Part shown: piece by piece, positions 1-40,223 of the stretch
How positions within the stretch are numbered: the first letter of the stretch is position 1
Layout of the letters: every line of letters begins with the position of its first letter
Origin: a virus
IMG/VR virus record: IMGVR_UViG_3300027896_000098
Coordinates: 1 to 40,223 of that record
Length of the DNA stretch: 40,223 nucleotides
Strand: one strand, 5' to 3'
Notes under the pieces: generated by a model
Seen by the model: the letters and a program-made list of their open reading frames with translations, nothing else
What the model was told of the DNA's origin: nothing
The model's database searches: none
Translations under genes and position numbers: made by a program

Positions 1-20
1 CCTTATTTTTGGATCTATTA

Positions 21-404
21 TTATTCATAAAAGATATCTTCAAATGATTCAAATATTCCATAAGCTAAAAGATCTATTTTGTCTCTCACAAATCTTTTAG
101 TTATTGAAGTATCATGAATTTTATCTTTTACTTTATTTTTTGCGTTTTCAATATGATCCAAAACTCCTTTTCTGTTTTCGCCTCCATAAACTTTGATTCC
201 AATATAACCTTCTGCTTCTGTAAACAATTTATTTTTAATCTCGCCATTAAGAATCCACGAGCAGAATTTTTGATGCTTACTACTATAAGGATTATCAAAC
301 TCATCATCATTTTCAATCTCTATAGTTTTAGTGCCTGACTTTCTTTTTTCTCTATACAACTTCATTGCAATAAGTATCTTGTCAAAAGGAATTTTTTCAG
401 CCAT
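21..404 (-). CDS. hypothetical protein, 127 aa
   Basis: I do not recognise this protein. It is charged and mixed alpha/beta in look, with no membrane segment or cysteine cluster. The start is supported by an AGAGGAG Shine-Dalgarno site a few bases upstream. It is the last gene of a leftward run (912 to 21) and is separated from the upstream gene by about 110 bases that hold two hairpins. The next gene on the left is outside the window. Confidence 0.75.
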   Translation of the reverse strand: MAEKIPFDKILIAMKLYREKRKSGTKTIEIENDDEFDNPYSSKHQKFCSWILNGEIKNKLFTEAEGYIGIKVYGGENRKGVLDHIENAKNKVKDKIHDTSITKRFVRDKIDLLAYGIFESFEDIFYE

Positions 405-463
405 TTTTATCTCCTCTCTTTTTATTTATTTTATTTATGGGATATTTATATCCCACAGATTGG

Positions 464-487
464 TAGGGGATGCTTTCGCACCCCCTA
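464..487 (-). other. GAAA-tetraloop hairpin in a leftward intergenic region
   Basis: The leftward transcript folds as a 10-bp stem (TAGGGGGTGC / GCATCCCCTA) closed by a GAAA tetraloop. One pair is a G.U wobble that would be an A-C mismatch on the + strand, so the fold favours the leftward RNA. A second 8-bp hairpin (TGGGATAT / ATATCCCA) follows at 438-455. Neither is followed by a U run in the leftward direction, so this looks more like an RNA-stability or processing element than a terminator. Confidence 0.5.
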
Positions 488-512
488 TTTTTAGAATCTA
501 CTTCAGAAGAAC

Positions 513-764
513 TTACGGTTCGTCTTCTACTACTATTTCTTCTTTTCTGGGTTTTATAAACATGTAAGTTCCAGCTGCACCGATAGCGATACCAAGGGCA
601 GTAATTGCACCATATACAACATTCGGGTGTTCTGCTATGAAACCTTTGGTAACTTTATTTTCTGCAGCTTTCTCAAATAAACCTTTATTTCTGGTAACTC
701 CGGCGTCAAATTCTGTTGCAAACACTTTTCCTACATCTTCTAATGTAAAATCTTTTCCTGACAT
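513..764 (-). CDS. small membrane protein, 83 aa
   Basis: This is an unrecognised protein with a soluble N-terminal half, one hydrophobic Ala/Gly-rich segment (about residues 52-72) and a short acidic tail. An upstream GTG at 773 is in frame, but AAAAGG sits about 8 bases before the ATG at 764, so the ATG is preferred. The gene is in the leftward run downstream of another small membrane protein. A role at the host membrane is only an inference from topology. Confidence 0.7.
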   Translation of the reverse strand: MSGKDFTLEDVGKVFATEFDAGVTRNKGLFEKAAENKVTKGFIAEHPNVVYGAITALGIAIGAAGTYMFIKPRKEEIVVEDEP

Positions 765-792
765 TTTTTTCACCTTTTAATCCTTTCTTTTT

Positions 793-912
793 TTAGTTAA
801 CTGCACATGTTAATACTGACACCAGAAAGAATCCAAATATGGTAAGTATTCCCAATATAATTAGTAGTACTTTCATAGGATCTTCTTTCCAGCACCCCCT
901 ACCTGTAATCAT
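793..912 (-). CDS. small membrane peptide, 39 aa
   Basis: This short ORF encodes a polar N-terminus (MITGRGCWKEDP) followed by one strongly hydrophobic helix (VLLIILGILTIFGFFLVSVL) and a short tail. A GAGG ribosome-binding site lies upstream of the ATG, and the stop is TAA. It is the first gene of the leftward run and begins about 32 bases from a copy of the divergent-junction motif (945-960). Function is unknown. Single-pass phage microproteins often act at the host membrane, but nothing here shows that. Confidence 0.6.
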   Translation of the reverse strand: MITGRGCWKEDPMKVLLIILGILTIFGFFLVSVLTCAVN

Positions 913-944
913 AATAATTACCTCATAATATTACTTATTTGTAG

Positions 945-960
945 ATTAATATATATAGTA
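945..960. promoter_or_regulatory. divergent-junction motif, copy 1
   Basis: ATTAATATATATAGTA lies between the leftward gene at 912 and the rightward queC operon. It is one of two copies at this junction and eight in the window. All copies are in the same orientation and all lie between a leftward gene and whatever follows on the right. Confidence 0.6.
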
Positions 961-1004
961 GATCGTAATAATTATAACCATTAAATACAACCTTCTAATA
1001 TACG

Positions 1005-1023
1005 TTAATTAATATATATAGTA
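1005..1023. promoter_or_regulatory. divergent-junction motif, copy 2
   Basis: TTAATTAATATATATAGTA is the fullest version of the motif. It sits about 45 bases right of copy 1 and 108 bases before the queC start codon. Its A/T core is nearly palindromic, so the direction of transcription cannot be read from the sequence alone. Confidence 0.6.
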
Positions 1024-1092
1024 GATATTTCTATATCTAACGAAAAACACCGTTTTTCATAGGTCAAAATACGAGAAACTGCTGATCATAGC

Positions 1093-1107
1093 AAGAACAT
1101 ATAATAA
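1093..1107 (+). promoter_or_regulatory. AGAACA-type promoter element before queC
   Basis: AAGAACATATAATAA lies about 25 bases upstream of the queC start codon. It belongs to a family of TAGAACA elements followed by an A/T-rich, TATAA-like stretch, always on the + strand and always ahead of rightward genes. Confidence 0.5.
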
Positions 1108-1130
1108 AGTTTAAAAGGAGTATATTGTAT

Positions 1131-1685
1131 ATGAGTGAAGACTTAGTAGTGTTATATTCAGGTGGAGCTGATTCCACATTACTATTAAAGTTAGCTGAAC
1201 TAATGAATCGTAAAGTATTCGCAGTTATGATTGATTATGGACAGTTACATGTTCAAGAGTTAGTATTTGCTAGAGATCAACTTAAAAAACTAAAAATTCC
1301 AAATACTACTATTAAAATATCAAATTATGATGTAAATTCAGCTCTAACTGGAATTGGAGAAAAAGGATTATATCCAGGTGTTGATATTCATAATGTTCCA
1401 GCAAGAAATTCTATATTTTTATCATTAGCTTATGGTATAGCTGAATCAAAAGGAATTACAGAAATATGGTATGGTGCAAATTGGGAAGATTATGAGCATC
1501 TATTTCCAGATTGTTATCAAGAATATATTGGAAGAATGAATAGAGTTTTAGAAATATCTGGTGTAAGACCAATTAAAGTTTATGCACCTCTACTAGGTAT
1601 GCAAAAATACATGGTTCAAGACTTATTAAAAGCTTATGGCATAAAAGATGAAGATATTTATAGTGGATATGGAGAATTTAAGTGA
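1131..1685 (+). CDS. queC: QueC-like 7-cyano-7-deazaguanine (preQ0) synthase
   Basis: QueC converts 7-carboxy-7-deazaguanine to preQ0 using ATP and ammonia. The N-terminal PP-loop SGGADS (residues 10-15), YGQ (36-38) and VPARN (89-93), plus a later G-x-N-x-EDY stretch, match the family. The ATG at 1131 is chosen because AAAGGAG lies about 10 bases upstream; an in-frame TTG at 1125 is too close to it. Oddly, the protein stops where the zinc-binding four-cysteine tail of ordinary QueC would begin (it ends YSGYGEFK). It leads a nucleotide operon; the stop overlaps the next start (GTGA). With QueE and DpdA elsewhere in the window it points to deazaguanine in DNA rather than tRNA. Confidence 0.88.
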   Translation: MSEDLVVLYSGGADSTLLLKLAELMNRKVFAVMIDYGQLHVQELVFARDQLKKLKIPNTTIKISNYDVNSALTGIGEKGLYPGVDIHNVPARNSIFLSLAYGIAESKGITEIWYGANWEDYEHLFPDCYQEYIGRMNRVLEISGVRPIKVYAPLLGMQKYMVQDLLKAYGIKDEDIYSGYGEFK

Positions 1686-2095
1686 AAAAAATAGGAATAG
1701 TTGGAACAAGAACAAAAGATACTAATATATATCTAAAAAAAGTAAATGATGCTTTTCTTTTAAAATATTTAGATGGAGATACTATAGTATCTGGTGGGTG
1801 CAAACAAGGTGGTGATAGATTTGCTGTTGTTTTAAAAAATTTATATAAAGTTCCTTATATAGAACACCTTCCTGATAAATCTAAATTAGATAAAGAATTG
1901 TTAAAGAAAAATCCTAGAGCTTCTTACGCAATAATTAATCATGCGAGAAATACATTAGTAGCAGAAGATTCAGATATTTTAATTGCAGTTGTAGCAGATG
2001 GAGATAGAAGAATTGGCGGAACAGAAGATACAATAAAAAAATTTAAAAAACTTCATCCAGATGATTGGAGAGAAAGGTTGATTGAAATAGTATGA
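1682..2095 (+). CDS. SLOG/DUF2493-like nucleotide-binding protein
   Basis: The protein starts with a Rossmann-type strand and loop (IGIVGTRT), then a VSGGCKQGGDR turn, as in SLOG-superfamily (DUF2493 / DprA-like) proteins that bind nucleotides or nucleotide-derived ligands. The start is GTG, overlapping the queC stop; the stop overlaps the next gene (ATGA), so translation is probably coupled. Its place between QueC and a deoxyribosyltransferase-like protein suggests a role in handling a nucleoside or base intermediate. That role is inferred from neighbours only. Confidence 0.6.
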   Translation: MKKIGIVGTRTKDTNIYLKKVNDAFLLKYLDGDTIVSGGCKQGGDRFAVVLKNLYKVPYIEHLPDKSKLDKELLKKNPRASYAIINHARNTLVAEDSDILIAVVADGDRRIGGTEDTIKKFKKLHPDDWRERLIEIV

Positions 2096-2439
2096 TATTT
2101 ATAATTCATTCATTAAGTATGTTAGACGACGCAATCAAATTAGAAAAAGAACTAGGTGGTGATTGTTATATTCCAGGAAGAGATACAAATCAGAAACAAC
2201 ATGGTGATTTTATTCTTCGTGATAATCTAGAAGCAATGAAAAAATGTGTTAACATAGTTTATTGTCTTTGGGATGGAGAATCATTAGGAACAATATTTGA
2301 TCTCGGAATGGCTTATGCTCTCGGATATAAAATCATTCCATATTCAATAGGAAATAGTGATAAACATTGGAAAATATATTTCACAGAAAAACATTTAGAA
2401 AGTAGTTATATAAGATATGATGATCGAGTGGAGAAATAA
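2092..2439 (+). CDS. nucleoside 2-deoxyribosyltransferase-like protein
   Basis: At 115 aa this has the compact fold pattern of the nucleoside 2-deoxyribosyltransferase family: an early PGRD motif, a middle D-N-x-x-x-M segment, and a late G-T-x-F-D-L-G-x-A-Y-A signature where the catalytic acid lies. The family's usual Glu appears to be Asp here (FDLG), so activity is uncertain. Family enzymes swap bases on deoxyribose. Its position two genes after queC makes a role in deazaguanine or nucleotide metabolism plausible. It overlaps the preceding gene by four bases. Confidence 0.6.
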   Translation: MIFIIHSLSMLDDAIKLEKELGGDCYIPGRDTNQKQHGDFILRDNLEAMKKCVNIVYCLWDGESLGTIFDLGMAYALGYKIIPYSIGNSDKHWKIYFTEKHLESSYIRYDDRVEK

Positions 2440-2499
2440 ATGATACTAAAGTTTATAGGAAGAGAGATTGTTTTGAATAGAAAATTAACAACTATATAG
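2440..2499 (+). CDS. possible 19-aa micro-ORF ending in TAG
   Basis: Directly after the previous stop an ATG opens a 19-codon ORF (MILKFIGREIVLNRKLTTI) with GGAG six bases upstream. It ends in TAG inside the Shine-Dalgarno region of the next gene. It may be a real translational-coupling peptide or a chance ORF in the intergenic gap. Suppression of the TAG would add only eight further codons before a TGA. Confidence 0.3.
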   Translation: MILKFIGREIVLNRKLTTI

Positions 2500-2509
2500 G
2501 AGAATAGAA

Positions 2510-3031
2510 ATGGTAAAAATGTGTGATTACATTGAAGTTAAAATAACACAAGAGATGCTGGATTTAGCTAAAGTATTATCGGAAAAAATTCCAGAAGATA
2601 TTAAAAATTCTATTTTAGATGGTAAAGGAAGATTTATTGGATGTTTAGGTCAAGCTATGTTAATATACGACTTAGGAGCTAAACACGTTGATTCATTTCA
2701 TTTTGACGTAGTTTTAAACAATGAAGAATTTGAAGTTAAATCTAAAGGATGTTATCAAAAACCATTAGCAGAATATGATGCAACTGTATTTGATTCTAAT
2801 ACAAAACAAGAAACTAAATATTATGCTTTTACTAGAATACTCAAAGATTATTCAAAAGGTTGGATTATTGGTTATATTACACCAGTTGAGTACTTTAAAA
2901 AATGTCGATTTGTACCAAAAGGAACGATAGATTATAAATTACTTACAAAAGCTGATGGTTGGAATTTAAAATATGAAGAACTTATACCATTTAAGAAAAA
3001 ACAAGAAGCAGAACTATTATGGAATTTTTAA
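2510..3031 (+). CDS. predicted PD-(D/E)XK nuclease-like protein
   Basis: The core HFDVVLNNEEFEVKSKG (about residues 63-79) has the spacing of a PD-(D/E)XK active site: an Asp in a strand, then E-V-K on the next strand. A preceding glycine-rich helix (FIGCLGQAML) also fits restriction-like folds. No DNA-recognition domain is obvious. AGGAG lies 7 bases before the ATG. A nuclease in a DNA-modifying phage could act on unmodified host DNA, but that is inference; a structural relative without nuclease activity is also possible. Confidence 0.5.
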   Translation: MVKMCDYIEVKITQEMLDLAKVLSEKIPEDIKNSILDGKGRFIGCLGQAMLIYDLGAKHVDSFHFDVVLNNEEFEVKSKGCYQKPLAEYDATVFDSNTKQETKYYAFTRILKDYSKGWIIGYITPVEYFKKCRFVPKGTIDYKLLTKADGWNLKYEELIPFKKKQEAELLWNF

Positions 3032-3046
3032 AGAAAGAGATAAATA

Positions 3047-3235
3047 ATGGAAGAAATATTAAAAATTGCTCTTAAACAAATGTCACTACAATTTAATGAT
3101 TTTATTAAAGAATGCATGGAAGAAGATGGAAAACCAAAAGAACCATCTTATAAAGCACTAATGAAAGCTAGAGGATTTTTACCTCCATATTGTGAATATT
3201 CTCTTAGTAAAAAACATAAAGGGGAAAGTAAATGA
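3047..3235 (+). CDS. hypothetical protein, 62 aa
   Basis: This small, charged, mostly helical protein is not recognised. It lies between the PD-(D/E)XK-like gene and the dCMP deaminase gene, and its stop overlaps the start of the deaminase (AAATGA). The tight coupling argues that it is translated. Confidence 0.65.
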   Translation: MEEILKIALKQMSLQFNDFIKECMEEDGKPKEPSYKALMKARGFLPPYCEYSLSKKHKGESK

Positions 3236-3729
3236 CATGGGACACTTATTTTATTAGTATGTTATATTTAGTTGCAATGAAAAGTAAAGATGAAAAAACA
3301 CAAAATTCTTCAATTATAGTTGGTCCAGATAATGAAATAAGATCAACAGGATATAACTCTTTTCCGAGGGGAATTAATGATAATATTCCAGAGAGACAAG
3401 AAAGACCAGAGAAGTATTTTTGGTTTGAGCACGGGGAGAGAAACTCGATCTATAATGCAGCTAGAGTTGGAATTCCTTTAAAAGGGTGTAGATTATATGT
3501 AACAGGAATTCCTTGCATGGATTGTGCTAGAGGTATAATTCAAGCTGGAATTACTGAAGTTATTTTTCATGTATTAAAACCATATGAAAGACCAATTATA
3601 TGGGATGAACATCATAATAGATCTATAATTTTATTTAATGAAGCTGGAGTGAAACTTACACCATATTCTGGTAATGTAATAAGTAAGTTAGTAGTGAAAA
3701 GAGATGGAGAGGATGTTGAGGTAAAGTAA
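3232..3729 (+). CDS. dCMP deaminase
   Basis: This zinc-dependent deaminase converts dCMP to dUMP, the substrate of thymidylate synthase. The zinc and catalytic motifs are present: H67-G-E69 and P94-C-x-x-C98 (PCMDC). At 165 aa it is normal for phage dCMP deaminases. It is the last gene of the operon, followed by a bidirectional terminator, and feeds the ThyX encoded at 9.6 kb. The start overlaps the previous stop. Confidence 0.9.
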   Translation: MTWDTYFISMLYLVAMKSKDEKTQNSSIIVGPDNEIRSTGYNSFPRGINDNIPERQERPEKYFWFEHGERNSIYNAARVGIPLKGCRLYVTGIPCMDCARGIIQAGITEVIFHVLKPYERPIIWDEHHNRSIILFNEAGVKLTPYSGNVISKLVVKRDGEDVEVK

Positions 3730-3733
3730 ACAA

Positions 3734-3766
3734 AAAAATTGATGGATATAATACCCATCAATTTTT
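3734..3766. terminator. bidirectional terminator, dCMP deaminase / leftward 4.3 kb gene
   Basis: A perfect stem AAAAATTGATGG / CCATCAATTTTT lies between two convergent genes and has A and T runs on its two sides, so it can end transcription in both directions. Confidence 0.85.
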
Positions 3767-3767
3767 A

Positions 3768-4319
3768 TTAACGTTCTGGACTGGTATCTAAAACTTGATC
3801 CCAGGTTTTTGATTTGAATCTGTTTTCTTTAGAAGAGTATCTATCACAATCAACAATAATAGAATTTTCTAATCTGGGTTTAATCGGATGTGTTGAGCAC
3901 TTTCCAGTATTATTATTTAAACAATCTTCTTTTGTGCATAAACTAATAGTTACAAGTGCTTTAGGATTTATTATTACTGATTTTTGATGTGCTCTTCCAG
4001 GATGTTTCACTTCATTTGGGGATCCCTTTAATTTTGTTAAATCTTTCTTTATTAATGTAGGTAACAAACTAACTTTAGTATTTTTGATCCCTTTAGGAAT
4101 TAGACGAGATCCATCTTGAAATACAAAACCTTTTTTGTTTAGAAACTCCAGGAATAACGTAGGAACAAAAGAATTTCTATCATCGTCACTTTCGCACCAT
4201 TTTCTTAATTGTTTTTTAGGAATTATTTTTCGATTCTGACAAACAAAGTCATCAACCAAATAAACTATATCATCAAGAAACATTCCTTCAAAAGTATCTG
4301 GTAATTTTACTTCATGCAT
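3768..4319 (-). CDS. hypothetical protein with Cys/His cluster, about 183 aa
   Basis: I do not recognise this protein. The N-terminal half looks helical and resembles a winged-helix (LRKWCESDDDRNSFVPTLF). The C-terminal third contains a cysteine/histidine group (C-T-x-x-x-C ... C-S-T-H) that may bind a metal. A GGGGGGAG run lies just before the ATG at 4319; an in-frame ATG at 4331 has no ribosome-binding site. Terminators lie on both sides. Confidence 0.7.
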   Translation of the reverse strand: MHEVKLPDTFEGMFLDDIVYLVDDFVCQNRKIIPKKQLRKWCESDDDRNSFVPTLFLEFLNKKGFVFQDGSRLIPKGIKNTKVSLLPTLIKKDLTKLKGSPNEVKHPGRAHQKSVIINPKALVTISLCTKEDCLNNNTGKCSTHPIKPRLENSIIVDCDRYSSKENRFKSKTWDQVLDTSPER

Positions 4320-4340
4320 AACTCCCCCCATTAATATTAA

Positions 4341-4376
4341 AAAACTTGGGTAGATCTAGGAACCTACCCAAGTTTT
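4341..4376. terminator. bidirectional terminator between two leftward genes
   Basis: A perfect 13-bp stem AAAACTTGGGTAG / CTACCCAAGTTTT with an A run on one side and a T run on the other separates the 4.7 kb and 4.3 kb leftward genes. The downstream gene therefore needs its own promoter or readthrough. Confidence 0.85.
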
Positions 4377-4395
4377 AGTAGTTAAATTTTTACCA

Positions 4396-4701
4396 TTAAA
4401 TGTTTAAGCTCAGTTGATATGAGTTTCCTTTTAAATACTCAGAAGGTTTATTGGTATCCAATTTCTTTTTAATTCCTAATAACAATGCAGAGGAAATTAA
4501 TTTTTCAATTTCAATTGGGAGAACCAACCACTGCGGCTTTCCGTAACTCTGTGGGTATCCAATTCCATTTGAATACCACCTGCAAGCAATGGAATATTGC
4601 CACAAACCTTTGTCTGTTTTCCAATTACCTGCTGCAATAGCAAAGGACCCATCATCGTAAATAACTTCTTTAACACTGAATCTTGACGTACTGCACTTCA
4701 T
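4396..4701 (-). CDS. hypothetical protein, 101 aa
   Basis: I do not recognise this protein. It is rich in aromatic residues (several W and Y) and beta-like in pattern. AAAGGAGG lies upstream of the ATG. It is the only gene downstream of the unusual 300-base structured leader (4702-5000), so its expression may be controlled by that RNA. Confidence 0.7.
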   Translation of the reverse strand: MKCSTSRFSVKEVIYDDGSFAIAAGNWKTDKGLWQYSIACRWYSNGIGYPQSYGKPQWLVLPIEIEKLISSALLLGIKKKLDTNKPSEYLKGNSYQLSLNI

Positions 4702-5000
4702 AATTACCTCCTTTTATAAGGTCTCTACTGGTGGTTTATTAACTTTTGATAGCAACTTAGCTATCCATCTTAGGCCGCGATAAGGAAAATGTAATAATAA
4801 CTTGGTTTTCCAGCATTTTCCTTATCGGGGTGAGGCAAATTCTGCTATCCGGAGAACCGCATCTTCCTAATGCGCAACGATTATAAGACGGCGCAACCAC
4901 TAAGGGTTTGTTGGAGGTCAGCAGTAGACGATCTTATTGGGCATCACACCAATGTCGATCTAACCGGAGAATTAAATATCCAAGACTATCTAATTCAAAT
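4702..5000 (-). ncRNA. candidate structured leader RNA or ncRNA
   Basis: These 299 bases hold no convincing gene and are richer in G+C than their surroundings. They contain a perfect 14-bp inverted repeat (CGATAAGGAAAATG at 4778-4791 with its complement at 4814-4827, loop 22), a 6-bp hairpin GATAGC / GCTATC (4748-4765), and ATTGG / CCAAT in the right part. They lie between the leftward 4.7 kb gene and the motif at 5001-5016, so they would be the 5' leader of a leftward transcript. No known riboswitch or ribozyme core is recognised, and the strand is inferred. Confidence 0.4.
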
Positions 5001-5016
5001 ATTAATATATATAGTA
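5001..5016. promoter_or_regulatory. divergent-junction motif, copy 3
   Basis: ATTAATATATATAGTA lies between the structured leader (leftward) and the rightward gene at 5066. It has the same orientation as all other copies. Confidence 0.55.
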
Positions 5017-5034
5017 GAATCTATTTTAAATTTT

Positions 5035-5041
5035 AAGAACA
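5035..5041 (+). promoter_or_regulatory. AGAACA-type element before the 5.1 kb gene
   Basis: AAGAACA lies 25 bases upstream of the ATG at 5066. It belongs to the AGAACA family seen before rightward genes. Confidence 0.4.
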
Positions 5042-5065
5042 AACAACAAAAGTAAGGGGTTAATA

Positions 5066-5473
5066 ATGGTTTTAACAGGATATCTTGCTGGATGGTCACA
5101 ATATACAGAATATAGAGAATTTGCAATAAAAAATTATGGAGATAAAGTAAATCTTTTAAATCCAATGTCAATTACACATTTAGAAGTAATTGATAATATT
5201 GGAAAAAATGAGTATGATACATATATAGTTAGAAGAGATAAAAAATTAATTTTGAGTTCTGATATTTTAGTTGCATACTTGGGAGATCAGGGAAGCACTT
5301 GGGGAACAACTATGGAGATTATATTTGCATATGAAAATGGAGTTCCTGTTTATGTAATTGATACAACATTAGGTATGAAAAACTATAATGATGCTTGGGT
5401 TAAGTTTCATACCAAGAAAGTATTTGATTCAATTACAGAATGTTTTGAGTATATTATTAGTAGAAAATTCTAG
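5066..5473 (+). CDS. nucleoside 2-deoxyribosyltransferase-like protein, second copy
   Basis: This 135-aa protein carries the family signature G-x-x-G-S-T-W-G-T-x-x-E-I-x-x-A-Y followed by G-V-P-V-Y-V-I. The catalytic-type Glu is present, unlike in the copy at 2.1 kb. The N-terminal GYLAGW loop and a central N-P-M match base-binding parts of the fold. The family transfers deoxyribose between bases or hydrolyses deoxynucleosides. The stop is TAG, and a TAA follows in frame three codons later. It is a probable nucleotide-pool enzyme; the true substrate is unknown. Confidence 0.65.
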   Translation: MVLTGYLAGWSQYTEYREFAIKNYGDKVNLLNPMSITHLEVIDNIGKNEYDTYIVRRDKKLILSSDILVAYLGDQGSTWGTTMEIIFAYENGVPVYVIDTTLGMKNYNDAWVKFHTKKVFDSITECFEYIISRKF

Positions 5474-5490
5474 ATATTTACTTAATTTAT

Positions 5491-5507
5491 TAGAACATAC
5501 ATTAAAC
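5491..5507 (+). promoter_or_regulatory. TAGAACA element before the 5.5 kb gene
   Basis: TAGAACATACATTAAAC lies between the end of the preceding gene and the AAAGGAG site of the next gene. Confidence 0.45.
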
Positions 5508-5523
5508 TTTAAAGGAGAGAAAT

Positions 5524-5997
5524 ATGTCAATGGGAGCAGCTGGGGTAATGAAAAAAGAAAAAAGTAAGAATATGGGGATAGAAGCGAATGATGGTCATAC
5601 AAGAGATGATAGTCAAACAGCAACAAGATTATTAGATAAAAATTGGAGTCCATTAATTGTAAGAAAATATCAAATGTTAGGGTGGCCACTATATATTGGA
5701 ATGATATGTGATGCTAACTTAAATGATTTAGATACAGTAATTTATGCTTTAAGTGATGAAGCAGAAAAACTAGGATTTATGAATGGAAGTATTCAAGGAA
5801 CCAGAAACTATTGTGGTTTTTTAAGTGATGGTATTGTTAAATACTATAATTCAATTAAAAAAGGTGTAACAGAAGGAGTTGCTGTGTGCTGGTATGTAGA
5901 TAAATGTTTTGTTTCTTCTATGTATGGTGATTTAATGACCCACGAAAAGTGTGCAGCAGAATTTTATTCAATTTTAAACATGTTACCGCATATTTAA
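5524..5997 (+). CDS. hypothetical protein, 157 aa
   Basis: I do not recognise this protein. It has a charged, probably disordered N-terminus (about residues 1-40) followed by a compact mixed alpha/beta domain with several cysteines but no CxxC pair. AAAGGAG lies about 6 bases before the ATG, and a TAGAACA element sits further upstream. Confidence 0.7.
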   Translation: MSMGAAGVMKKEKSKNMGIEANDGHTRDDSQTATRLLDKNWSPLIVRKYQMLGWPLYIGMICDANLNDLDTVIYALSDEAEKLGFMNGSIQGTRNYCGFLSDGIVKYYNSIKKGVTEGVAVCWYVDKCFVSSMYGDLMTHEKCAAEFYSILNMLPHI

Positions 5998-6029
5998 TAG
6001 AAAATAAACTAAAAGGAGAATTGTTAAAA

Positions 6030-6317
6030 ATGAAAGAAGAAAACAAAGGGAAAAAATGGGCAGATGAAGATTTAACATTAATTTTAAGTATGGTTCCTTC
6101 TATATTTAATAGAGATCATTTAGCAAAAATGTTAGGTAGAACTCCAAGAGCGATTGAATTTATATGGGAGGGTGCTTATGGAACTACTAAACTATTACGT
6201 GAAGAAAAAGGGTTACCAAGACTAAAAAATATGAAAGATAAACTTGGGATATATAATAATCTTTGTATGGTAACTTCTAAATCTAAATCAATAATTGAGT
6301 TAGTAGAGAACAAATAA
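6030..6317 (+). CDS. SANT/Myb-like helix-turn-helix protein, 95 aa
   Basis: The N-terminal half (KKWADEDLTLILSM ... HLAKMLGRTPRAIEFI) has the three-helix pattern of Myb/SANT-type DNA-binding proteins: an early W and acidic pair, then a turn (LGRTPRAI) like a recognition helix. AAAGGAG lies upstream of the ATG at 6030; an upstream in-frame ATG at 5949 overlaps the preceding gene and lacks a site. It is a possible transcription regulator for the following tRNA/Pth2 region, inferred only. Confidence 0.6.
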   Translation: MKEENKGKKWADEDLTLILSMVPSIFNRDHLAKMLGRTPRAIEFIWEGAYGTTKLLREEKGLPRLKNMKDKLGIYNNLCMVTSKSKSIIELVENK

Positions 6318-6344
6318 TAAATTTAAATAAGGAGGTAACTGATT

Positions 6345-6377
6345 ATGACGTAGGTAAATCAACAACGTCCACCATAA
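6345..6377 (+). CDS. two-codon minigene or amber-interrupted leader peptide
   Basis: A strong GGAGG site nine bases upstream leads an ATG-ACG-TAG minigene. If the TAG is read, the frame continues for seven more codons (V N Q Q R P P) to a TAA. The last two sense codons are CCA CCA. A stem (TTATGACGT with ACGT + CATAA, 4-base bulge) followed by GTTTTTT overlaps the ORF, as in an attenuator. The window's only two tRNAs read UAG and CCA, the codons that stand out here. Two-codon minigenes are known to cause peptidyl-tRNA drop-off, and a Pth2 gene lies 320 bases downstream. The link is a hypothesis. Confidence 0.35.
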
Positions 6378-6425
6378 GTTTTTTATGTTAAATTAATCAT
6401 AAAAAATAAAATGGAGGACAAAATC

Positions 6426-6737
6426 ATGTTTAAAGAAATAAAAGAAAGATTAAAGAACTACGCAAAAGAAATTAGAGACTTAAAAAGTAAAAGGAAACTA
6501 ATAAATAGAGGAAAACTAAACTTAGCAGAAATTGAAGTAAAAATAGTTCAGTTAAAATATCATTTTAGACACATCCACATCGCTTTATGTGAAGTTAGAG
6601 GAAGGACAAGAGAACAGATTGAAAAACCATCAAAATTTAACCCTGCAGATCAACGTTACATTGACAAAATCAAAACAGAAATCCTACAAAAAATTGAAGA
6701 TGAAAAGATTATACGTGCTAGTGCGCAAGGATCTTGA
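6426..6737 (+). CDS. hypothetical basic helical protein, 103 aa
   Basis: This Lys/Arg-rich protein is likely two long helices (a coiled coil). It is not recognised. The ATG at 6426 is preferred because GGAGG lies 8 bases upstream; an upstream in-frame ATG at 6411 overlaps that site. It overlaps the start of the Pth2 gene in a different frame, which suggests coupling. Confidence 0.65.
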   Translation: MFKEIKERLKNYAKEIRDLKSKRKLINRGKLNLAEIEVKIVQLKYHFRHIHIALCEVRGRTREQIEKPSKFNPADQRYIDKIKTEILQKIEDEKIIRASAQGS

Positions 6738-6999
6738 TTATTCTTCTCCAGCGGTTCAAGCGGGTCATGTAGTAGCTGAGTTTTGTTTGAACAATAATGG
6801 AAATGAATGGAATAATCATACTTTGATTTATCTAGGGGTTAAAGATTTATTTGAGTTAAATAGATGGCGTAATAAATTGGAAAGAAAAGATATAGAATAC
6901 ACAGTATTTTCTGAACCAGATATGGGATATGAAACTACTGCAATTGCAACATTAGTGAATGATGAAAAAATCTTTAGAAATTTAAGATTATTAGAATAG
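6700..6999 (+). CDS. peptidyl-tRNA hydrolase, Pth2-like
   Basis: Pth2 releases stalled peptides from tRNA. The N-terminus has the family core V-R-x-D-L (residues 8-12), then P-A-V-Q-A-G-H (17-23), where family members carry G-K-x-A-A-Q-x-x-H. It is about 99 aa, slightly short of archaeal/eukaryal Pth2, which is common in phage copies. The ATG at 6700 begins the conserved strand; the longer frame from 6589 is spurious N-terminal sequence. The stop is TAG followed at once by TGA, and the amber-suppressor tRNA starts 8 bases after the TAG. The context suggests recycling of tRNAs freed by abortive translation. Confidence 0.75.
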   Translation: MKRLYVLVRKDLDYSSPAVQAGHVVAEFCLNNNGNEWNNHTLIYLGVKDLFELNRWRNKLERKDIEYTVFSEPDMGYETTAIATLVNDEKIFRNLRLLE

Positions 7000-7006
7000 T
7001 GAAAAA

Positions 7007-7084
7007 GGTTCTATAGCTGAGACTGGTCTAGCGGGGATCTCTAAAGTCCTGTCAACGTGGGTTCGAGTCCCACTAGAACCTCCA
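7007..7084 (+). tRNA. tRNA with anticodon CUA (amber suppressor)
   Basis: A full cloverleaf is visible. The acceptor is GGTTCTA / TAGAACC, the D-stem GCTG / TAGC, the anticodon stem GGGAT / GTCCT (two G.U pairs), and the T-arm GTGGG-TTCGAGT-CCCAC. An encoded CCA follows a U73. The seven-base loop CTCTAAA gives U33 and anticodon CTA (7041-7043), which reads UAG. The variable loop is six bases. Which amino acid is loaded cannot be told. It starts 8 bases after the Pth2 TAG stop, so it is probably cotranscribed and then processed. Confidence 0.9.
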
Positions 7085-7115
7085 AAAAATAAAATAAGAA
7101 ATTTTCTAAAAAAGT

Positions 7116-7132
7116 TAGAACAAATACAATAT
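7116..7132 (+). promoter_or_regulatory. TAGAACA element before the 42-aa gene
   Basis: TAGAACAAATACAATAT follows AAATTTTCTAAAAAA. Almost the same block recurs at 7291-7314, so the conserved unit spans roughly AAATTTTCT to TAGAACAAA. Confidence 0.5.
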
Positions 7133-7154
7133 AACTATTAAAGGAGGTATTTTT

Positions 7155-7283
7155 ATGTTTGAATTTACTACATTACTATGGTGTTGTGTTATTTGTAGCA
7201 TCGTTAGTCCTATAGTTTGTTATCTTATTTTAAGAAATAATCCTGTAATATCTGCTGCATTCAAAATTACTTTTATAAAATAA
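7155..7283 (+). CDS. small cysteine-rich membrane peptide, 42 aa
   Basis: The ORF starts with MFEFTTLLWCCVIC and is mostly one hydrophobic helix (about residues 5-26) containing four cysteines, with a short polar tail. AAAGGAGG lies upstream of the ATG, and a TAGAACA element sits before that. It has no recognised family. Its position between a suppressor tRNA and a histone-like gene gives no clear role. Confidence 0.65.
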   Translation: MFEFTTLLWCCVICSIVSPIVCYLILRNNPVISAAFKITFIK

Positions 7284-7307
7284 AAACCAGAAATTTTCTA
7301 AAAAGGA

Positions 7308-7324
7308 TAGAACAAACATCTTTA
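7308..7324 (+). promoter_or_regulatory. TAGAACA element before the Hc1-like gene
   Basis: TAGAACAAACATCTTTA is preceded by AAATTTTCTAAAAA, repeating the block at 7101-7122. Confidence 0.5.
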
Positions 7325-7393
7325 TAAGTTGAAAGAGGTTGTGTAAAGAAACACAAGAAACAAAAAAACTATTTTAAATTAAAGGAGAAGGTT

Positions 7394-7606
7394 ATGAGCG
7401 TACTATCAGAATTGTTTGAGAAATTGGAATTAAGTTTAACTTCAGCAAAAATTGAAGCTGGTGAGTTTGACAGAGGTAAGAAAATTGCTGCTGGTAGACT
7501 TCGGAAAGAAGCACAAGTAAGTAAAAAAATCTGGCAGGAAATCAGAATAGCTACAATGGCAGAATTGAAATCTATGCCAACCAAAACAAGAGCCCCAAAG
7601 GCTTAA
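7394..7606 (+). CDS. histone H1/Hc1-like DNA-binding protein, 70 aa
   Basis: The middle and end (R-G-K-K-I-A-A-G-R-L-R-K ... K-K-I-W-Q-E-I-R) match the pattern of the bacterial Hc1 family of small basic chromatin proteins: G-[NK]-K-x-A-[AG]-x-R-[VL]-R-K, then a helix ending in a basic tail (KTRAPKA). Such proteins compact DNA. AAAGGAG precedes the ATG. A strong terminator follows, so expression is separate from tRNA-Pro. The function in the phage (packaging or host-DNA compaction) is inferred. Confidence 0.6.
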   Translation: MSVLSELFEKLELSLTSAKIEAGEFDRGKKIAAGRLRKEAQVSKKIWQEIRIATMAELKSMPTKTRAPKA

Positions 7607-7611
7607 TAATT

Positions 7612-7651
7612 AAACTAGGGTAGATTATACATAAGTAGTCTACCCTAGTTT
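7612..7651. terminator. terminator after the Hc1-like gene
   Basis: The 13-bp stem AAACTAGGGTAGA / TCTACCCTAGTTT is followed by T residues. It separates the histone-like gene from tRNA-Pro. Confidence 0.85.
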
Positions 7652-7658
7652 TCCCGTT

Positions 7659-7734
7659 CGGAATGTGGCGCAGTTGGTAGCGTGCATGGCCTGGGACCAT
7701 GAAGTCGGAGGTTCAAATCCTCCCATTCCGACCA
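7659..7734 (+). tRNA. tRNA-Pro (UGG), unusual C33
   Basis: The cloverleaf has acceptor CGGAATG / CATTCCG (a C1-G72 pair typical of tRNA-Pro), D-stem GCGC / GCGT, anticodon stem CATGG / CCATG, T-arm GGAGG-TTCAAAT-CCTCC, A73 and an encoded CCA. The loop is CCTGGGA, so the anticodon is TGG (7692-7694) but position 33 is C, not the near-universal U. It would read CCA, the favoured Pro codon in these genes. Confidence 0.9.
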
Positions 7735-7768
7735 CAATAAAACTAATAGATTAGAAAGGAGTAATAAA

Positions 7769-8119
7769 GTGAAAACATCATATTTCTTTTCACCTAAATT
7801 AACCATTGATGATGATTTGGTTTCTGTAGCAGGACTAGCACCAAAAAATTTTACAGATAAATTTCCAAACTCATTAATTTACAAACCTTTAGTTCCACCA
7901 AAACAATTAGTTCACGATTATAAATCAAAAAAAATTTCTGAAAAAGAATACACAAAAGCTTACAAAGAGCAATTATCTAAATTAGATCCAGTTACTATTT
8001 ATTATGATTTAGAAGATTCAATAATTTTATGTTGGGAAAACCCTGGAAAATTTTGTCATAGATTATTAATAGCTAAGTGGTTAGAATCAACTACAGGAGA
8101 AACAATTTCTGAATTATGA
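7769..8119 (+). CDS. DUF488-family protein, 116 aa
   Basis: The C-terminal part (L-x-C-W-E-N-P-G-K-F-C-H-R-L-L-I-A-K-W-L, split here by position) matches the DUF488 signature of C-x-E-x-P-x-x-C-H-R-x-x-x-A-x-x-L. The biochemical function of the family is not settled. Translation starts at GTG with AAAGGAG upstream. It opens an operon of short overlapping genes (7769-9594); its stop overlaps the next start (TTATGA). Confidence 0.7.
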   Translation: MKTSYFFSPKLTIDDDLVSVAGLAPKNFTDKFPNSLIYKPLVPPKQLVHDYKSKKISEKEYTKAYKEQLSKLDPVTIYYDLEDSIILCWENPGKFCHRLLIAKWLESTTGETISEL

Positions 8120-8364
8120 AATCATATTTTGTAGGAGACAAAGAGTATACTACTATATGTTCTGTTCATAATGAAGTTCTTAGAATTTTAAATAAATCAA
8201 TAGAACAAAATTCTTTAAAGGATATTGATTTAGCAGTTGAATTAATAAAAGTTTCTTCAGAAATGGGTCAAAATATGGAAAATTCTTTAAAATATAAAAA
8301 TTCAATAGGTTTTGGAGCAATTAATACTAATATTTATAATATGAATAGTGATGAAAAAGAATGA
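8116..8364 (+). CDS. hypothetical protein, 82 aa
   Basis: This small protein is unrecognised, with a helical middle section and an Asn-rich tail. It overlaps both neighbours by four bases (ATGA), which supports translation by coupling. Confidence 0.7.
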   Translation: MKSYFVGDKEYTTICSVHNEVLRILNKSIEQNSLKDIDLAVELIKVSSEMGQNMENSLKYKNSIGFGAINTNIYNMNSDEKE

Positions 8365-8678
8365 GACAATGGAATGTAAATCCAGAAATACTATGTACTA
8401 AACACCTTCTAGGAGAACACGTGGAATCACATATGTACATGGGGTGTATTAAAAAAGGAACAAGTTTAAAAGGTTATATTGATAAAGGTTTAGTTGAAGT
8501 TCATAATATAACAAAAAGACATAATGAACTAGTAAATGAAATGATTAAAAGAGGAATGAATCATAAAACTCCAATAGAAGAATTTATTTGCGAAGAAATT
8601 GGATATGTTAATTCAGAGAAAAATATAGAAGAGTTAAAAAGAAGATGTATAAAATGTAGAGAAAGGATTGAAAAATGA
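8361..8678 (+). CDS. hypothetical protein with Cys/His pairs, 105 aa
   Basis: This protein is unrecognised. Residues near the N-terminus (C-T-K-H-L-L-G-E-H, then H-M-Y-M-G-C) and a C-terminal C-I-K-C suggest a metal-binding, zinc-ribbon-like arrangement. ATGA overlaps occur at both ends. Confidence 0.65.
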   Translation: MRQWNVNPEILCTKHLLGEHVESHMYMGCIKKGTSLKGYIDKGLVEVHNITKRHNELVNEMIKRGMNHKTPIEEFICEEIGYVNSEKNIEELKRRCIKCRERIEK

Positions 8679-8944
8679 AATTTTCATACTATGAAAGACC
8701 TGAAATATATATAACAATTGATGGGATTAAATATCAATGGAACGGTGGATTGGGTGCAATTTTATTTAGTAGAGAAAGAGGAATTAAAAAAGGTGATGTA
8801 AGAATTATTGGTGGTCTTTTCTTTTACGCAAGCAATGTTGCTAATTTTTCATATTTTCAAAAACCAAGAATCGAATGGACTGTAGTGGATGTTAAAGTAT
8901 CAGAAATAGAAGAATTAAAAAGAAGTTTACTTTGGGAAAGATGA
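8675..8944 (+). CDS. hypothetical protein, 89 aa
   Basis: This small protein is unrecognised and mostly beta-like in pattern, with several aromatic residues. The start overlaps the stop of the gene before it. No motif supports a function. Confidence 0.65.
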   Translation: MKFSYYERPEIYITIDGIKYQWNGGLGAILFSRERGIKKGDVRIIGGLFFYASNVANFSYFQKPRIEWTVVDVKVSEIEELKRSLLWER

Positions 8945-8956
8945 GTTATTAATTAT

Positions 8957-9190
8957 ATGACAAATAAACAATTTATGTATATTATTAAAACATTTCAAGA
9001 GAATGATTATGTTCATCCTTTAACTTGTGTTTGTGGTGCTGGAAGTTTAGATAGTTATGAAAAAGAAGATAGAGTAGTTTTATATTGTAGAGATTGTGGG
9101 TATGAACAAGAAATAGATGATCAATTAAGAGCTATAATAATGGAAATGTATATGCATAATCCATTTAATCCAGGATTAATGAAAGGATAA
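8957..9190 (+). CDS. small zinc-ribbon protein, 77 aa
   Basis: C-V-C-G (about residues 23-26) and C-R-D-C-G (about 44-48) form a zinc-ribbon pair separated by a beta-hairpin-sized loop. Such small ribbons often bind nucleic acid or partner proteins. The ribosome-binding site is weak, so coupling to the preceding gene is likely. Confidence 0.65.
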   Translation: MTNKQFMYIIKTFQENDYVHPLTCVCGAGSLDSYEKEDRVVLYCRDCGYEQEIDDQLRAIIMEMYMHNPFNPGLMKG

Positions 9191-9192
9191 AA

Positions 9193-9594
9193 ATGTTACT
9201 AGTTAGAACTCATATAGACAAGTCTTCAATTCATGGGATAGGGTTATTTTCAAATCAATTTATTTCAAAAGGAACAAATATTTGGGAATATAACTCTTTT
9301 ATGGATAAAATACTTACAGAAAATGAAATTAATATATTAAAAGAAAGACTTGATTCTAATATTTTTAAAGAATTTAGAACTCTCGTATCTAGATTAGAAA
9401 ATAATGTTTATATGGTTTATGGTGATAATGCTAAATTTACTAATCATAGTTATTTTAATAATATATCAAATGGAATAGGAGCAGGTCTCTTTACTGTTGC
9501 TAAAAGAGATATTGAAATTGGAGAAGAATTAACTGAAAATTATTTAGATATTTATTTTGATGAAGAAGACATTGGGTTTTTAATAAAGGAGTGA
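9193..9594 (+). CDS. SET-domain protein (putative lysine methyltransferase)
   Basis: The whole 133-aa protein is a minimal SET domain. It has the N-terminal S-x-H-G-x-G-L-F-S strand, a central N-H-S segment (F-T-N-H-S-Y, where SET proteins have N-H-S/C), and the C-terminal I-x-x-G-E-E-L-T-x-N-Y. These residues form the S-adenosylmethionine and Tyr sites in SET enzymes, which methylate lysine on proteins. It sits directly before ThyX with a four-base gap. SET domains are uncommon in phages; a target such as a host ribosomal or histone-like protein is speculation. Confidence 0.75.
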   Translation: MLLVRTHIDKSSIHGIGLFSNQFISKGTNIWEYNSFMDKILTENEINILKERLDSNIFKEFRTLVSRLENNVYMVYGDNAKFTNHSYFNNISNGIGAGLFTVAKRDIEIGEELTENYLDIYFDEEDIGFLIKE

Positions 9595-9598
9595 ACAG

Positions 9599-10936
9599 AT
9601 GAATGTAATAATAGCTGGGTATAATAAAACTAGTGAAGATAATTTAAGTCCAGAAATAATTTCAGCATCTTATGCTAGAGTTAGTAGACAAGAAAAATCA
9701 ATTCCAGAAATTAGGGAAGAAGCAAAAAAAGATTTGGTTAAAGCAAGAGAATCAAATAAAAATATAGTTTATGGAGTTGGTCATTCATCTATTGCTGAAC
9801 ATGTGGTATTTAATATTGATATTATTGATGTATCTAGATTTTTAGTTGAGGAAATTGAAAGTCATAGATTAGCATCTTATACTGAGAAATCTCAAAGATA
9901 TGTTTTATTCAATGGAGATTATACTATTCCAAGAGAAATTACAGATAATCTAAAGTGGAATGAAAAATATATTAAATTAATTAAAGAACAAAATGAATTC
10001 TATGTAGAGTTGTATCCAATTCTTTTGGAGTATTTTAAAAAGAATAATTTAGAAAAATATGAAAAAGATCCAAAAACAGTTGAAGGATGGGCAAAAGAAG
10101 ACGCAAGATATATAATTTCATTAGCAACTCAAACTCAACTAGGAATGACTATCAGTGCAAGAAATTTAGAATTAATGATTAAACGATTACTAGCGTGTCC
10201 ACTATATGAAGCTGTTGAATTAGCAAATAAATTAAATGATGAAGCTTATAAAATTGCTCCATCATTATTTCCTTATATTATACCAACAAAATTAGATATT
10301 AAAAATAAGAAAAGATTATATGATCGTATAATTGAAGGTAATGGTAGTAATAGAGTTTTTATGAAAAATTTTGATGAAGAGGATATGGATTCTAGATTAG
10401 CTGAATCCCTTCATTCAGATATATTTCCAATAGATAACAAAAAAATTATTTTAGATGCTTTAGAAGAAATGACAGTATATGATCCTGCACCAAGAGAATT
10501 TGAAATAATTGATTTTGAGTTTGATTTACAAGTTAGTGCATCTTGTTTTGCTCAATTAAAAAGACATAGAATGATGACTTTGCTTCCACGATCATATACT
10601 ACAAGAGATGTGATACTTCCACAATCTGTTCTAGAAACAGGGATGGAAGACAAATTTATGGAAATTATTAGAAAAACAAATTTATTTTTTGAGAAAACTG
10701 GATGTTATTATATTTTAACAAACGCTCATTCTAGAGAAGTTTATGTTAAAATGAATTTAAGAGAAATGTATCATTTTTGTAGAATGAGAATGGATAATCA
10801 TGCTCAATGGGAAATTAGGGAATTAGCTAATTTAATGTATGAAGAAGCATCTTATAGATGTCCTATTGGAATGTCACTATGTTGTGGAAAAGATAAGTTT
10901 CAACAAGTGTATGATAGTGTTTACAAAAAAAAATAA
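9599..10936 (+). CDS. thyX: tandem ThyX-type thymidylate synthase, 445 aa
   Basis: ThyX makes dTMP from dUMP using FAD and methylenetetrahydrofolate. The first half has the ThyX motif S-H-R-L-A-S-Y-T-E-K-S-Q-R-Y (about residues 88-101) and an upstream G-V-G-H-S-S-I-A-E-H. The second half repeats the fold with Q-L-K-R-H-R-M-M-T and a late R-M-D-N-H-A-Q-W-E-I-R motif. The protein is therefore about twice the usual ThyX length, with an internal duplication. It complements the dCMP deaminase at 3.2 kb. GAGTGAACAG precedes the ATG. Confidence 0.88.
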   Translation: MNVIIAGYNKTSEDNLSPEIISASYARVSRQEKSIPEIREEAKKDLVKARESNKNIVYGVGHSSIAEHVVFNIDIIDVSRFLVEEIESHRLASYTEKSQRYVLFNGDYTIPREITDNLKWNEKYIKLIKEQNEFYVELYPILLEYFKKNNLEKYEKDPKTVEGWAKEDARYIISLATQTQLGMTISARNLELMIKRLLACPLYEAVELANKLNDEAYKIAPSLFPYIIPTKLDIKNKKRLYDRIIEGNGSNRVFMKNFDEEDMDSRLAESLHSDIFPIDNKKIILDALEEMTVYDPAPREFEIIDFEFDLQVSASCFAQLKRHRMMTLLPRSYTTRDVILPQSVLETGMEDKFMEIIRKTNLFFEKTGCYYILTNAHSREVYVKMNLREMYHFCRMRMDNHAQWEIRELANLMYEEASYRCPIGMSLCCGKDKFQQVYDSVYKKK

Positions 10937-10958
10937 TAATATTGATTGATTAATTTTA

Positions 10959-11048
10959 AAAGATTAAGAGAAGATATTCACAGAATACTAAGTGTCCACT
11001 ACGTAATCGTAGCCTTCTTAGCAACCACTTTCTCTTCTCTTAATCTTT
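10959..11048. terminator. nested-hairpin element between convergent genes
   Basis: An outer 16-bp perfect stem (AAAGATTAAGAGAAGA with its complement at 11033-11048) encloses CTAAG / CTTAG and CTACG / CGTAG hairpins. It lies between ThyX and the leftward gene ending at 11066. It can act as a terminator in either direction, but the 58-base structured interior is much larger than the other terminators in this window and could be a separate RNA element. Confidence 0.6.
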
Positions 11049-11065
11049 ACTTGCGGAGGCAAGAT

Positions 11066-11761
11066 TTATGACTTCAATGCATTTGCTTCGAACATTTTCT
11101 TAACATCTTCTTGTGATGTGTCCATAAATTTCTTGATTGCTTCAATAGAGTAAGGAACTACCCTTTCCTGAGCCTTTTTCTCAGCAATCTGCTCAATTAT
11201 TTCAGTGATCTTTTCTGCCTCAATTTTTGTAAGGTTATTGATATATTCATCTAGTTCAGATTTCTTTTCATCAAGAGCTTTATTTATCAAACCTTTTATC
11301 TTATTAAAAAGCCCATCTGATGAACTATTTGTGGGAACTTCTGCTAATGAATAACTTCCACGACGGAGTCTGGTAATTTTTCCGTTTTTACAAAGGCTTA
11401 TGAGAGACATACTTATTTGCTTCTTCGAATATTTCTTACTTATCATTCTAGCAACTTCAAAACTTCCAAATTCCTGCTTTTTGAATCCAAGAATCTTTTC
11501 TAAAATTATAGCTTCAAGGGACCCAATTACAGGAACGAAAGACGAAGTTACTATCTCAGGTTTATTTTCTGAATGATTAATCATCTGGTATTCTTTCATC
11601 CCTATTCTTTCTACTTCACCTCTTTTTGAGAACTGGTTTATTACATACCATATACGCTGGTTACCAAGTTGTGGAATTTCTACTTGAATATCTTTTATAG
11701 TAAATTTTCCAAGTTTCTTCATACTTGCTACAATTTTTTCAAAATACTTATTTTTCTTCAT
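11066..11761 (-). CDS. winged-helix protein with two putative DNA-binding domains, 231 aa
   Basis: Two regions resemble winged helices. Residues about 1-60 end in a typical wing (RGEVERIGMKEYQ), and residues about 80-140 end in KNGKITRLRRGSYSL. A long charged helix follows, likely a coiled coil. It has no match to a named regulator. AAAGGGAG lies upstream of the ATG. As the distal gene of a three-gene leftward unit beginning at the motif at 12821-12838, it may be a transcription regulator. Confidence 0.6.
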   Translation of the reverse strand: MKKNKYFEKIVASMKKLGKFTIKDIQVEIPQLGNQRIWYVINQFSKRGEVERIGMKEYQMINHSENKPEIVTSSFVPVIGSLEAIILEKILGFKKQEFGSFEVARMISKKYSKKQISMSLISLCKNGKITRLRRGSYSLAEVPTNSSSDGLFNKIKGLINKALDEKKSELDEYINNLTKIEAEKITEIIEQIAEKKAQERVVPYSIEAIKKFMDTSQEDVKKMFEANALKS

Positions 11762-11852
11762 AAATTTCTCCCTTTCTTTTTTAGTAAATTTTTAAAGTTT
11801 CTTAAAACTTTCTTGGCGATTATTTACTATAAATATAAATCACCATATTACA

Positions 11853-12557
11853 TTATGATTTTTCAACTTCTACGTTAACCTTTACTATTAGGTTAATTGT
11901 TATCGGAAGATCAATCGGTTTCATGTTAGATAAATCTACAAGAACTGACGCAGGTTGTAAAGGATGCTTTTCATATGTTGGTTGTTTTTCAACTTTCTTT
12001 CTTGGTTTATAATGTCTTGCTTGACCATTCGTTTTGTTAAATGCACTTGCCCTTCCTCGGTTTGATGAGTGTTCTTTGCAATAAGATATTAATTCTGTCA
12101 TTGAAGAATTATATCCTGAAAGTATTTTCCAACCTTGTTTCCCAGATGGTTGAACTATAAATATTCTTTCATTAAAATTTTTCCCAACGTGGGATGACCA
12201 TTTTAAATCCTGCATTCGATTATCGGAATATTTCTTTTCCGCAACATTTTTGCTTATACTACCAAACAATAGTTTTTGAACATCTATCGTTTGACATTGT
12301 TTGTTGTGACTCCACATGTAAAGAATAATCTTTTCAAAATCTGAAAATTTATTTGCCATAGATTCTTTTCTACTTCCTGTTACTTTTGTTGTTTTGGTTT
12401 CCATAATACATTTTCTCCTACTTTTATTTATTAGTGTAATATCACTATTTATTTGATCTATGACTTCACTTCTTTCTACCAACCCTGGAGTTTTATTAAA
12501 AATATAATCCTTACTATTCGGGTCTGTTGTAAAAACAACTTTTGATGGTTTCTCCAT
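11853..12557 (-). CDS. hypothetical protein, 234 aa
   Basis: This protein is unrecognised. A central region (about residues 70-140: DFEKIILYMW ... MQDLKWSSHVGKNF) looks like a helical DNA-binding domain, followed by a basic linker (HYKPRKKVEKQ) and a beta-rich C-terminus. GGGGG lies before the ATG at 12557. An internal in-frame ATG near 12402 has its own AGGAG site, so a shorter form is possible. It is the middle gene of a leftward unit. Confidence 0.65.
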   Translation of the reverse strand: MEKPSKVVFTTDPNSKDYIFNKTPGLVERSEVIDQINSDITLINKSRRKCIMETKTTKVTGSRKESMANKFSDFEKIILYMWSHNKQCQTIDVQKLLFGSISKNVAEKKYSDNRMQDLKWSSHVGKNFNERIFIVQPSGKQGWKILSGYNSSMTELISYCKEHSSNRGRASAFNKTNGQARHYKPRKKVEKQPTYEKHPLQPASVLVDLSNMKPIDLPITINLIVKVNVEVEKS

Positions 12558-12567
12558 AATCCCCCTT

Positions 12568-12798
12568 TCATAATTTTGTTTTTATTAGATTTAAAAGTTC
12601 TGTAACAGTTTGAATTCTTGTATGCATTGGAATTATTCCTTTAGTTTCCAATTTTTCAATAAACAACGATGGAACTAAATCATATCTTTTAAATTTTTTA
12701 AATTGCATCTTTGATACTTGATTTACATTAAGGAATTTAGAAATTCCATCTCTAAATTCTTTAACTTCCATTGTTTTAAACATACTGAAATTTGACAT
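12568..12798 (-). CDS. hypothetical protein, 76 aa
   Basis: This small, basic, helical protein is unrecognised. AAAGGAG lies upstream of the ATG, only about 22 bases from the divergent-junction motif, making it the promoter-proximal gene of the leftward unit. Confidence 0.65.
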   Translation of the reverse strand: MSNFSMFKTMEVKEFRDGISKFLNVNQVSKMQFKKFKRYDLVPSLFIEKLETKGIIPMHTRIQTVTELLNLIKTKL

Positions 12799-12820
12799 AA
12801 TACACTCCTTTCTTCATTAG

Positions 12821-12838
12821 TAATTAATATATATAGTA
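12821..12838. promoter_or_regulatory. divergent-junction motif, copy 4
   Basis: TAATTAATATATATAGTA lies between the leftward gene at 12798 and the rightward gene at 12884. Reading leftwards it ends about 22 bases before the start codon, close enough to be a -10-type element with a very short leader. Confidence 0.6.
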
Positions 12839-12853
12839 AAACAGTCTAAAACC

Positions 12854-12868
12854 TAGAACAAAAAATAA
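12854..12868 (+). promoter_or_regulatory. TAGAACA element before the 12.9 kb gene
   Basis: TAGAACAAAAAATAA lies directly ahead of the ribosome-binding site of the 95-aa gene. Confidence 0.45.
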
Positions 12869-12883
12869 AAGAGGAAGGTAAAT

Positions 12884-13171
12884 ATGGCGCAAAAAAATAT
12901 TAAAGAACTAGTAAAAAATACAGAGTGGCAAAAAGTTAGAGAATCATTACTAGGTCAATGGAGAGATCATCCTGAAAAATGCTGCGCAAAATTAAGAGAG
13001 TTTCTTGGATCTGCTTCAACAGCAAGTAATGATAAAATTAGAATTGTTCTTAACTATACAACTGGAACCGTATTTCGCTCAAAAACTATTACTTCTCCTT
13101 GTGTAGCAAAATTAAGAATGCAAATATCTTCTGAAATAAAAAAAAGAAAAGCTATGAATAAATGGAACTAA
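12884..13171 (+). CDS. hypothetical basic protein, 95 aa
   Basis: This protein is unrecognised and rich in Lys/Arg, with the C-terminal KKRKAMNKWN tail. It could bind nucleic acid. GAGGAAGG precedes the ATG. It is a single-gene unit between a TAGAACA element and a double-hairpin terminator. Confidence 0.65.
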   Translation: MAQKNIKELVKNTEWQKVRESLLGQWRDHPEKCCAKLREFLGSASTASNDKIRIVLNYTTGTVFRSKTITSPCVAKLRMQISSEIKKRKAMNKWN

Positions 13172-13172
13172 A

Positions 13173-13225
13173 AAATATAGGGATGATAAATTCCCTATAT
13201 TTAATTGACTTAGTATAACTAAGTC
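13173..13225. terminator. double-hairpin terminator between convergent genes
   Basis: The first stem AAATATAGGG / CCCTATATTT (13173-13202) is followed by a second, GACTTAGT / ACTAAGTC (13207-13225). They separate the rightward 95-aa gene and the leftward gene ending at 13229. Confidence 0.75.
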
Positions 13226-13228
13226 TTA

Positions 13229-13588
13229 CTAATGAAGTTTATCAGAATCTGTATCTTCTTCTTTTTCTATTTCTTCAAGTTGCTTTGCTGTATCATCGGA
13301 ACTAGAATTGATTAGTTTGAATAAAGTAATATACTTTTCTTTTATTTCTTTACAATCCGATTCAAAATCAGGATTACTGCTTAGTGAATCATAGCAAATT
13401 ACTATAATAGATTCAATCTGATTTTTATATTTTTTTGTATACTTAATGATATCATCAGCAACTTCTTCATATATTTTGAAATATAATGCTAGTAATTTAA
13501 AAAATCCAATTTTAACAACCTCACCTTTTTTACTAGTTGTAAAATTGAAAAAACTTTGCCAACCTTTTAACAATTTAACTTTATCCAT
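13229..13588 (-). CDS. hypothetical protein, 119 aa
   Basis: This helical protein is unrecognised, with an acidic C-terminal tail (EEIEKEEDTDSD-type composition). AAAGGACGG precedes the ATG. The stop is TAG followed at once by TAA, one of several backed-up amber stops in the window. Confidence 0.7.
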   Translation of the reverse strand: MDKVKLLKGWQSFFNFTTSKKGEVVKIGFFKLLALYFKIYEEVADDIIKYTKKYKNQIESIIVICYDSLSSNPDFESDCKEIKEKYITLFKLINSSSDDTAKQLEEIEKEEDTDSDKLH

Positions 13589-13630
13589 TTTAATACCGTC
13601 CTTTCTTTTTGTTAGGGGTTAATTGAATCT

Positions 13631-13650
13631 TAGAACAACTTCTTTATAAG
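13631..13650 (+). promoter_or_regulatory. TAGAACA element abutting a junction motif
   Basis: TAGAACAACTTCTTTATAAG ends directly at the junction motif that begins at 13652. It is the only place where the two motifs touch. Confidence 0.4.
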
Positions 13651-13651
13651 T

Positions 13652-13667
13652 ATTAATATATATAGTA
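13652..13667. promoter_or_regulatory. divergent-junction motif, copy 5
   Basis: ATTAATATATATAGTA lies between the leftward gene at 13588 and the rightward ClpP-like gene at 13734. Confidence 0.55.
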
Positions 13668-13688
13668 GAAGAATCCATTTGTAATATC

Positions 13689-13705
13689 TAGAACATATTA
13701 CTATA
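13689..13705 (+). promoter_or_regulatory. TAGAACA element before the ClpP-like gene
   Basis: TAGAACATATTACTATA lies about 30-45 bases upstream of the ATG at 13734. Confidence 0.5.
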
Positions 13706-13733
13706 TACCATTCCAGTAGTGAAAGGATGAAAA

Positions 13734-14336
13734 ATGACAAGTTCAGATTTAGTTAAAAAAGGGTTAAGTGAATTAGAAGATCTTATTCCAGATTCTCAAC
13801 CAATATTACCAGTTGTTGAAAATAGTATTTATTTTTATACTAAAGTGGATGATAGAAGTGTTGCACATTTAACTAAAGAAATAAAGATTTTAGAAAATAG
13901 ACTTTTGTATGAAAAAATTTCTAGAAATCAAGATTTTGCATCTCCAATAAATTTATATATTTTTAGTGAAGGTGGATGTGGTTTATCTGGAATGGCAGCA
14001 GCAGATACAATTTTAAATTGTAAAGTTCCTATTCATACAATAGTTAGTGGATACTGTGCATCAGCAGCAACCTTTCTATCTGTATCTGGAAGAAAAAGAT
14101 TTATGACAAAAAATTCTATAATGTTAATACATCAGTTAAGTGATGAAAGAGCTGGAACATATTATCAATTAAAAGATGATATAAAAAATTTAGATTTATT
14201 TATGAATATAATGAGAAGTTTTTATAGAAAACATACAAAGATACCATCTAAAAAATTAAATGAAATTTTAAAACATGATTTATCATGGACATCAGATATA
14301 TGTTTAAAATATGGATTGGTTGATGAAATTTTATAG
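13734..14336 (+). CDS. ClpP-like serine protease
   Basis: The fold and triad of ClpP are visible: Ser110 in G-Y-C-A-S-A-A, His133 in M-L-I-H-Q, and Asp182 before the late Y-G-L-V-D-E. An early E-G-G-x-G-L-S-G strand matches the oxyanion region. At 200 aa it is of normal length. ClpP needs an unfoldase partner for large substrates; none is seen here, so it may use the host's Clp ATPase or act on phage proteins. The stop is TAG followed at once by TGA. It heads the 13.7-17.7 kb operon. Confidence 0.85.
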   Translation: MTSSDLVKKGLSELEDLIPDSQPILPVVENSIYFYTKVDDRSVAHLTKEIKILENRLLYEKISRNQDFASPINLYIFSEGGCGLSGMAAADTILNCKVPIHTIVSGYCASAATFLSVSGRKRFMTKNSIMLIHQLSDERAGTYYQLKDDIKNLDLFMNIMRSFYRKHTKIPSKKLNEILKHDLSWTSDICLKYGLVDEIL

Positions 14337-14350
14337 TGAAAGGATTTTAA

Positions 14351-14830
14351 ATGGAAAAGAATGAATATGTGATAGTTTCTCCACATGGTGATGATGAAAT
14401 AATAGGAAATTATATACCTCTTGTAATTAAAAAAATTAATCCAATAATTATTTACACTTCAGATATTGATCCAGAAAGAAAACAAGAAATTTTATCATTA
14501 CCAAAATATATTGAAGTAAAAGCACAACTATTTTGTAAAGAAGTTCCATCTAATTTAATAACACCTAACTCAACTTTATTTTTTCCTGACCCTATTAATG
14601 AAATACATCCAGAACATAGAAGGTGCGGTTCAAGAGGAGAAGAATTAGCTAGAAGAGGAATAAATATAATTTTTTATTCTACTAATATGAATGTTCCTTG
14701 GATAAGAGAAGTTGAAGATTTTAAAGGGAAAAGACATTTATTAGAAAAAGTTTATCCTAGTCAAAAATCTTTATGGAAAACCGAATTTAAGTATTTTCTT
14801 TATGAAGCGCATCAACAATGGATTTTTTAA
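14351..14830 (+). CDS. PIG-L/LmbE-family deacetylase-like protein
   Basis: P-H-G-D-D-E (residues 11-16) is the family's zinc and catalytic motif (P-H-[PA]-D-D-E), and H-P-E-H (86-89) fits the second metal site. Family members remove acetyl groups from N-acetylglucosamine-type sugars. At 159 aa it is shorter than most. It lies upstream of a glycosyltransferase, so both may act on one glycan, either on the host surface or on modified DNA. The substrate is unknown. The next gene starts inside its 3' end. Confidence 0.75.
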   Translation: MEKNEYVIVSPHGDDEIIGNYIPLVIKKINPIIIYTSDIDPERKQEILSLPKYIEVKAQLFCKEVPSNLITPNSTLFFPDPINEIHPEHRRCGSRGEELARRGINIIFYSTNMNVPWIREVEDFKGKRHLLEKVYPSQKSLWKTEFKYFLYEAHQQWIF

Positions 14831-15051
14831 AAATATTTGAATTTGTAGCTACTTTATTAACAGTTATTGGTGTTATCTATACAACGATTCCAAAAAGAAA
14901 AGGTCTTTTATATCTTATCGCTTCAAATCTTGTATGGATGTATTTTGCTTATTTATCAAAATTGTGGTTTTTCTTATCACTAGAAGTTTTTTTATCAATT
15001 TTAAGTTTTATTTCACTAAAAACTTGGAAAGATCAAGGAATATCTTTTTAA
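14818..15051 (+). CDS. small membrane protein, PnuC-like fragment
   Basis: There are three hydrophobic segments in 77 aa (about residues 5-24, 30-47 and 50-67), with a K-R-K-G-L-L-Y turn between the first two. The pattern resembles half of a PnuC-type nicotinamide-riboside transporter or a SemiSWEET, which phages often carry. A true transport role is uncertain. The ATG overlaps the end of the PIG-L gene. Confidence 0.55.
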   Translation: MDFLKIFEFVATLLTVIGVIYTTIPKRKGLLYLIASNLVWMYFAYLSKLWFFLSLEVFLSILSFISLKTWKDQGISF

Positions 15052-15072
15052 TTTTTATTCAGGAGATATAAT

Positions 15073-15267
15073 ATGAGTGTGGAACTTGAAAGAAAATCTC
15101 TTTATATAAAAAATATGTATGGTGTAAAAAGTTGTTTTGATGTAGATGTAATGTTAGAAACAGAAGATAAAAAAATTATGGTTATAAAGACTTGGGACAA
15201 AAAACTAAAAAGATTAAAATATAATGAAGAAGAAAAATGTTATTTAATAGTTGATGAAGGAGAATAA
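15073..15267 (+). CDS. hypothetical protein, 64 aa
   Basis: This small protein is unrecognised and beta-like in pattern. AGGAG precedes the ATG. It is part of the 13.7-17.7 kb operon. Confidence 0.65.
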   Translation: MSVELERKSLYIKNMYGVKSCFDVDVMLETEDKKIMVIKTWDKKLKRLKYNEEEKCYLIVDEGE

Positions 15268-15270
15268 AAA

Positions 15271-15474
15271 ATGGAAATTGAAGATTTAGCAAAAGAGTTA
15301 CATGAAGCAGGGAGAGAAGCTGTAGAAAAAGGAGCAACAGTTGCATCAGATAAATTTGGTGAAAAAACCAGAACTTTTATATCTTGGAATGATATTACAG
15401 AAAATGCAAAAGAAGGAAGAAGAATTCAATCTAGATATTTACTTAATAAATATAATATAACATTAAAGGATTAA
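15271..15474 (+). CDS. hypothetical protein, 67 aa
   Basis: This small, charged, helical protein is unrecognised. GAAGGAG lies before the ATG and only three bases separate it from the previous gene. An 18-base stretch near its end (TCTAGATATTTACTTAAT) also occurs at 5469-5486 outside any gene frame; I could not decide whether that is chance. Confidence 0.65.
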   Translation: MEIEDLAKELHEAGREAVEKGATVASDKFGEKTRTFISWNDITENAKEGRRIQSRYLLNKYNITLKD

Positions 15475-15475
15475 T

Positions 15476-16417
15476 ATGTCAAGATTAATTTTTGTTCCGC
15501 AATTTCCATCTAAACTTAGATATCAAGAAACTTGGTTTTCTGAGTTTCCAAAACAAATGAAAAAATACTTTGATGAAGTAATTGTGTTAGGTGAATATTA
15601 TGTTGAAGCAAACAAGGATATAAATAATAGAAGTGAAAAACATATGTTTTCTCCAATCCATCAAGCAATACTTTTGGAAATGGATCAGATTAATGAATTT
15701 TATAATATGAAAATTTATAATGATGACATCTTATTTTTAGCTGATTTAAGTTTTCCTGGATTCTTTTCAAATATATTATATCATAAACCAATTAAAAATG
15801 CATATTGTTATTGTCATGCAACTTCAAAAAATTATTTAGATTATTTTGAACCAGTTAGACCTTCTAAATTTAAATGTGAGTCAGCACATGCATTGTTATT
15901 TAAAAAAATATTTATTGGAAGTAAATATCATAAAGGTAAATTGGGTTGGCAAGATACTAAAATAGTAGGACTTCCAATTCCACCTTATCAAACATTTAAA
16001 GAAGAAAAGATATATGATATTATTTCAGTAGCTAGAGAAAATTCTCAAAAGATTAATAAAACTATTGAAATGGGTGTTATGGAAGATTATTCTATAACTA
16101 GAAAAGAAGTAAATTCTTGGGAAGAATATTATAAGTTTCTAAGTCAAGGAAAAATATTGTTAATTACAAGTAAAGAAGATACTTTTAATTATTCTATTAT
16201 GGAAGCAGTAATGAACCATACAGTTGTGTTGGCTCCAAATAGATTAGCTTTTCCTGAGTTATTACCACAACAGTATTTATATAATGGAATAGATGATTTA
16301 AAACAAAAAATTGGATATTATTTAATAAAAGATGAACAAATAAATAAATTATTGTGCAATGATTTATGCGAAAATTTTTATGAGAATATAGTAAATGAGA
16401 TGAAAGGAGGTGAATAA
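15476..16417 (+). CDS. GT-B glycosyltransferase
   Basis: The 313-aa protein has the C-terminal nucleotide-sugar signature of GT4-like retaining enzymes. D-T-F-N-Y-S-I-M-E is followed by A-V and then A-P-N-R-x-A-F-P-E-L-L-P. An N-terminal Rossmann-like start (RLIFVPQFP) is also seen. It transfers a sugar to an unknown acceptor. The adjacent PIG-L gene suggests a shared glycan; DNA glycosylation, as in other myoviruses, is a possibility. AAAGGA precedes the ATG, one base after the previous stop. Confidence 0.7.
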   Translation: MSRLIFVPQFPSKLRYQETWFSEFPKQMKKYFDEVIVLGEYYVEANKDINNRSEKHMFSPIHQAILLEMDQINEFYNMKIYNDDILFLADLSFPGFFSNILYHKPIKNAYCYCHATSKNYLDYFEPVRPSKFKCESAHALLFKKIFIGSKYHKGKLGWQDTKIVGLPIPPYQTFKEEKIYDIISVARENSQKINKTIEMGVMEDYSITRKEVNSWEEYYKFLSQGKILLITSKEDTFNYSIMEAVMNHTVVLAPNRLAFPELLPQQYLYNGIDDLKQKIGYYLIKDEQINKLLCNDLCENFYENIVNEMKGGE

Positions 16418-16496
16418 TTTTTAGTTGGTTTTCATTGTGAAAACTATAAGGCATATGCCAAAATTGTATTTAACTTCATTGAGAAGGAGATTTATT

Positions 16497-17222
16497 ATGA
16501 TTAGTTTAAAAAGAACAAATAGTGTAAAAAGTATTATAGAAAATTTAGAAATTTTTAGAATGGAACATAATAAGGGGGTAGAAGAATTTAATAATAGAAA
16601 ATTTGATCCGTTTCATATTTTTGCAACAGATTATAATCAAAACGGTATTTGTAGAATTTTAGAAAAAGATCGAGAAAGATATTTTCCAAAACCAGAATGT
16701 TATGTATGTTCTGGTAATATAGAACCAAGACCAATGTCATGTTATAGAGGCCATAATTGTCATTATTTTCCCCATAAAAGAGGGTCAAAAGAAAAACCTG
16801 AAGGTTCTCCTTTAATGGAAATTAAAATAACAAGTTTTTCTTCTGATCTTTCAATTTATTTATCAAGATGTAATTTATCATGGTTACTAGATCATCAAGA
16901 ATATGATTTTATTGTTAGAACTACTTATGTAAATAACTGGGTTCTCCATCATTCAAATATAGATGGTTATGATGATTCTCCAGGAAATATAAAAATTGTT
17001 AATGGTACATGGCATTTAAATACACATAGAGAATTAAAAGATAGAAATAATAAAATTACTAAACTTGAATCTATGTTTCTATTAAAAAATGATAGAACAA
17101 TATTAAAAGAATTAGAGGTTCAAAGATATCTTAGAAGTATGGTGATAGATAGATTAACAAAAATACAAGATGACCCAGATATTTTAAGATGTCTAATTGA
17201 AGTTGGTTCAAAAATTAATTAA
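16497..17222 (+). CDS. HNH-like protein with Cys/His cluster, 241 aa
   Basis: A central C-Y-V-C and C-Y-R-G-H-N-C-H group looks like a zinc site. It is followed by an HNH-like stretch: V-L-H-H-S ... D-D-S-P-G-N-I-K-I-V-N-G ... H-L-N-T-H-R. This is consistent with a nuclease of the HNH/beta-beta-alpha-metal type, possibly degenerate since the final CxxC pair of many HNH proteins is lacking. The ATG at 16497 is chosen because GAGAAGGAG precedes it; the 24 codons before it are not supported. Confidence 0.55.
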   Translation: MISLKRTNSVKSIIENLEIFRMEHNKGVEEFNNRKFDPFHIFATDYNQNGICRILEKDRERYFPKPECYVCSGNIEPRPMSCYRGHNCHYFPHKRGSKEKPEGSPLMEIKITSFSSDLSIYLSRCNLSWLLDHQEYDFIVRTTYVNNWVLHHSNIDGYDDSPGNIKIVNGTWHLNTHRELKDRNNKITKLESMFLLKNDRTILKELEVQRYLRSMVIDRLTKIQDDPDILRCLIEVGSKIN

Positions 17223-17249
17223 AAAGTTGAAAGGATTATTAGTAGATTA

Positions 17250-17756
17250 ATGCCATACAAAACTTATACAAATTGGCTTTTCGATGGGGATCTCAAGAAA
17301 GAGATCCCCAAAGAATTATTAAAATATAATTCTCCAATCTCAGTTTATTACGCTCTATCAATGTTTATACTAAATGAAAAGTTTACTACATTTTTAGATG
17401 AACATCTTAACAATATGGGATTATATTATTTAGATAAAGAAGAACTATTTAATTTTTTAAAAAGAGGAGTAAAAGAATTAAAAATTCAAAGAAATTCTAT
17501 TCCATTTATTCCATATTCTAGAAGAGAAAAATTGTATGAAGCTTTGAGAAAAAGGATTCCTGTTCTAAAAAATTATGATATAGATTTATTATCTGATATT
17601 ATAAATAATTCAGAAAATAAAGATAATATTTATAATTCGTTAGGTTTAGTTAAAATAGAAAAACCAAAAAAAGTAAAGAAAACTAAGCAAAAAAAAGAAG
17701 AAAAAATAATAATAGAAAAATATTTAAAAGATATATACCAGGTAGCTGAAATATAG
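17250..17756 (+). CDS. hypothetical protein, 168 aa
   Basis: This largely helical protein is unrecognised, with a very basic Lys-rich region (about residues 135-155). The ribosome-binding site is weak and distant (AAAGGA about 14 bases upstream). The stop is TAG, backed by TAA five codons later. The gene's 3' end forms one arm of the terminator. Confidence 0.65.
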   Translation: MPYKTYTNWLFDGDLKKEIPKELLKYNSPISVYYALSMFILNEKFTTFLDEHLNNMGLYYLDKEELFNFLKRGVKELKIQRNSIPFIPYSRREKLYEALRKRIPVLKNYDIDLLSDIINNSENKDNIYNSLGLVKIEKPKKVKKTKQKKEEKIIIEKYLKDIYQVAEI

Positions 17757-17765
17757 CTACCTGGT
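17737..17765. terminator. bidirectional hairpin between convergent genes
   Basis: An 11-bp stem ACCAGGTAGCT / AGCTACCTGGT overlaps the TAG stop of the gene on the left. No long T run follows on the + strand, so it may be a weak or factor-assisted terminator. Confidence 0.65.
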
Positions 17766-17775
17766 AAAATCTAAA

Positions 17776-18303
17776 TTAATTAACGGAAGCTTCTTCTAAA
17801 ATGGAAGTTTTCTCGTTATTTATAATTGCTGTGGGGGCTTTCTTTTTGGATTTTTTCTTTGGAGGAAAAATCATTTTGTCAAGTATTTTATCAAGAATTT
17901 CAACTTTTACTAAGGGATTAAATAAATGATCTCTATTTATAGTACCAGATCCTTCACAAGTTTTACATTTAATTTTTTCAGACACTACATTTGTTTTTTT
18001 ACTTATCTTTCCAGTTCCATTACAGAATTTACAAGGTTTTCCTTCTGGAAATTTAAATGTAGGTTTGTAGACATACTTTTTAGTTCCTTTACAAGTTTTA
18101 CATATTTTTTCATTTATTTTACCTGCTCCATTACAAGTGTTACATTTTACTGTAATCCACCCGTTCTCACATTTAGTGCAGGTAATTTGGATTTGGTCGA
18201 AACTAATAATTTTTCTTCCAAATGTTCCACTTCCATTGCAAGATCTGCAGATACAACTTTCAGCAATGTTTTTAATACTCTGGTCTACATCAGATTTTTT
18301 CAT
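17776..18303 (-). CDS. DnaJ-type cysteine-rich zinc-finger protein (no J domain)
   Basis: Six C-x-x-C motifs, most as C-x-x-C-x-G-x-G (CRSCNGSG, CNTCNGAG, CKFCNGTG, CKTCEGSG), match the zinc-binding cysteine-rich domain of DnaJ/Hsp40. There is no N-terminal J domain and no HPD motif. DnaJ has four such motifs; this has six. It could be a chaperone-like or RNA/DNA-binding zinc protein, and resembles small DnaJ-zinc-finger proteins of plastids and phages. It has a basic C-terminus. GGAGGGGG precedes the ATG. Confidence 0.75.
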   Translation of the reverse strand: MKKSDVDQSIKNIAESCICRSCNGSGTFGRKIISFDQIQITCTKCENGWITVKCNTCNGAGKINEKICKTCKGTKKYVYKPTFKFPEGKPCKFCNGTGKISKKTNVVSEKIKCKTCEGSGTINRDHLFNPLVKVEILDKILDKMIFPPKKKSKKKAPTAIINNEKTSILEEASVN

Positions 18304-18373
18304 GCCCCCTCCAAAAAAAGTATTTTAAAAAATAAAAAAATTGATATCCAATAAAACAAATTCTTTATCTTTC

Positions 18374-18394
18374 ATTAATTAATATATATAGTTA
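18374..18394. promoter_or_regulatory. divergent-junction motif, copy 6
   Basis: The motif here reads TTAATTAATATATATAGTTA, a T insertion or change at the last A. It lies between the leftward DnaJ-type gene and the polymerase gene. Confidence 0.55.
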
Positions 18395-18431
18395 TAAATT
18401 TTAACTATGATTAGAAAAATTTTTTAATGGT

Positions 18432-18447
18432 AAGAACATATTTTAAA
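18432..18447 (+). promoter_or_regulatory. AGAACA-type element before the polymerase gene
   Basis: AAGAACATATTTTAAA lies about 13-28 bases upstream of the TTG start at 18460. It would lie inside the coding region if the ATG at 18427 were used, which is one reason to prefer the later start. Confidence 0.45.
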
Positions 18448-18459
18448 AAGGAGTTTATA

Positions 18460-21400
18460 TTGTTTAGTATAAAAAAATCATTAGCAGATTGTATGAGTTG
18501 TGAATTATTTTCTGCTAATTCTTGTATTCTCGAAACTAATTGTAAAACATTTGATGAGGTAGAAATAATTTTTGTAGCTGAAAATCCTGGTGATGATGAA
18601 GTAAAACATAATCCTCCAGTTCCATTAATAGGCAGAGCAGGTCAGACATTTAGAAAATATTTTAAAAAATATCATTTAGATAATGCAAAATATCTTTTAA
18701 CAAATGTAGTATTATGTCAAACAGTAAAAAAAGATGGTACAACAGGAAACCCATCAAAACAAGTAATTGAAAGATGTAAAGTAAATTGTTTTGATATAGT
18801 TGAAAAATGCAATCCAAAATTAATAGTATTAATGGGGTCATCTGCTGGGTTAGCTTTTGAATTATTTGATGGAACAGGTATAACTAGTATAAGAGGAACT
18901 ATTTTTAAGTGGAAAAATATAGACGCATTGTTAACGTTTCATCCTAGTTATGTAAATAGAAATAGGGAAGAAGAACCAAAATTTGAAATTGATATTAAAA
19001 AAGCTGCAGAGATGATAGGATTAAAATCTTCAATCAATGTAGTTAGAAAAGATGAATCTGGGAAAAAAGGAGTTTTCTATTATAAAATTCCAGATAAATA
19101 TTATACATCTGATTATAAATTAATTGATGTTCAATATTTAACAAAAACAAATGAAGTATTATATATTTTTAGAGATAAAGATAATAATAAAGTTTATCAT
19201 AAAGAGAATGATACATATGTTTGTTATCAAACTCCAAAAGATGTAGATTCAAGACCCACAATGAATTATGATGATCTATATCAAGTTAAACTTCCATACA
19301 AACAAAGAGCAACATTAGATCCTTCAATAACTTATGAAGGTGATATTAAAATAACAGTTAAACATTGTCAAGATTATTATATCCAGAAAAAAGTTGAAGA
19401 TCCAAATGTTAAATTAAATATAATGTTTATAGATATTGAAAATTATTCTGAAACAAGAGAATATTCAACTGTTGAAGATGCTAAAGATCCCATAGTTATA
19501 ATTGGATTTTTGTATAATGGAATTCATAAAACATATGTTGTTGATCCAAAAGTTTATGGAATAAAAAATTTAGTAGAAAAGATAGAGTTAAAAGAAAATG
19601 AAGAAGTTTTATTCTTTAAAACTGAAAGGGAAATGATAAGTAAGTTTTTACTAGATTGTAGAAAATTAGATCCAGATGTAATTACTGGATGGTTTGCTGA
19701 TGAATTTGACTTACCTTACATTGTAAATAGATGTAAAAAAATAGGAATTAATTCATTTACAATGAGTAAGTTTGATGAAGTTGAGCTTGATTATTATAGA
19801 CATAGTGTTAATATTTTAGGAGTAGTTGTTTCTGATTTATTATACTTATATAAGATGTATTCATTAGGAAAAAAAGAAAGTTATAAATTAGATTTTATTG
19901 GTAATTTAGAACTTAAAATGGGAAAATTAGGAGAAGGTTCTAATTTTTCTGATATGTTTAAAAATAGTCCATCTGAAGCAATAAAATATAATATGCAAGA
20001 CGTTAGAATTTTACCTTTATTAAATACCAAGATGAAACATTTAGAGCTACAAAATAAAATTAGAGAAACATGTAAAGCAAGTTTTAATGCAGCTAAAAGT
20101 CAAATGGGTCAATTAGATTCATTAATTGTATCATTTTTAAAAGAAAAAGGATTATCTTCTAAAAATGCTAATATAAGTGGGAAAGATGAAGAGTTTGAAG
20201 GAGCTTATGTAAAACCTCCAACTGTTGGGGTTCATGATTATATTGTTGACTTCGATTTTGCTTCTCTATATCCAAGTTTAATTTTAACTTATAACATAGG
20301 TATTAATTCATTTGTTATGAAATTTGATGATTATACTTTAGGTTATGATTTAGCATATAGTAAAGAAAATCTTCCAGATCAAATGAAAGTAATAGTAGAT
20401 CCATCATTTTCAAAGAAAGAATATATGATTACAAAAGAACAATTACTAAAGAAAATTGAAGATGGTAATTTAATATGCACAATTAATGGTTGTTTTTATC
20501 AACCACATGATAAAGAATTATCATTTTATAGTGAAATTCTTGAAATTTTATTGTCAGAAAGAAAAGTGTATAAAAAGAAAATGTTTGATGCTAAAGTAGC
20601 TAAAGATGAAGAAAAAGAACAACTTTATGATGTTAGACAAAATGCAACAAAGATTCTTGCAAATGCTATGTATGGAGTTTTTGGAAATAATGCTTTTAGA
20701 TTTTATAATGTAGATTGTGCTAGGTCTATTACTTTAAGTGGTCAAGAATCATTAAAAAGTTCAATTATAGAAGGTAACGCTTTTGTTGAAGGTTTAAAAA
20801 ATGATAAATTTATAAAACCAGATTCATTAAGTAAAAGAGAAATGTATTCAGAAGATTTTAATAGAGTAACCAAATATATTATAACCGGAGATACAGATTC
20901 AATTTTTGTATGTTTAGATCTACTTCTTGATAAAAAGAAAACAGATGATGAAAAAGTTAAAGATGTTTTAAATTATTGTAATCAAATTCAAAAATATTTA
21001 AATAAAGAAGTTATTGAAACTATAGTTAAAAGACATTCAAATTTAATTGAAAAAAGTAGATTAGAATTAAAAAATGAGTTAGTTATAAAAAGAGGATTAT
21101 TTTTAGCTAAAAAAAGATACGTAAATCATATTATATACCAAGAAGGAAAAAAAGTAGATGATATAAAAAGTATGGGTGTAGAAACAAAAAGATCTGATTT
21201 TCCTTCAATGAGTAAAATTAAATTACAGGAGTTAATAGAATTAATATTAAAATCTAAAGAAGTTAAATTTAGTAATCTATTATCTTTTGTTAAGGGTACA
21301 GAATCTCAATTTACTAAAATAATAAAAGAAAGAAAAAAAGAAATAGCAAGACCAGTTTCATTTACCAAAAAATTAAAAGACTATAAAGTTATTCCACAAG

Positions 21401-21708
21401 GAGTAAAGGGGTGCTTAAATTGGAATGATCTTGAATATAGAGTTTTTGACGTAGGTTCTAGAGGATACTTATATAAAATATTAGGAATTGATTTAGAAAA
21501 AGCACCAAAGAATGTAGCAGATAAGTATGACAAAGAATTTTTATCAAAGGGAAGAAAATTAACAGAAATTGTTCTTCCTGATGATTTAGAAACTCTTCCT
21601 AATTATTACATTATTGATGAAAAAGAAATGTTAAAATTTTCTTGGATTGATAGATATAGTTTAATGTTAGAACCACTCGTACCAAAAAGTGAAATGTTAA
21701 AATTTTAG
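18460..21708 (+). CDS. uracil-DNA glycosylase / family B DNA polymerase fusion, 1082 aa
   Basis: This is the replicative polymerase. Residues about 10-190 form a family-4-type UDG domain: C-M-S-C, G-x-x-x-E-V (AENPGDDE), V-P-L-I-G-R-A-G and a late F-H-P-S. Then come the 3'-5' exonuclease (DIENYSE near 320; D-V-I-T-G-W-F near 405; Y-N-M-Q-D near 510) and PolB motifs A (D-F-x-S-L-Y-P-S, near 596), B (K-I-L-A-N-A-M-Y-G, near 730) and C (G-D-T-D-S, near 809). The TTG at 18460 is chosen because AAAGGAG lies 7 bases upstream. A UDG-like domain also precedes the polymerase of phage SPO1, but that one is family A. The stop is TAG with no close backup. Confidence 0.9.
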   Translation: MFSIKKSLADCMSCELFSANSCILETNCKTFDEVEIIFVAENPGDDEVKHNPPVPLIGRAGQTFRKYFKKYHLDNAKYLLTNVVLCQTVKKDGTTGNPSKQVIERCKVNCFDIVEKCNPKLIVLMGSSAGLAFELFDGTGITSIRGTIFKWKNIDALLTFHPSYVNRNREEEPKFEIDIKKAAEMIGLKSSINVVRKDESGKKGVFYYKIPDKYYTSDYKLIDVQYLTKTNEVLYIFRDKDNNKVYHKENDTYVCYQTPKDVDSRPTMNYDDLYQVKLPYKQRATLDPSITYEGDIKITVKHCQDYYIQKKVEDPNVKLNIMFIDIENYSETREYSTVEDAKDPIVIIGFLYNGIHKTYVVDPKVYGIKNLVEKIELKENEEVLFFKTEREMISKFLLDCRKLDPDVITGWFADEFDLPYIVNRCKKIGINSFTMSKFDEVELDYYRHSVNILGVVVSDLLYLYKMYSLGKKESYKLDFIGNLELKMGKLGEGSNFSDMFKNSPSEAIKYNMQDVRILPLLNTKMKHLELQNKIRETCKASFNAAKSQMGQLDSLIVSFLKEKGLSSKNANISGKDEEFEGAYVKPPTVGVHDYIVDFDFASLYPSLILTYNIGINSFVMKFDDYTLGYDLAYSKENLPDQMKVIVDPSFSKKEYMITKEQLLKKIEDGNLICTINGCFYQPHDKELSFYSEILEILLSERKVYKKKMFDAKVAKDEEKEQLYDVRQNATKILANAMYGVFGNNAFRFYNVDCARSITLSGQESLKSSIIEGNAFVEGLKNDKFIKPDSLSKREMYSEDFNRVTKYIITGDTDSIFVCLDLLLDKKKTDDEKVKDVLNYCNQIQKYLNKEVIETIVKRHSNLIEKSRLELKNELVIKRGLFLAKKRYVNHIIYQEGKKVDDIKSMGVETKRSDFPSMSKIKLQELIELILKSKEVKFSNLLSFVKGTESQFTKIIKERKKEIARPVSFTKKLKDYKVIPQGVKGCLNWNDLEYRVFDVGSRGYLYKILGIDLEKAPKNVADKYDKEFLSKGRKLTEIVLPDDLETLPNYYIIDEKEMLKFSWIDRYSLMLEPLVPKSEMLKF

Positions 21709-21709
21709 A

Positions 21710-21741
21710 CAAAAAAAGAGACAGATTGTGGTCCATCTCTT
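21710..21741. terminator. terminator between the polymerase and a leftward microgene
   Basis: AAAAAAAGAGA pairs with TCTCTTTTC across a 14-base loop (a few bases mismatched). It lies between the convergent polymerase and 30-aa genes and has A and T runs on both sides. Confidence 0.55.
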
Positions 21742-21753
21742 TTCTCGAAGTTG

Positions 21754-21846
21754 TTACTTCTTTTTGGATTCAACTATTATAGTTGCTATGGCAATAACAA
21801 CTTGAATGATAATTGATACCCAATTTGTCTCTTTTTTGTCAGACAT
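21754..21846 (-). CDS. small membrane peptide, 30 aa
   Basis: A strong AGGAGG site 8 bases before the ATG opens a 30-codon ORF: a short charged start (MSDKKETN), one hydrophobic helix (WVSIIIQVVIAIATIIV) and a basic tail (ESKKK). The topology suggests a single-pass membrane microprotein. Its presence completes the rule that every junction motif has a leftward gene on its left. Confidence 0.6.
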   Translation of the reverse strand: MSDKKETNWVSIIIQVVIAIATIIVESKKK

Positions 21847-21915
21847 GATTGTGTCCTCCTAGGTAGGATCACAATTCATCAGTATGAAATTCAACAATAT
21901 ACTTATGCGTCAAAA

Positions 21916-21931
21916 ATTAATATATATAATG
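21916..21931. promoter_or_regulatory. divergent-junction motif, copy 7
   Basis: ATTAATATATATAATG is the most diverged copy. It lies between the leftward 30-aa gene and the rightward gene at 21999. Confidence 0.5.
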
Positions 21932-21961
21932 GTAAGTTTTTTAACTAATCTAGAACTTTTA

Positions 21962-21980
21962 TAGAACAAATATATAATAA
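21962..21980 (+). promoter_or_regulatory. TAGAACA element before the RHH gene
   Basis: TAGAACAAATATATAATAA lies just before the GGAGG site at about 21990; TCTAGAAC also occurs just upstream at 21949. Confidence 0.5.
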
Positions 21981-21998
21981 GTTCTAGATGGAGGTTTT

Positions 21999-22175
21999 AT
22001 GAAAAAAGCAATTTTTAAAAGAAATGTTAATTGCACAATGTCAGATGAAATGTTTAAAAAAGTAGAAAAAATAACGATAGAACAAGAGATTTCATTTTCT
22101 GAGTTTATTAGACAATCCATAGAACTTAAAATACATTCTATGGAGGAACCTGATCATGGAAAAACATCTGTGTGA
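21999..22175 (+). CDS. ribbon-helix-helix (Arc/CopG-like) protein, 58 aa
   Basis: The N-terminal beta strand (RNVNCTMSDEMF), a first helix (KKVEKITIEQE) and a turn I-S-F-S-E-F-I-R match the MetJ/Arc RHH pattern. Such proteins are usually dimeric DNA-binding repressors. GGAGG precedes the ATG, and the 3' end overlaps the homing-endonuclease gene by 20 bases. It may regulate the local operon; this is inference. Confidence 0.65.
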   Translation: MKKAIFKRNVNCTMSDEMFKKVEKITIEQEISFSEFIRQSIELKIHSMEEPDHGKTSV

Positions 22176-22926
22176 CTATGGCTGTGGACAACCAGCTCTT
22201 TACTATTTTAAAACTTCTAACAGATGGTGTTGTAGTAATCATACAAACAAGTGTTCATCTTTAATAGTAAAAAATAAAGGTTTTTCTGGAAAAACTCATT
22301 CTAAAGAAACAATAGAAAAAATGAGAAGAGATAGATCTAGAGAAAAACATCCAATGTTTGGAAAACATCATTCTGAAGAAAGTAAAAACAAAAATAGAAT
22401 TAATAATCTAGGAAAAATTCATTCTGAAGAATGGATAGAAAATCATAAAAAAAGAATGTTAAATGGACAAGCGGATTTAATGAATAAATCACCTAGAGAT
22501 TCAGAAAAACTTAAAAAATTATATGAAAATACTAAACAAAGAATGTTAAATGGTGGAGCTTCTTATGCACTTAGTTTTGTTAAAAATCCATCTAAACCAG
22601 AAATAATGATAAGAGATATGGTTTTAGAATTATATCCTAATGCAGATCCTCAACATAGTATCTTTAACTATTCTATAGATATAGCTTTAGTTGAACAAAA
22701 AATAGCTATAGAATATGATGGATATCATCACTTTTTTGAAATTGGAAAAATTAAAAAATATACTAAAGAAGAGTATAGACAAAAAATGAAAGAATATGAT
22801 GATAACCGTCAAAAAAGAATTGAAAATGAAGGTTGGAAATTTTTAAGATATAATATATTTCAAAAATTTCCAACTAAAGAACAGATAGAATTAGATATAA
22901 AAAATCTAATGAAGAACAAACAATAA
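22156..22926 (+). CDS. free-standing homing endonuclease (NUMOD3 + PD-(D/E)XK/Vsr-like)
   Basis: An N-terminal zinc-finger-like part (C-x-x-x-C ... C-C ... H ... C) precedes two or three NUMOD3-type DNA-binding repeats (G-K-x-H-S-x-E-x-x-x-K, about residues 42-90). The C-terminal domain has D-I-A and a later I-E-Y-D-G-x-x-H, as in Vsr/DUF559-like nucleases. It is typical of mobile phage endonucleases, which often sit beside DNA polymerase or nucleotide genes, as here. No intron boundary is seen. Confidence 0.75.
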   Translation: MEKHLCDYGCGQPALYYFKTSNRWCCSNHTNKCSSLIVKNKGFSGKTHSKETIEKMRRDRSREKHPMFGKHHSEESKNKNRINNLGKIHSEEWIENHKKRMLNGQADLMNKSPRDSEKLKKLYENTKQRMLNGGASYALSFVKNPSKPEIMIRDMVLELYPNADPQHSIFNYSIDIALVEQKIAIEYDGYHHFFEIGKIKKYTKEEYRQKMKEYDDNRQKRIENEGWKFLRYNIFQKFPTKEQIELDIKNLMKNKQ

Positions 22927-22945
22927 ATTTATGAAAGGATTAAAT

Positions 22946-23644
22946 ATGAAAACAGTAAGACTAATTGAGTTTTTTAATTGGACATGGCAAGGTGAGGGAG
23001 AAGACAGTGGTAAGAAAATGCTTCTTCTAAGATTTAAACATTGTAATAGAGCACATGGATATTTAGTAAAGAATGGGTTAAAAGCTTGTCGATATTGTGA
23101 TACTCTTACAAAAATGAGTGTTGTTCAAGAAGCGGAATATGCAATTAAAGACATTCAAACCGCTATTGAAGAAAATAATTTAGCAGTAATGATAAGTGGA
23201 GGAGAACCTGGATTTGGAATAAATTTGCAATCAACTATTGATATAGTTAACTTAACTAAATCTTATTTATACAATATAGAAACAAATGGTTGTGATTTAG
23301 AAAAATTAATAGATGGAATACATAAACAAAAGAATGTTAAATTTATGTTATCCCCAAAATTATTTACAGAAGATGATTTTAATTATTATGCAGATCTTTT
23401 AGATAAAGTAAAAGATAATGATAAAGTAAAAATAAAATTAGTTTATGAGGAAGATAACCCATTGATAATTAAATTTTTATTATATCTTCAAAAAATTAAT
23501 TTTGATAATAATAAACTCTGGTTAATGCCAGAAGGAAAAAATATGGTAGAATTAATTAAAAATTCCCCATGTGTTTTTGATGCATCTGAAAAATATAAAG
23601 CAAACTTTAGTTCTAGAAATCATATAGTTTATAATTTTACATAA
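22946..23644 (+). CDS. queE: QueE-like 7-carboxy-7-deazaguanine synthase (radical SAM)
   Basis: QueE makes 7-carboxy-7-deazaguanine from tetrahydropterin. The N-terminus (FFNWTWQGEGEDSG) and the cluster motif C33-x14-C48-x2-C51 fit the CX14CX2C subgroup of QueE rather than the usual CX3CX2C. G-G-E-P follows for SAM binding, and S-P-K comes later. At 232 aa it is of normal length. AAAGGA lies before the ATG at 22946; an ATG 15 bases earlier is not preferred. It supplies the substrate for QueC (1.1 kb). Confidence 0.88.
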   Translation: MKTVRLIEFFNWTWQGEGEDSGKKMLLLRFKHCNRAHGYLVKNGLKACRYCDTLTKMSVVQEAEYAIKDIQTAIEENNLAVMISGGEPGFGINLQSTIDIVNLTKSYLYNIETNGCDLEKLIDGIHKQKNVKFMLSPKLFTEDDFNYYADLLDKVKDNDKVKIKLVYEEDNPLIIKFLLYLQKINFDNNKLWLMPEGKNMVELIKNSPCVFDASEKYKANFSSRNHIVYNFT

Positions 23645-23653
23645 GGATAATAT

Positions 23654-23887
23654 ATGATAGAATCAAAAAAAGTTTTAATTAAAACAGTAGATGGAAATAT
23701 TAAAAAAATTCAAGTAAATTGGAAAACTGAGAATATAGAAAAACTTCAACATGATTTTGGAGTAAATATGGAACGAGAAGTATATGCTATATTATTTCAT
23801 GATATTGTAGAAAGTTTAATGAAAGAAAATATAAAAATATCTAATTTAAAATCAATAATGTTTGAAGATATGAACGGGGGTGAATAA
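23654..23887 (+). CDS. hypothetical protein, 77 aa
   Basis: This small mixed alpha/beta protein is unrecognised. AAGGA precedes the ATG. It is tightly packed between QueE and a basic protein. Confidence 0.6.
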   Translation: MIESKKVLIKTVDGNIKKIQVNWKTENIEKLQHDFGVNMEREVYAILFHDIVESLMKENIKISNLKSIMFEDMNGGE

Positions 23888-23889
23888 AA

Positions 23890-24147
23890 TTGTATCCAAA
23901 TTTAAAAGAAGTAGGAATTGTTGTTATAAAGAAAGATAATGAAGACGATGAATCTTTAATTAGAAGATTCAAAAAGAAAGTAAATAAAAGTGGGATTCTT
24001 AAAGATTTAAAGAAAAAAGATTACTTTGATAAACCAAGTATGGCTAAAAGGAAAAAGAAAGTTGAAGCAAGAAAAAGATTAGAAAGGGAAATACAAAAAG
24101 AACTATCTAAAAAAACAAAAAAATATCATAATAGGAGTGAAAAATGA
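23890..24147 (+). CDS. hypothetical basic protein, 85 aa
   Basis: More than a third of the residues are Lys or Arg, mostly in a likely long helix in the second half (KRKKKVEARKRLEREIQKEL). It could bind nucleic acid. The start appears to be TTG, with GGGGGTG upstream, and the stop overlaps the GroES start (ATGA). Confidence 0.55.
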   Translation: MYPNLKEVGIVVIKKDNEDDESLIRRFKKKVNKSGILKDLKKKDYFDKPSMAKRKKKVEARKRLEREIQKELSKKTKKYHNRSEK

Positions 24148-24419
24148 AAAAAATTCAAGCAATAAACGATCATGTTATAGTTGAAGTAGTTCAAGCTACA
24201 GAAGAAACTTCAAAAGGTGGAATTGTTTTACCAGGAACAGTTGAAGTAGAACCCCAAAGATATGGAAATGTTATAAGCGTTGGACCAAATATAGATGATA
24301 TAAAAGTTGGGGATATAGTAGCATTTGCAAAATTTGGTGGTCAAGATATTATTTTAAATAGAGTTACTATAAAAGTTTTAAAGAAACCAGAAATTTATGG
24401 AGTAATAACAGAAAGTTAA
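24144..24419 (+). CDS. groES: GroES-like co-chaperonin
   Basis: The 91-aa protein matches GroES: an N-terminal A-x-N-D-H-V-I-V-E strand, a mobile loop with G-G-I-V-L-P, then G-x-V-x-x-V-G and a V-G-D-I-V-A-F core. It caps GroEL during folding. T4 replaces host GroES with gp31 to fold the gp23 capsid protein; a gp23-like capsid protein is encoded in this window, so the same role is likely. Confidence 0.88.
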   Translation: MKKIQAINDHVIVEVVQATEETSKGGIVLPGTVEVEPQRYGNVISVGPNIDDIKVGDIVAFAKFGGQDIILNRVTIKVLKKPEIYGVITES

Positions 24420-24431
24420 AAAGGTGAATAG

Positions 24432-25805
24432 ATGAATAGTGGATATGTATTAGCTGGATTTGAAACATTAGCAGCAATTATAGATCGATTTATGAAAAAT
24501 GAGAACTTAGATAATAGATTTTTTACAAGAGAAGATATATCTAATGTTTTTAGTAATAGTTGTAATAAATTTTTACATTCTTTTGGACAAAATTTTAGAG
24601 ATAAAAAGAAATATGATACTTATAATAAGAATGAAGCAAATTTACTTAAAACTGTTAGAAGTTATGGGTTTTTTCAAACTAGTGAGTTTATAGAAGATAG
24701 CGGTGGGTTTCAAGCATCAGTTGGTCTTTTGTCTAGAGATGAAACTAAAATATTAATGAAGATATATTATGAATTTCTTAAAGATTATTATGATGTTTAT
24801 GATAGAGCTTTTATTTTAGATATTCCTCCTGGACCTGGTTGTAAAATATTTACATCTTTTGATGATGTAAATCAATTAAATTTTGAATCTTATAATACTG
24901 CTAGAAATCTTCCAGATAAAGTAAGAGGAAAGGTAATATATATTCATCATTTCAGAACTCCAAAGTTGTGGGATATTTATACTAATTTATTAAATCATGA
25001 AGATATGTTTAACCAATTTAAATATCATGCAACTGGGGGAATAGTTGCTAACCAAGGATCTGATACTAGTATTCCTTGTATAATTTATGTTCTTCCTTTA
25101 ATCTCATTATTAAATCAAGCTATAAAATTTAAAAGAACTGAATTACATTATCATATTTTAGGCGGTGCAACATATAGAGATGTTTTGTTTTATGAATTAT
25201 TTAAAAAATTAGTTAAAGAAGAATATAATATTGATTTATATATAACTTACGACTCGTCTGGAATTTTTAAAGGTTTAATGATTGGTAGAACCATACCAAT
25301 TTTAGAAGGTGAATTAATTAAAAAATTAGATTTAAGAACTGAATGTTTAAATAAGAATTTTGGGTCAGAAGGAAATAATGTTGAAGTTTTTAGAAAGAGA
25401 CTAAATCAATTTGCTAGAGAAAATAATCTTAAAGAAATAGAGAGGACTGAAATATATAGCCCAGAAACTGGAACTTTTTATAATGAGTATCGAATTTATT
25501 CTATGTTATATATGATTAGTTTATATAAAGATATAGAAGAATCTTTTAGAAAGAAAGCAGATATATTGTATCCGATTTATAAAAGTGGGGATTTAGGATT
25601 ATTTAATTTAGAAATTAATAATATTACTCGTAACATAAATTCAGGGAAGATGAGTAAAAAACAAAAATCTAAATCAACTTCAATATCTAGATCATTGGAT
25701 ATGTTAAAAAATTTAGATGAAGAGTTTTGTCACTATATTGTAAATAAATTTTTGAGTAAAGATGAATTTGTAGAACTTACAAATGATAGACTAATAAAAT
25801 TTTAG
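24432..25805 (+). CDS. dpdA: DpdA-like tRNA-guanine-transglycosylase-family protein
   Basis: The TGT superfamily swaps guanine for a 7-deazaguanine. The D-S-G-G-F-Q motif (near residue 90) is the base-binding signature, and a later L-H-Y-H-I-L-G-G and Y-D-S-S-G (near 274) lie where TGT enzymes place substrate-binding and nucleophile residues. At 457 aa it is larger than queuosine TGT and fits the phage/bacterial DpdA group that acts on DNA. With QueC and QueE it completes a core deazaguanine-in-DNA route; FolE, QueD and tailoring enzymes are not in the window. The stop is TAG, backed by TAA two codons on. Confidence 0.82.
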   Translation: MNSGYVLAGFETLAAIIDRFMKNENLDNRFFTREDISNVFSNSCNKFLHSFGQNFRDKKKYDTYNKNEANLLKTVRSYGFFQTSEFIEDSGGFQASVGLLSRDETKILMKIYYEFLKDYYDVYDRAFILDIPPGPGCKIFTSFDDVNQLNFESYNTARNLPDKVRGKVIYIHHFRTPKLWDIYTNLLNHEDMFNQFKYHATGGIVANQGSDTSIPCIIYVLPLISLLNQAIKFKRTELHYHILGGATYRDVLFYELFKKLVKEEYNIDLYITYDSSGIFKGLMIGRTIPILEGELIKKLDLRTECLNKNFGSEGNNVEVFRKRLNQFARENNLKEIERTEIYSPETGTFYNEYRIYSMLYMISLYKDIEESFRKKADILYPIYKSGDLGLFNLEINNITRNINSGKMSKKQKSKSTSISRSLDMLKNLDEEFCHYIVNKFLSKDEFVELTNDRLIKF

Positions 25806-25816
25806 GTGGATTAAAT

Positions 25817-26206
25817 ATGGAAGAAAATAATGGAAAAGTTCCTTGTCCATATTGTGAAGAAGAACTAAAAAAAGAAGAAGAACTAAGAAAGAAATATCCT
25901 ACTAATGGAAGTAGTGGTAATTGGAGAACTTATCATTGTATTTATTGTTATGATAAAAAATTAATTAATTGGGTAGATGCTATAATAAAACCAACTTGGG
26001 AACATTTTGGAACATCAGGAACAAGTGGAGTAAGTGGAAGCTCTGGAGTAAGTGGAGTAAGTGGAGTACAAGGATCTAATGGAATAACTAGTAATATACC
26101 ATTCCCTTCTTTACCAAATGTTATTATAAAAGAAGTTGCTTCTAAAAAAGGATCACTTTATGAAAGAATTAAACAAAAATGGAGAAGTCCTATGCCCGTA
26201 TTGTAA
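25817..26206 (+). CDS. zinc-ribbon protein with Gly-Ser-Val collagen-like repeat, 129 aa
   Basis: C-P-Y-C (residues about 10-13) and C-I-Y-C (about 42-45) form a zinc ribbon. About 25 residues of G-x-S/G-V-S triplets follow (about 69-94). The shared K-L-I-N-W-V-D-A-I-I-K-P segment recurs in the next gene, so the two are paralogues. AGGTGG lies before the ATG. Function is unknown; glycine-triplet stretches occur in virion proteins. Confidence 0.65.
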   Translation: MEENNGKVPCPYCEEELKKEEELRKKYPTNGSSGNWRTYHCIYCYDKKLINWVDAIIKPTWEHFGTSGTSGVSGSSGVSGVSGVQGSNGITSNIPFPSLPNVIIKEVASKKGSLYERIKQKWRSPMPVL

Positions 26207-26405
26207 TGGAACTGGAGGAAAAGATATAAAAATTAATAAAAAAAGTCCTTCTTTTTTTAGTAGATTTTTAAAAGGACGTATAGGTAAAGTTGAAGTAATA
26301 TGGGAAGATTGTTATTGTTGTAAGGGAACAAAAATGATAAATTGGATAGATGCAGTTATAAAACCAATTCCAAAACCACCACCAATAAGACGTATTGGTT
26401 TTTAA
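26160..26405 (+). CDS. zinc-ribbon protein, paralogue of the preceding gene, 81 aa
   Basis: C-P-Y-C-N-G-T-G-G and a later C-Y-C-C-K-G-T form a ribbon, followed by K-M-I-N-W-I-D-A-V-I-K-P, matching the preceding gene. The Gly-Ser repeat is absent. The ATG at 26160 is preferred (AAGGATCAC upstream); it overlaps the end of the preceding gene by 47 bases in another frame. Confidence 0.6.
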   Translation: MKELNKNGEVLCPYCNGTGGKDIKINKKSPSFFSRFLKGRIGKVEVIWEDCYCCKGTKMINWIDAVIKPIPKPPPIRRIGF

Positions 26406-26423
26406 AATTTAAAAGGATATTAA

Positions 26424-27998
26424 ATGATTACTGAATTATTTTTAAACTCTTGTTTTATATTATCATTAAATAAAAATGCTCTAATTCAAAAAAATAAAGC
26501 TTTATTTAGAGATATACATAATATCCTATCTTTCTATGAAAAGAATGAAAAAACTAATATTCCAATAACTATAAAAAATAAATTGGAATGTTTAATGACT
26601 ATATGTGAATTAAAATCAGAAGATAAATTAGTTGAAAATATCATAGATAGTATTTTAACAGGAGAAAAATTTAAAAATTTAACAGACTTTTTAATTTCTA
26701 AAATTAATGAAGATTATAGTGTTGATTTAATTAGTGATGCAATATCTCAAGTTAAAACTAAAAAGAAATTAATATCTCTATTATCAAATTATAATGAACT
26801 AGGAGATTTTTTAGAAGTCGTAAAGACTGGAAATTATAATAGTTCTGATGACTTAATTGGAAAATATGAAGGTTATGTAAAAACTATGTATTCTGGATTA
26901 ATGGAGAATAATAGAACTTCTGATATTGATTCAGCTTCTAGTTTAGATATATTAAATGGAAATTATTCTAAAGTAGTTGAGTTAATGAAAAAGAGACATG
27001 ATAGAAAAAATGTTTTACCAACAGGATTTGATGCTTTAGATACTGTATTAGGTGGAGGTTTTGAAAAAGGTAGATTATATTTATTTGCTGGAGGATCTGG
27101 ATCTGGTAAATCTACATTTTGTTTGAATATAATTAAAAATGATTTAGAAAGAGAAAAAACATCTATTGAATTAGAAAATGATGATGGTATACCACAAGTT
27201 CATTTATATATAACTCTTGAAAATTCTATTGATGAATCATTAGAGAGATTATATATGGCTATGAATGGAAGAAATAAAATTCAACTAATACGAGATTTAT
27301 TTTCTAAAGATATAACAGATCATGCACAATTTATGAAAGATAAAATTGTTGCTAAAATAAAAAGAACTAATACTACATTTATAATTAAACATTTTAAAAA
27401 AAGAGGTATAAGTTCAACTGATCTAATGATGATTATGGATGATGTAATTGCAGAATATGGAAAAGATAGTATTAGATGTTGTTATTTAGATTATATGGAC
27501 TTATTAAAAACAGATGTATTTTTTAAAGAAGAATGGTTAAAACTTAGTTATATAACAGCTGAACTTAAAAATGTAGCAGATGAATATAAAGTTCCATTAA
27601 TATCACCAACTCAATTAGGTAGAGAAATATATAGAGGAAATTTAGAATCAAAAGATTTAAATATGGGTATGATGGGAGGAGCAATTCATAAAGTTAATGA
27701 ATCTGATTTTGTTGCAGTAATGACTAAAGATAAAACAGAAGATACTGTTCATATGAATATTGGAAAACAAAGAAATGGAATTTCAAATGTATCATTAGAT
27801 TTTAAAATTGATTTTTCTATCTTTAAATTTTTAAATGGATACGCTTCAGTTAGTAGAACAAAAACAGATGATGAATTAGTAAATCCAGATGGAACTACTA
27901 GTTTTGGAGGGTTTGGAGCTGTTGAGAAAAAAGAAATAAATAATTTAGATATAGCTTTAAAAAATACTTATGGTGATCCTAAAAATGTTGCATTTTGA
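26424..27998 (+). CDS. DnaB/gp41-type replicative DNA helicase, 524 aa
   Basis: The C-terminal RecA-like domain has Walker A G-G-S-G-S-G-K-S-T (near residue 223) preceded by L-G-G-G-F-E-K-G-R. Walker B is in C-C-Y-L-D-Y-M-D-L (near 352), followed by a sensor-type S-P-T-Q-L (near 394). The N-terminal 190 residues are helical, as in T4 gp41. It unwinds DNA at the fork and would work with the polymerase upstream. AAAGGA precedes the ATG. Confidence 0.88.
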   Translation: MITELFLNSCFILSLNKNALIQKNKALFRDIHNILSFYEKNEKTNIPITIKNKLECLMTICELKSEDKLVENIIDSILTGEKFKNLTDFLISKINEDYSVDLISDAISQVKTKKKLISLLSNYNELGDFLEVVKTGNYNSSDDLIGKYEGYVKTMYSGLMENNRTSDIDSASSLDILNGNYSKVVELMKKRHDRKNVLPTGFDALDTVLGGGFEKGRLYLFAGGSGSGKSTFCLNIIKNDLEREKTSIELENDDGIPQVHLYITLENSIDESLERLYMAMNGRNKIQLIRDLFSKDITDHAQFMKDKIVAKIKRTNTTFIIKHFKKRGISSTDLMMIMDDVIAEYGKDSIRCCYLDYMDLLKTDVFFKEEWLKLSYITAELKNVADEYKVPLISPTQLGREIYRGNLESKDLNMGMMGGAIHKVNESDFVAVMTKDKTEDTVHMNIGKQRNGISNVSLDFKIDFSIFKFLNGYASVSRTKTDDELVNPDGTTSFGGFGAVEKKEINNLDIALKNTYGDPKNVAF

Positions 27999-28030
27999 GA
28001 AACAAACTGATCAATAAAAATAAAAAAACC

Positions 28031-28047
28031 TAGAACAAATTAAAAAA
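28031..28047 (+). promoter_or_regulatory. TAGAACA element before the acidic-protein gene
   Basis: TAGAACAAATTAAAAAA lies in the 80-base gap between the helicase and the acidic-protein gene. AGAAACAAACTGA (28000-28012) also lies in this gap and recurs before the capsid gene. Confidence 0.5.
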
Positions 28048-28080
28048 TAAGAATATTAATTAACTTGGAGGACAATTTAT

Positions 28081-29001
28081 ATGAAAAAGAAAATTTCTTA
28101 TGTTAACTTACTGAAAGAAGCAATAGCTGAATATGACACTAAAGTAATGGATTACAAAGGTCCGCTTTCTGAGCCTATTATTTCTTTTGATGGTAAGAGT
28201 GAGTTAAAAACTCATGCTGACGCATCTTCTATATTAGAAAGATATTACTTCAAAGAAAAAGAATCTGATGGTAAATTATTTGTAGAAGATGTTCAGGAAG
28301 AAGAACCTGATATTGAAAATGAAATTAAAACTGGAGAAAAAGCTGATCCTATTAAAACTACGATGGCTCAGTTAGAAAAAGAAATAGAAGAAGACTTTGA
28401 GCTTGAAGATTTTGATTTAACTGAAGATGATAAGGGTGAAGAAGAAGAAAAGAAAGGTGAGAAAGAAGAAAAGAAAGGTGAAAAAGAAGAAGAAGAAGGT
28501 GAAAAAGAAGAAGAAGAAGGTGAAAAAGAAGAAGAAAATGTTACTGAAAGTATTGAGCAAGCAGTTATTGAAAAATTAATTCAAGAGATGGAAGATGGAC
28601 CAGATGAAGGTGCAGTTAAATCTGAGGAAAAAAAGGCAGAAAAAGATGAAAAAGATGCAGAAAAAATGGAATTAACTTCATCTGAAGATATTGATAAAGT
28701 TGTAGAAGAAGTAGAACTAGAAATAGCTATGATGGAAATGGAAGATGAAGCAGAAAAAGAAGATGAGGAAAAAGGAGAAGAGGGTGAGGAAAAAGGAGAA
28801 GAAGGGGAAGAAGATTTAGATGTTGATGCTAAAGTTAAAAAAGAAAGTTATGGATTAGGACCAATTGTTCCTGATTCAGATAAAGATTTGGTAGAAGAAG
28901 CATTTAGATTATTTAAAGAAGAAATTGAAAAAGATGAAAAAAGTTTAGAAAAAGAATGTGTGGAAGAGGATGATGAAATAGGTAAAGATGAATTAGACTA
29001 A
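28081..29001 (+). CDS. highly acidic repeat protein, 306 aa
   Basis: After an ordinary N-terminus (about 1-75) most of the protein is Glu/Lys/Asp-rich. There is a run of G-E-K-E-E-[EK]-[EK] repeats at about residues 120-155 and a second acidic block at about 225-255. The net charge is strongly negative. It lies at the start of the head module and could be a scaffold-like, DNA-mimicking or internal head protein; I do not recognise a family. GGAGG precedes the ATG and a strong terminator follows. Confidence 0.7.
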   Translation: MKKKISYVNLLKEAIAEYDTKVMDYKGPLSEPIISFDGKSELKTHADASSILERYYFKEKESDGKLFVEDVQEEEPDIENEIKTGEKADPIKTTMAQLEKEIEEDFELEDFDLTEDDKGEEEEKKGEKEEKKGEKEEEEGEKEEEEGEKEEENVTESIEQAVIEKLIQEMEDGPDEGAVKSEEKKAEKDEKDAEKMELTSSEDIDKVVEEVELEIAMMEMEDEAEKEDEEKGEEGEEKGEEGEEDLDVDAKVKKESYGLGPIVPDSDKDLVEEAFRLFKEEIEKDEKSLEKECVEEDDEIGKDELD

Positions 29002-29029
29002 AAAAGTCTAAATTAAAATATTTCTAAAA

Positions 29030-29063
29030 ACAGAGAGACTCTAAACCAGTCTCTCTGTTTTTT
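29030..29063 (+). terminator. rho-independent terminator
   Basis: An 11-bp stem ACAGAGAGACT / AGTCTCTCTGT is followed by six T. A smaller TTAGACT / AGTCTAA hairpin (28993-29011) overlaps the end of the acidic-protein gene. Confidence 0.9.
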
Positions 29064-29077
29064 AAAAGGAGAGTTTA

Positions 29078-29416
29078 GTGAAAAAATATAAAGTTGGAAT
29101 TTATACTTTAGGTAAGGTATTTTTAGTTAATGGAAGACAAGTTAGAACACCATTTGAAACAACAGTTTATGAAAAAGATATAGAAAATTTTAGAATTAAA
29201 ATAAGGACAGAAGCAATAGATAAATATTCTATTGAAGAACTAATAGATAATCCTAAACCGACAATTGAATCATTAAATATTTCTGATGCAAATAATATTT
29301 TAAAAAAAATTAAATCCAAAAAAACTAAAAAAGAAAGAAGTATAGATCCTAAAATTGAAGAATTTACTTCTAACCCAAAATCTTTGTTAAGTAAATATTC
29401 TAGTGGAGAACTATGA
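29078..29416 (+). CDS. hypothetical protein, 112 aa
   Basis: This protein is unrecognised, with a beta-like N-terminus and a basic Lys/Ser-rich stretch (about residues 78-92). AAAGGAG precedes a GTG start, and the terminator lies just upstream. It opens a set of small genes before the portal. Confidence 0.65.
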   Translation: MKKYKVGIYTLGKVFLVNGRQVRTPFETTVYEKDIENFRIKIRTEAIDKYSIEELIDNPKPTIESLNISDANNILKKIKSKKTKKERSIDPKIEEFTSNPKSLLSKYSSGEL

Positions 29417-29431
29417 AAGGTTTTTTTAAAA

Positions 29432-29713
29432 ATGAAAAAAATAGTAATATATCAAGAGAATTTAGAACCTATAATTTTATATGATAAAGATTATACAGAT
29501 ATTTCTTTATATATATCTGAGTTATCTAAAATATTAAAAAGTAAAGAAATAATATCTTTAGAAGCAACGTCTGGAAATGTAATAATAAAACCTTCAAAAA
29601 TTTCTAGTATTTATGTTTCCTCAGTAGATGAAAAAGAAAAAGATATAGAAATTATTAAAAAAAATAAAGATGAAGAAAGTAATGTTGACATTATTACGGA
29701 TGGTGATGAATAA
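29432..29713 (+). CDS. hypothetical protein, 93 aa
   Basis: This protein is unrecognised, with a charged Glu/Lys/Asp-rich tail. GAAAGG lies about 13 bases before the ATG. Its stop and the next start overlap (TAATG). Confidence 0.6.
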   Translation: MKKIVIYQENLEPIILYDKDYTDISLYISELSKILKSKEIISLEATSGNVIIKPSKISSIYVSSVDEKEKDIEIIKKNKDEESNVDIITDGDE

Positions 29714-30135
29714 TGATTCATGTATATGGAATTTTAATAGTTCTATTTTTATTTTTATTTTTATATATTTTAAATAATAAATTTAAAAATAATGAAAGAG
29801 TAGAAATAATTAAAAATTATGAAAGCTATCTTTCTATTTTAGCTTATCATGAAGAAAAAGCTTTTGAAATTATATATAAAGAAAAAGTAATGATTTATTC
29901 AATAGAAGCAACGAAATTAAATGAAAGTCAATTTAAAACTGTTTCTAAAGATTTTGGAATCTTAGTTTTAAAAATGATAGGTCCAGAATTAAAAAATATT
30001 TTCGTAAAAATATATGGGTCTGAAGAGACATTTTTATTTAATCTAATGGAATATTTTAATACTAAATTTGAGAATGATGAGATTTATAAAAATTCTACTT
30101 ACGATCTAATAAATAATGATAGTAATCAAATTTAA
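29713..30135 (+). CDS. membrane-anchored hypothetical protein, 140 aa
   Basis: An N-terminal hydrophobic helix (VYGILIVLFLFLFLYIL, about residues 4-20) is followed by a basic stretch and a soluble helical domain. The topology fits an anchor with a cytoplasmic domain. It lies in the head-module flank, with a role unknown. Confidence 0.65.
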   Translation: MIHVYGILIVLFLFLFLYILNNKFKNNERVEIIKNYESYLSILAYHEEKAFEIIYKEKVMIYSIEATKLNESQFKTVSKDFGILVLKMIGPELKNIFVKIYGSEETFLFNLMEYFNTKFENDEIYKNSTYDLINNDSNQI

Positions 30136-30158
30136 AAAATAAATAGGAAATATAAATA

Positions 30159-31004
30159 ATGAATTTTTTAGATAATTATCTAAAATATTTAAATGAGCAA
30201 GAAGAAGAAGCACCAGTAACATGGGGTGGTGCAAAAACAGCTCTAAAGGGAGCAGTAAAAAGCGGGTTTAAATCAACAATATATTTTGATGCTTTTGCTA
30301 TTCCTGGTCTTTGGGTATCATGGAGACTTTTGAGTAGTGCTTTTAGTAAAGTTAGAAAAAGATGCGGGACTTTTACAAGAGGACCCGGAAGAGCAATGTG
30401 TATAGCAAGAGAAGAAAATAAAATTTTAACTCAAAAATTAAGTTTACTTAAAAAAATGAATTGTTCAAGATCAAAAAATCCAGATTTATGTAATCAAAAA
30501 ATAAAACTAGAAGTAGAAAAAACAGAAAGTAAAATAGCTTCAAATAATGATAAACTAAAAGAAGTAAATGAAAATTATATATTAGATGAAATTAATATTG
30601 CTGGTATAGGGCAAAAAGTGGCAAAAACAGGTTTACAAGTTGGTAGTATTGCTACTATGTTGGGAGTTGGTATGGTTGCTGATAAAGCATTTCAAATTGC
30701 TTATAGATCAGCACTAGCTGTTTTTAGTAAAGCTTCTAGACAATGTGGTGTGTATAAAACTGGTCCTGAAAGAGATCAATGCATTTCAAAATATAAGTTA
30801 TTGTCTTTAAATAAACAATTAAATTTAATTAGAGGGTTACCTAATTGTGGAACTTCTCAAAAATGTAAAGATAAATTGGAAGATATTATGAGACAAATTC
30901 AAATACAAAAAGATAATATAATTCTTTATGGAAAAGAAAAATCTGAGCAAGAAAGTCAACAAAAGGAAAAAAGAGAGAGTGAATTTAGTAAATTAGAAGT
31001 ATAA
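30159..31004 (+). CDS. membrane protein with two CG-x-RxxC modules, 281 aa
   Basis: Two copies of a module are seen. Each has a hydrophobic helix, then F-S-K-x-x-[RK]-x-C-G, then G-P-x-R-x-x-C-I-[SA] and a long polar helix (copies at about residues 45-110 and 165-230). The same module occurs once each in the proteins at 31064 and 35314. Not a known family to me. Placement around the portal and protease genes suggests an internal head or prohead-assembly protein. A coiled coil is likely between the modules. Confidence 0.65.
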   Translation: MNFLDNYLKYLNEQEEEAPVTWGGAKTALKGAVKSGFKSTIYFDAFAIPGLWVSWRLLSSAFSKVRKRCGTFTRGPGRAMCIAREENKILTQKLSLLKKMNCSRSKNPDLCNQKIKLEVEKTESKIASNNDKLKEVNENYILDEINIAGIGQKVAKTGLQVGSIATMLGVGMVADKAFQIAYRSALAVFSKASRQCGVYKTGPERDQCISKYKLLSLNKQLNLIRGLPNCGTSQKCKDKLEDIMRQIQIQKDNIILYGKEKSEQESQQKEKRESEFSKLEV

Positions 31005-31024
31005 TTACCAGTTTTAAAAAAATA

Positions 31025-31040
31025 CAGAACAAAATATAAA
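31025..31040 (+). promoter_or_regulatory. AGAACA element before the 31.1 kb gene
   Basis: CAGAACAAAATATAAA lies about 25-40 bases upstream of the ATG at 31064. Confidence 0.45.
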
Positions 31041-31063
31041 TTAATACCAGGAGGAAAATATCT

Positions 31064-31534
31064 ATGTTTTTGAATGAAATAGAATATAAAACAGAAATGA
31101 CTAGTTTAATTGAATATTTAATGTCTTTTAAAAAAATAACAGAAGAAGAATTAAAAGAAATAGATTCTTATTTAATATCTGAAGCTAAAAGAGATTTAAT
31201 GGTAATATTTGAATCTATTAATATTCTTTTTGAAGATGAACCAAAACCAGAAGGAAAGATTTCTAAATGGAAAAATGCAGCTAAAGAAAAAGTTTTAGGT
31301 AAATTAAAAGCATCTAGGGAATATGTAGGAGCAGCTTTTAATAAACTTCCTAAAAGTGGAAAATATGCAGTTGGTGCTGCTGGAATTGCAGCTGTTGGTA
31401 TTGGAGGAACTGCAATTTATAAGAGATATATGGCTAAAGCTGCTAGAGTTTGTTCTGGTTTAAAAGGCGCAGAAAGAAAAGATTGTATTGATAGATATAA
31501 GAAAGCTGCTAAAGCTGCAGCTGCTGCTAAATAG
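31064..31534 (+). CDS. membrane-associated protein with one CG-type module, 156 aa
   Basis: The C-terminal half holds an Ala/Gly-rich hydrophobic helix (about residues 102-125), then K-A-A-R-V-C-S-G-L-K-G-A-E-R-K-D-C-I-D and an Ala/Lys-rich tail. That is the module shared with the proteins at 30159 and 35314. The N-terminal half is helical and acidic. GGAGG precedes the ATG. The stop is TAG, backed by TAA four codons later. Confidence 0.65.
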   Translation: MFLNEIEYKTEMTSLIEYLMSFKKITEEELKEIDSYLISEAKRDLMVIFESINILFEDEPKPEGKISKWKNAAKEKVLGKLKASREYVGAAFNKLPKSGKYAVGAAGIAAVGIGGTAIYKRYMAKAARVCSGLKGAERKDCIDRYKKAAKAAAAAK

Positions 31535-31546
31535 TTTTTTAATAGG

Positions 31547-31589
31547 TAAGCGCATTTAACAAAATAAATTGTTAAATGCGCTTATTTTA
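31547..31589 (+). terminator. strong terminator before the portal gene
   Basis: A perfect 16-bp stem TAAGCGCATTTAACAA / TTGTTAAATGCGCTTA is followed by TTTTAT. It overlaps an in-frame ATG at 31576, so the portal gene must start later, at 31615. Confidence 0.9.
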
Positions 31590-31614
31590 TATATTAGTGA
31601 AATGGAGAAAAAAT

Positions 31615-33612
31615 ATGCCTGATAAAAATAGTTTAAATGATATTTTTAATAAACTAAAAACAACAATCGTTGGAACAAAAACCTTAGATATTGATGGAAA
31701 ATTAGATTCAGCAGTTAGTGATATAACAGCTTATAGAACTAACATTGGAAGAAATGGATATATAGAGTTAGTAAAAAATTTAATATCTAAAAATGAATTT
31801 AATGTTCCTACAGCATTTTCACAATCAACAACAACTACTCCTGCAGCTCTAGGTCAGGGTACAAGATTAATGAGATATAAATCTTATGAAGCGATTGTTG
31901 GTAATATAAATTATTGTCATAGAGCTTTGTCTGTTTTAACTGATAATATTTTAGCTCCAGATGATATTACAAAAACATGTTTAGAAATAAATCCTGTAGC
32001 ATATTTGGAAACTGAAAAGACTATAGATTCTGATGTTAGGAATTGTAAAAATCTAATATCAAAACTAAAACTAGAAAATGCTCTAAATATAATTGTAAGA
32101 AGTACTCTTCATATGGGAGATTTCTTTTGTGAAATTGCTGACGCCAAAACTGCTTTAACTAGTAAGTCAGCTATATTAACAGAAAATGAAAATTATTTTA
32201 TTAATAATAAAAAAGATCAAGATTTGGTTATAACTGAAGGTATTATTAATGAGGATACTTCAAAAGAAAGTACAAAATTTAAAATGATATTAGATTATTC
32301 ATCTTTAGATGAAAGTGATGATACAGAAGAAAAAGATAATGGAGAACCAAAAAAAGGTTCTAAAGATAAAAGAAAAAAAGATATAGATTTGAGTGATATC
32401 AACCTATTATATTATGATCCAAAGAGAGTAGTTAAATTACAAAGTGATATGTATCCAATTTGTTTTGGTTACTTAGTTTTCCCTCAAGCTATAATGAACC
32501 CAGCTCTTTTAATTCAAAATCAAATGGTTAATAATATTTGTCAAAATATTCTAAGTAGTTTAACTAAGAAAATTCCAAGTCTAAATAAAGATACTGTAAA
32601 TGCTACTGACTTAAAAGATATTATAAGTGTTATGATAAAAGAAGCAGATCCTTCTAGAACAATGAATATTAGATATGTACCACCAAATAAAATGCAGCAC
32701 TTTTTTGTTCCATCAACTAAATTTTATCCTTATGGTGAATCTATTTTTGATTCAACTATGTTTACATCAAAATTATTAATTGCATTAGAAACAGCATTAG
32801 TTATTTTTAGATTAAATAGATCTACAGAAAAAAGAAAAATTTCTATAGAAGTTGGACTTCCAAGAGATGCTAGAAAAGCTATAGAAAAAATAAAAGAAGA
32901 ATTTAGAAAGAGAAAGGTTAGTATAGATACTTTAGGAACTGTTGATACTATACCATCACAAATTAATACATTTGAAGATGTATTTCTACCAGCTAAAGAT
33001 GGAAAAAATTATGTAGATATTACTTCGTTTGGCGAAGGTATGGTAGATACCAGAGGAAAAGTAGATGAAGTAAAAACTTTAAGAGATCAATTAGTTGCTA
33101 GTTTAGGTATTCCAGCTAGCTTTTTAAATATAGAAGAAAATTTAAGTAACAAAGCAGCTCTAGGTGAAGAATCTATTTTATTTGCTAGAACCATTGTTAA
33201 TAATCAAAAATATTTATCACAACAAATTGGTGACTTAATTAAAAAAGTGTATCAAATTGTAGATCCAGAAAAAGCTCTAACAATTCTTGATAATGTTACT
33301 ATAGCATTCCCTCCACCAAAGTCATTACAATTTGAAAGAGAAAGTAAGTATCTTTCTGATTTAGCTAATTTAGTAATGACACTAGAAAGTATTGGTGTTC
33401 CAAAAGAATGGTCTAAGAAAAAATATCTTACAAATATTGACTGGAAAGAAGTTGAGAAATTTAAGATTGATTCAAAGATTGATAAAGCTCTTGGAAATAC
33501 TCCAACTGATGGTATTGATGGAACAGGTGGTATGGGAGGTATGGGTCCAGAATTTGGTGGAATGGGAGGCGGAGGAACAATTCCAGGCGGAACTAGTGGA
33601 ATGGGATTTTAA
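31615..33612 (+). CDS. portal protein (T4 gp20-like), 665 aa
   Basis: The portal is the DNA entry channel at one vertex of the head. The gene's length, its order before a gp21-like protease and a gp23-like capsid gene, and the sequence region around F-G-E-G-M-V-D-T-R-G-K-V-D-E-V (about residues 470-485) match myoviral gp20 portals. Features include a K-rich insertion (about 238-260) and a Gly/Met-rich C-terminal tail. GGAG lies before the ATG at 31615; the earlier ATG lies inside a terminator. Confidence 0.8.
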   Translation: MPDKNSLNDIFNKLKTTIVGTKTLDIDGKLDSAVSDITAYRTNIGRNGYIELVKNLISKNEFNVPTAFSQSTTTTPAALGQGTRLMRYKSYEAIVGNINYCHRALSVLTDNILAPDDITKTCLEINPVAYLETEKTIDSDVRNCKNLISKLKLENALNIIVRSTLHMGDFFCEIADAKTALTSKSAILTENENYFINNKKDQDLVITEGIINEDTSKESTKFKMILDYSSLDESDDTEEKDNGEPKKGSKDKRKKDIDLSDINLLYYDPKRVVKLQSDMYPICFGYLVFPQAIMNPALLIQNQMVNNICQNILSSLTKKIPSLNKDTVNATDLKDIISVMIKEADPSRTMNIRYVPPNKMQHFFVPSTKFYPYGESIFDSTMFTSKLLIALETALVIFRLNRSTEKRKISIEVGLPRDARKAIEKIKEEFRKRKVSIDTLGTVDTIPSQINTFEDVFLPAKDGKNYVDITSFGEGMVDTRGKVDEVKTLRDQLVASLGIPASFLNIEENLSNKAALGEESILFARTIVNNQKYLSQQIGDLIKKVYQIVDPEKALTILDNVTIAFPPPKSLQFERESKYLSDLANLVMTLESIGVPKEWSKKKYLTNIDWKEVEKFKIDSKIDKALGNTPTDGIDGTGGMGGMGPEFGGMGGGGTIPGGTSGMGF

Positions 33613-33626
33613 TTAATGATTATTTA

Positions 33627-33643
33627 TAGAACAAAATATAAAT
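33627..33643 (+). promoter_or_regulatory. TAGAACA element before the 33.7 kb gene
   Basis: TAGAACAAAATATAAAT contains TATAAAT, which resembles the -10 of T4 late promoters. It lies about 20-35 bases upstream of the ATG at 33664. Confidence 0.5.
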
Positions 33644-33663
33644 AAATATAGGAATAAAAATAC

Positions 33664-34596
33664 ATGAAAAAAATTTATCCTCTTGGAAATAAAATTGATC
33701 AACTTATAAATAAAACAAGAGATACCTACGTAGAACAACTTTTAAAAGAAGCAACTGGAAATGAATATGATGATGTTCCGGATGTAAATTGGGATTCTGA
33801 ATATAAAACAGAAGTCCCATTATCTGGTTTACCTTTGGGTGGTTATGGATATCCTACGAAAGATAGTGCTTATGACGAAGAAAAAGTCAATATTCTTGTA
33901 GGTAAAGATAATTTTATAAGACCAGATACTAGAGTTCTAATTAAAAAGAAAAAGAAATTTATATTTGATCATCCACCAAAAGAAAATTTTCATGAAGATC
34001 CAGATGTTAAATTTGAAGATATAGATTTAGATGAACAGGAAATACCACCAGTACAAAAATCAAAACAAAAACCAATAACTGATCCAAATACTGGAGAAGT
34101 ATATCAAAATCCAGAAGCTGCATCTTCAGATCCAAATGCAGAAGGTGGAATGTATCAAGATCCTAATGCTATGGGATCTGGTCTTGGAACTCCAACTCCT
34201 CCAAAAACTGCTGAAGAAATAGGAAGAATTTTTGAACTTAAAAAGATTTATGCTAGATTAATAGCTGTTGAAGAATATTTATCATTTAGTCCAGATGAAA
34301 TTTTAATTAAATTGAGAAGTTATGTTTCTAAATGTATTGAAATGTTTGAAACATTAATTTCTAATATAGATTCTTTTAAAGATCAAATTGATGATATAAT
34401 AGTAGTATTTTATAAATTTTTAGAGAGAGTGTATTCTATTATTAATAGATATTATGAAATAAAAAATAAAGAAGAAGGCGATCAAAAACATAAAACTAGT
34501 TTATTTACAAAACCAGAAGTTGTATATTCTAAAAAAGGTTCAGTTGGACCAGAACCAAGTTCTAATGCAGTTCAAAATTATAATAGTTTAAGATAA
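33664..34596 (+). CDS. hypothetical head-module protein, 310 aa
   Basis: This protein is unrecognised. A disordered Pro/Asp/Gly-rich middle (about residues 100-180, with D-P-N-[TA] repeats) separates a short N-terminal part from a helical C-terminal domain (about 185-275). It sits between the portal and the prohead protease, where T4 has the small core proteins gp67 and gp68. A core or neck role is inferred from position. Confidence 0.65.
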   Translation: MKKIYPLGNKIDQLINKTRDTYVEQLLKEATGNEYDDVPDVNWDSEYKTEVPLSGLPLGGYGYPTKDSAYDEEKVNILVGKDNFIRPDTRVLIKKKKKFIFDHPPKENFHEDPDVKFEDIDLDEQEIPPVQKSKQKPITDPNTGEVYQNPEAASSDPNAEGGMYQDPNAMGSGLGTPTPPKTAEEIGRIFELKKIYARLIAVEEYLSFSPDEILIKLRSYVSKCIEMFETLISNIDSFKDQIDDIIVVFYKFLERVYSIINRYYEIKNKEEGDQKHKTSLFTKPEVVYSKKGSVGPEPSSNAVQNYNSLR

Positions 34597-34612
34597 ATGG
34601 AGATATAAATAA

Positions 34613-35293
34613 ATGTCTAAAATCATAGTTGAAAATTCAATATTTCAAGAAGCTGAAATAGTTAAAACTAGTCCAAGTAAAGCTATATTTCGTATGACTT
34701 TACAAACTGCGGATGAAGTCAATCAGAATAAAAGAATGTATCCTAAAAAAGTATTATCTGAAGCTATTGAAAATTGTAGACCTAGAATGAAAACTAGAAG
34801 TTTTATGGGTGAGACTGATCATCCTTGTCCTAGTGGTAATGATGCTCATGATGGGGTTAGACAAACTACAGTTTCTTTAAAAGAAGTTTCACATATTGTT
34901 ACTGATTATGAATGGAGAGGTAATAAATTAGTTGGACAACTAGAAACAACTAATACACCTAATGGAAAAACTATTCTTGGATTATTACAAGATAGAGTTG
35001 GATTAGGTCTTTCAATGAGAGGAATGGCGGAACTTTCTAAAGAAGGTGATATAAATGTTGTAACAAGACCATTATATATTATAACATTTGATGCTGTATC
35101 TTTACCTTCTCATAAGTCAGCAGTTGTTGATTTTAATGAAATGAAATTTGAATCTCAAAGATTTTTATCTGAAAGTTTTTCTTGTAATAAAGAAGGAACA
35201 ATTTGCACATCTGATGGTAGATGTTACTTGCCAGATTATTTTGATAAACTCGTTGAATCTAAAATAATTACATTTTTTGATAGATGGATATAA
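34613..35293 (+). CDS. prohead core protease (T4 gp21-like, S78-type), 226 aa
   Basis: The protease cleaves head proteins during capsid maturation. Motifs are N-K-R-M-Y-P near residue 40, G-E-T-D-H70-P (catalytic His) and G-L-S134-M-R-G-M-A (catalytic Ser), in the herpes-type order of gp21. The length is normal for the family. A short Cys-containing C-terminal tail follows. Many of the neighbouring proteins may be its substrates. Confidence 0.85.
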   Translation: MSKIIVENSIFQEAEIVKTSPSKAIFRMTLQTADEVNQNKRMYPKKVLSEAIENCRPRMKTRSFMGETDHPCPSGNDAHDGVRQTTVSLKEVSHIVTDYEWRGNKLVGQLETTNTPNGKTILGLLQDRVGLGLSMRGMAELSKEGDINVVTRPLYIITFDAVSLPSHKSAVVDFNEMKFESQRFLSESFSCNKEGTICTSDGRCYLPDYFDKLVESKIITFFDRWI

Positions 35294-35313
35294 TAAAATT
35301 GGAGGAATAAATT

Positions 35314-35865
35314 ATGAATGATAAAATTATGTATAAAGAAACACTACAAGAACTATTTACTGAGAGATTTTTAAATGAAAAAATTGATTTTGAAAAACTT
35401 ACTAATCTAATAGAAATGACTGATAAAATGGGTGAAGAAAAAATTAAGATTTTTATGGAAAAACAAGGTTATCATCCTGTAAGAAAAACATTTTTTGCTC
35501 ACTATGGATCTTGGGGAGCCCCAGCTATATCTGCTATTTCTAATGCTGCTGCAGTTAAAAGAGGTGGAGCTAGTCCATTAGTTGCTGCTGGGGTGGGAGC
35601 TGCTATGGGAGCTTATGGATTAGCGCAATGGGGTGGATATAGATTGATTAGATCTACTTTTGATAAATGTACAAAAGAATGTGGAACATTTAAAATAAAT
35701 AATCCAAAAAGACAAATGTGTTTATTTTCTTGTAAAGCGAGTATGTTGGAAAAAGAAATTCCTGCAATGAAGAAACATGGTGCACCTCCAGATGAGATTT
35801 CTAAAAAAGAAGCTGAATTAGCAAGAGTAAAAGGTACACTAGGACGGTATAAAGTAAACCAGTAA
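35314..35865 (+). CDS. membrane-associated protein with one CG-type module, 183 aa
   Basis: An Ala/Gly-rich hydrophobic region (about residues 68-110) is followed by F-D-K-C-T-K-E-C-G-T-F and K-R-Q-M-C-L-F, the CG-x-RxxC module seen in the 30159 and 31064 proteins, here with extra cysteines. A polar helix ends the protein. GGAGG precedes the ATG. It may be a core or internal head protein. Confidence 0.65.
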   Translation: MNDKIMYKETLQELFTERFLNEKIDFEKLTNLIEMTDKMGEEKIKIFMEKQGYHPVRKTFFAHYGSWGAPAISAISNAAAVKRGGASPLVAAGVGAAMGAYGLAQWGGYRLIRSTFDKCTKECGTFKINNPKRQMCLFSCKASMLEKEIPAMKKHGAPPDEISKKEAELARVKGTLGRYKVNQ

Positions 35866-35887
35866 ATTTAATAGAAAAGGTGAATAA

Positions 35888-36190
35888 ATGAAAATTAGAA
35901 CAGTTAATGAAAATATTAATGAATCTACTACTTCAAAAAAAGTAATAGATCCAGAAAATATATTTTTTAGAATTAGTAACTTACTAAAAGAAAATGATTA
36001 TGATATAGTTGGTTCAAAACTTAAAAAAATAGAAGAAATGGAAAAAGAATTAATAGAAAAAGAATTAGGGCTAACCAACTTAATAAATAGATCAATTAAA
36101 ATAGAAAGTGAAACAAAACATTTGTTATCACAATTACGATCAGAAAATATAGTTATAAGAAAAAAATTGATTGAAATGTTAGGAGAGTGA
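35888..36190 (+). CDS. coiled-coil protein, 100 aa
   Basis: Most of the protein is a predicted long helix with heptad-like Leu/Ile spacing (K-K-I-E-E-M-E-K-E-L-I-E-K-E-L). It lies in the scaffold position between the protease and capsid genes. AAAGGTG precedes the ATG. It may be a scaffold or core component; not recognised by sequence. Confidence 0.6.
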   Translation: MKIRTVNENINESTTSKKVIDPENIFFRISNLLKENDYDIVGSKLKKIEEMEKELIEKELGLTNLINRSIKIESETKHLLSQLRSENIVIRKKLIEMLGE

Positions 36191-36194
36191 AGTA

Positions 36195-36608
36195 ATGAAT
36201 ATTTTAAGAACTAATATTCCTGATCTTGAAGAATCTATAGATAAACAAAAAGTTGATTTAGCTGATAAAATTCTAGAAGTTCTAATTCCACTAATGAATC
36301 AAAAATATCAAGATAAAATAAGAAAGATTAAAGAGTTGAAAAAAACAGTAGTGGAAAAAAAGAAAGAAGTAAATAATAAAAAAACTGATTTAGAAATTTT
36401 ACTAAAGGAATATTCTAAAAAGAAAAAAGTTAAAACTTTATTAGAAAGAATTATGAAACTATTGGGATCTGGGTTGTTAGTTGGTGAATTTAAAAAAGAG
36501 ATGATAGTTGTTTTAAAATCAATTGAACAGTTAAATGAAGAGAAATTAGATTATTATTTGGCGGAAACTTACAGAGTTTTTAATAAAAAACATTCAGAAA
36601 CAAACTAA
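36195..36608 (+). CDS. coiled-coil protein, possible prohead scaffold (gp22 position), 137 aa
   Basis: A Lys/Glu-rich long helix (about residues 35-80) is followed by a shorter helical tail. T4 places its scaffold gp22 just before gp23, exactly where this gene lies, but it is only half the usual length. The assignment rests on position and helical character. Confidence 0.5.
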   Translation: MNILRTNIPDLEESIDKQKVDLADKILEVLIPLMNQKYQDKIRKIKELKKTVVEKKKEVNNKKTDLEILLKEYSKKKKVKTLLERIMKLLGSGLLVGEFKKEMIVVLKSIEQLNEEKLDYYLAETYRVFNKKHSETN

Positions 36609-36682
36609 AAGATAAAAATATAGCTTCAGAAACAAACTGAAAAATATTTCATTATAAAGAATATCTAATCTTATAAATTTAA

Positions 36683-36700
36683 TAGAACATATTCTAAATA
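36683..36700 (+). promoter_or_regulatory. TAGAACA element before the major capsid gene
   Basis: TAGAACATATTCTAAATA lies about 80-100 bases upstream of the capsid start. A longer leader (36609-36781) also contains a 12-base direct repeat (AGAAACAAACTG type). Confidence 0.5.
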
Positions 36701-36781
36701 ATGTATTTAATTCGGTTGGATTTTGTACAGAAAAATTCGGATCTAAAATTACTACTTATTAATTATGGAGGAAAAAAATTT

Positions 36782-38251
36782 ATGAAAGAACTATTAATGG
36801 AAGCTTACAAAGCAACCAAAAAAGTTTCTGGTATTGATCCCTCAAAACCTGGAAACTTGAAAGCGATTTTGCTAGACGACAATTCTTGGGAAACATATAG
36901 AGATAGTTTAGCGGAAGGGTTGGACAATAAAAAAGATAAAGAAATTTTTAAGATGTTATGTGAGAACACAAGAGTTAGTTTACTTGAAAACTCTATGTTC
37001 CAGATTAATCCGTACGAATCTTTAACGATGCCTATTCTAAGAGTCTTTTATCCAAAGTTTATAGCCAAAGAAGCAGTTACTGTTTCTCCAATGGATAAAC
37101 CAGAATCTGTGAAAGCGTTCATTAAAGCAACATTTACACCATCTAATAGCGTAACTGCTTACAACGCTCCTGTTCTTACCCCAGATATTTCTGGAGGTCC
37201 TGGAATAGGTACTTCTGTTACTGCTACTTTATCCGTTCCTCTACAGGATCATAATATTATTGTAGACGATATTCATCTAACACTTGGTCAGGCACATTTA
37301 GAAAGAGATTTCGAGATTACCGGAGTAAGTGATGGAACTTCATGGACTGATGTTTCTGTTGTTCCTGCTGTTGAAGGTCATTTTAGTTCTACAGTACCTG
37401 TTGGTCTTGTCGGTGGACATGGTGCTGGGAATGATGTTATTTCTGGATATATTGATTATTTAGCTGGAACTATTTCGATTTCTGCTGCAGCTTCTAAAGT
37501 TACAGAAATTCGTTATAAAGTTACCTGTTCTCTTGAAGAAAACCAGGTTAATCCAAAAGTTACAATGACTGTTGAAAAGATCAGACTGTATGCTAAAGAC
37601 AGACAGATCCAGTCAAATTGGACTATTAACATGGAACAGGATATGAGAGCATTATTTGATGTTTCTATGCAGGCGGAAATTGTTAACCTGTTAGGTCAGC
37701 AAATTGCTTTAGATATCGATAGAGAAATTGTTCAGGCTTTAGTTGTTGCAAATTCTCGTTTGAATGGTACTAGCCATCAGGGTTCATTCTTAAGAACTCC
37801 TCCAGATACTTATACCTGGGGAACTAAGTATTGGCATGAAAATATAATCCCTGTGTTGAATAAACTTTCAGCTCAGGTTTATACTGATACCAATATTGAT
37901 GCTGCGAATACAATTCTTGCTAACCCTCTTGATGTAGCTATTCTTGAGGACTTAAATGGATTTGCTTACACTGGAACTTCTACTAATAACGGTGATGTTG
38001 GTTATCGTACTGCTACAGTAGCTGGTGGAAAATGGAAGATATTAACAAGCGCAGTTGTGACACAGGGTAATATGACTCTTATCTACAATCCTTCCGATGA
38101 GATTAGAGCTATTTACTTCTACGCCCCATATGTGCCAAGTATCCTTCATCCATACCCACTAGGATACACTCCTAGTTTAACAATCTTATCAAGATATGCT
38201 ACAGCCTTGGTAAGATCAGGTGGTATTGCTGGATTGACTATTGGAGCTTAA
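36782..38251 (+). CDS. major capsid protein (T4 gp23-like), 489 aa
   Basis: The main shell protein. L-T-M-P-I-L-R-V-F-Y-P and V-S-P-M-D-K-P (about residues 82-110) and the C-terminal F-Y-A-P-Y-V-P ... R-Y-A-T-A-L-V-R-S-G-G match gp23-type HK97-fold capsids. The ATG at 36782 follows GGAGG; an ATG 27 codons upstream has no site. The gene is clearly richer in G+C and in preferred codons than its neighbours, as expected for the most expressed virion gene. GroES-like (24.1 kb) and the gp21-like protease probably act on it. Confidence 0.88.
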   Translation: MKELLMEAYKATKKVSGIDPSKPGNLKAILLDDNSWETYRDSLAEGLDNKKDKEIFKMLCENTRVSLLENSMFQINPYESLTMPILRVFYPKFIAKEAVTVSPMDKPESVKAFIKATFTPSNSVTAYNAPVLTPDISGGPGIGTSVTATLSVPLQDHNIIVDDIHLTLGQAHLERDFEITGVSDGTSWTDVSVVPAVEGHFSSTVPVGLVGGHGAGNDVISGYIDYLAGTISISAAASKVTEIRYKVTCSLEENQVNPKVTMTVEKIRLYAKDRQIQSNWTINMEQDMRALFDVSMQAEIVNLLGQQIALDIDREIVQALVVANSRLNGTSHQGSFLRTPPDTYTWGTKYWHENIIPVLNKLSAQVYTDTNIDAANTILANPLDVAILEDLNGFAYTGTSTNNGDVGYRTATVAGGKWKILTSAVVTQGNMTLIYNPSDEIRAIYFYAPYVPSILHPYPLGYTPSLTILSRYATALVRSGGIAGLTIGA

Positions 38252-38271
38252 TAGTTAACTAAATTTAAAAC

Positions 38272-38314
38272 AAAAAAAGACCTGGATTTGAGAAATCTTT
38301 CCAGGTCTTTTTTT
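38272..38314. terminator. bidirectional terminator between the capsid gene and array 1
   Basis: A perfect 14-bp stem AAAAAAAGACCTGG / CCAGGTCTTTTTTT ends the capsid transcript. It can equally end leftward transcripts that come through array 1. Confidence 0.92.
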
Positions 38315-38320
38315 ACGTTG

Positions 38321-38860
38321 AAAACACTATTCGATCATGGTTTTCTTTTTCAGTCTGGTTCACTGCAGCCGTATGGATTTCTTTCAGGGGGTGGTTCACT
38401 CACTTACGATGGGTTTCTCCTTCATCCTGGTTCACTAAATACTTTAGGATTTCTTTGACTTCTTGGTTCACTGCTACCTCTTGGGTTTCTTAACGCGCTT
38501 GGTTCACTTTTGATCCTTGGGTTACTTTGACTTCTCGGTTCACTTCACATACGTGGATTTCTTGGCTTTCGTGGTTCACTACCCTGGCATGGATTTCTTG
38601 TCCAGTTTGGTTCACTCATGTCTTCTGGTTTTCTGATCGACGATGGTTCACTAATTCTTAATGGGGTTCTTGTTCTCCATGGTTCACTTGAAGCAGTTGG
38701 GTTTCTTGTCTTCCATGATTCACTAATTATTTGCGGATTCCTTGTTCCTAATGGTTCACTTTTTTCAAATGGATTTCTTATTAAATATGGTTCACTTTTT
38801 CTGTTTGGGGTTCTAATGGTTTCTGGTTCACTTAATTATCATAGGTTTTCTATTTAATGA
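38321..38860. repeat. 36-bp periodic array 1 (15 units)
   Basis: Each unit is GGTTCACT, 10 variable bases, GGRTTTCT, 10 variable bases. Block A starts at 38357 and then every 36 bases exactly to 38825 (14 copies, 13 exact; GATTCACT at 38717), preceded in register by a decayed AAAACACT at 38321. Block B varies at its third and fourth bases. The 10-base spacers share no sequence apart from a T bias at the last position. Neither strand is open throughout, although 18 bp equals six codons. It lies between a terminator and the 3' end of the leftward gene at 38882. Confidence 0.95.
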
Positions 38861-38881
38861 TGGTTTGTTCCTCCTTTTATT

Positions 38882-39469
38882 TTACTGGTTAGTCCTTTTA
38901 TTTTTAAAAAATTCATTAGAAAATAATGGATTTCCTAAAGGTTTAAGGTTCATATACTTTTTTGAAAGTTTTTTCCTTTCAGATCTTCTTGCTGAACTTC
39001 TTTTTTTAGATACTATTTTTTCTGCATTAAATTGTTCTACTTTTCCAGAATCTATATCTTCCTGACATATACAATTATAATCAGAAAAATTTTCAACTCT
39101 TTTAATAATTTTTCTAGGTATTACTATTCTATGACTTTTACTTAGAAACATTATAAAAGAATTATAAGATTCAGAATCATTTTTTCTATACCAATCTAAG
39201 AAATTCTCGTATATTTTACGAGATGATTGATTCATACCTAAACCAGGAACTATGACATAAAATATGTCAATTTTCTTATCTGCATAATATACAATAAGAA
39301 TACATCTTTTAAATATTTCTTCGTTAACAAAATTAGGATTTATATCTTCCTTTTTAAAAATAGTTGTTGGTACGGAATAGGAAGTATAATCGTATTCCGG
39401 AAGATAATCAAAATGATCAATTCTAATATTTTGATAGTAATGATCATTCGCATAATTACGCGTAGACAT
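38882..39469 (-). CDS. hypothetical protein between the two arrays, 195 aa
   Basis: I do not recognise this protein. Residues about 30-110 are mixed alpha/beta (ILIVYYADKKIDIFYVIVPG in two strands). The C-terminal 60 residues are very basic (KKRSSARRSERKKLSKKY), as in nucleic-acid binders. AAAGGAG precedes the ATG and the junction motif at 39531-39548 lies 62 bases upstream. Its 3' end is about 20 bases from array 1, with no terminator between, so array 1 is probably its 3' UTR on the leftward transcript. It is the natural candidate partner of the arrays. Confidence 0.7.
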   Translation of the reverse strand: MSTRNYANDHYYQNIRIDHFDYLPEYDYTSYSVPTTIFKKEDINPNFVNEEIFKRCILIVYYADKKIDIFYVIVPGLGMNQSSRKIYENFLDWYRKNDSESYNSFIMFLSKSHRIVIPRKIIKRVENFSDYNCICQEDIDSGKVEQFNAEKIVSKKRSSARRSERKKLSKKYMNLKPLGNPLFSNEFFKNKRTNQ

Positions 39470-39530
39470 TTTATTTCTCCTTTTTATTTAAGTTGATATT
39501 TTAAAAAATTCAATAACTTCTCTCTTACAT

Positions 39531-39548
39531 TAATTAATATATATAGTA
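39531..39548. promoter_or_regulatory. divergent-junction motif, copy 8
   Basis: TAATTAATATATATAGTA lies between the leftward 195-aa gene and array 2. At the other junctions a rightward gene follows; here the array takes that place. Confidence 0.6.
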
Positions 39549-39556
39549 AAACAAAC

Positions 39557-39596
39557 AAAAAAAGATATAAGTTAGTAATTCACTTATACCTTTTTT
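39557..39596 (-). terminator. terminator at the left edge of array 2
   Basis: AAAAAAAGATATAAGT pairs with ACTTATACCTTTTTT. The single A-C mismatch on the + strand becomes a G.U pair in the leftward RNA, which also ends in a U run. This favours termination of leftward transcripts coming out of array 2, though a weaker rightward hairpin also exists. Confidence 0.6.
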
Positions 39597-40223
39597 CACT
39601 ATCTTGACATGGGTTTCTTTTTCAGGACGGTTCACTAAACATGCATGGATTTCTTCACTAAAATGGTTCACTAATTGTTGATGGTTTTCTCTTTTACATC
39701 GGTTCACTTTTCCGGATTAGGTTTCTTAACTTTTCTGGTTCACTTTGCCACTCAGGAGTTCTTTTCGATTATGGTTCACTTAATATTATTGGGTTTCTTT
39801 TGAATTTTGGTTCACTACAATGTTATGGGTTTCTTTTATACGGTGGTTCACTCTTCTTCCTAGGGATTCTTCCTTTCGATGGTTCACTTTAATTCATTGG
39901 GTTTCTCGGAAACGGTGGTTCACTTCAATCAACTGGATTTCTCTCGATCCTTGGTTCACTATATTATTATGGGTTTCTTTTCGGTAAATGGTTCACTTTT
40001 CATCTTTGGGTTTCTTTTTACCAGTGGTTCACTGCATTTGGCTGGTTTTCTCCGTGATCCTGGTTCACTATATTTTCTTGGATTTCTTTTTAATATTGGT
40101 TCACTTTCTTCTGCTGGGTTTCTGTTTCGACATGGCTCACCTCACTCATTCGGGTTTCTTCCAAGTCAAGGTTCACTGGGTGGGGCTGGTTTTCTCGGAG
40201 ACAATGGTTCACTAAGAAGTCAT
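39593..40223. repeat. 36-bp periodic array 2 (at least 17 units, runs off the window)
   Basis: The same blocks and spacing as array 1. Block A lies at 39629 and every 36 bases to 39953, then, after one 11-base spacer, from 39990 every 36 bases to 40206. A decayed TTTTCACT at 39593 is in register. GGCTCACC at 40134 is the only other weak copy. The spacers differ from those in array 1 and from one another. The one-base slip would break any reading frame. The array continues beyond the right end. Confidence 0.95.

What the first reader, a model, noticed from the sequence alone, without database searches (positions are those of the whole stretch)
38321..38860. Array 1: alternating 8-bp blocks with hypervariable 10-bp spacers on an exact 36-bp period
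Fourteen GGTTCACT blocks lie exactly 36 bases apart, with GGRTTTCT blocks exactly midway, and the 10-base spacers look unrelated. The period is held to the base while the spacer sequence is free, so spacing and the blocks seem to be selected. CRISPR repeats, simple iterons and degenerate minisatellites do not have this two-block, fixed-length-spacer design. Possible roles: a lattice of protein sites (origin, partition or packaging), a repetitive RNA, or a store of 10-base sequences.
Basis: seen in the sequence. Interest (0 to 1): 0.9.

Follow-up and report, generated by a model that had tools for sequence, protein, structure and literature searches.

The report
TIGR guide-RNA arrays in a phage
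The repeat array is one of two TIGR arrays in a piece of phage genome: a recently described, CRISPR-like store of paired 9-base guides that becomes 36-nucleotide guide RNAs for a Tas protein, so it is a real but already known kind of system.

Summary
The array (38339-38858) and a sister array (39593 to the contig end, 40223) are dual-repeat TIGR arrays (Tandem Interspaced Guide RNA; Faure et al., Science 2025, PMC12045711), read on the minus strand. The unit is edge repeat AGTGAACCA, 9-nt spacer A, loop repeat AGAAAYCCA, 9-nt spacer B: 36 nt, the published length of a mature tigRNA.

Over 120 IMG/VR stretches carry the same architecture. One protein family lies within 300 bp of an array in 98 of 101 cases, always on the tigRNA-sense strand. 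Its profile matches solved TasH (8e-57) and TasR (6e-37), and the predicted structure of a member matches the same structures best. Edge repeats show the published compensatory pair changes. Both window arrays end in a truncated edge repeat plus a U-tract hairpin, as published. Four of 24 records with a related capsid gene (apparently two phages) carry tas and arrays just past that gene, the window's position.

Oddities: no tas gene is on this 40-kb contig, which breaks off inside array 2. An orphan gene (ORF195) sits where tas usually lies; tas is probably in the missing part. No spacer target was found. Verdict: new member of a known kind.

The parts
38339..38858 (-). TIGR array 1: about 14 units of edge repeat AGTGAACCA, 9-nt spacer A, loop repeat AGAAAYCCA, 9-nt spacer B
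   Evidence: sequence and unit table; chance test; homologous arrays
38321..38328 (-). 3' truncated edge repeat of array 1 (sense AGTGTTTT)
   Evidence: read from sequence; the paper describes 3' truncated edge repeats
38268..38316 (-). terminator-like hairpin with U tract that closes array 1; symmetric, so it may also serve the capsid gene
   Evidence: fold of 38255-38356, z -3.98
39593..40223 (-). TIGR array 2, cut by the contig end; about 17 edge repeats, one 37-nt unit
39557..39596 (-). terminator-like hairpin with U tract right after the truncated last edge repeat of array 2
   Evidence: fold of 39545-39612, z -5.11
38882..39469 (-). ORF195, orphan gene between the two arrays, in the place that tas usually takes; not a recognisable Tas
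   Evidence: no family or relative; not in the tas cluster; model pLDDT 37
36701..38251 (+). major capsid protein gene, the anchor for comparison with relatives
   Evidence: PHROG 20655 E 2e-40; 24 relatives

Best explanation
The feature is a dual-repeat TIGR array, one of two in this phage fragment. By homology with the published system, the minus strand is transcribed and a host RNase, with the Tas protein, cuts the transcript inside the edge repeats into 36-nt tigRNAs. Each tigRNA is held by a Tas (Nop-domain) dimer through its edge and loop repeats, and pairs spacer A with one strand and spacer B with the other strand of an adjacent ~18-bp DNA target. The closest relatives' Tas looks like a nuclease-less TasA, so the likely outcome is RNA-guided binding that bends or blocks the DNA of rival mobile elements or the host, rather than cutting. 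Shown here: array anatomy, strand, terminators, recurrence, linkage to Tas in relatives. Inferred from the published system: transcription, processing, guiding. Not shown: a tas gene for this phage, any target, the biological purpose.
For: 36-nt unit with two 9-nt spacers and two repeats, both ending in CCA, loop repeat A-rich, as in the paper. The edge-repeat pair covaries: 110 CG and 37 TA arrays against 5 mixed, also within arrays, as published. Tas-family gene within 300 bp and on the sense strand in 98 of 101 members. Family profile hits TasH 8e-57, TasR 6e-37, IS621 7e-7; AF2 model matches TasH and TasR structures first. Both window arrays end in a truncated edge repeat plus U-tract hairpin. 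Capsid relatives L181-183 and L196 carry tas and AGTGAACC arrays 1.2-1.8 kb past the capsid gene on the opposite strand.
Against: No tas gene is found in the window. ORF195 is not a Tas. Box D reads AG rather than the UG of TasR arrays, though the paper says boxes vary between loci. No target was found for any spacer pair. No expression data.
Confidence: 0.94

Rival explanations
1. These are TIGR arrays that have lost their tas gene or now serve another effector: ORF195 has taken the place of tas, and the arrays are relics or feed a new machine.
For: ORF195 sits between two arrays, 25 bp from array 1, as tas does in other loci. No tas in the 40 kb. 12 of 39 well-flanked array loci lack a nearby tas.
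Against: The contig breaks off inside array 2, and capsid relatives lie on contigs of up to 312 kb, so much of the genome is probably missing. One 277-kb contig has both a tas and a distant tas-less array. The repeats are intact and regular. ORF195 has no Nop-like motif and no relative next to any other array.
Confidence: 0.1
2. A lattice of protein-binding sites on double-stranded DNA (replication origin, partition centromere or packaging site).
For: Regular spacing and conserved blocks. The paper notes a ParB-like gene next to some tasA genes.
Against: Covarying pairs within the edge repeat fit RNA, not double-stranded DNA. Fixed strand relative to a Tas gene. Terminators close the arrays. 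Copies occur at several places in one contig.
Confidence: 0.02
3. Degenerate remains of a gene coding a hexapeptide-repeat protein (SEPxxxRNPxxx on the minus strand, GSLxxxGFLxxx on the plus strand).
For: 18-bp half-period; variable block positions fall on third codon positions.
Against: Stops occur in spacers about as often as with shuffled spacers, and units of 35 or 37 nt occur in related arrays.
Confidence: 0.01

Closest known systems
TIGR-Tas, dual-repeat arrays (Faure et al. 2025, PMC12045711)
   Same: Edge and loop repeats of 8-12 nt, 9-nt spacers, 36-nt unit, CCA box C, covarying edge pair, A-rich loop repeat, truncated edge plus terminator at the 3' end, found in tailed phages and CPR bacteria; Tas genes next to the arrays in relatives.
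   Different: No tas gene on this contig; box D is AG; an unrelated small gene (ORF195) lies between the arrays.
CRISPR arrays
   Same: Repeat-spacer array that stores guide sequences.
   Different: Two alternating short repeats, 9-nt spacers, 36-nt unit holding two spacers; the gene beside the arrays in relatives is tas.
IS110-family bridge RNA and box C/D snoRNA
   Same: RNA with two guide segments bound by a Nop-type domain; the Tas family profile also hits IS621 and ISCro4, and the model weakly matches archaeal Nop5.
   Different: Tandem array of many guides; the Tas family scores far closer to TasH and TasR than to the transposases.

Membership tests
TIGR-Tas (dual-repeat) | Two distinct alternating 8-12-nt repeats with about 9-nt spacers | tested here: met
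   Unit table of both arrays
TIGR-Tas (dual-repeat) | 36-nt repeating unit, the size of a mature tigRNA | tested here: met
   Period 36 throughout array 1; one 37-nt unit in array 2
TIGR-Tas (dual-repeat) | Repeats end in box C (CCA) and begin with box D, shared by edge and loop repeats | tested here: met
   CCA at the end of nearly all repeats; AG at the start of nearly all edge and loop repeats; the paper has UG for TasR but says the boxes vary together
TIGR-Tas (dual-repeat) | Extra base pair in the edge repeat, supported by covariation | tested here: met
   Across the family 110 CG, 37 TA, 5 CA arrays; the window itself has only the TA form
[quoted passage not shown]
   Both arrays: sequence and folds with z -3.98 and -5.11; the simple terminator scan did not list them
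TIGR-Tas (dual-repeat) | A Tas (Nop-domain) gene encoded next to the array | tested here: inconclusive
   None in the window, but the contig is cut inside array 2; present in relatives at the same position
TIGR-Tas (dual-repeat) | Array transcribed and processed to 36-nt tigRNAs bound by Tas; spacers target both DNA strands | not testable with these tools
   No RNA data; target search showed no signal above controls
CRISPR | One repeat type of 25-36 nt separated by variable spacers of similar size | tested here: not met
   Two short repeats and 9-nt spacers
Protein-coding repeat gene | An open frame across the repeats | tested here: not met
   Stops in all six frames of array 1, about as many as with shuffled spacers

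The most novel reading that the evidence does not exclude
ORF195, which lies between two intact TIGR arrays where tas usually sits, is a new kind of TIGR effector or tigRNA cofactor unrelated to the Nop-domain Tas proteins, so that the arrays of this phage feed a different machine.
Probability: 0.05. Interest if true: 0.75.

Novelty: new member of a known kind. Interest (0 to 1): 0.3.

Why it matters
It places a TIGR locus as optional cargo beside the capsid gene of a group of large phages, and gives sets of related arrays in which gain and loss of guide units can be read. How TIGR arrays change and what they target are open questions in the TIGR paper. It also shows that arrays without a nearby tas are common, one of them on a contig with a distant tas, so searches that start from tas would miss part of the family.

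Tried and rejected
Literature search with the octamer alone gave only unrelated sequence matches. Rfam: nothing above threshold. BLASTN of two related arrays against 50,697 phage records: no match. Hits in Lachnospiraceae, Streptococcus azizii, a Clostridia MAG and a Bacillota MAG (L052, L053, L054, L056) look like repeats of another kind and were dropped. Coding origin: rejected. Target search with spacer A followed by the reverse complement of spacer B (a geometry I derived from the published 8-nt 3' overhangs): 26 sites with one mismatch against 22, 20 and 14-17 in controls, none exact; one spacer pair conserved in several phages had no exact target in IMG/VR. ORF195: no relatives and an unusable model. 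A contig overlapping the end of array 2: none found.

Full report
Observation. The 36-bp array is real and far above chance: 29 exact GGTTCACT in the window with 24 pairs spaced 36, against at most 3 copies and no pair in 200 shuffles. Array 1 spans 38339-38858. A second array of the same design and orientation spans 39593-40223 and is cut by the contig end. The 10-base spacers are nearly random apart from the base before GG (mostly T) and the base after CT (mostly Y), so the variable part is 9 nt in TIGR terms. Stops occur in all six frames of array 1, about as many as with shuffled spacers.

Recurrence. It also occurs on contigs of a Spirochaetales MAG and a Yanofskybacteria (CPR) MAG. Over 155 arrays the consensus is TGRYTCRYTY N8 TGGNTTNCTY N8 (three of those were later dropped as unrelated coding repeats). 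Positions 3 and 6 of the first block change together, C with G and T with A: 110 and 37 arrays against 5 mixed. In ten arrays that hold both forms, 166 units are matched and 32 are not.

The partner gene. Clustering all ORFs of the loci gave one dominant family (about 285 aa, 100 loci). Of its 101 members 98 lie within 300 bp of an array, always on the strand opposite to GGTTCACT, which makes the minus strand of the window the sense strand. Many members match Transposase_20, a domain of IS110-family transposases. The family profile hits PDB entries of TasH (8e-57), TasR (9mty, 6e-37) and IS621 (7e-7). The AF2 model of the Tas protein of a capsid relative (L009, pLDDT 80) finds TasH and TasR first, then IS621, ISCro4 and archaeal Nop5.

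Comparison with the paper. [quoted passage not shown] 9-nt spacers; 36-nt tigRNAs; CCA as box C; an extra covarying pair in the edge repeat; an A-rich loop repeat; and arrays that end in a truncated edge repeat and a terminator. Each of these points that sequence can test is met here: edge AGTGAACCA, loop AGAAAYCCA, truncated edge plus U-tract hairpin at both 3' ends (z -4.0 and -5.1). Box D reads AG instead of UG; the paper states that the boxes can diverge between loci but covary between edge and loop.

The window's own locus. Twenty-four relatives of the capsid protein (59-76% identity) sit on contigs of 27-312 kb, so the 40-kb window is probably a fragment. Four of these records (L181-183, apparently one phage in three assemblies, and L196) have tas and arrays with the same edge repeat 1.2-1.8 kb past the capsid gene on the opposite strand; no array or tas was seen in the other twenty, and those examined have other genes there, mostly on the minus strand. 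The window has the arrays but no tas. Between its arrays lies ORF195, with no detectable relative. Of 39 array loci with at least 2.5 kb on both sides, 12 have no tas in reach. Some contigs of such arrays have a tas elsewhere: one of 277 kb has a tas at 218 kb and a separate array near 75 kb. A remote or off-contig tas is therefore the simplest reading.

Mechanism. Inferred from the published work: the transcript is cut into 36-nt tigRNAs that guide a Tas dimer to DNA, one spacer per strand. The relatives' Tas shows no nuclease domain (TasA-like); the paper leaves the function of TasA open. I judge interference with rival elements or control of host DNA by binding the likeliest use (about 0.4), and could not test it.

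Array evolution. In related phages whole units are shared with both spacers together and mostly in the same order, with private units between them (L011, L013, L024). This suggests internal gain and loss rather than growth at one end; it is a lead, not a result.

Verdict. A new member of a known kind. The interest left lies in the missing tas, in ORF195 and in array evolution.

Noticed in passing
L011, L013, L024, L037 (array stretches): Related phages share whole TIGR units (both spacers together), mostly in the same order, with private units in between: internal gain and loss rather than growth at one end.
   Followed up: partly
L037 7462-8426 and L182 10659-13361 (same 277-kb contig): One phage contig has a tas-linked array and a second array about 140 kb away with no tas beside it, so tas may serve remote arrays.
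   Followed up: partly
L018 6117-7073, L047 2576-3517, L148 3838-4779: These Tas proteins have an N-terminal extension that reads like an HNH nuclease (TasH type) by eye; Pfam did not confirm it.
   Followed up: partly
L017 9679-10356, L062 6487-7179: A second protein family (about 227 aa, 10 loci) sits next to arrays on the tas strand in 7 cases; Pfam gives only weak HTH or ParB-like hints. It may be the ParB-like partner named in the TIGR paper.
   Followed up: partly
L059, L060 (arrays): In these arrays the loop-repeat position also carries GGCTCGCT or GGTTCACT, so edge and loop repeats are nearly alike.
   Followed up: no
window 38860-38884: A strong ribosome-binding-site-like sequence (AAAGGAGGAAC on the minus strand) lies between the end of ORF195 and array 1 with no gene after it.
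   Followed up: no
window 38472, 38544: The same spacer A (AGAAGTCAA) occurs in two units of array 1 with different spacer B.
   Followed up: no

Follow-up and report, generated by a model that had tools for sequence, protein, structure and literature searches.

The right-hand end of a 40,223-base viral record (IMG/VR IMGVR_UViG_3300027896_000098; the window analysed here is the entire record) is made up of short motifs that alternate at a fixed step and run off the sequence, and the question raised by this locus is what kind of element such an array represents. On the plus strand, from 39593 to the record end, GGTTCACT alternates with GG[A/G/T]TTTCT every 18 bp. The edge-type motif is found at 18 sites (39593 to 40206) and the loop-type motif at 17, which makes 17 complete units and one that is cut, in agreement with the at least 17 units running off the window that an initial annotation had counted; among the edge-type sites the first (39593) is truncated and the one at 40134 is degenerate. 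The gap between successive 8-base cores is 10 nt in 33 of the 34 spacers, and the spacer becomes 9 nt when the near-constant base beside CC is assigned to the repeat. The exact 26-bp pattern GGTTCACT-N10-GG[AG]TTTCT occurs 17 times in the window, the listed motifs lying in this array (array 2) and a neighbouring one (array 1), and the repeat pattern of array 2 far exceeds chance. The spacers have a G+C content of 0.32-0.34, which is higher than that of the record (0.28).

Read on the minus strand, array 2 has a dual-repeat layout, with the edge repeat AGTGAACC(A), the loop repeat AGAAAYCC(A), 9-base spacers and a last edge truncated at its 3' side; both repeats then look alike, as each runs AG...CC(A), and the 5' end of the RNA would lie beyond 40223. 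Array 1, whose 5' end starts with AACAAACCA, finishes on the same strand with AGTG, and in each array the truncated edge is followed by a terminator-like hairpin. A simple terminator scan listed neither hairpin, in the case of array 2 because its stem is A/U-rich. The two arrays lie about 723 bp apart (some 730 bases had been estimated) and the best match between their spacers is 8/10, so that no spacer is held in common and a recent duplication, already doubted in the initial annotation, does not explain them. Within array 1, two spacers located two units apart (38455-38464 and 38527-38536) are identical at 9/10 bases and look like a partial copy of a unit. The initial annotation had also suggested following the sequence to the right of 40223, and a scan of IMG/VR with the last spacer and repeat of array 2 yielded no contig overlapping that end.

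Table 1. Arrays and neighbouring features at the right end of the window.
Feature	Position	Strand	Details
Array 2, TIGR array	39593..40223	-	17 complete 36-nt units; edge AGTGAACC, loop AGAAAYCC; cut by record end
Single 11-nt spacer of array 2	39979..39989	-	Register back at 39990
Terminator-like hairpin and U run, 3' end of array 2	39557..39597	-	After truncated edge AGTGAA; fold z -4.2
Array 1, TIGR array	38321..38869	-	About 15 units; same repeats as array 2
Terminator-like hairpin and U run, 3' end of array 1	38271..38315	-	Fold z -5.2
Orphan 195-aa ORF	38882..39469	-	Between the arrays, directly upstream of array 1; No relative of Tas detected in HMM or homologue searches
T4 gp23-like major capsid protein gene	36701..38251	+	Followed by the arrays, likewise in capsid relatives L034-L036 and L049

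Conserved repeats separated by unrelated spacers recall CRISPR arrays. However, a CRISPR, as worded in PMC12045711, has a single repeat of about 25-36 nt and spacers of like size, whereas the window has two alternating repeats of 8-9 nt with 9-nt spacers, and on these sizes the CRISPR class was rejected for array 2. The likeness is instead to the dual-repeat arrays of the RNA-guided, DNA-targeting TIGR-Tas systems published in 2025 (Faure et al., PMC12045711), which share with the window two alternating short repeats, 9-nt spacers, a 36-nt unit, an AG start, a CC(A) end, and a truncated edge followed by a terminator-like hairpin at the 3' end. In array 2 the two alternating repeats fall within the 8-12 nt of the dual-repeat definition, the unit is 36 nt, and the spacers are 9 nt apart from the one 11-nt gap between cores, spacers of up to 12 nt being reported by Faure et al. 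as exceptions; the truncated edge and a hairpin of the rho-independent terminator type are present in both arrays. The D box of the window repeats differs from the UG of TasR arrays, and according to the same source the repeat boxes may diverge provided that edge and loop agree. Array 2 is therefore filed here as a TIGR array, and a complete TIGR-Tas system is probable; the reading of it as a dual-repeat TIGR array that belongs to an uncultured T4-like phage and works by the Tas-guided mechanism set out below is given a probability of about 0.92.

Could the array simply be coding? A gene for a protein of six-residue GSL/GFL repeats, its reading frame changing at the 11-base spacer, might produce a comparable periodicity, and in one related locus (L020, 4871-5398, plus strand) the array does form an open frame of 175 codons with such repeats. 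This frame is probably fortuitous, because other arrays contain stops: both window arrays have them in all six frames, ORF lists indicate the same for L017 and L006, and the GGT and TCA of the edge motif are invariant at third positions, which makes a repeat-protein gene barely credible. The intact frame-shifted ORF that would have overturned the initial annotation was thus not seen, and its view of the array as non-coding, with a one-base slip tolerated at the 11-base spacer, is borne out by these stops together with the shift of frame. What it missed was the minus strand, the guide nature of the RNA, and the published system; its argument about helical phase would lose its force should the repeats be recognised in RNA.

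The association of these repeats with Tas genes is established by comparison among relatives. A search of IMG/VR found 24 stretches matching a 26-base array pattern, with clusters of at least four half-units in 16 of them, and an all-against-all comparison of the ORFs at the pattern loci yielded one protein family, common to nine loci. Seven non-redundant members of this family were aligned; all seven pass the curated 100-bit threshold of the NCBIfam model NF052498 TIGR_Tas_endo, and a profile built from them recovers TasH (1.5e-52) and TasR (8e-34) from the PDB. Among 42 records (G001-G022 picked by array pattern, G023-G042 by capsid), 12 are matched by the Tas profile and 15 by the array pattern when at most three mismatches are allowed; both occur in 11, so that Tas is present in 11/15 records with the pattern versus 1/27 without it. 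The capsid-picked records have 0/20 for Tas and 0/20 for the pattern, and the four records with the pattern only (G003, G005, G006, and G011) are all fragments of 7-73 kb, G006 having one weak match only. The Tas of L025 had no match in INPHARED.

Regular spacing and strongly conserved 8-base cores would also be expected of iteron- or parS-like sites bound by a partition or replication protein. Such sites are very improbable here, as two different motifs alternate, each array has a terminator-like hairpin on one side, Tas genes are found together with these motifs in the 11 of 15 records just mentioned, and covariation of the spacer ends is restricted to the loop motif, which binding sites would not require.

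The window itself contains no tas gene detectable with the seven-protein Tas profile, PF01798 or NF052498, and an orphan ORF stands where tas might be expected. As a divergent Tas, this ORF drew no support from HMM or homologue searches, and its single-sequence fold (mean pLDDT 37) is uninformative on that identity. These two facts could be taken to mean that the arrays are true TIGR arrays acquired by recombination, lacking a working Tas and functionless today. This is improbable, as the edge repeats are near-invariant and the register is kept over 32 units, both of which a relic would soon lose, and as the record is a fragment of a genome that, judged from its capsid relatives, probably exceeds 200 kb. 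In other phages of the group, moreover, arrays can lie far from tas: in G018 tas occupies 218-219 kb, and arrays are found both next to it (219-221 kb) and at 75.6-76.5 kb; G015 is arranged alike; and in G017 an array lies at 44 kb and the tas gene at 108 kb, so that tas-to-array distances of 62-144 kb are found in two other lineages and array neighbourhoods without tas do occur in the subfamily. Among capsid-relative loci, 4/24 (two species) carry tas and arrays in their 10-kb flanks, where they follow the capsid gene within about 1-5.5 kb; L049 is one of the four, and the other three, L034-L036, are contigs of a single species. Cultured relatives, among the matches listed, share 24-26% capsid identity.

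Several other genes of the window deserve mention in their own right. A 1093-aa ORF (18427-21708, plus strand) combines a family B DNA polymerase with a uracil-DNA-glycosylase-like domain at residues 44-185. A tRNA at 7007-7084 (plus strand) whose anticodon is CTA, called tRNA-Pyl by ARAGORN and plain tRNA by Rfam, is perhaps an amber suppressor; TAG is the terminal codon in 7 of 45 window ORFs checked and therefore still resembles a stop. QueC (1125-1685, plus strand) and a radical-SAM protein that we read as QueE-like (22931-23644, plus strand) make 7-deazaguanine DNA modification by the phage possible.

Two phages with known genomes offer a closer comparison. The TasH system of Salicola phage CGphi29 (NC_020844) likewise resides in a phage genome, has a 36-nt unit with alternating CC(A)-ended repeats, 8-9-nt spacers and a terminator-like 3' end, and its Tas is homologous to those of the relatives of the window. 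The repeat letters differ (AGTGAACC/AGAAAYCC in the window, AAGCGAGCCA/AGACAACCA in Salicola), and the window, unlike the Salicola system, presents two long arrays on a fragment without tas. Microcystis phage Mvi-JY20 (PP438412.1) shows the same array layout followed by a hairpin and a T run, with different repeats (TGCGAGCC and CGAAACCC); its Tas passes NF052498 at 193 bits. The Mvi-JY20 array (5540-5870) is unannotated and the adjoining Tas is annotated as a hypothetical protein. A Spirochaetales MAG (JALFYG010000131.1) harbors an array of the same subfamily that is long and degenerate (about 4240-6271), with a Tas-like ORF on the opposite strand (profile E 6.9e-65); this array is the sole match of the array pattern in GTDB.

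By analogy with the published systems, from which transcription, processing, and DNA binding are carried over to array 2, the minus strand would be transcribed and the transcript would end at the hairpin near 39557. A phage Tas, probably encoded past the record end or elsewhere in the genome, would bind the edge and loop repeats, and cuts within the edge repeats would release 36-nt tigRNAs composed of spacer A (9 nt), the loop repeat and spacer B (9 nt). Spacer A would then pair with one strand of the DNA target and spacer B with the other; for the present subfamily a single base pair at the centre is probably common to both pairing regions, giving a 17-bp target.

This last step derives from a regularity in the spacers themselves. 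Parsing of the arrays gave 316 distinct tigRNAs. Near-duplicate tigRNAs and duplicate loci were removed before counting, as were units whose spacers were short or whose motifs scored poorly. In a non-redundant set of 160 units with 10+10 spacer bases, the plus-strand base that immediately follows the edge core is complementary to the one immediately following the loop core in 75 cases versus 40.4 expected (z 6.95), the next-best of the 100 position pairs reaching z 2.4. A larger set gave 99/199 versus 50.6, the largest of 100,000 permutations being 77, and all four Watson-Crick pairs are raised (40 vs 24.7, 22 vs 12.2, 26 vs 9.7, and 11 vs 4.0 expected). A second parser with a stricter filter found this complementarity in 64/148 non-redundant tigRNAs versus 35.7 (z 5.7; next position pair z 2.9). 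On the RNA, the two complementary bases are those that close spacers A and B at their 3' ends. The effect is seen across the loop repeat (93/186, 49 expected) and not across the edge repeat (40/186, 49 expected). This contrast defines the unit as edge-A-loop-B from sequence alone.

T4-like relatives show the signal strongly (L006 19/32 vs 8.4; L008 6/12 vs 3.0; L014 19/33 vs 8.8; L025 22/38 vs 11.3; L034 10/17 vs 4.8; L064 12/18 vs 4.9) and the window shows it weakly (13/30 vs 8.4, p 0.01; 9/22 vs 5.0 in the strict set); the count in L017 is 12/26 vs 10.2 (p 0.045). The signal is not significant in L020, L068, L063, L011, L026, and L005, nor in the array of the Spirochaetales MAG (8/40 vs 6.0), and by eye neither the Salicola array (1/10) nor the Microcystis array (2/8) shows it. 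About half of the guides lack end complementarity, which is therefore a tendency. Faure et al. (PMC12045711) describe no obvious covariation of spacers A and B, and the complementarity is new relative to their account.

Why should the spacer ends be complementary? If A and B pair with opposite strands and their 3' ends meet, an orientation deduced from the 8-nt 3' overhangs in PMC12045711, a 1-bp overlap of the two pairing regions would leave exactly this trace. The simplest reading, which we tentatively put forward at somewhat less than even odds, is that in this subfamily the base pair at the centre of a 17-bp target is read by both A and B, each on its own strand. For TasR and TasH, published targets have no gap or gaps of 1-2 bp (PMC12045711), and such an overlapping geometry is not described for them. 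A base pair within the tigRNA, between the last base of A and the last base of B, offers a different explanation that involves no sharing of the target: both bases lie just 5' of the AG of a repeat, at equivalent places in the pseudosymmetric complex (PMC12045711), and in the Salicola array that place is mostly a constant A. Yet G-U is not raised in the larger set (13 vs 15.8 expected), although RNA should tolerate it, and a pair of this kind appears rather unlikely.

The genuine targets and the biological role of TIGR systems are described as open in PMC12045711, and no natural target was found when 286 tigRNAs were compared with 3.55 Mb of their own and related phage DNA at gaps of -1 to 3. 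A large excess at gap -1 in that search is void, because it stems from loci L069-L178, which had been picked with patterns of that very geometry; the other matches listed resemble re-paired controls, and the one perfect gap-3 match (an L055 guide in G039) is at about chance level. An earlier search of 0.72 Mb, made before L069-L178 were added, gave 63 matches at gap -1 with at most two mismatches versus 24-38 in three re-paired controls; these are not taken as targets, because the shared base is counted twice and part of the excess follows from the end complementarity.

Some guides do persist between phages, as 37 pairs of recurring tigRNAs differ at 1-5 of 18 positions, a few at 5 being possibly due to chance. 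One tigRNA is kept in three phages (L006 at 8280, reverse-strand coordinate; L014 at 10943; L064 at 1536): it combines TATACTACTTT with ATACTACATC, with variants, and by eye implies a nearly palindromic target. In some families the homologous guides differ at every third base, one such family being readable as PEWQAC and another as DGQHRV. The idea of a codon phase was not significant over the 37 pairs (22/57 within halves, 22/51 across). Scanning IMG/VR with the PEWQAC pattern returned 77 stretches, 33 of them in frame and mainly from two unrelated gene families, which in a scan with no control peptides proves nothing; a second peptide-pattern scan, also run with no control peptides, gave 33 stretches in assorted genes, and no target is claimed from either scan.

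The locus thus adds to the TIGR systems a capsid-linked subfamily in large T4-like phages, with long arrays, with arrays that may be distant from tas, and with guides conserved between phages. The Mvi-JY20 array, in a phage with a named host, provides a handle for target searches. The end complementarity of the spacers is a testable constraint on target geometry and a filter for such searches. If the shared central base pair is real, a signature in the sequence would separate edge from loop repeats without recourse to RNA data, and the 17-bp geometry would serve to filter candidates for the natural targets of these phage systems.
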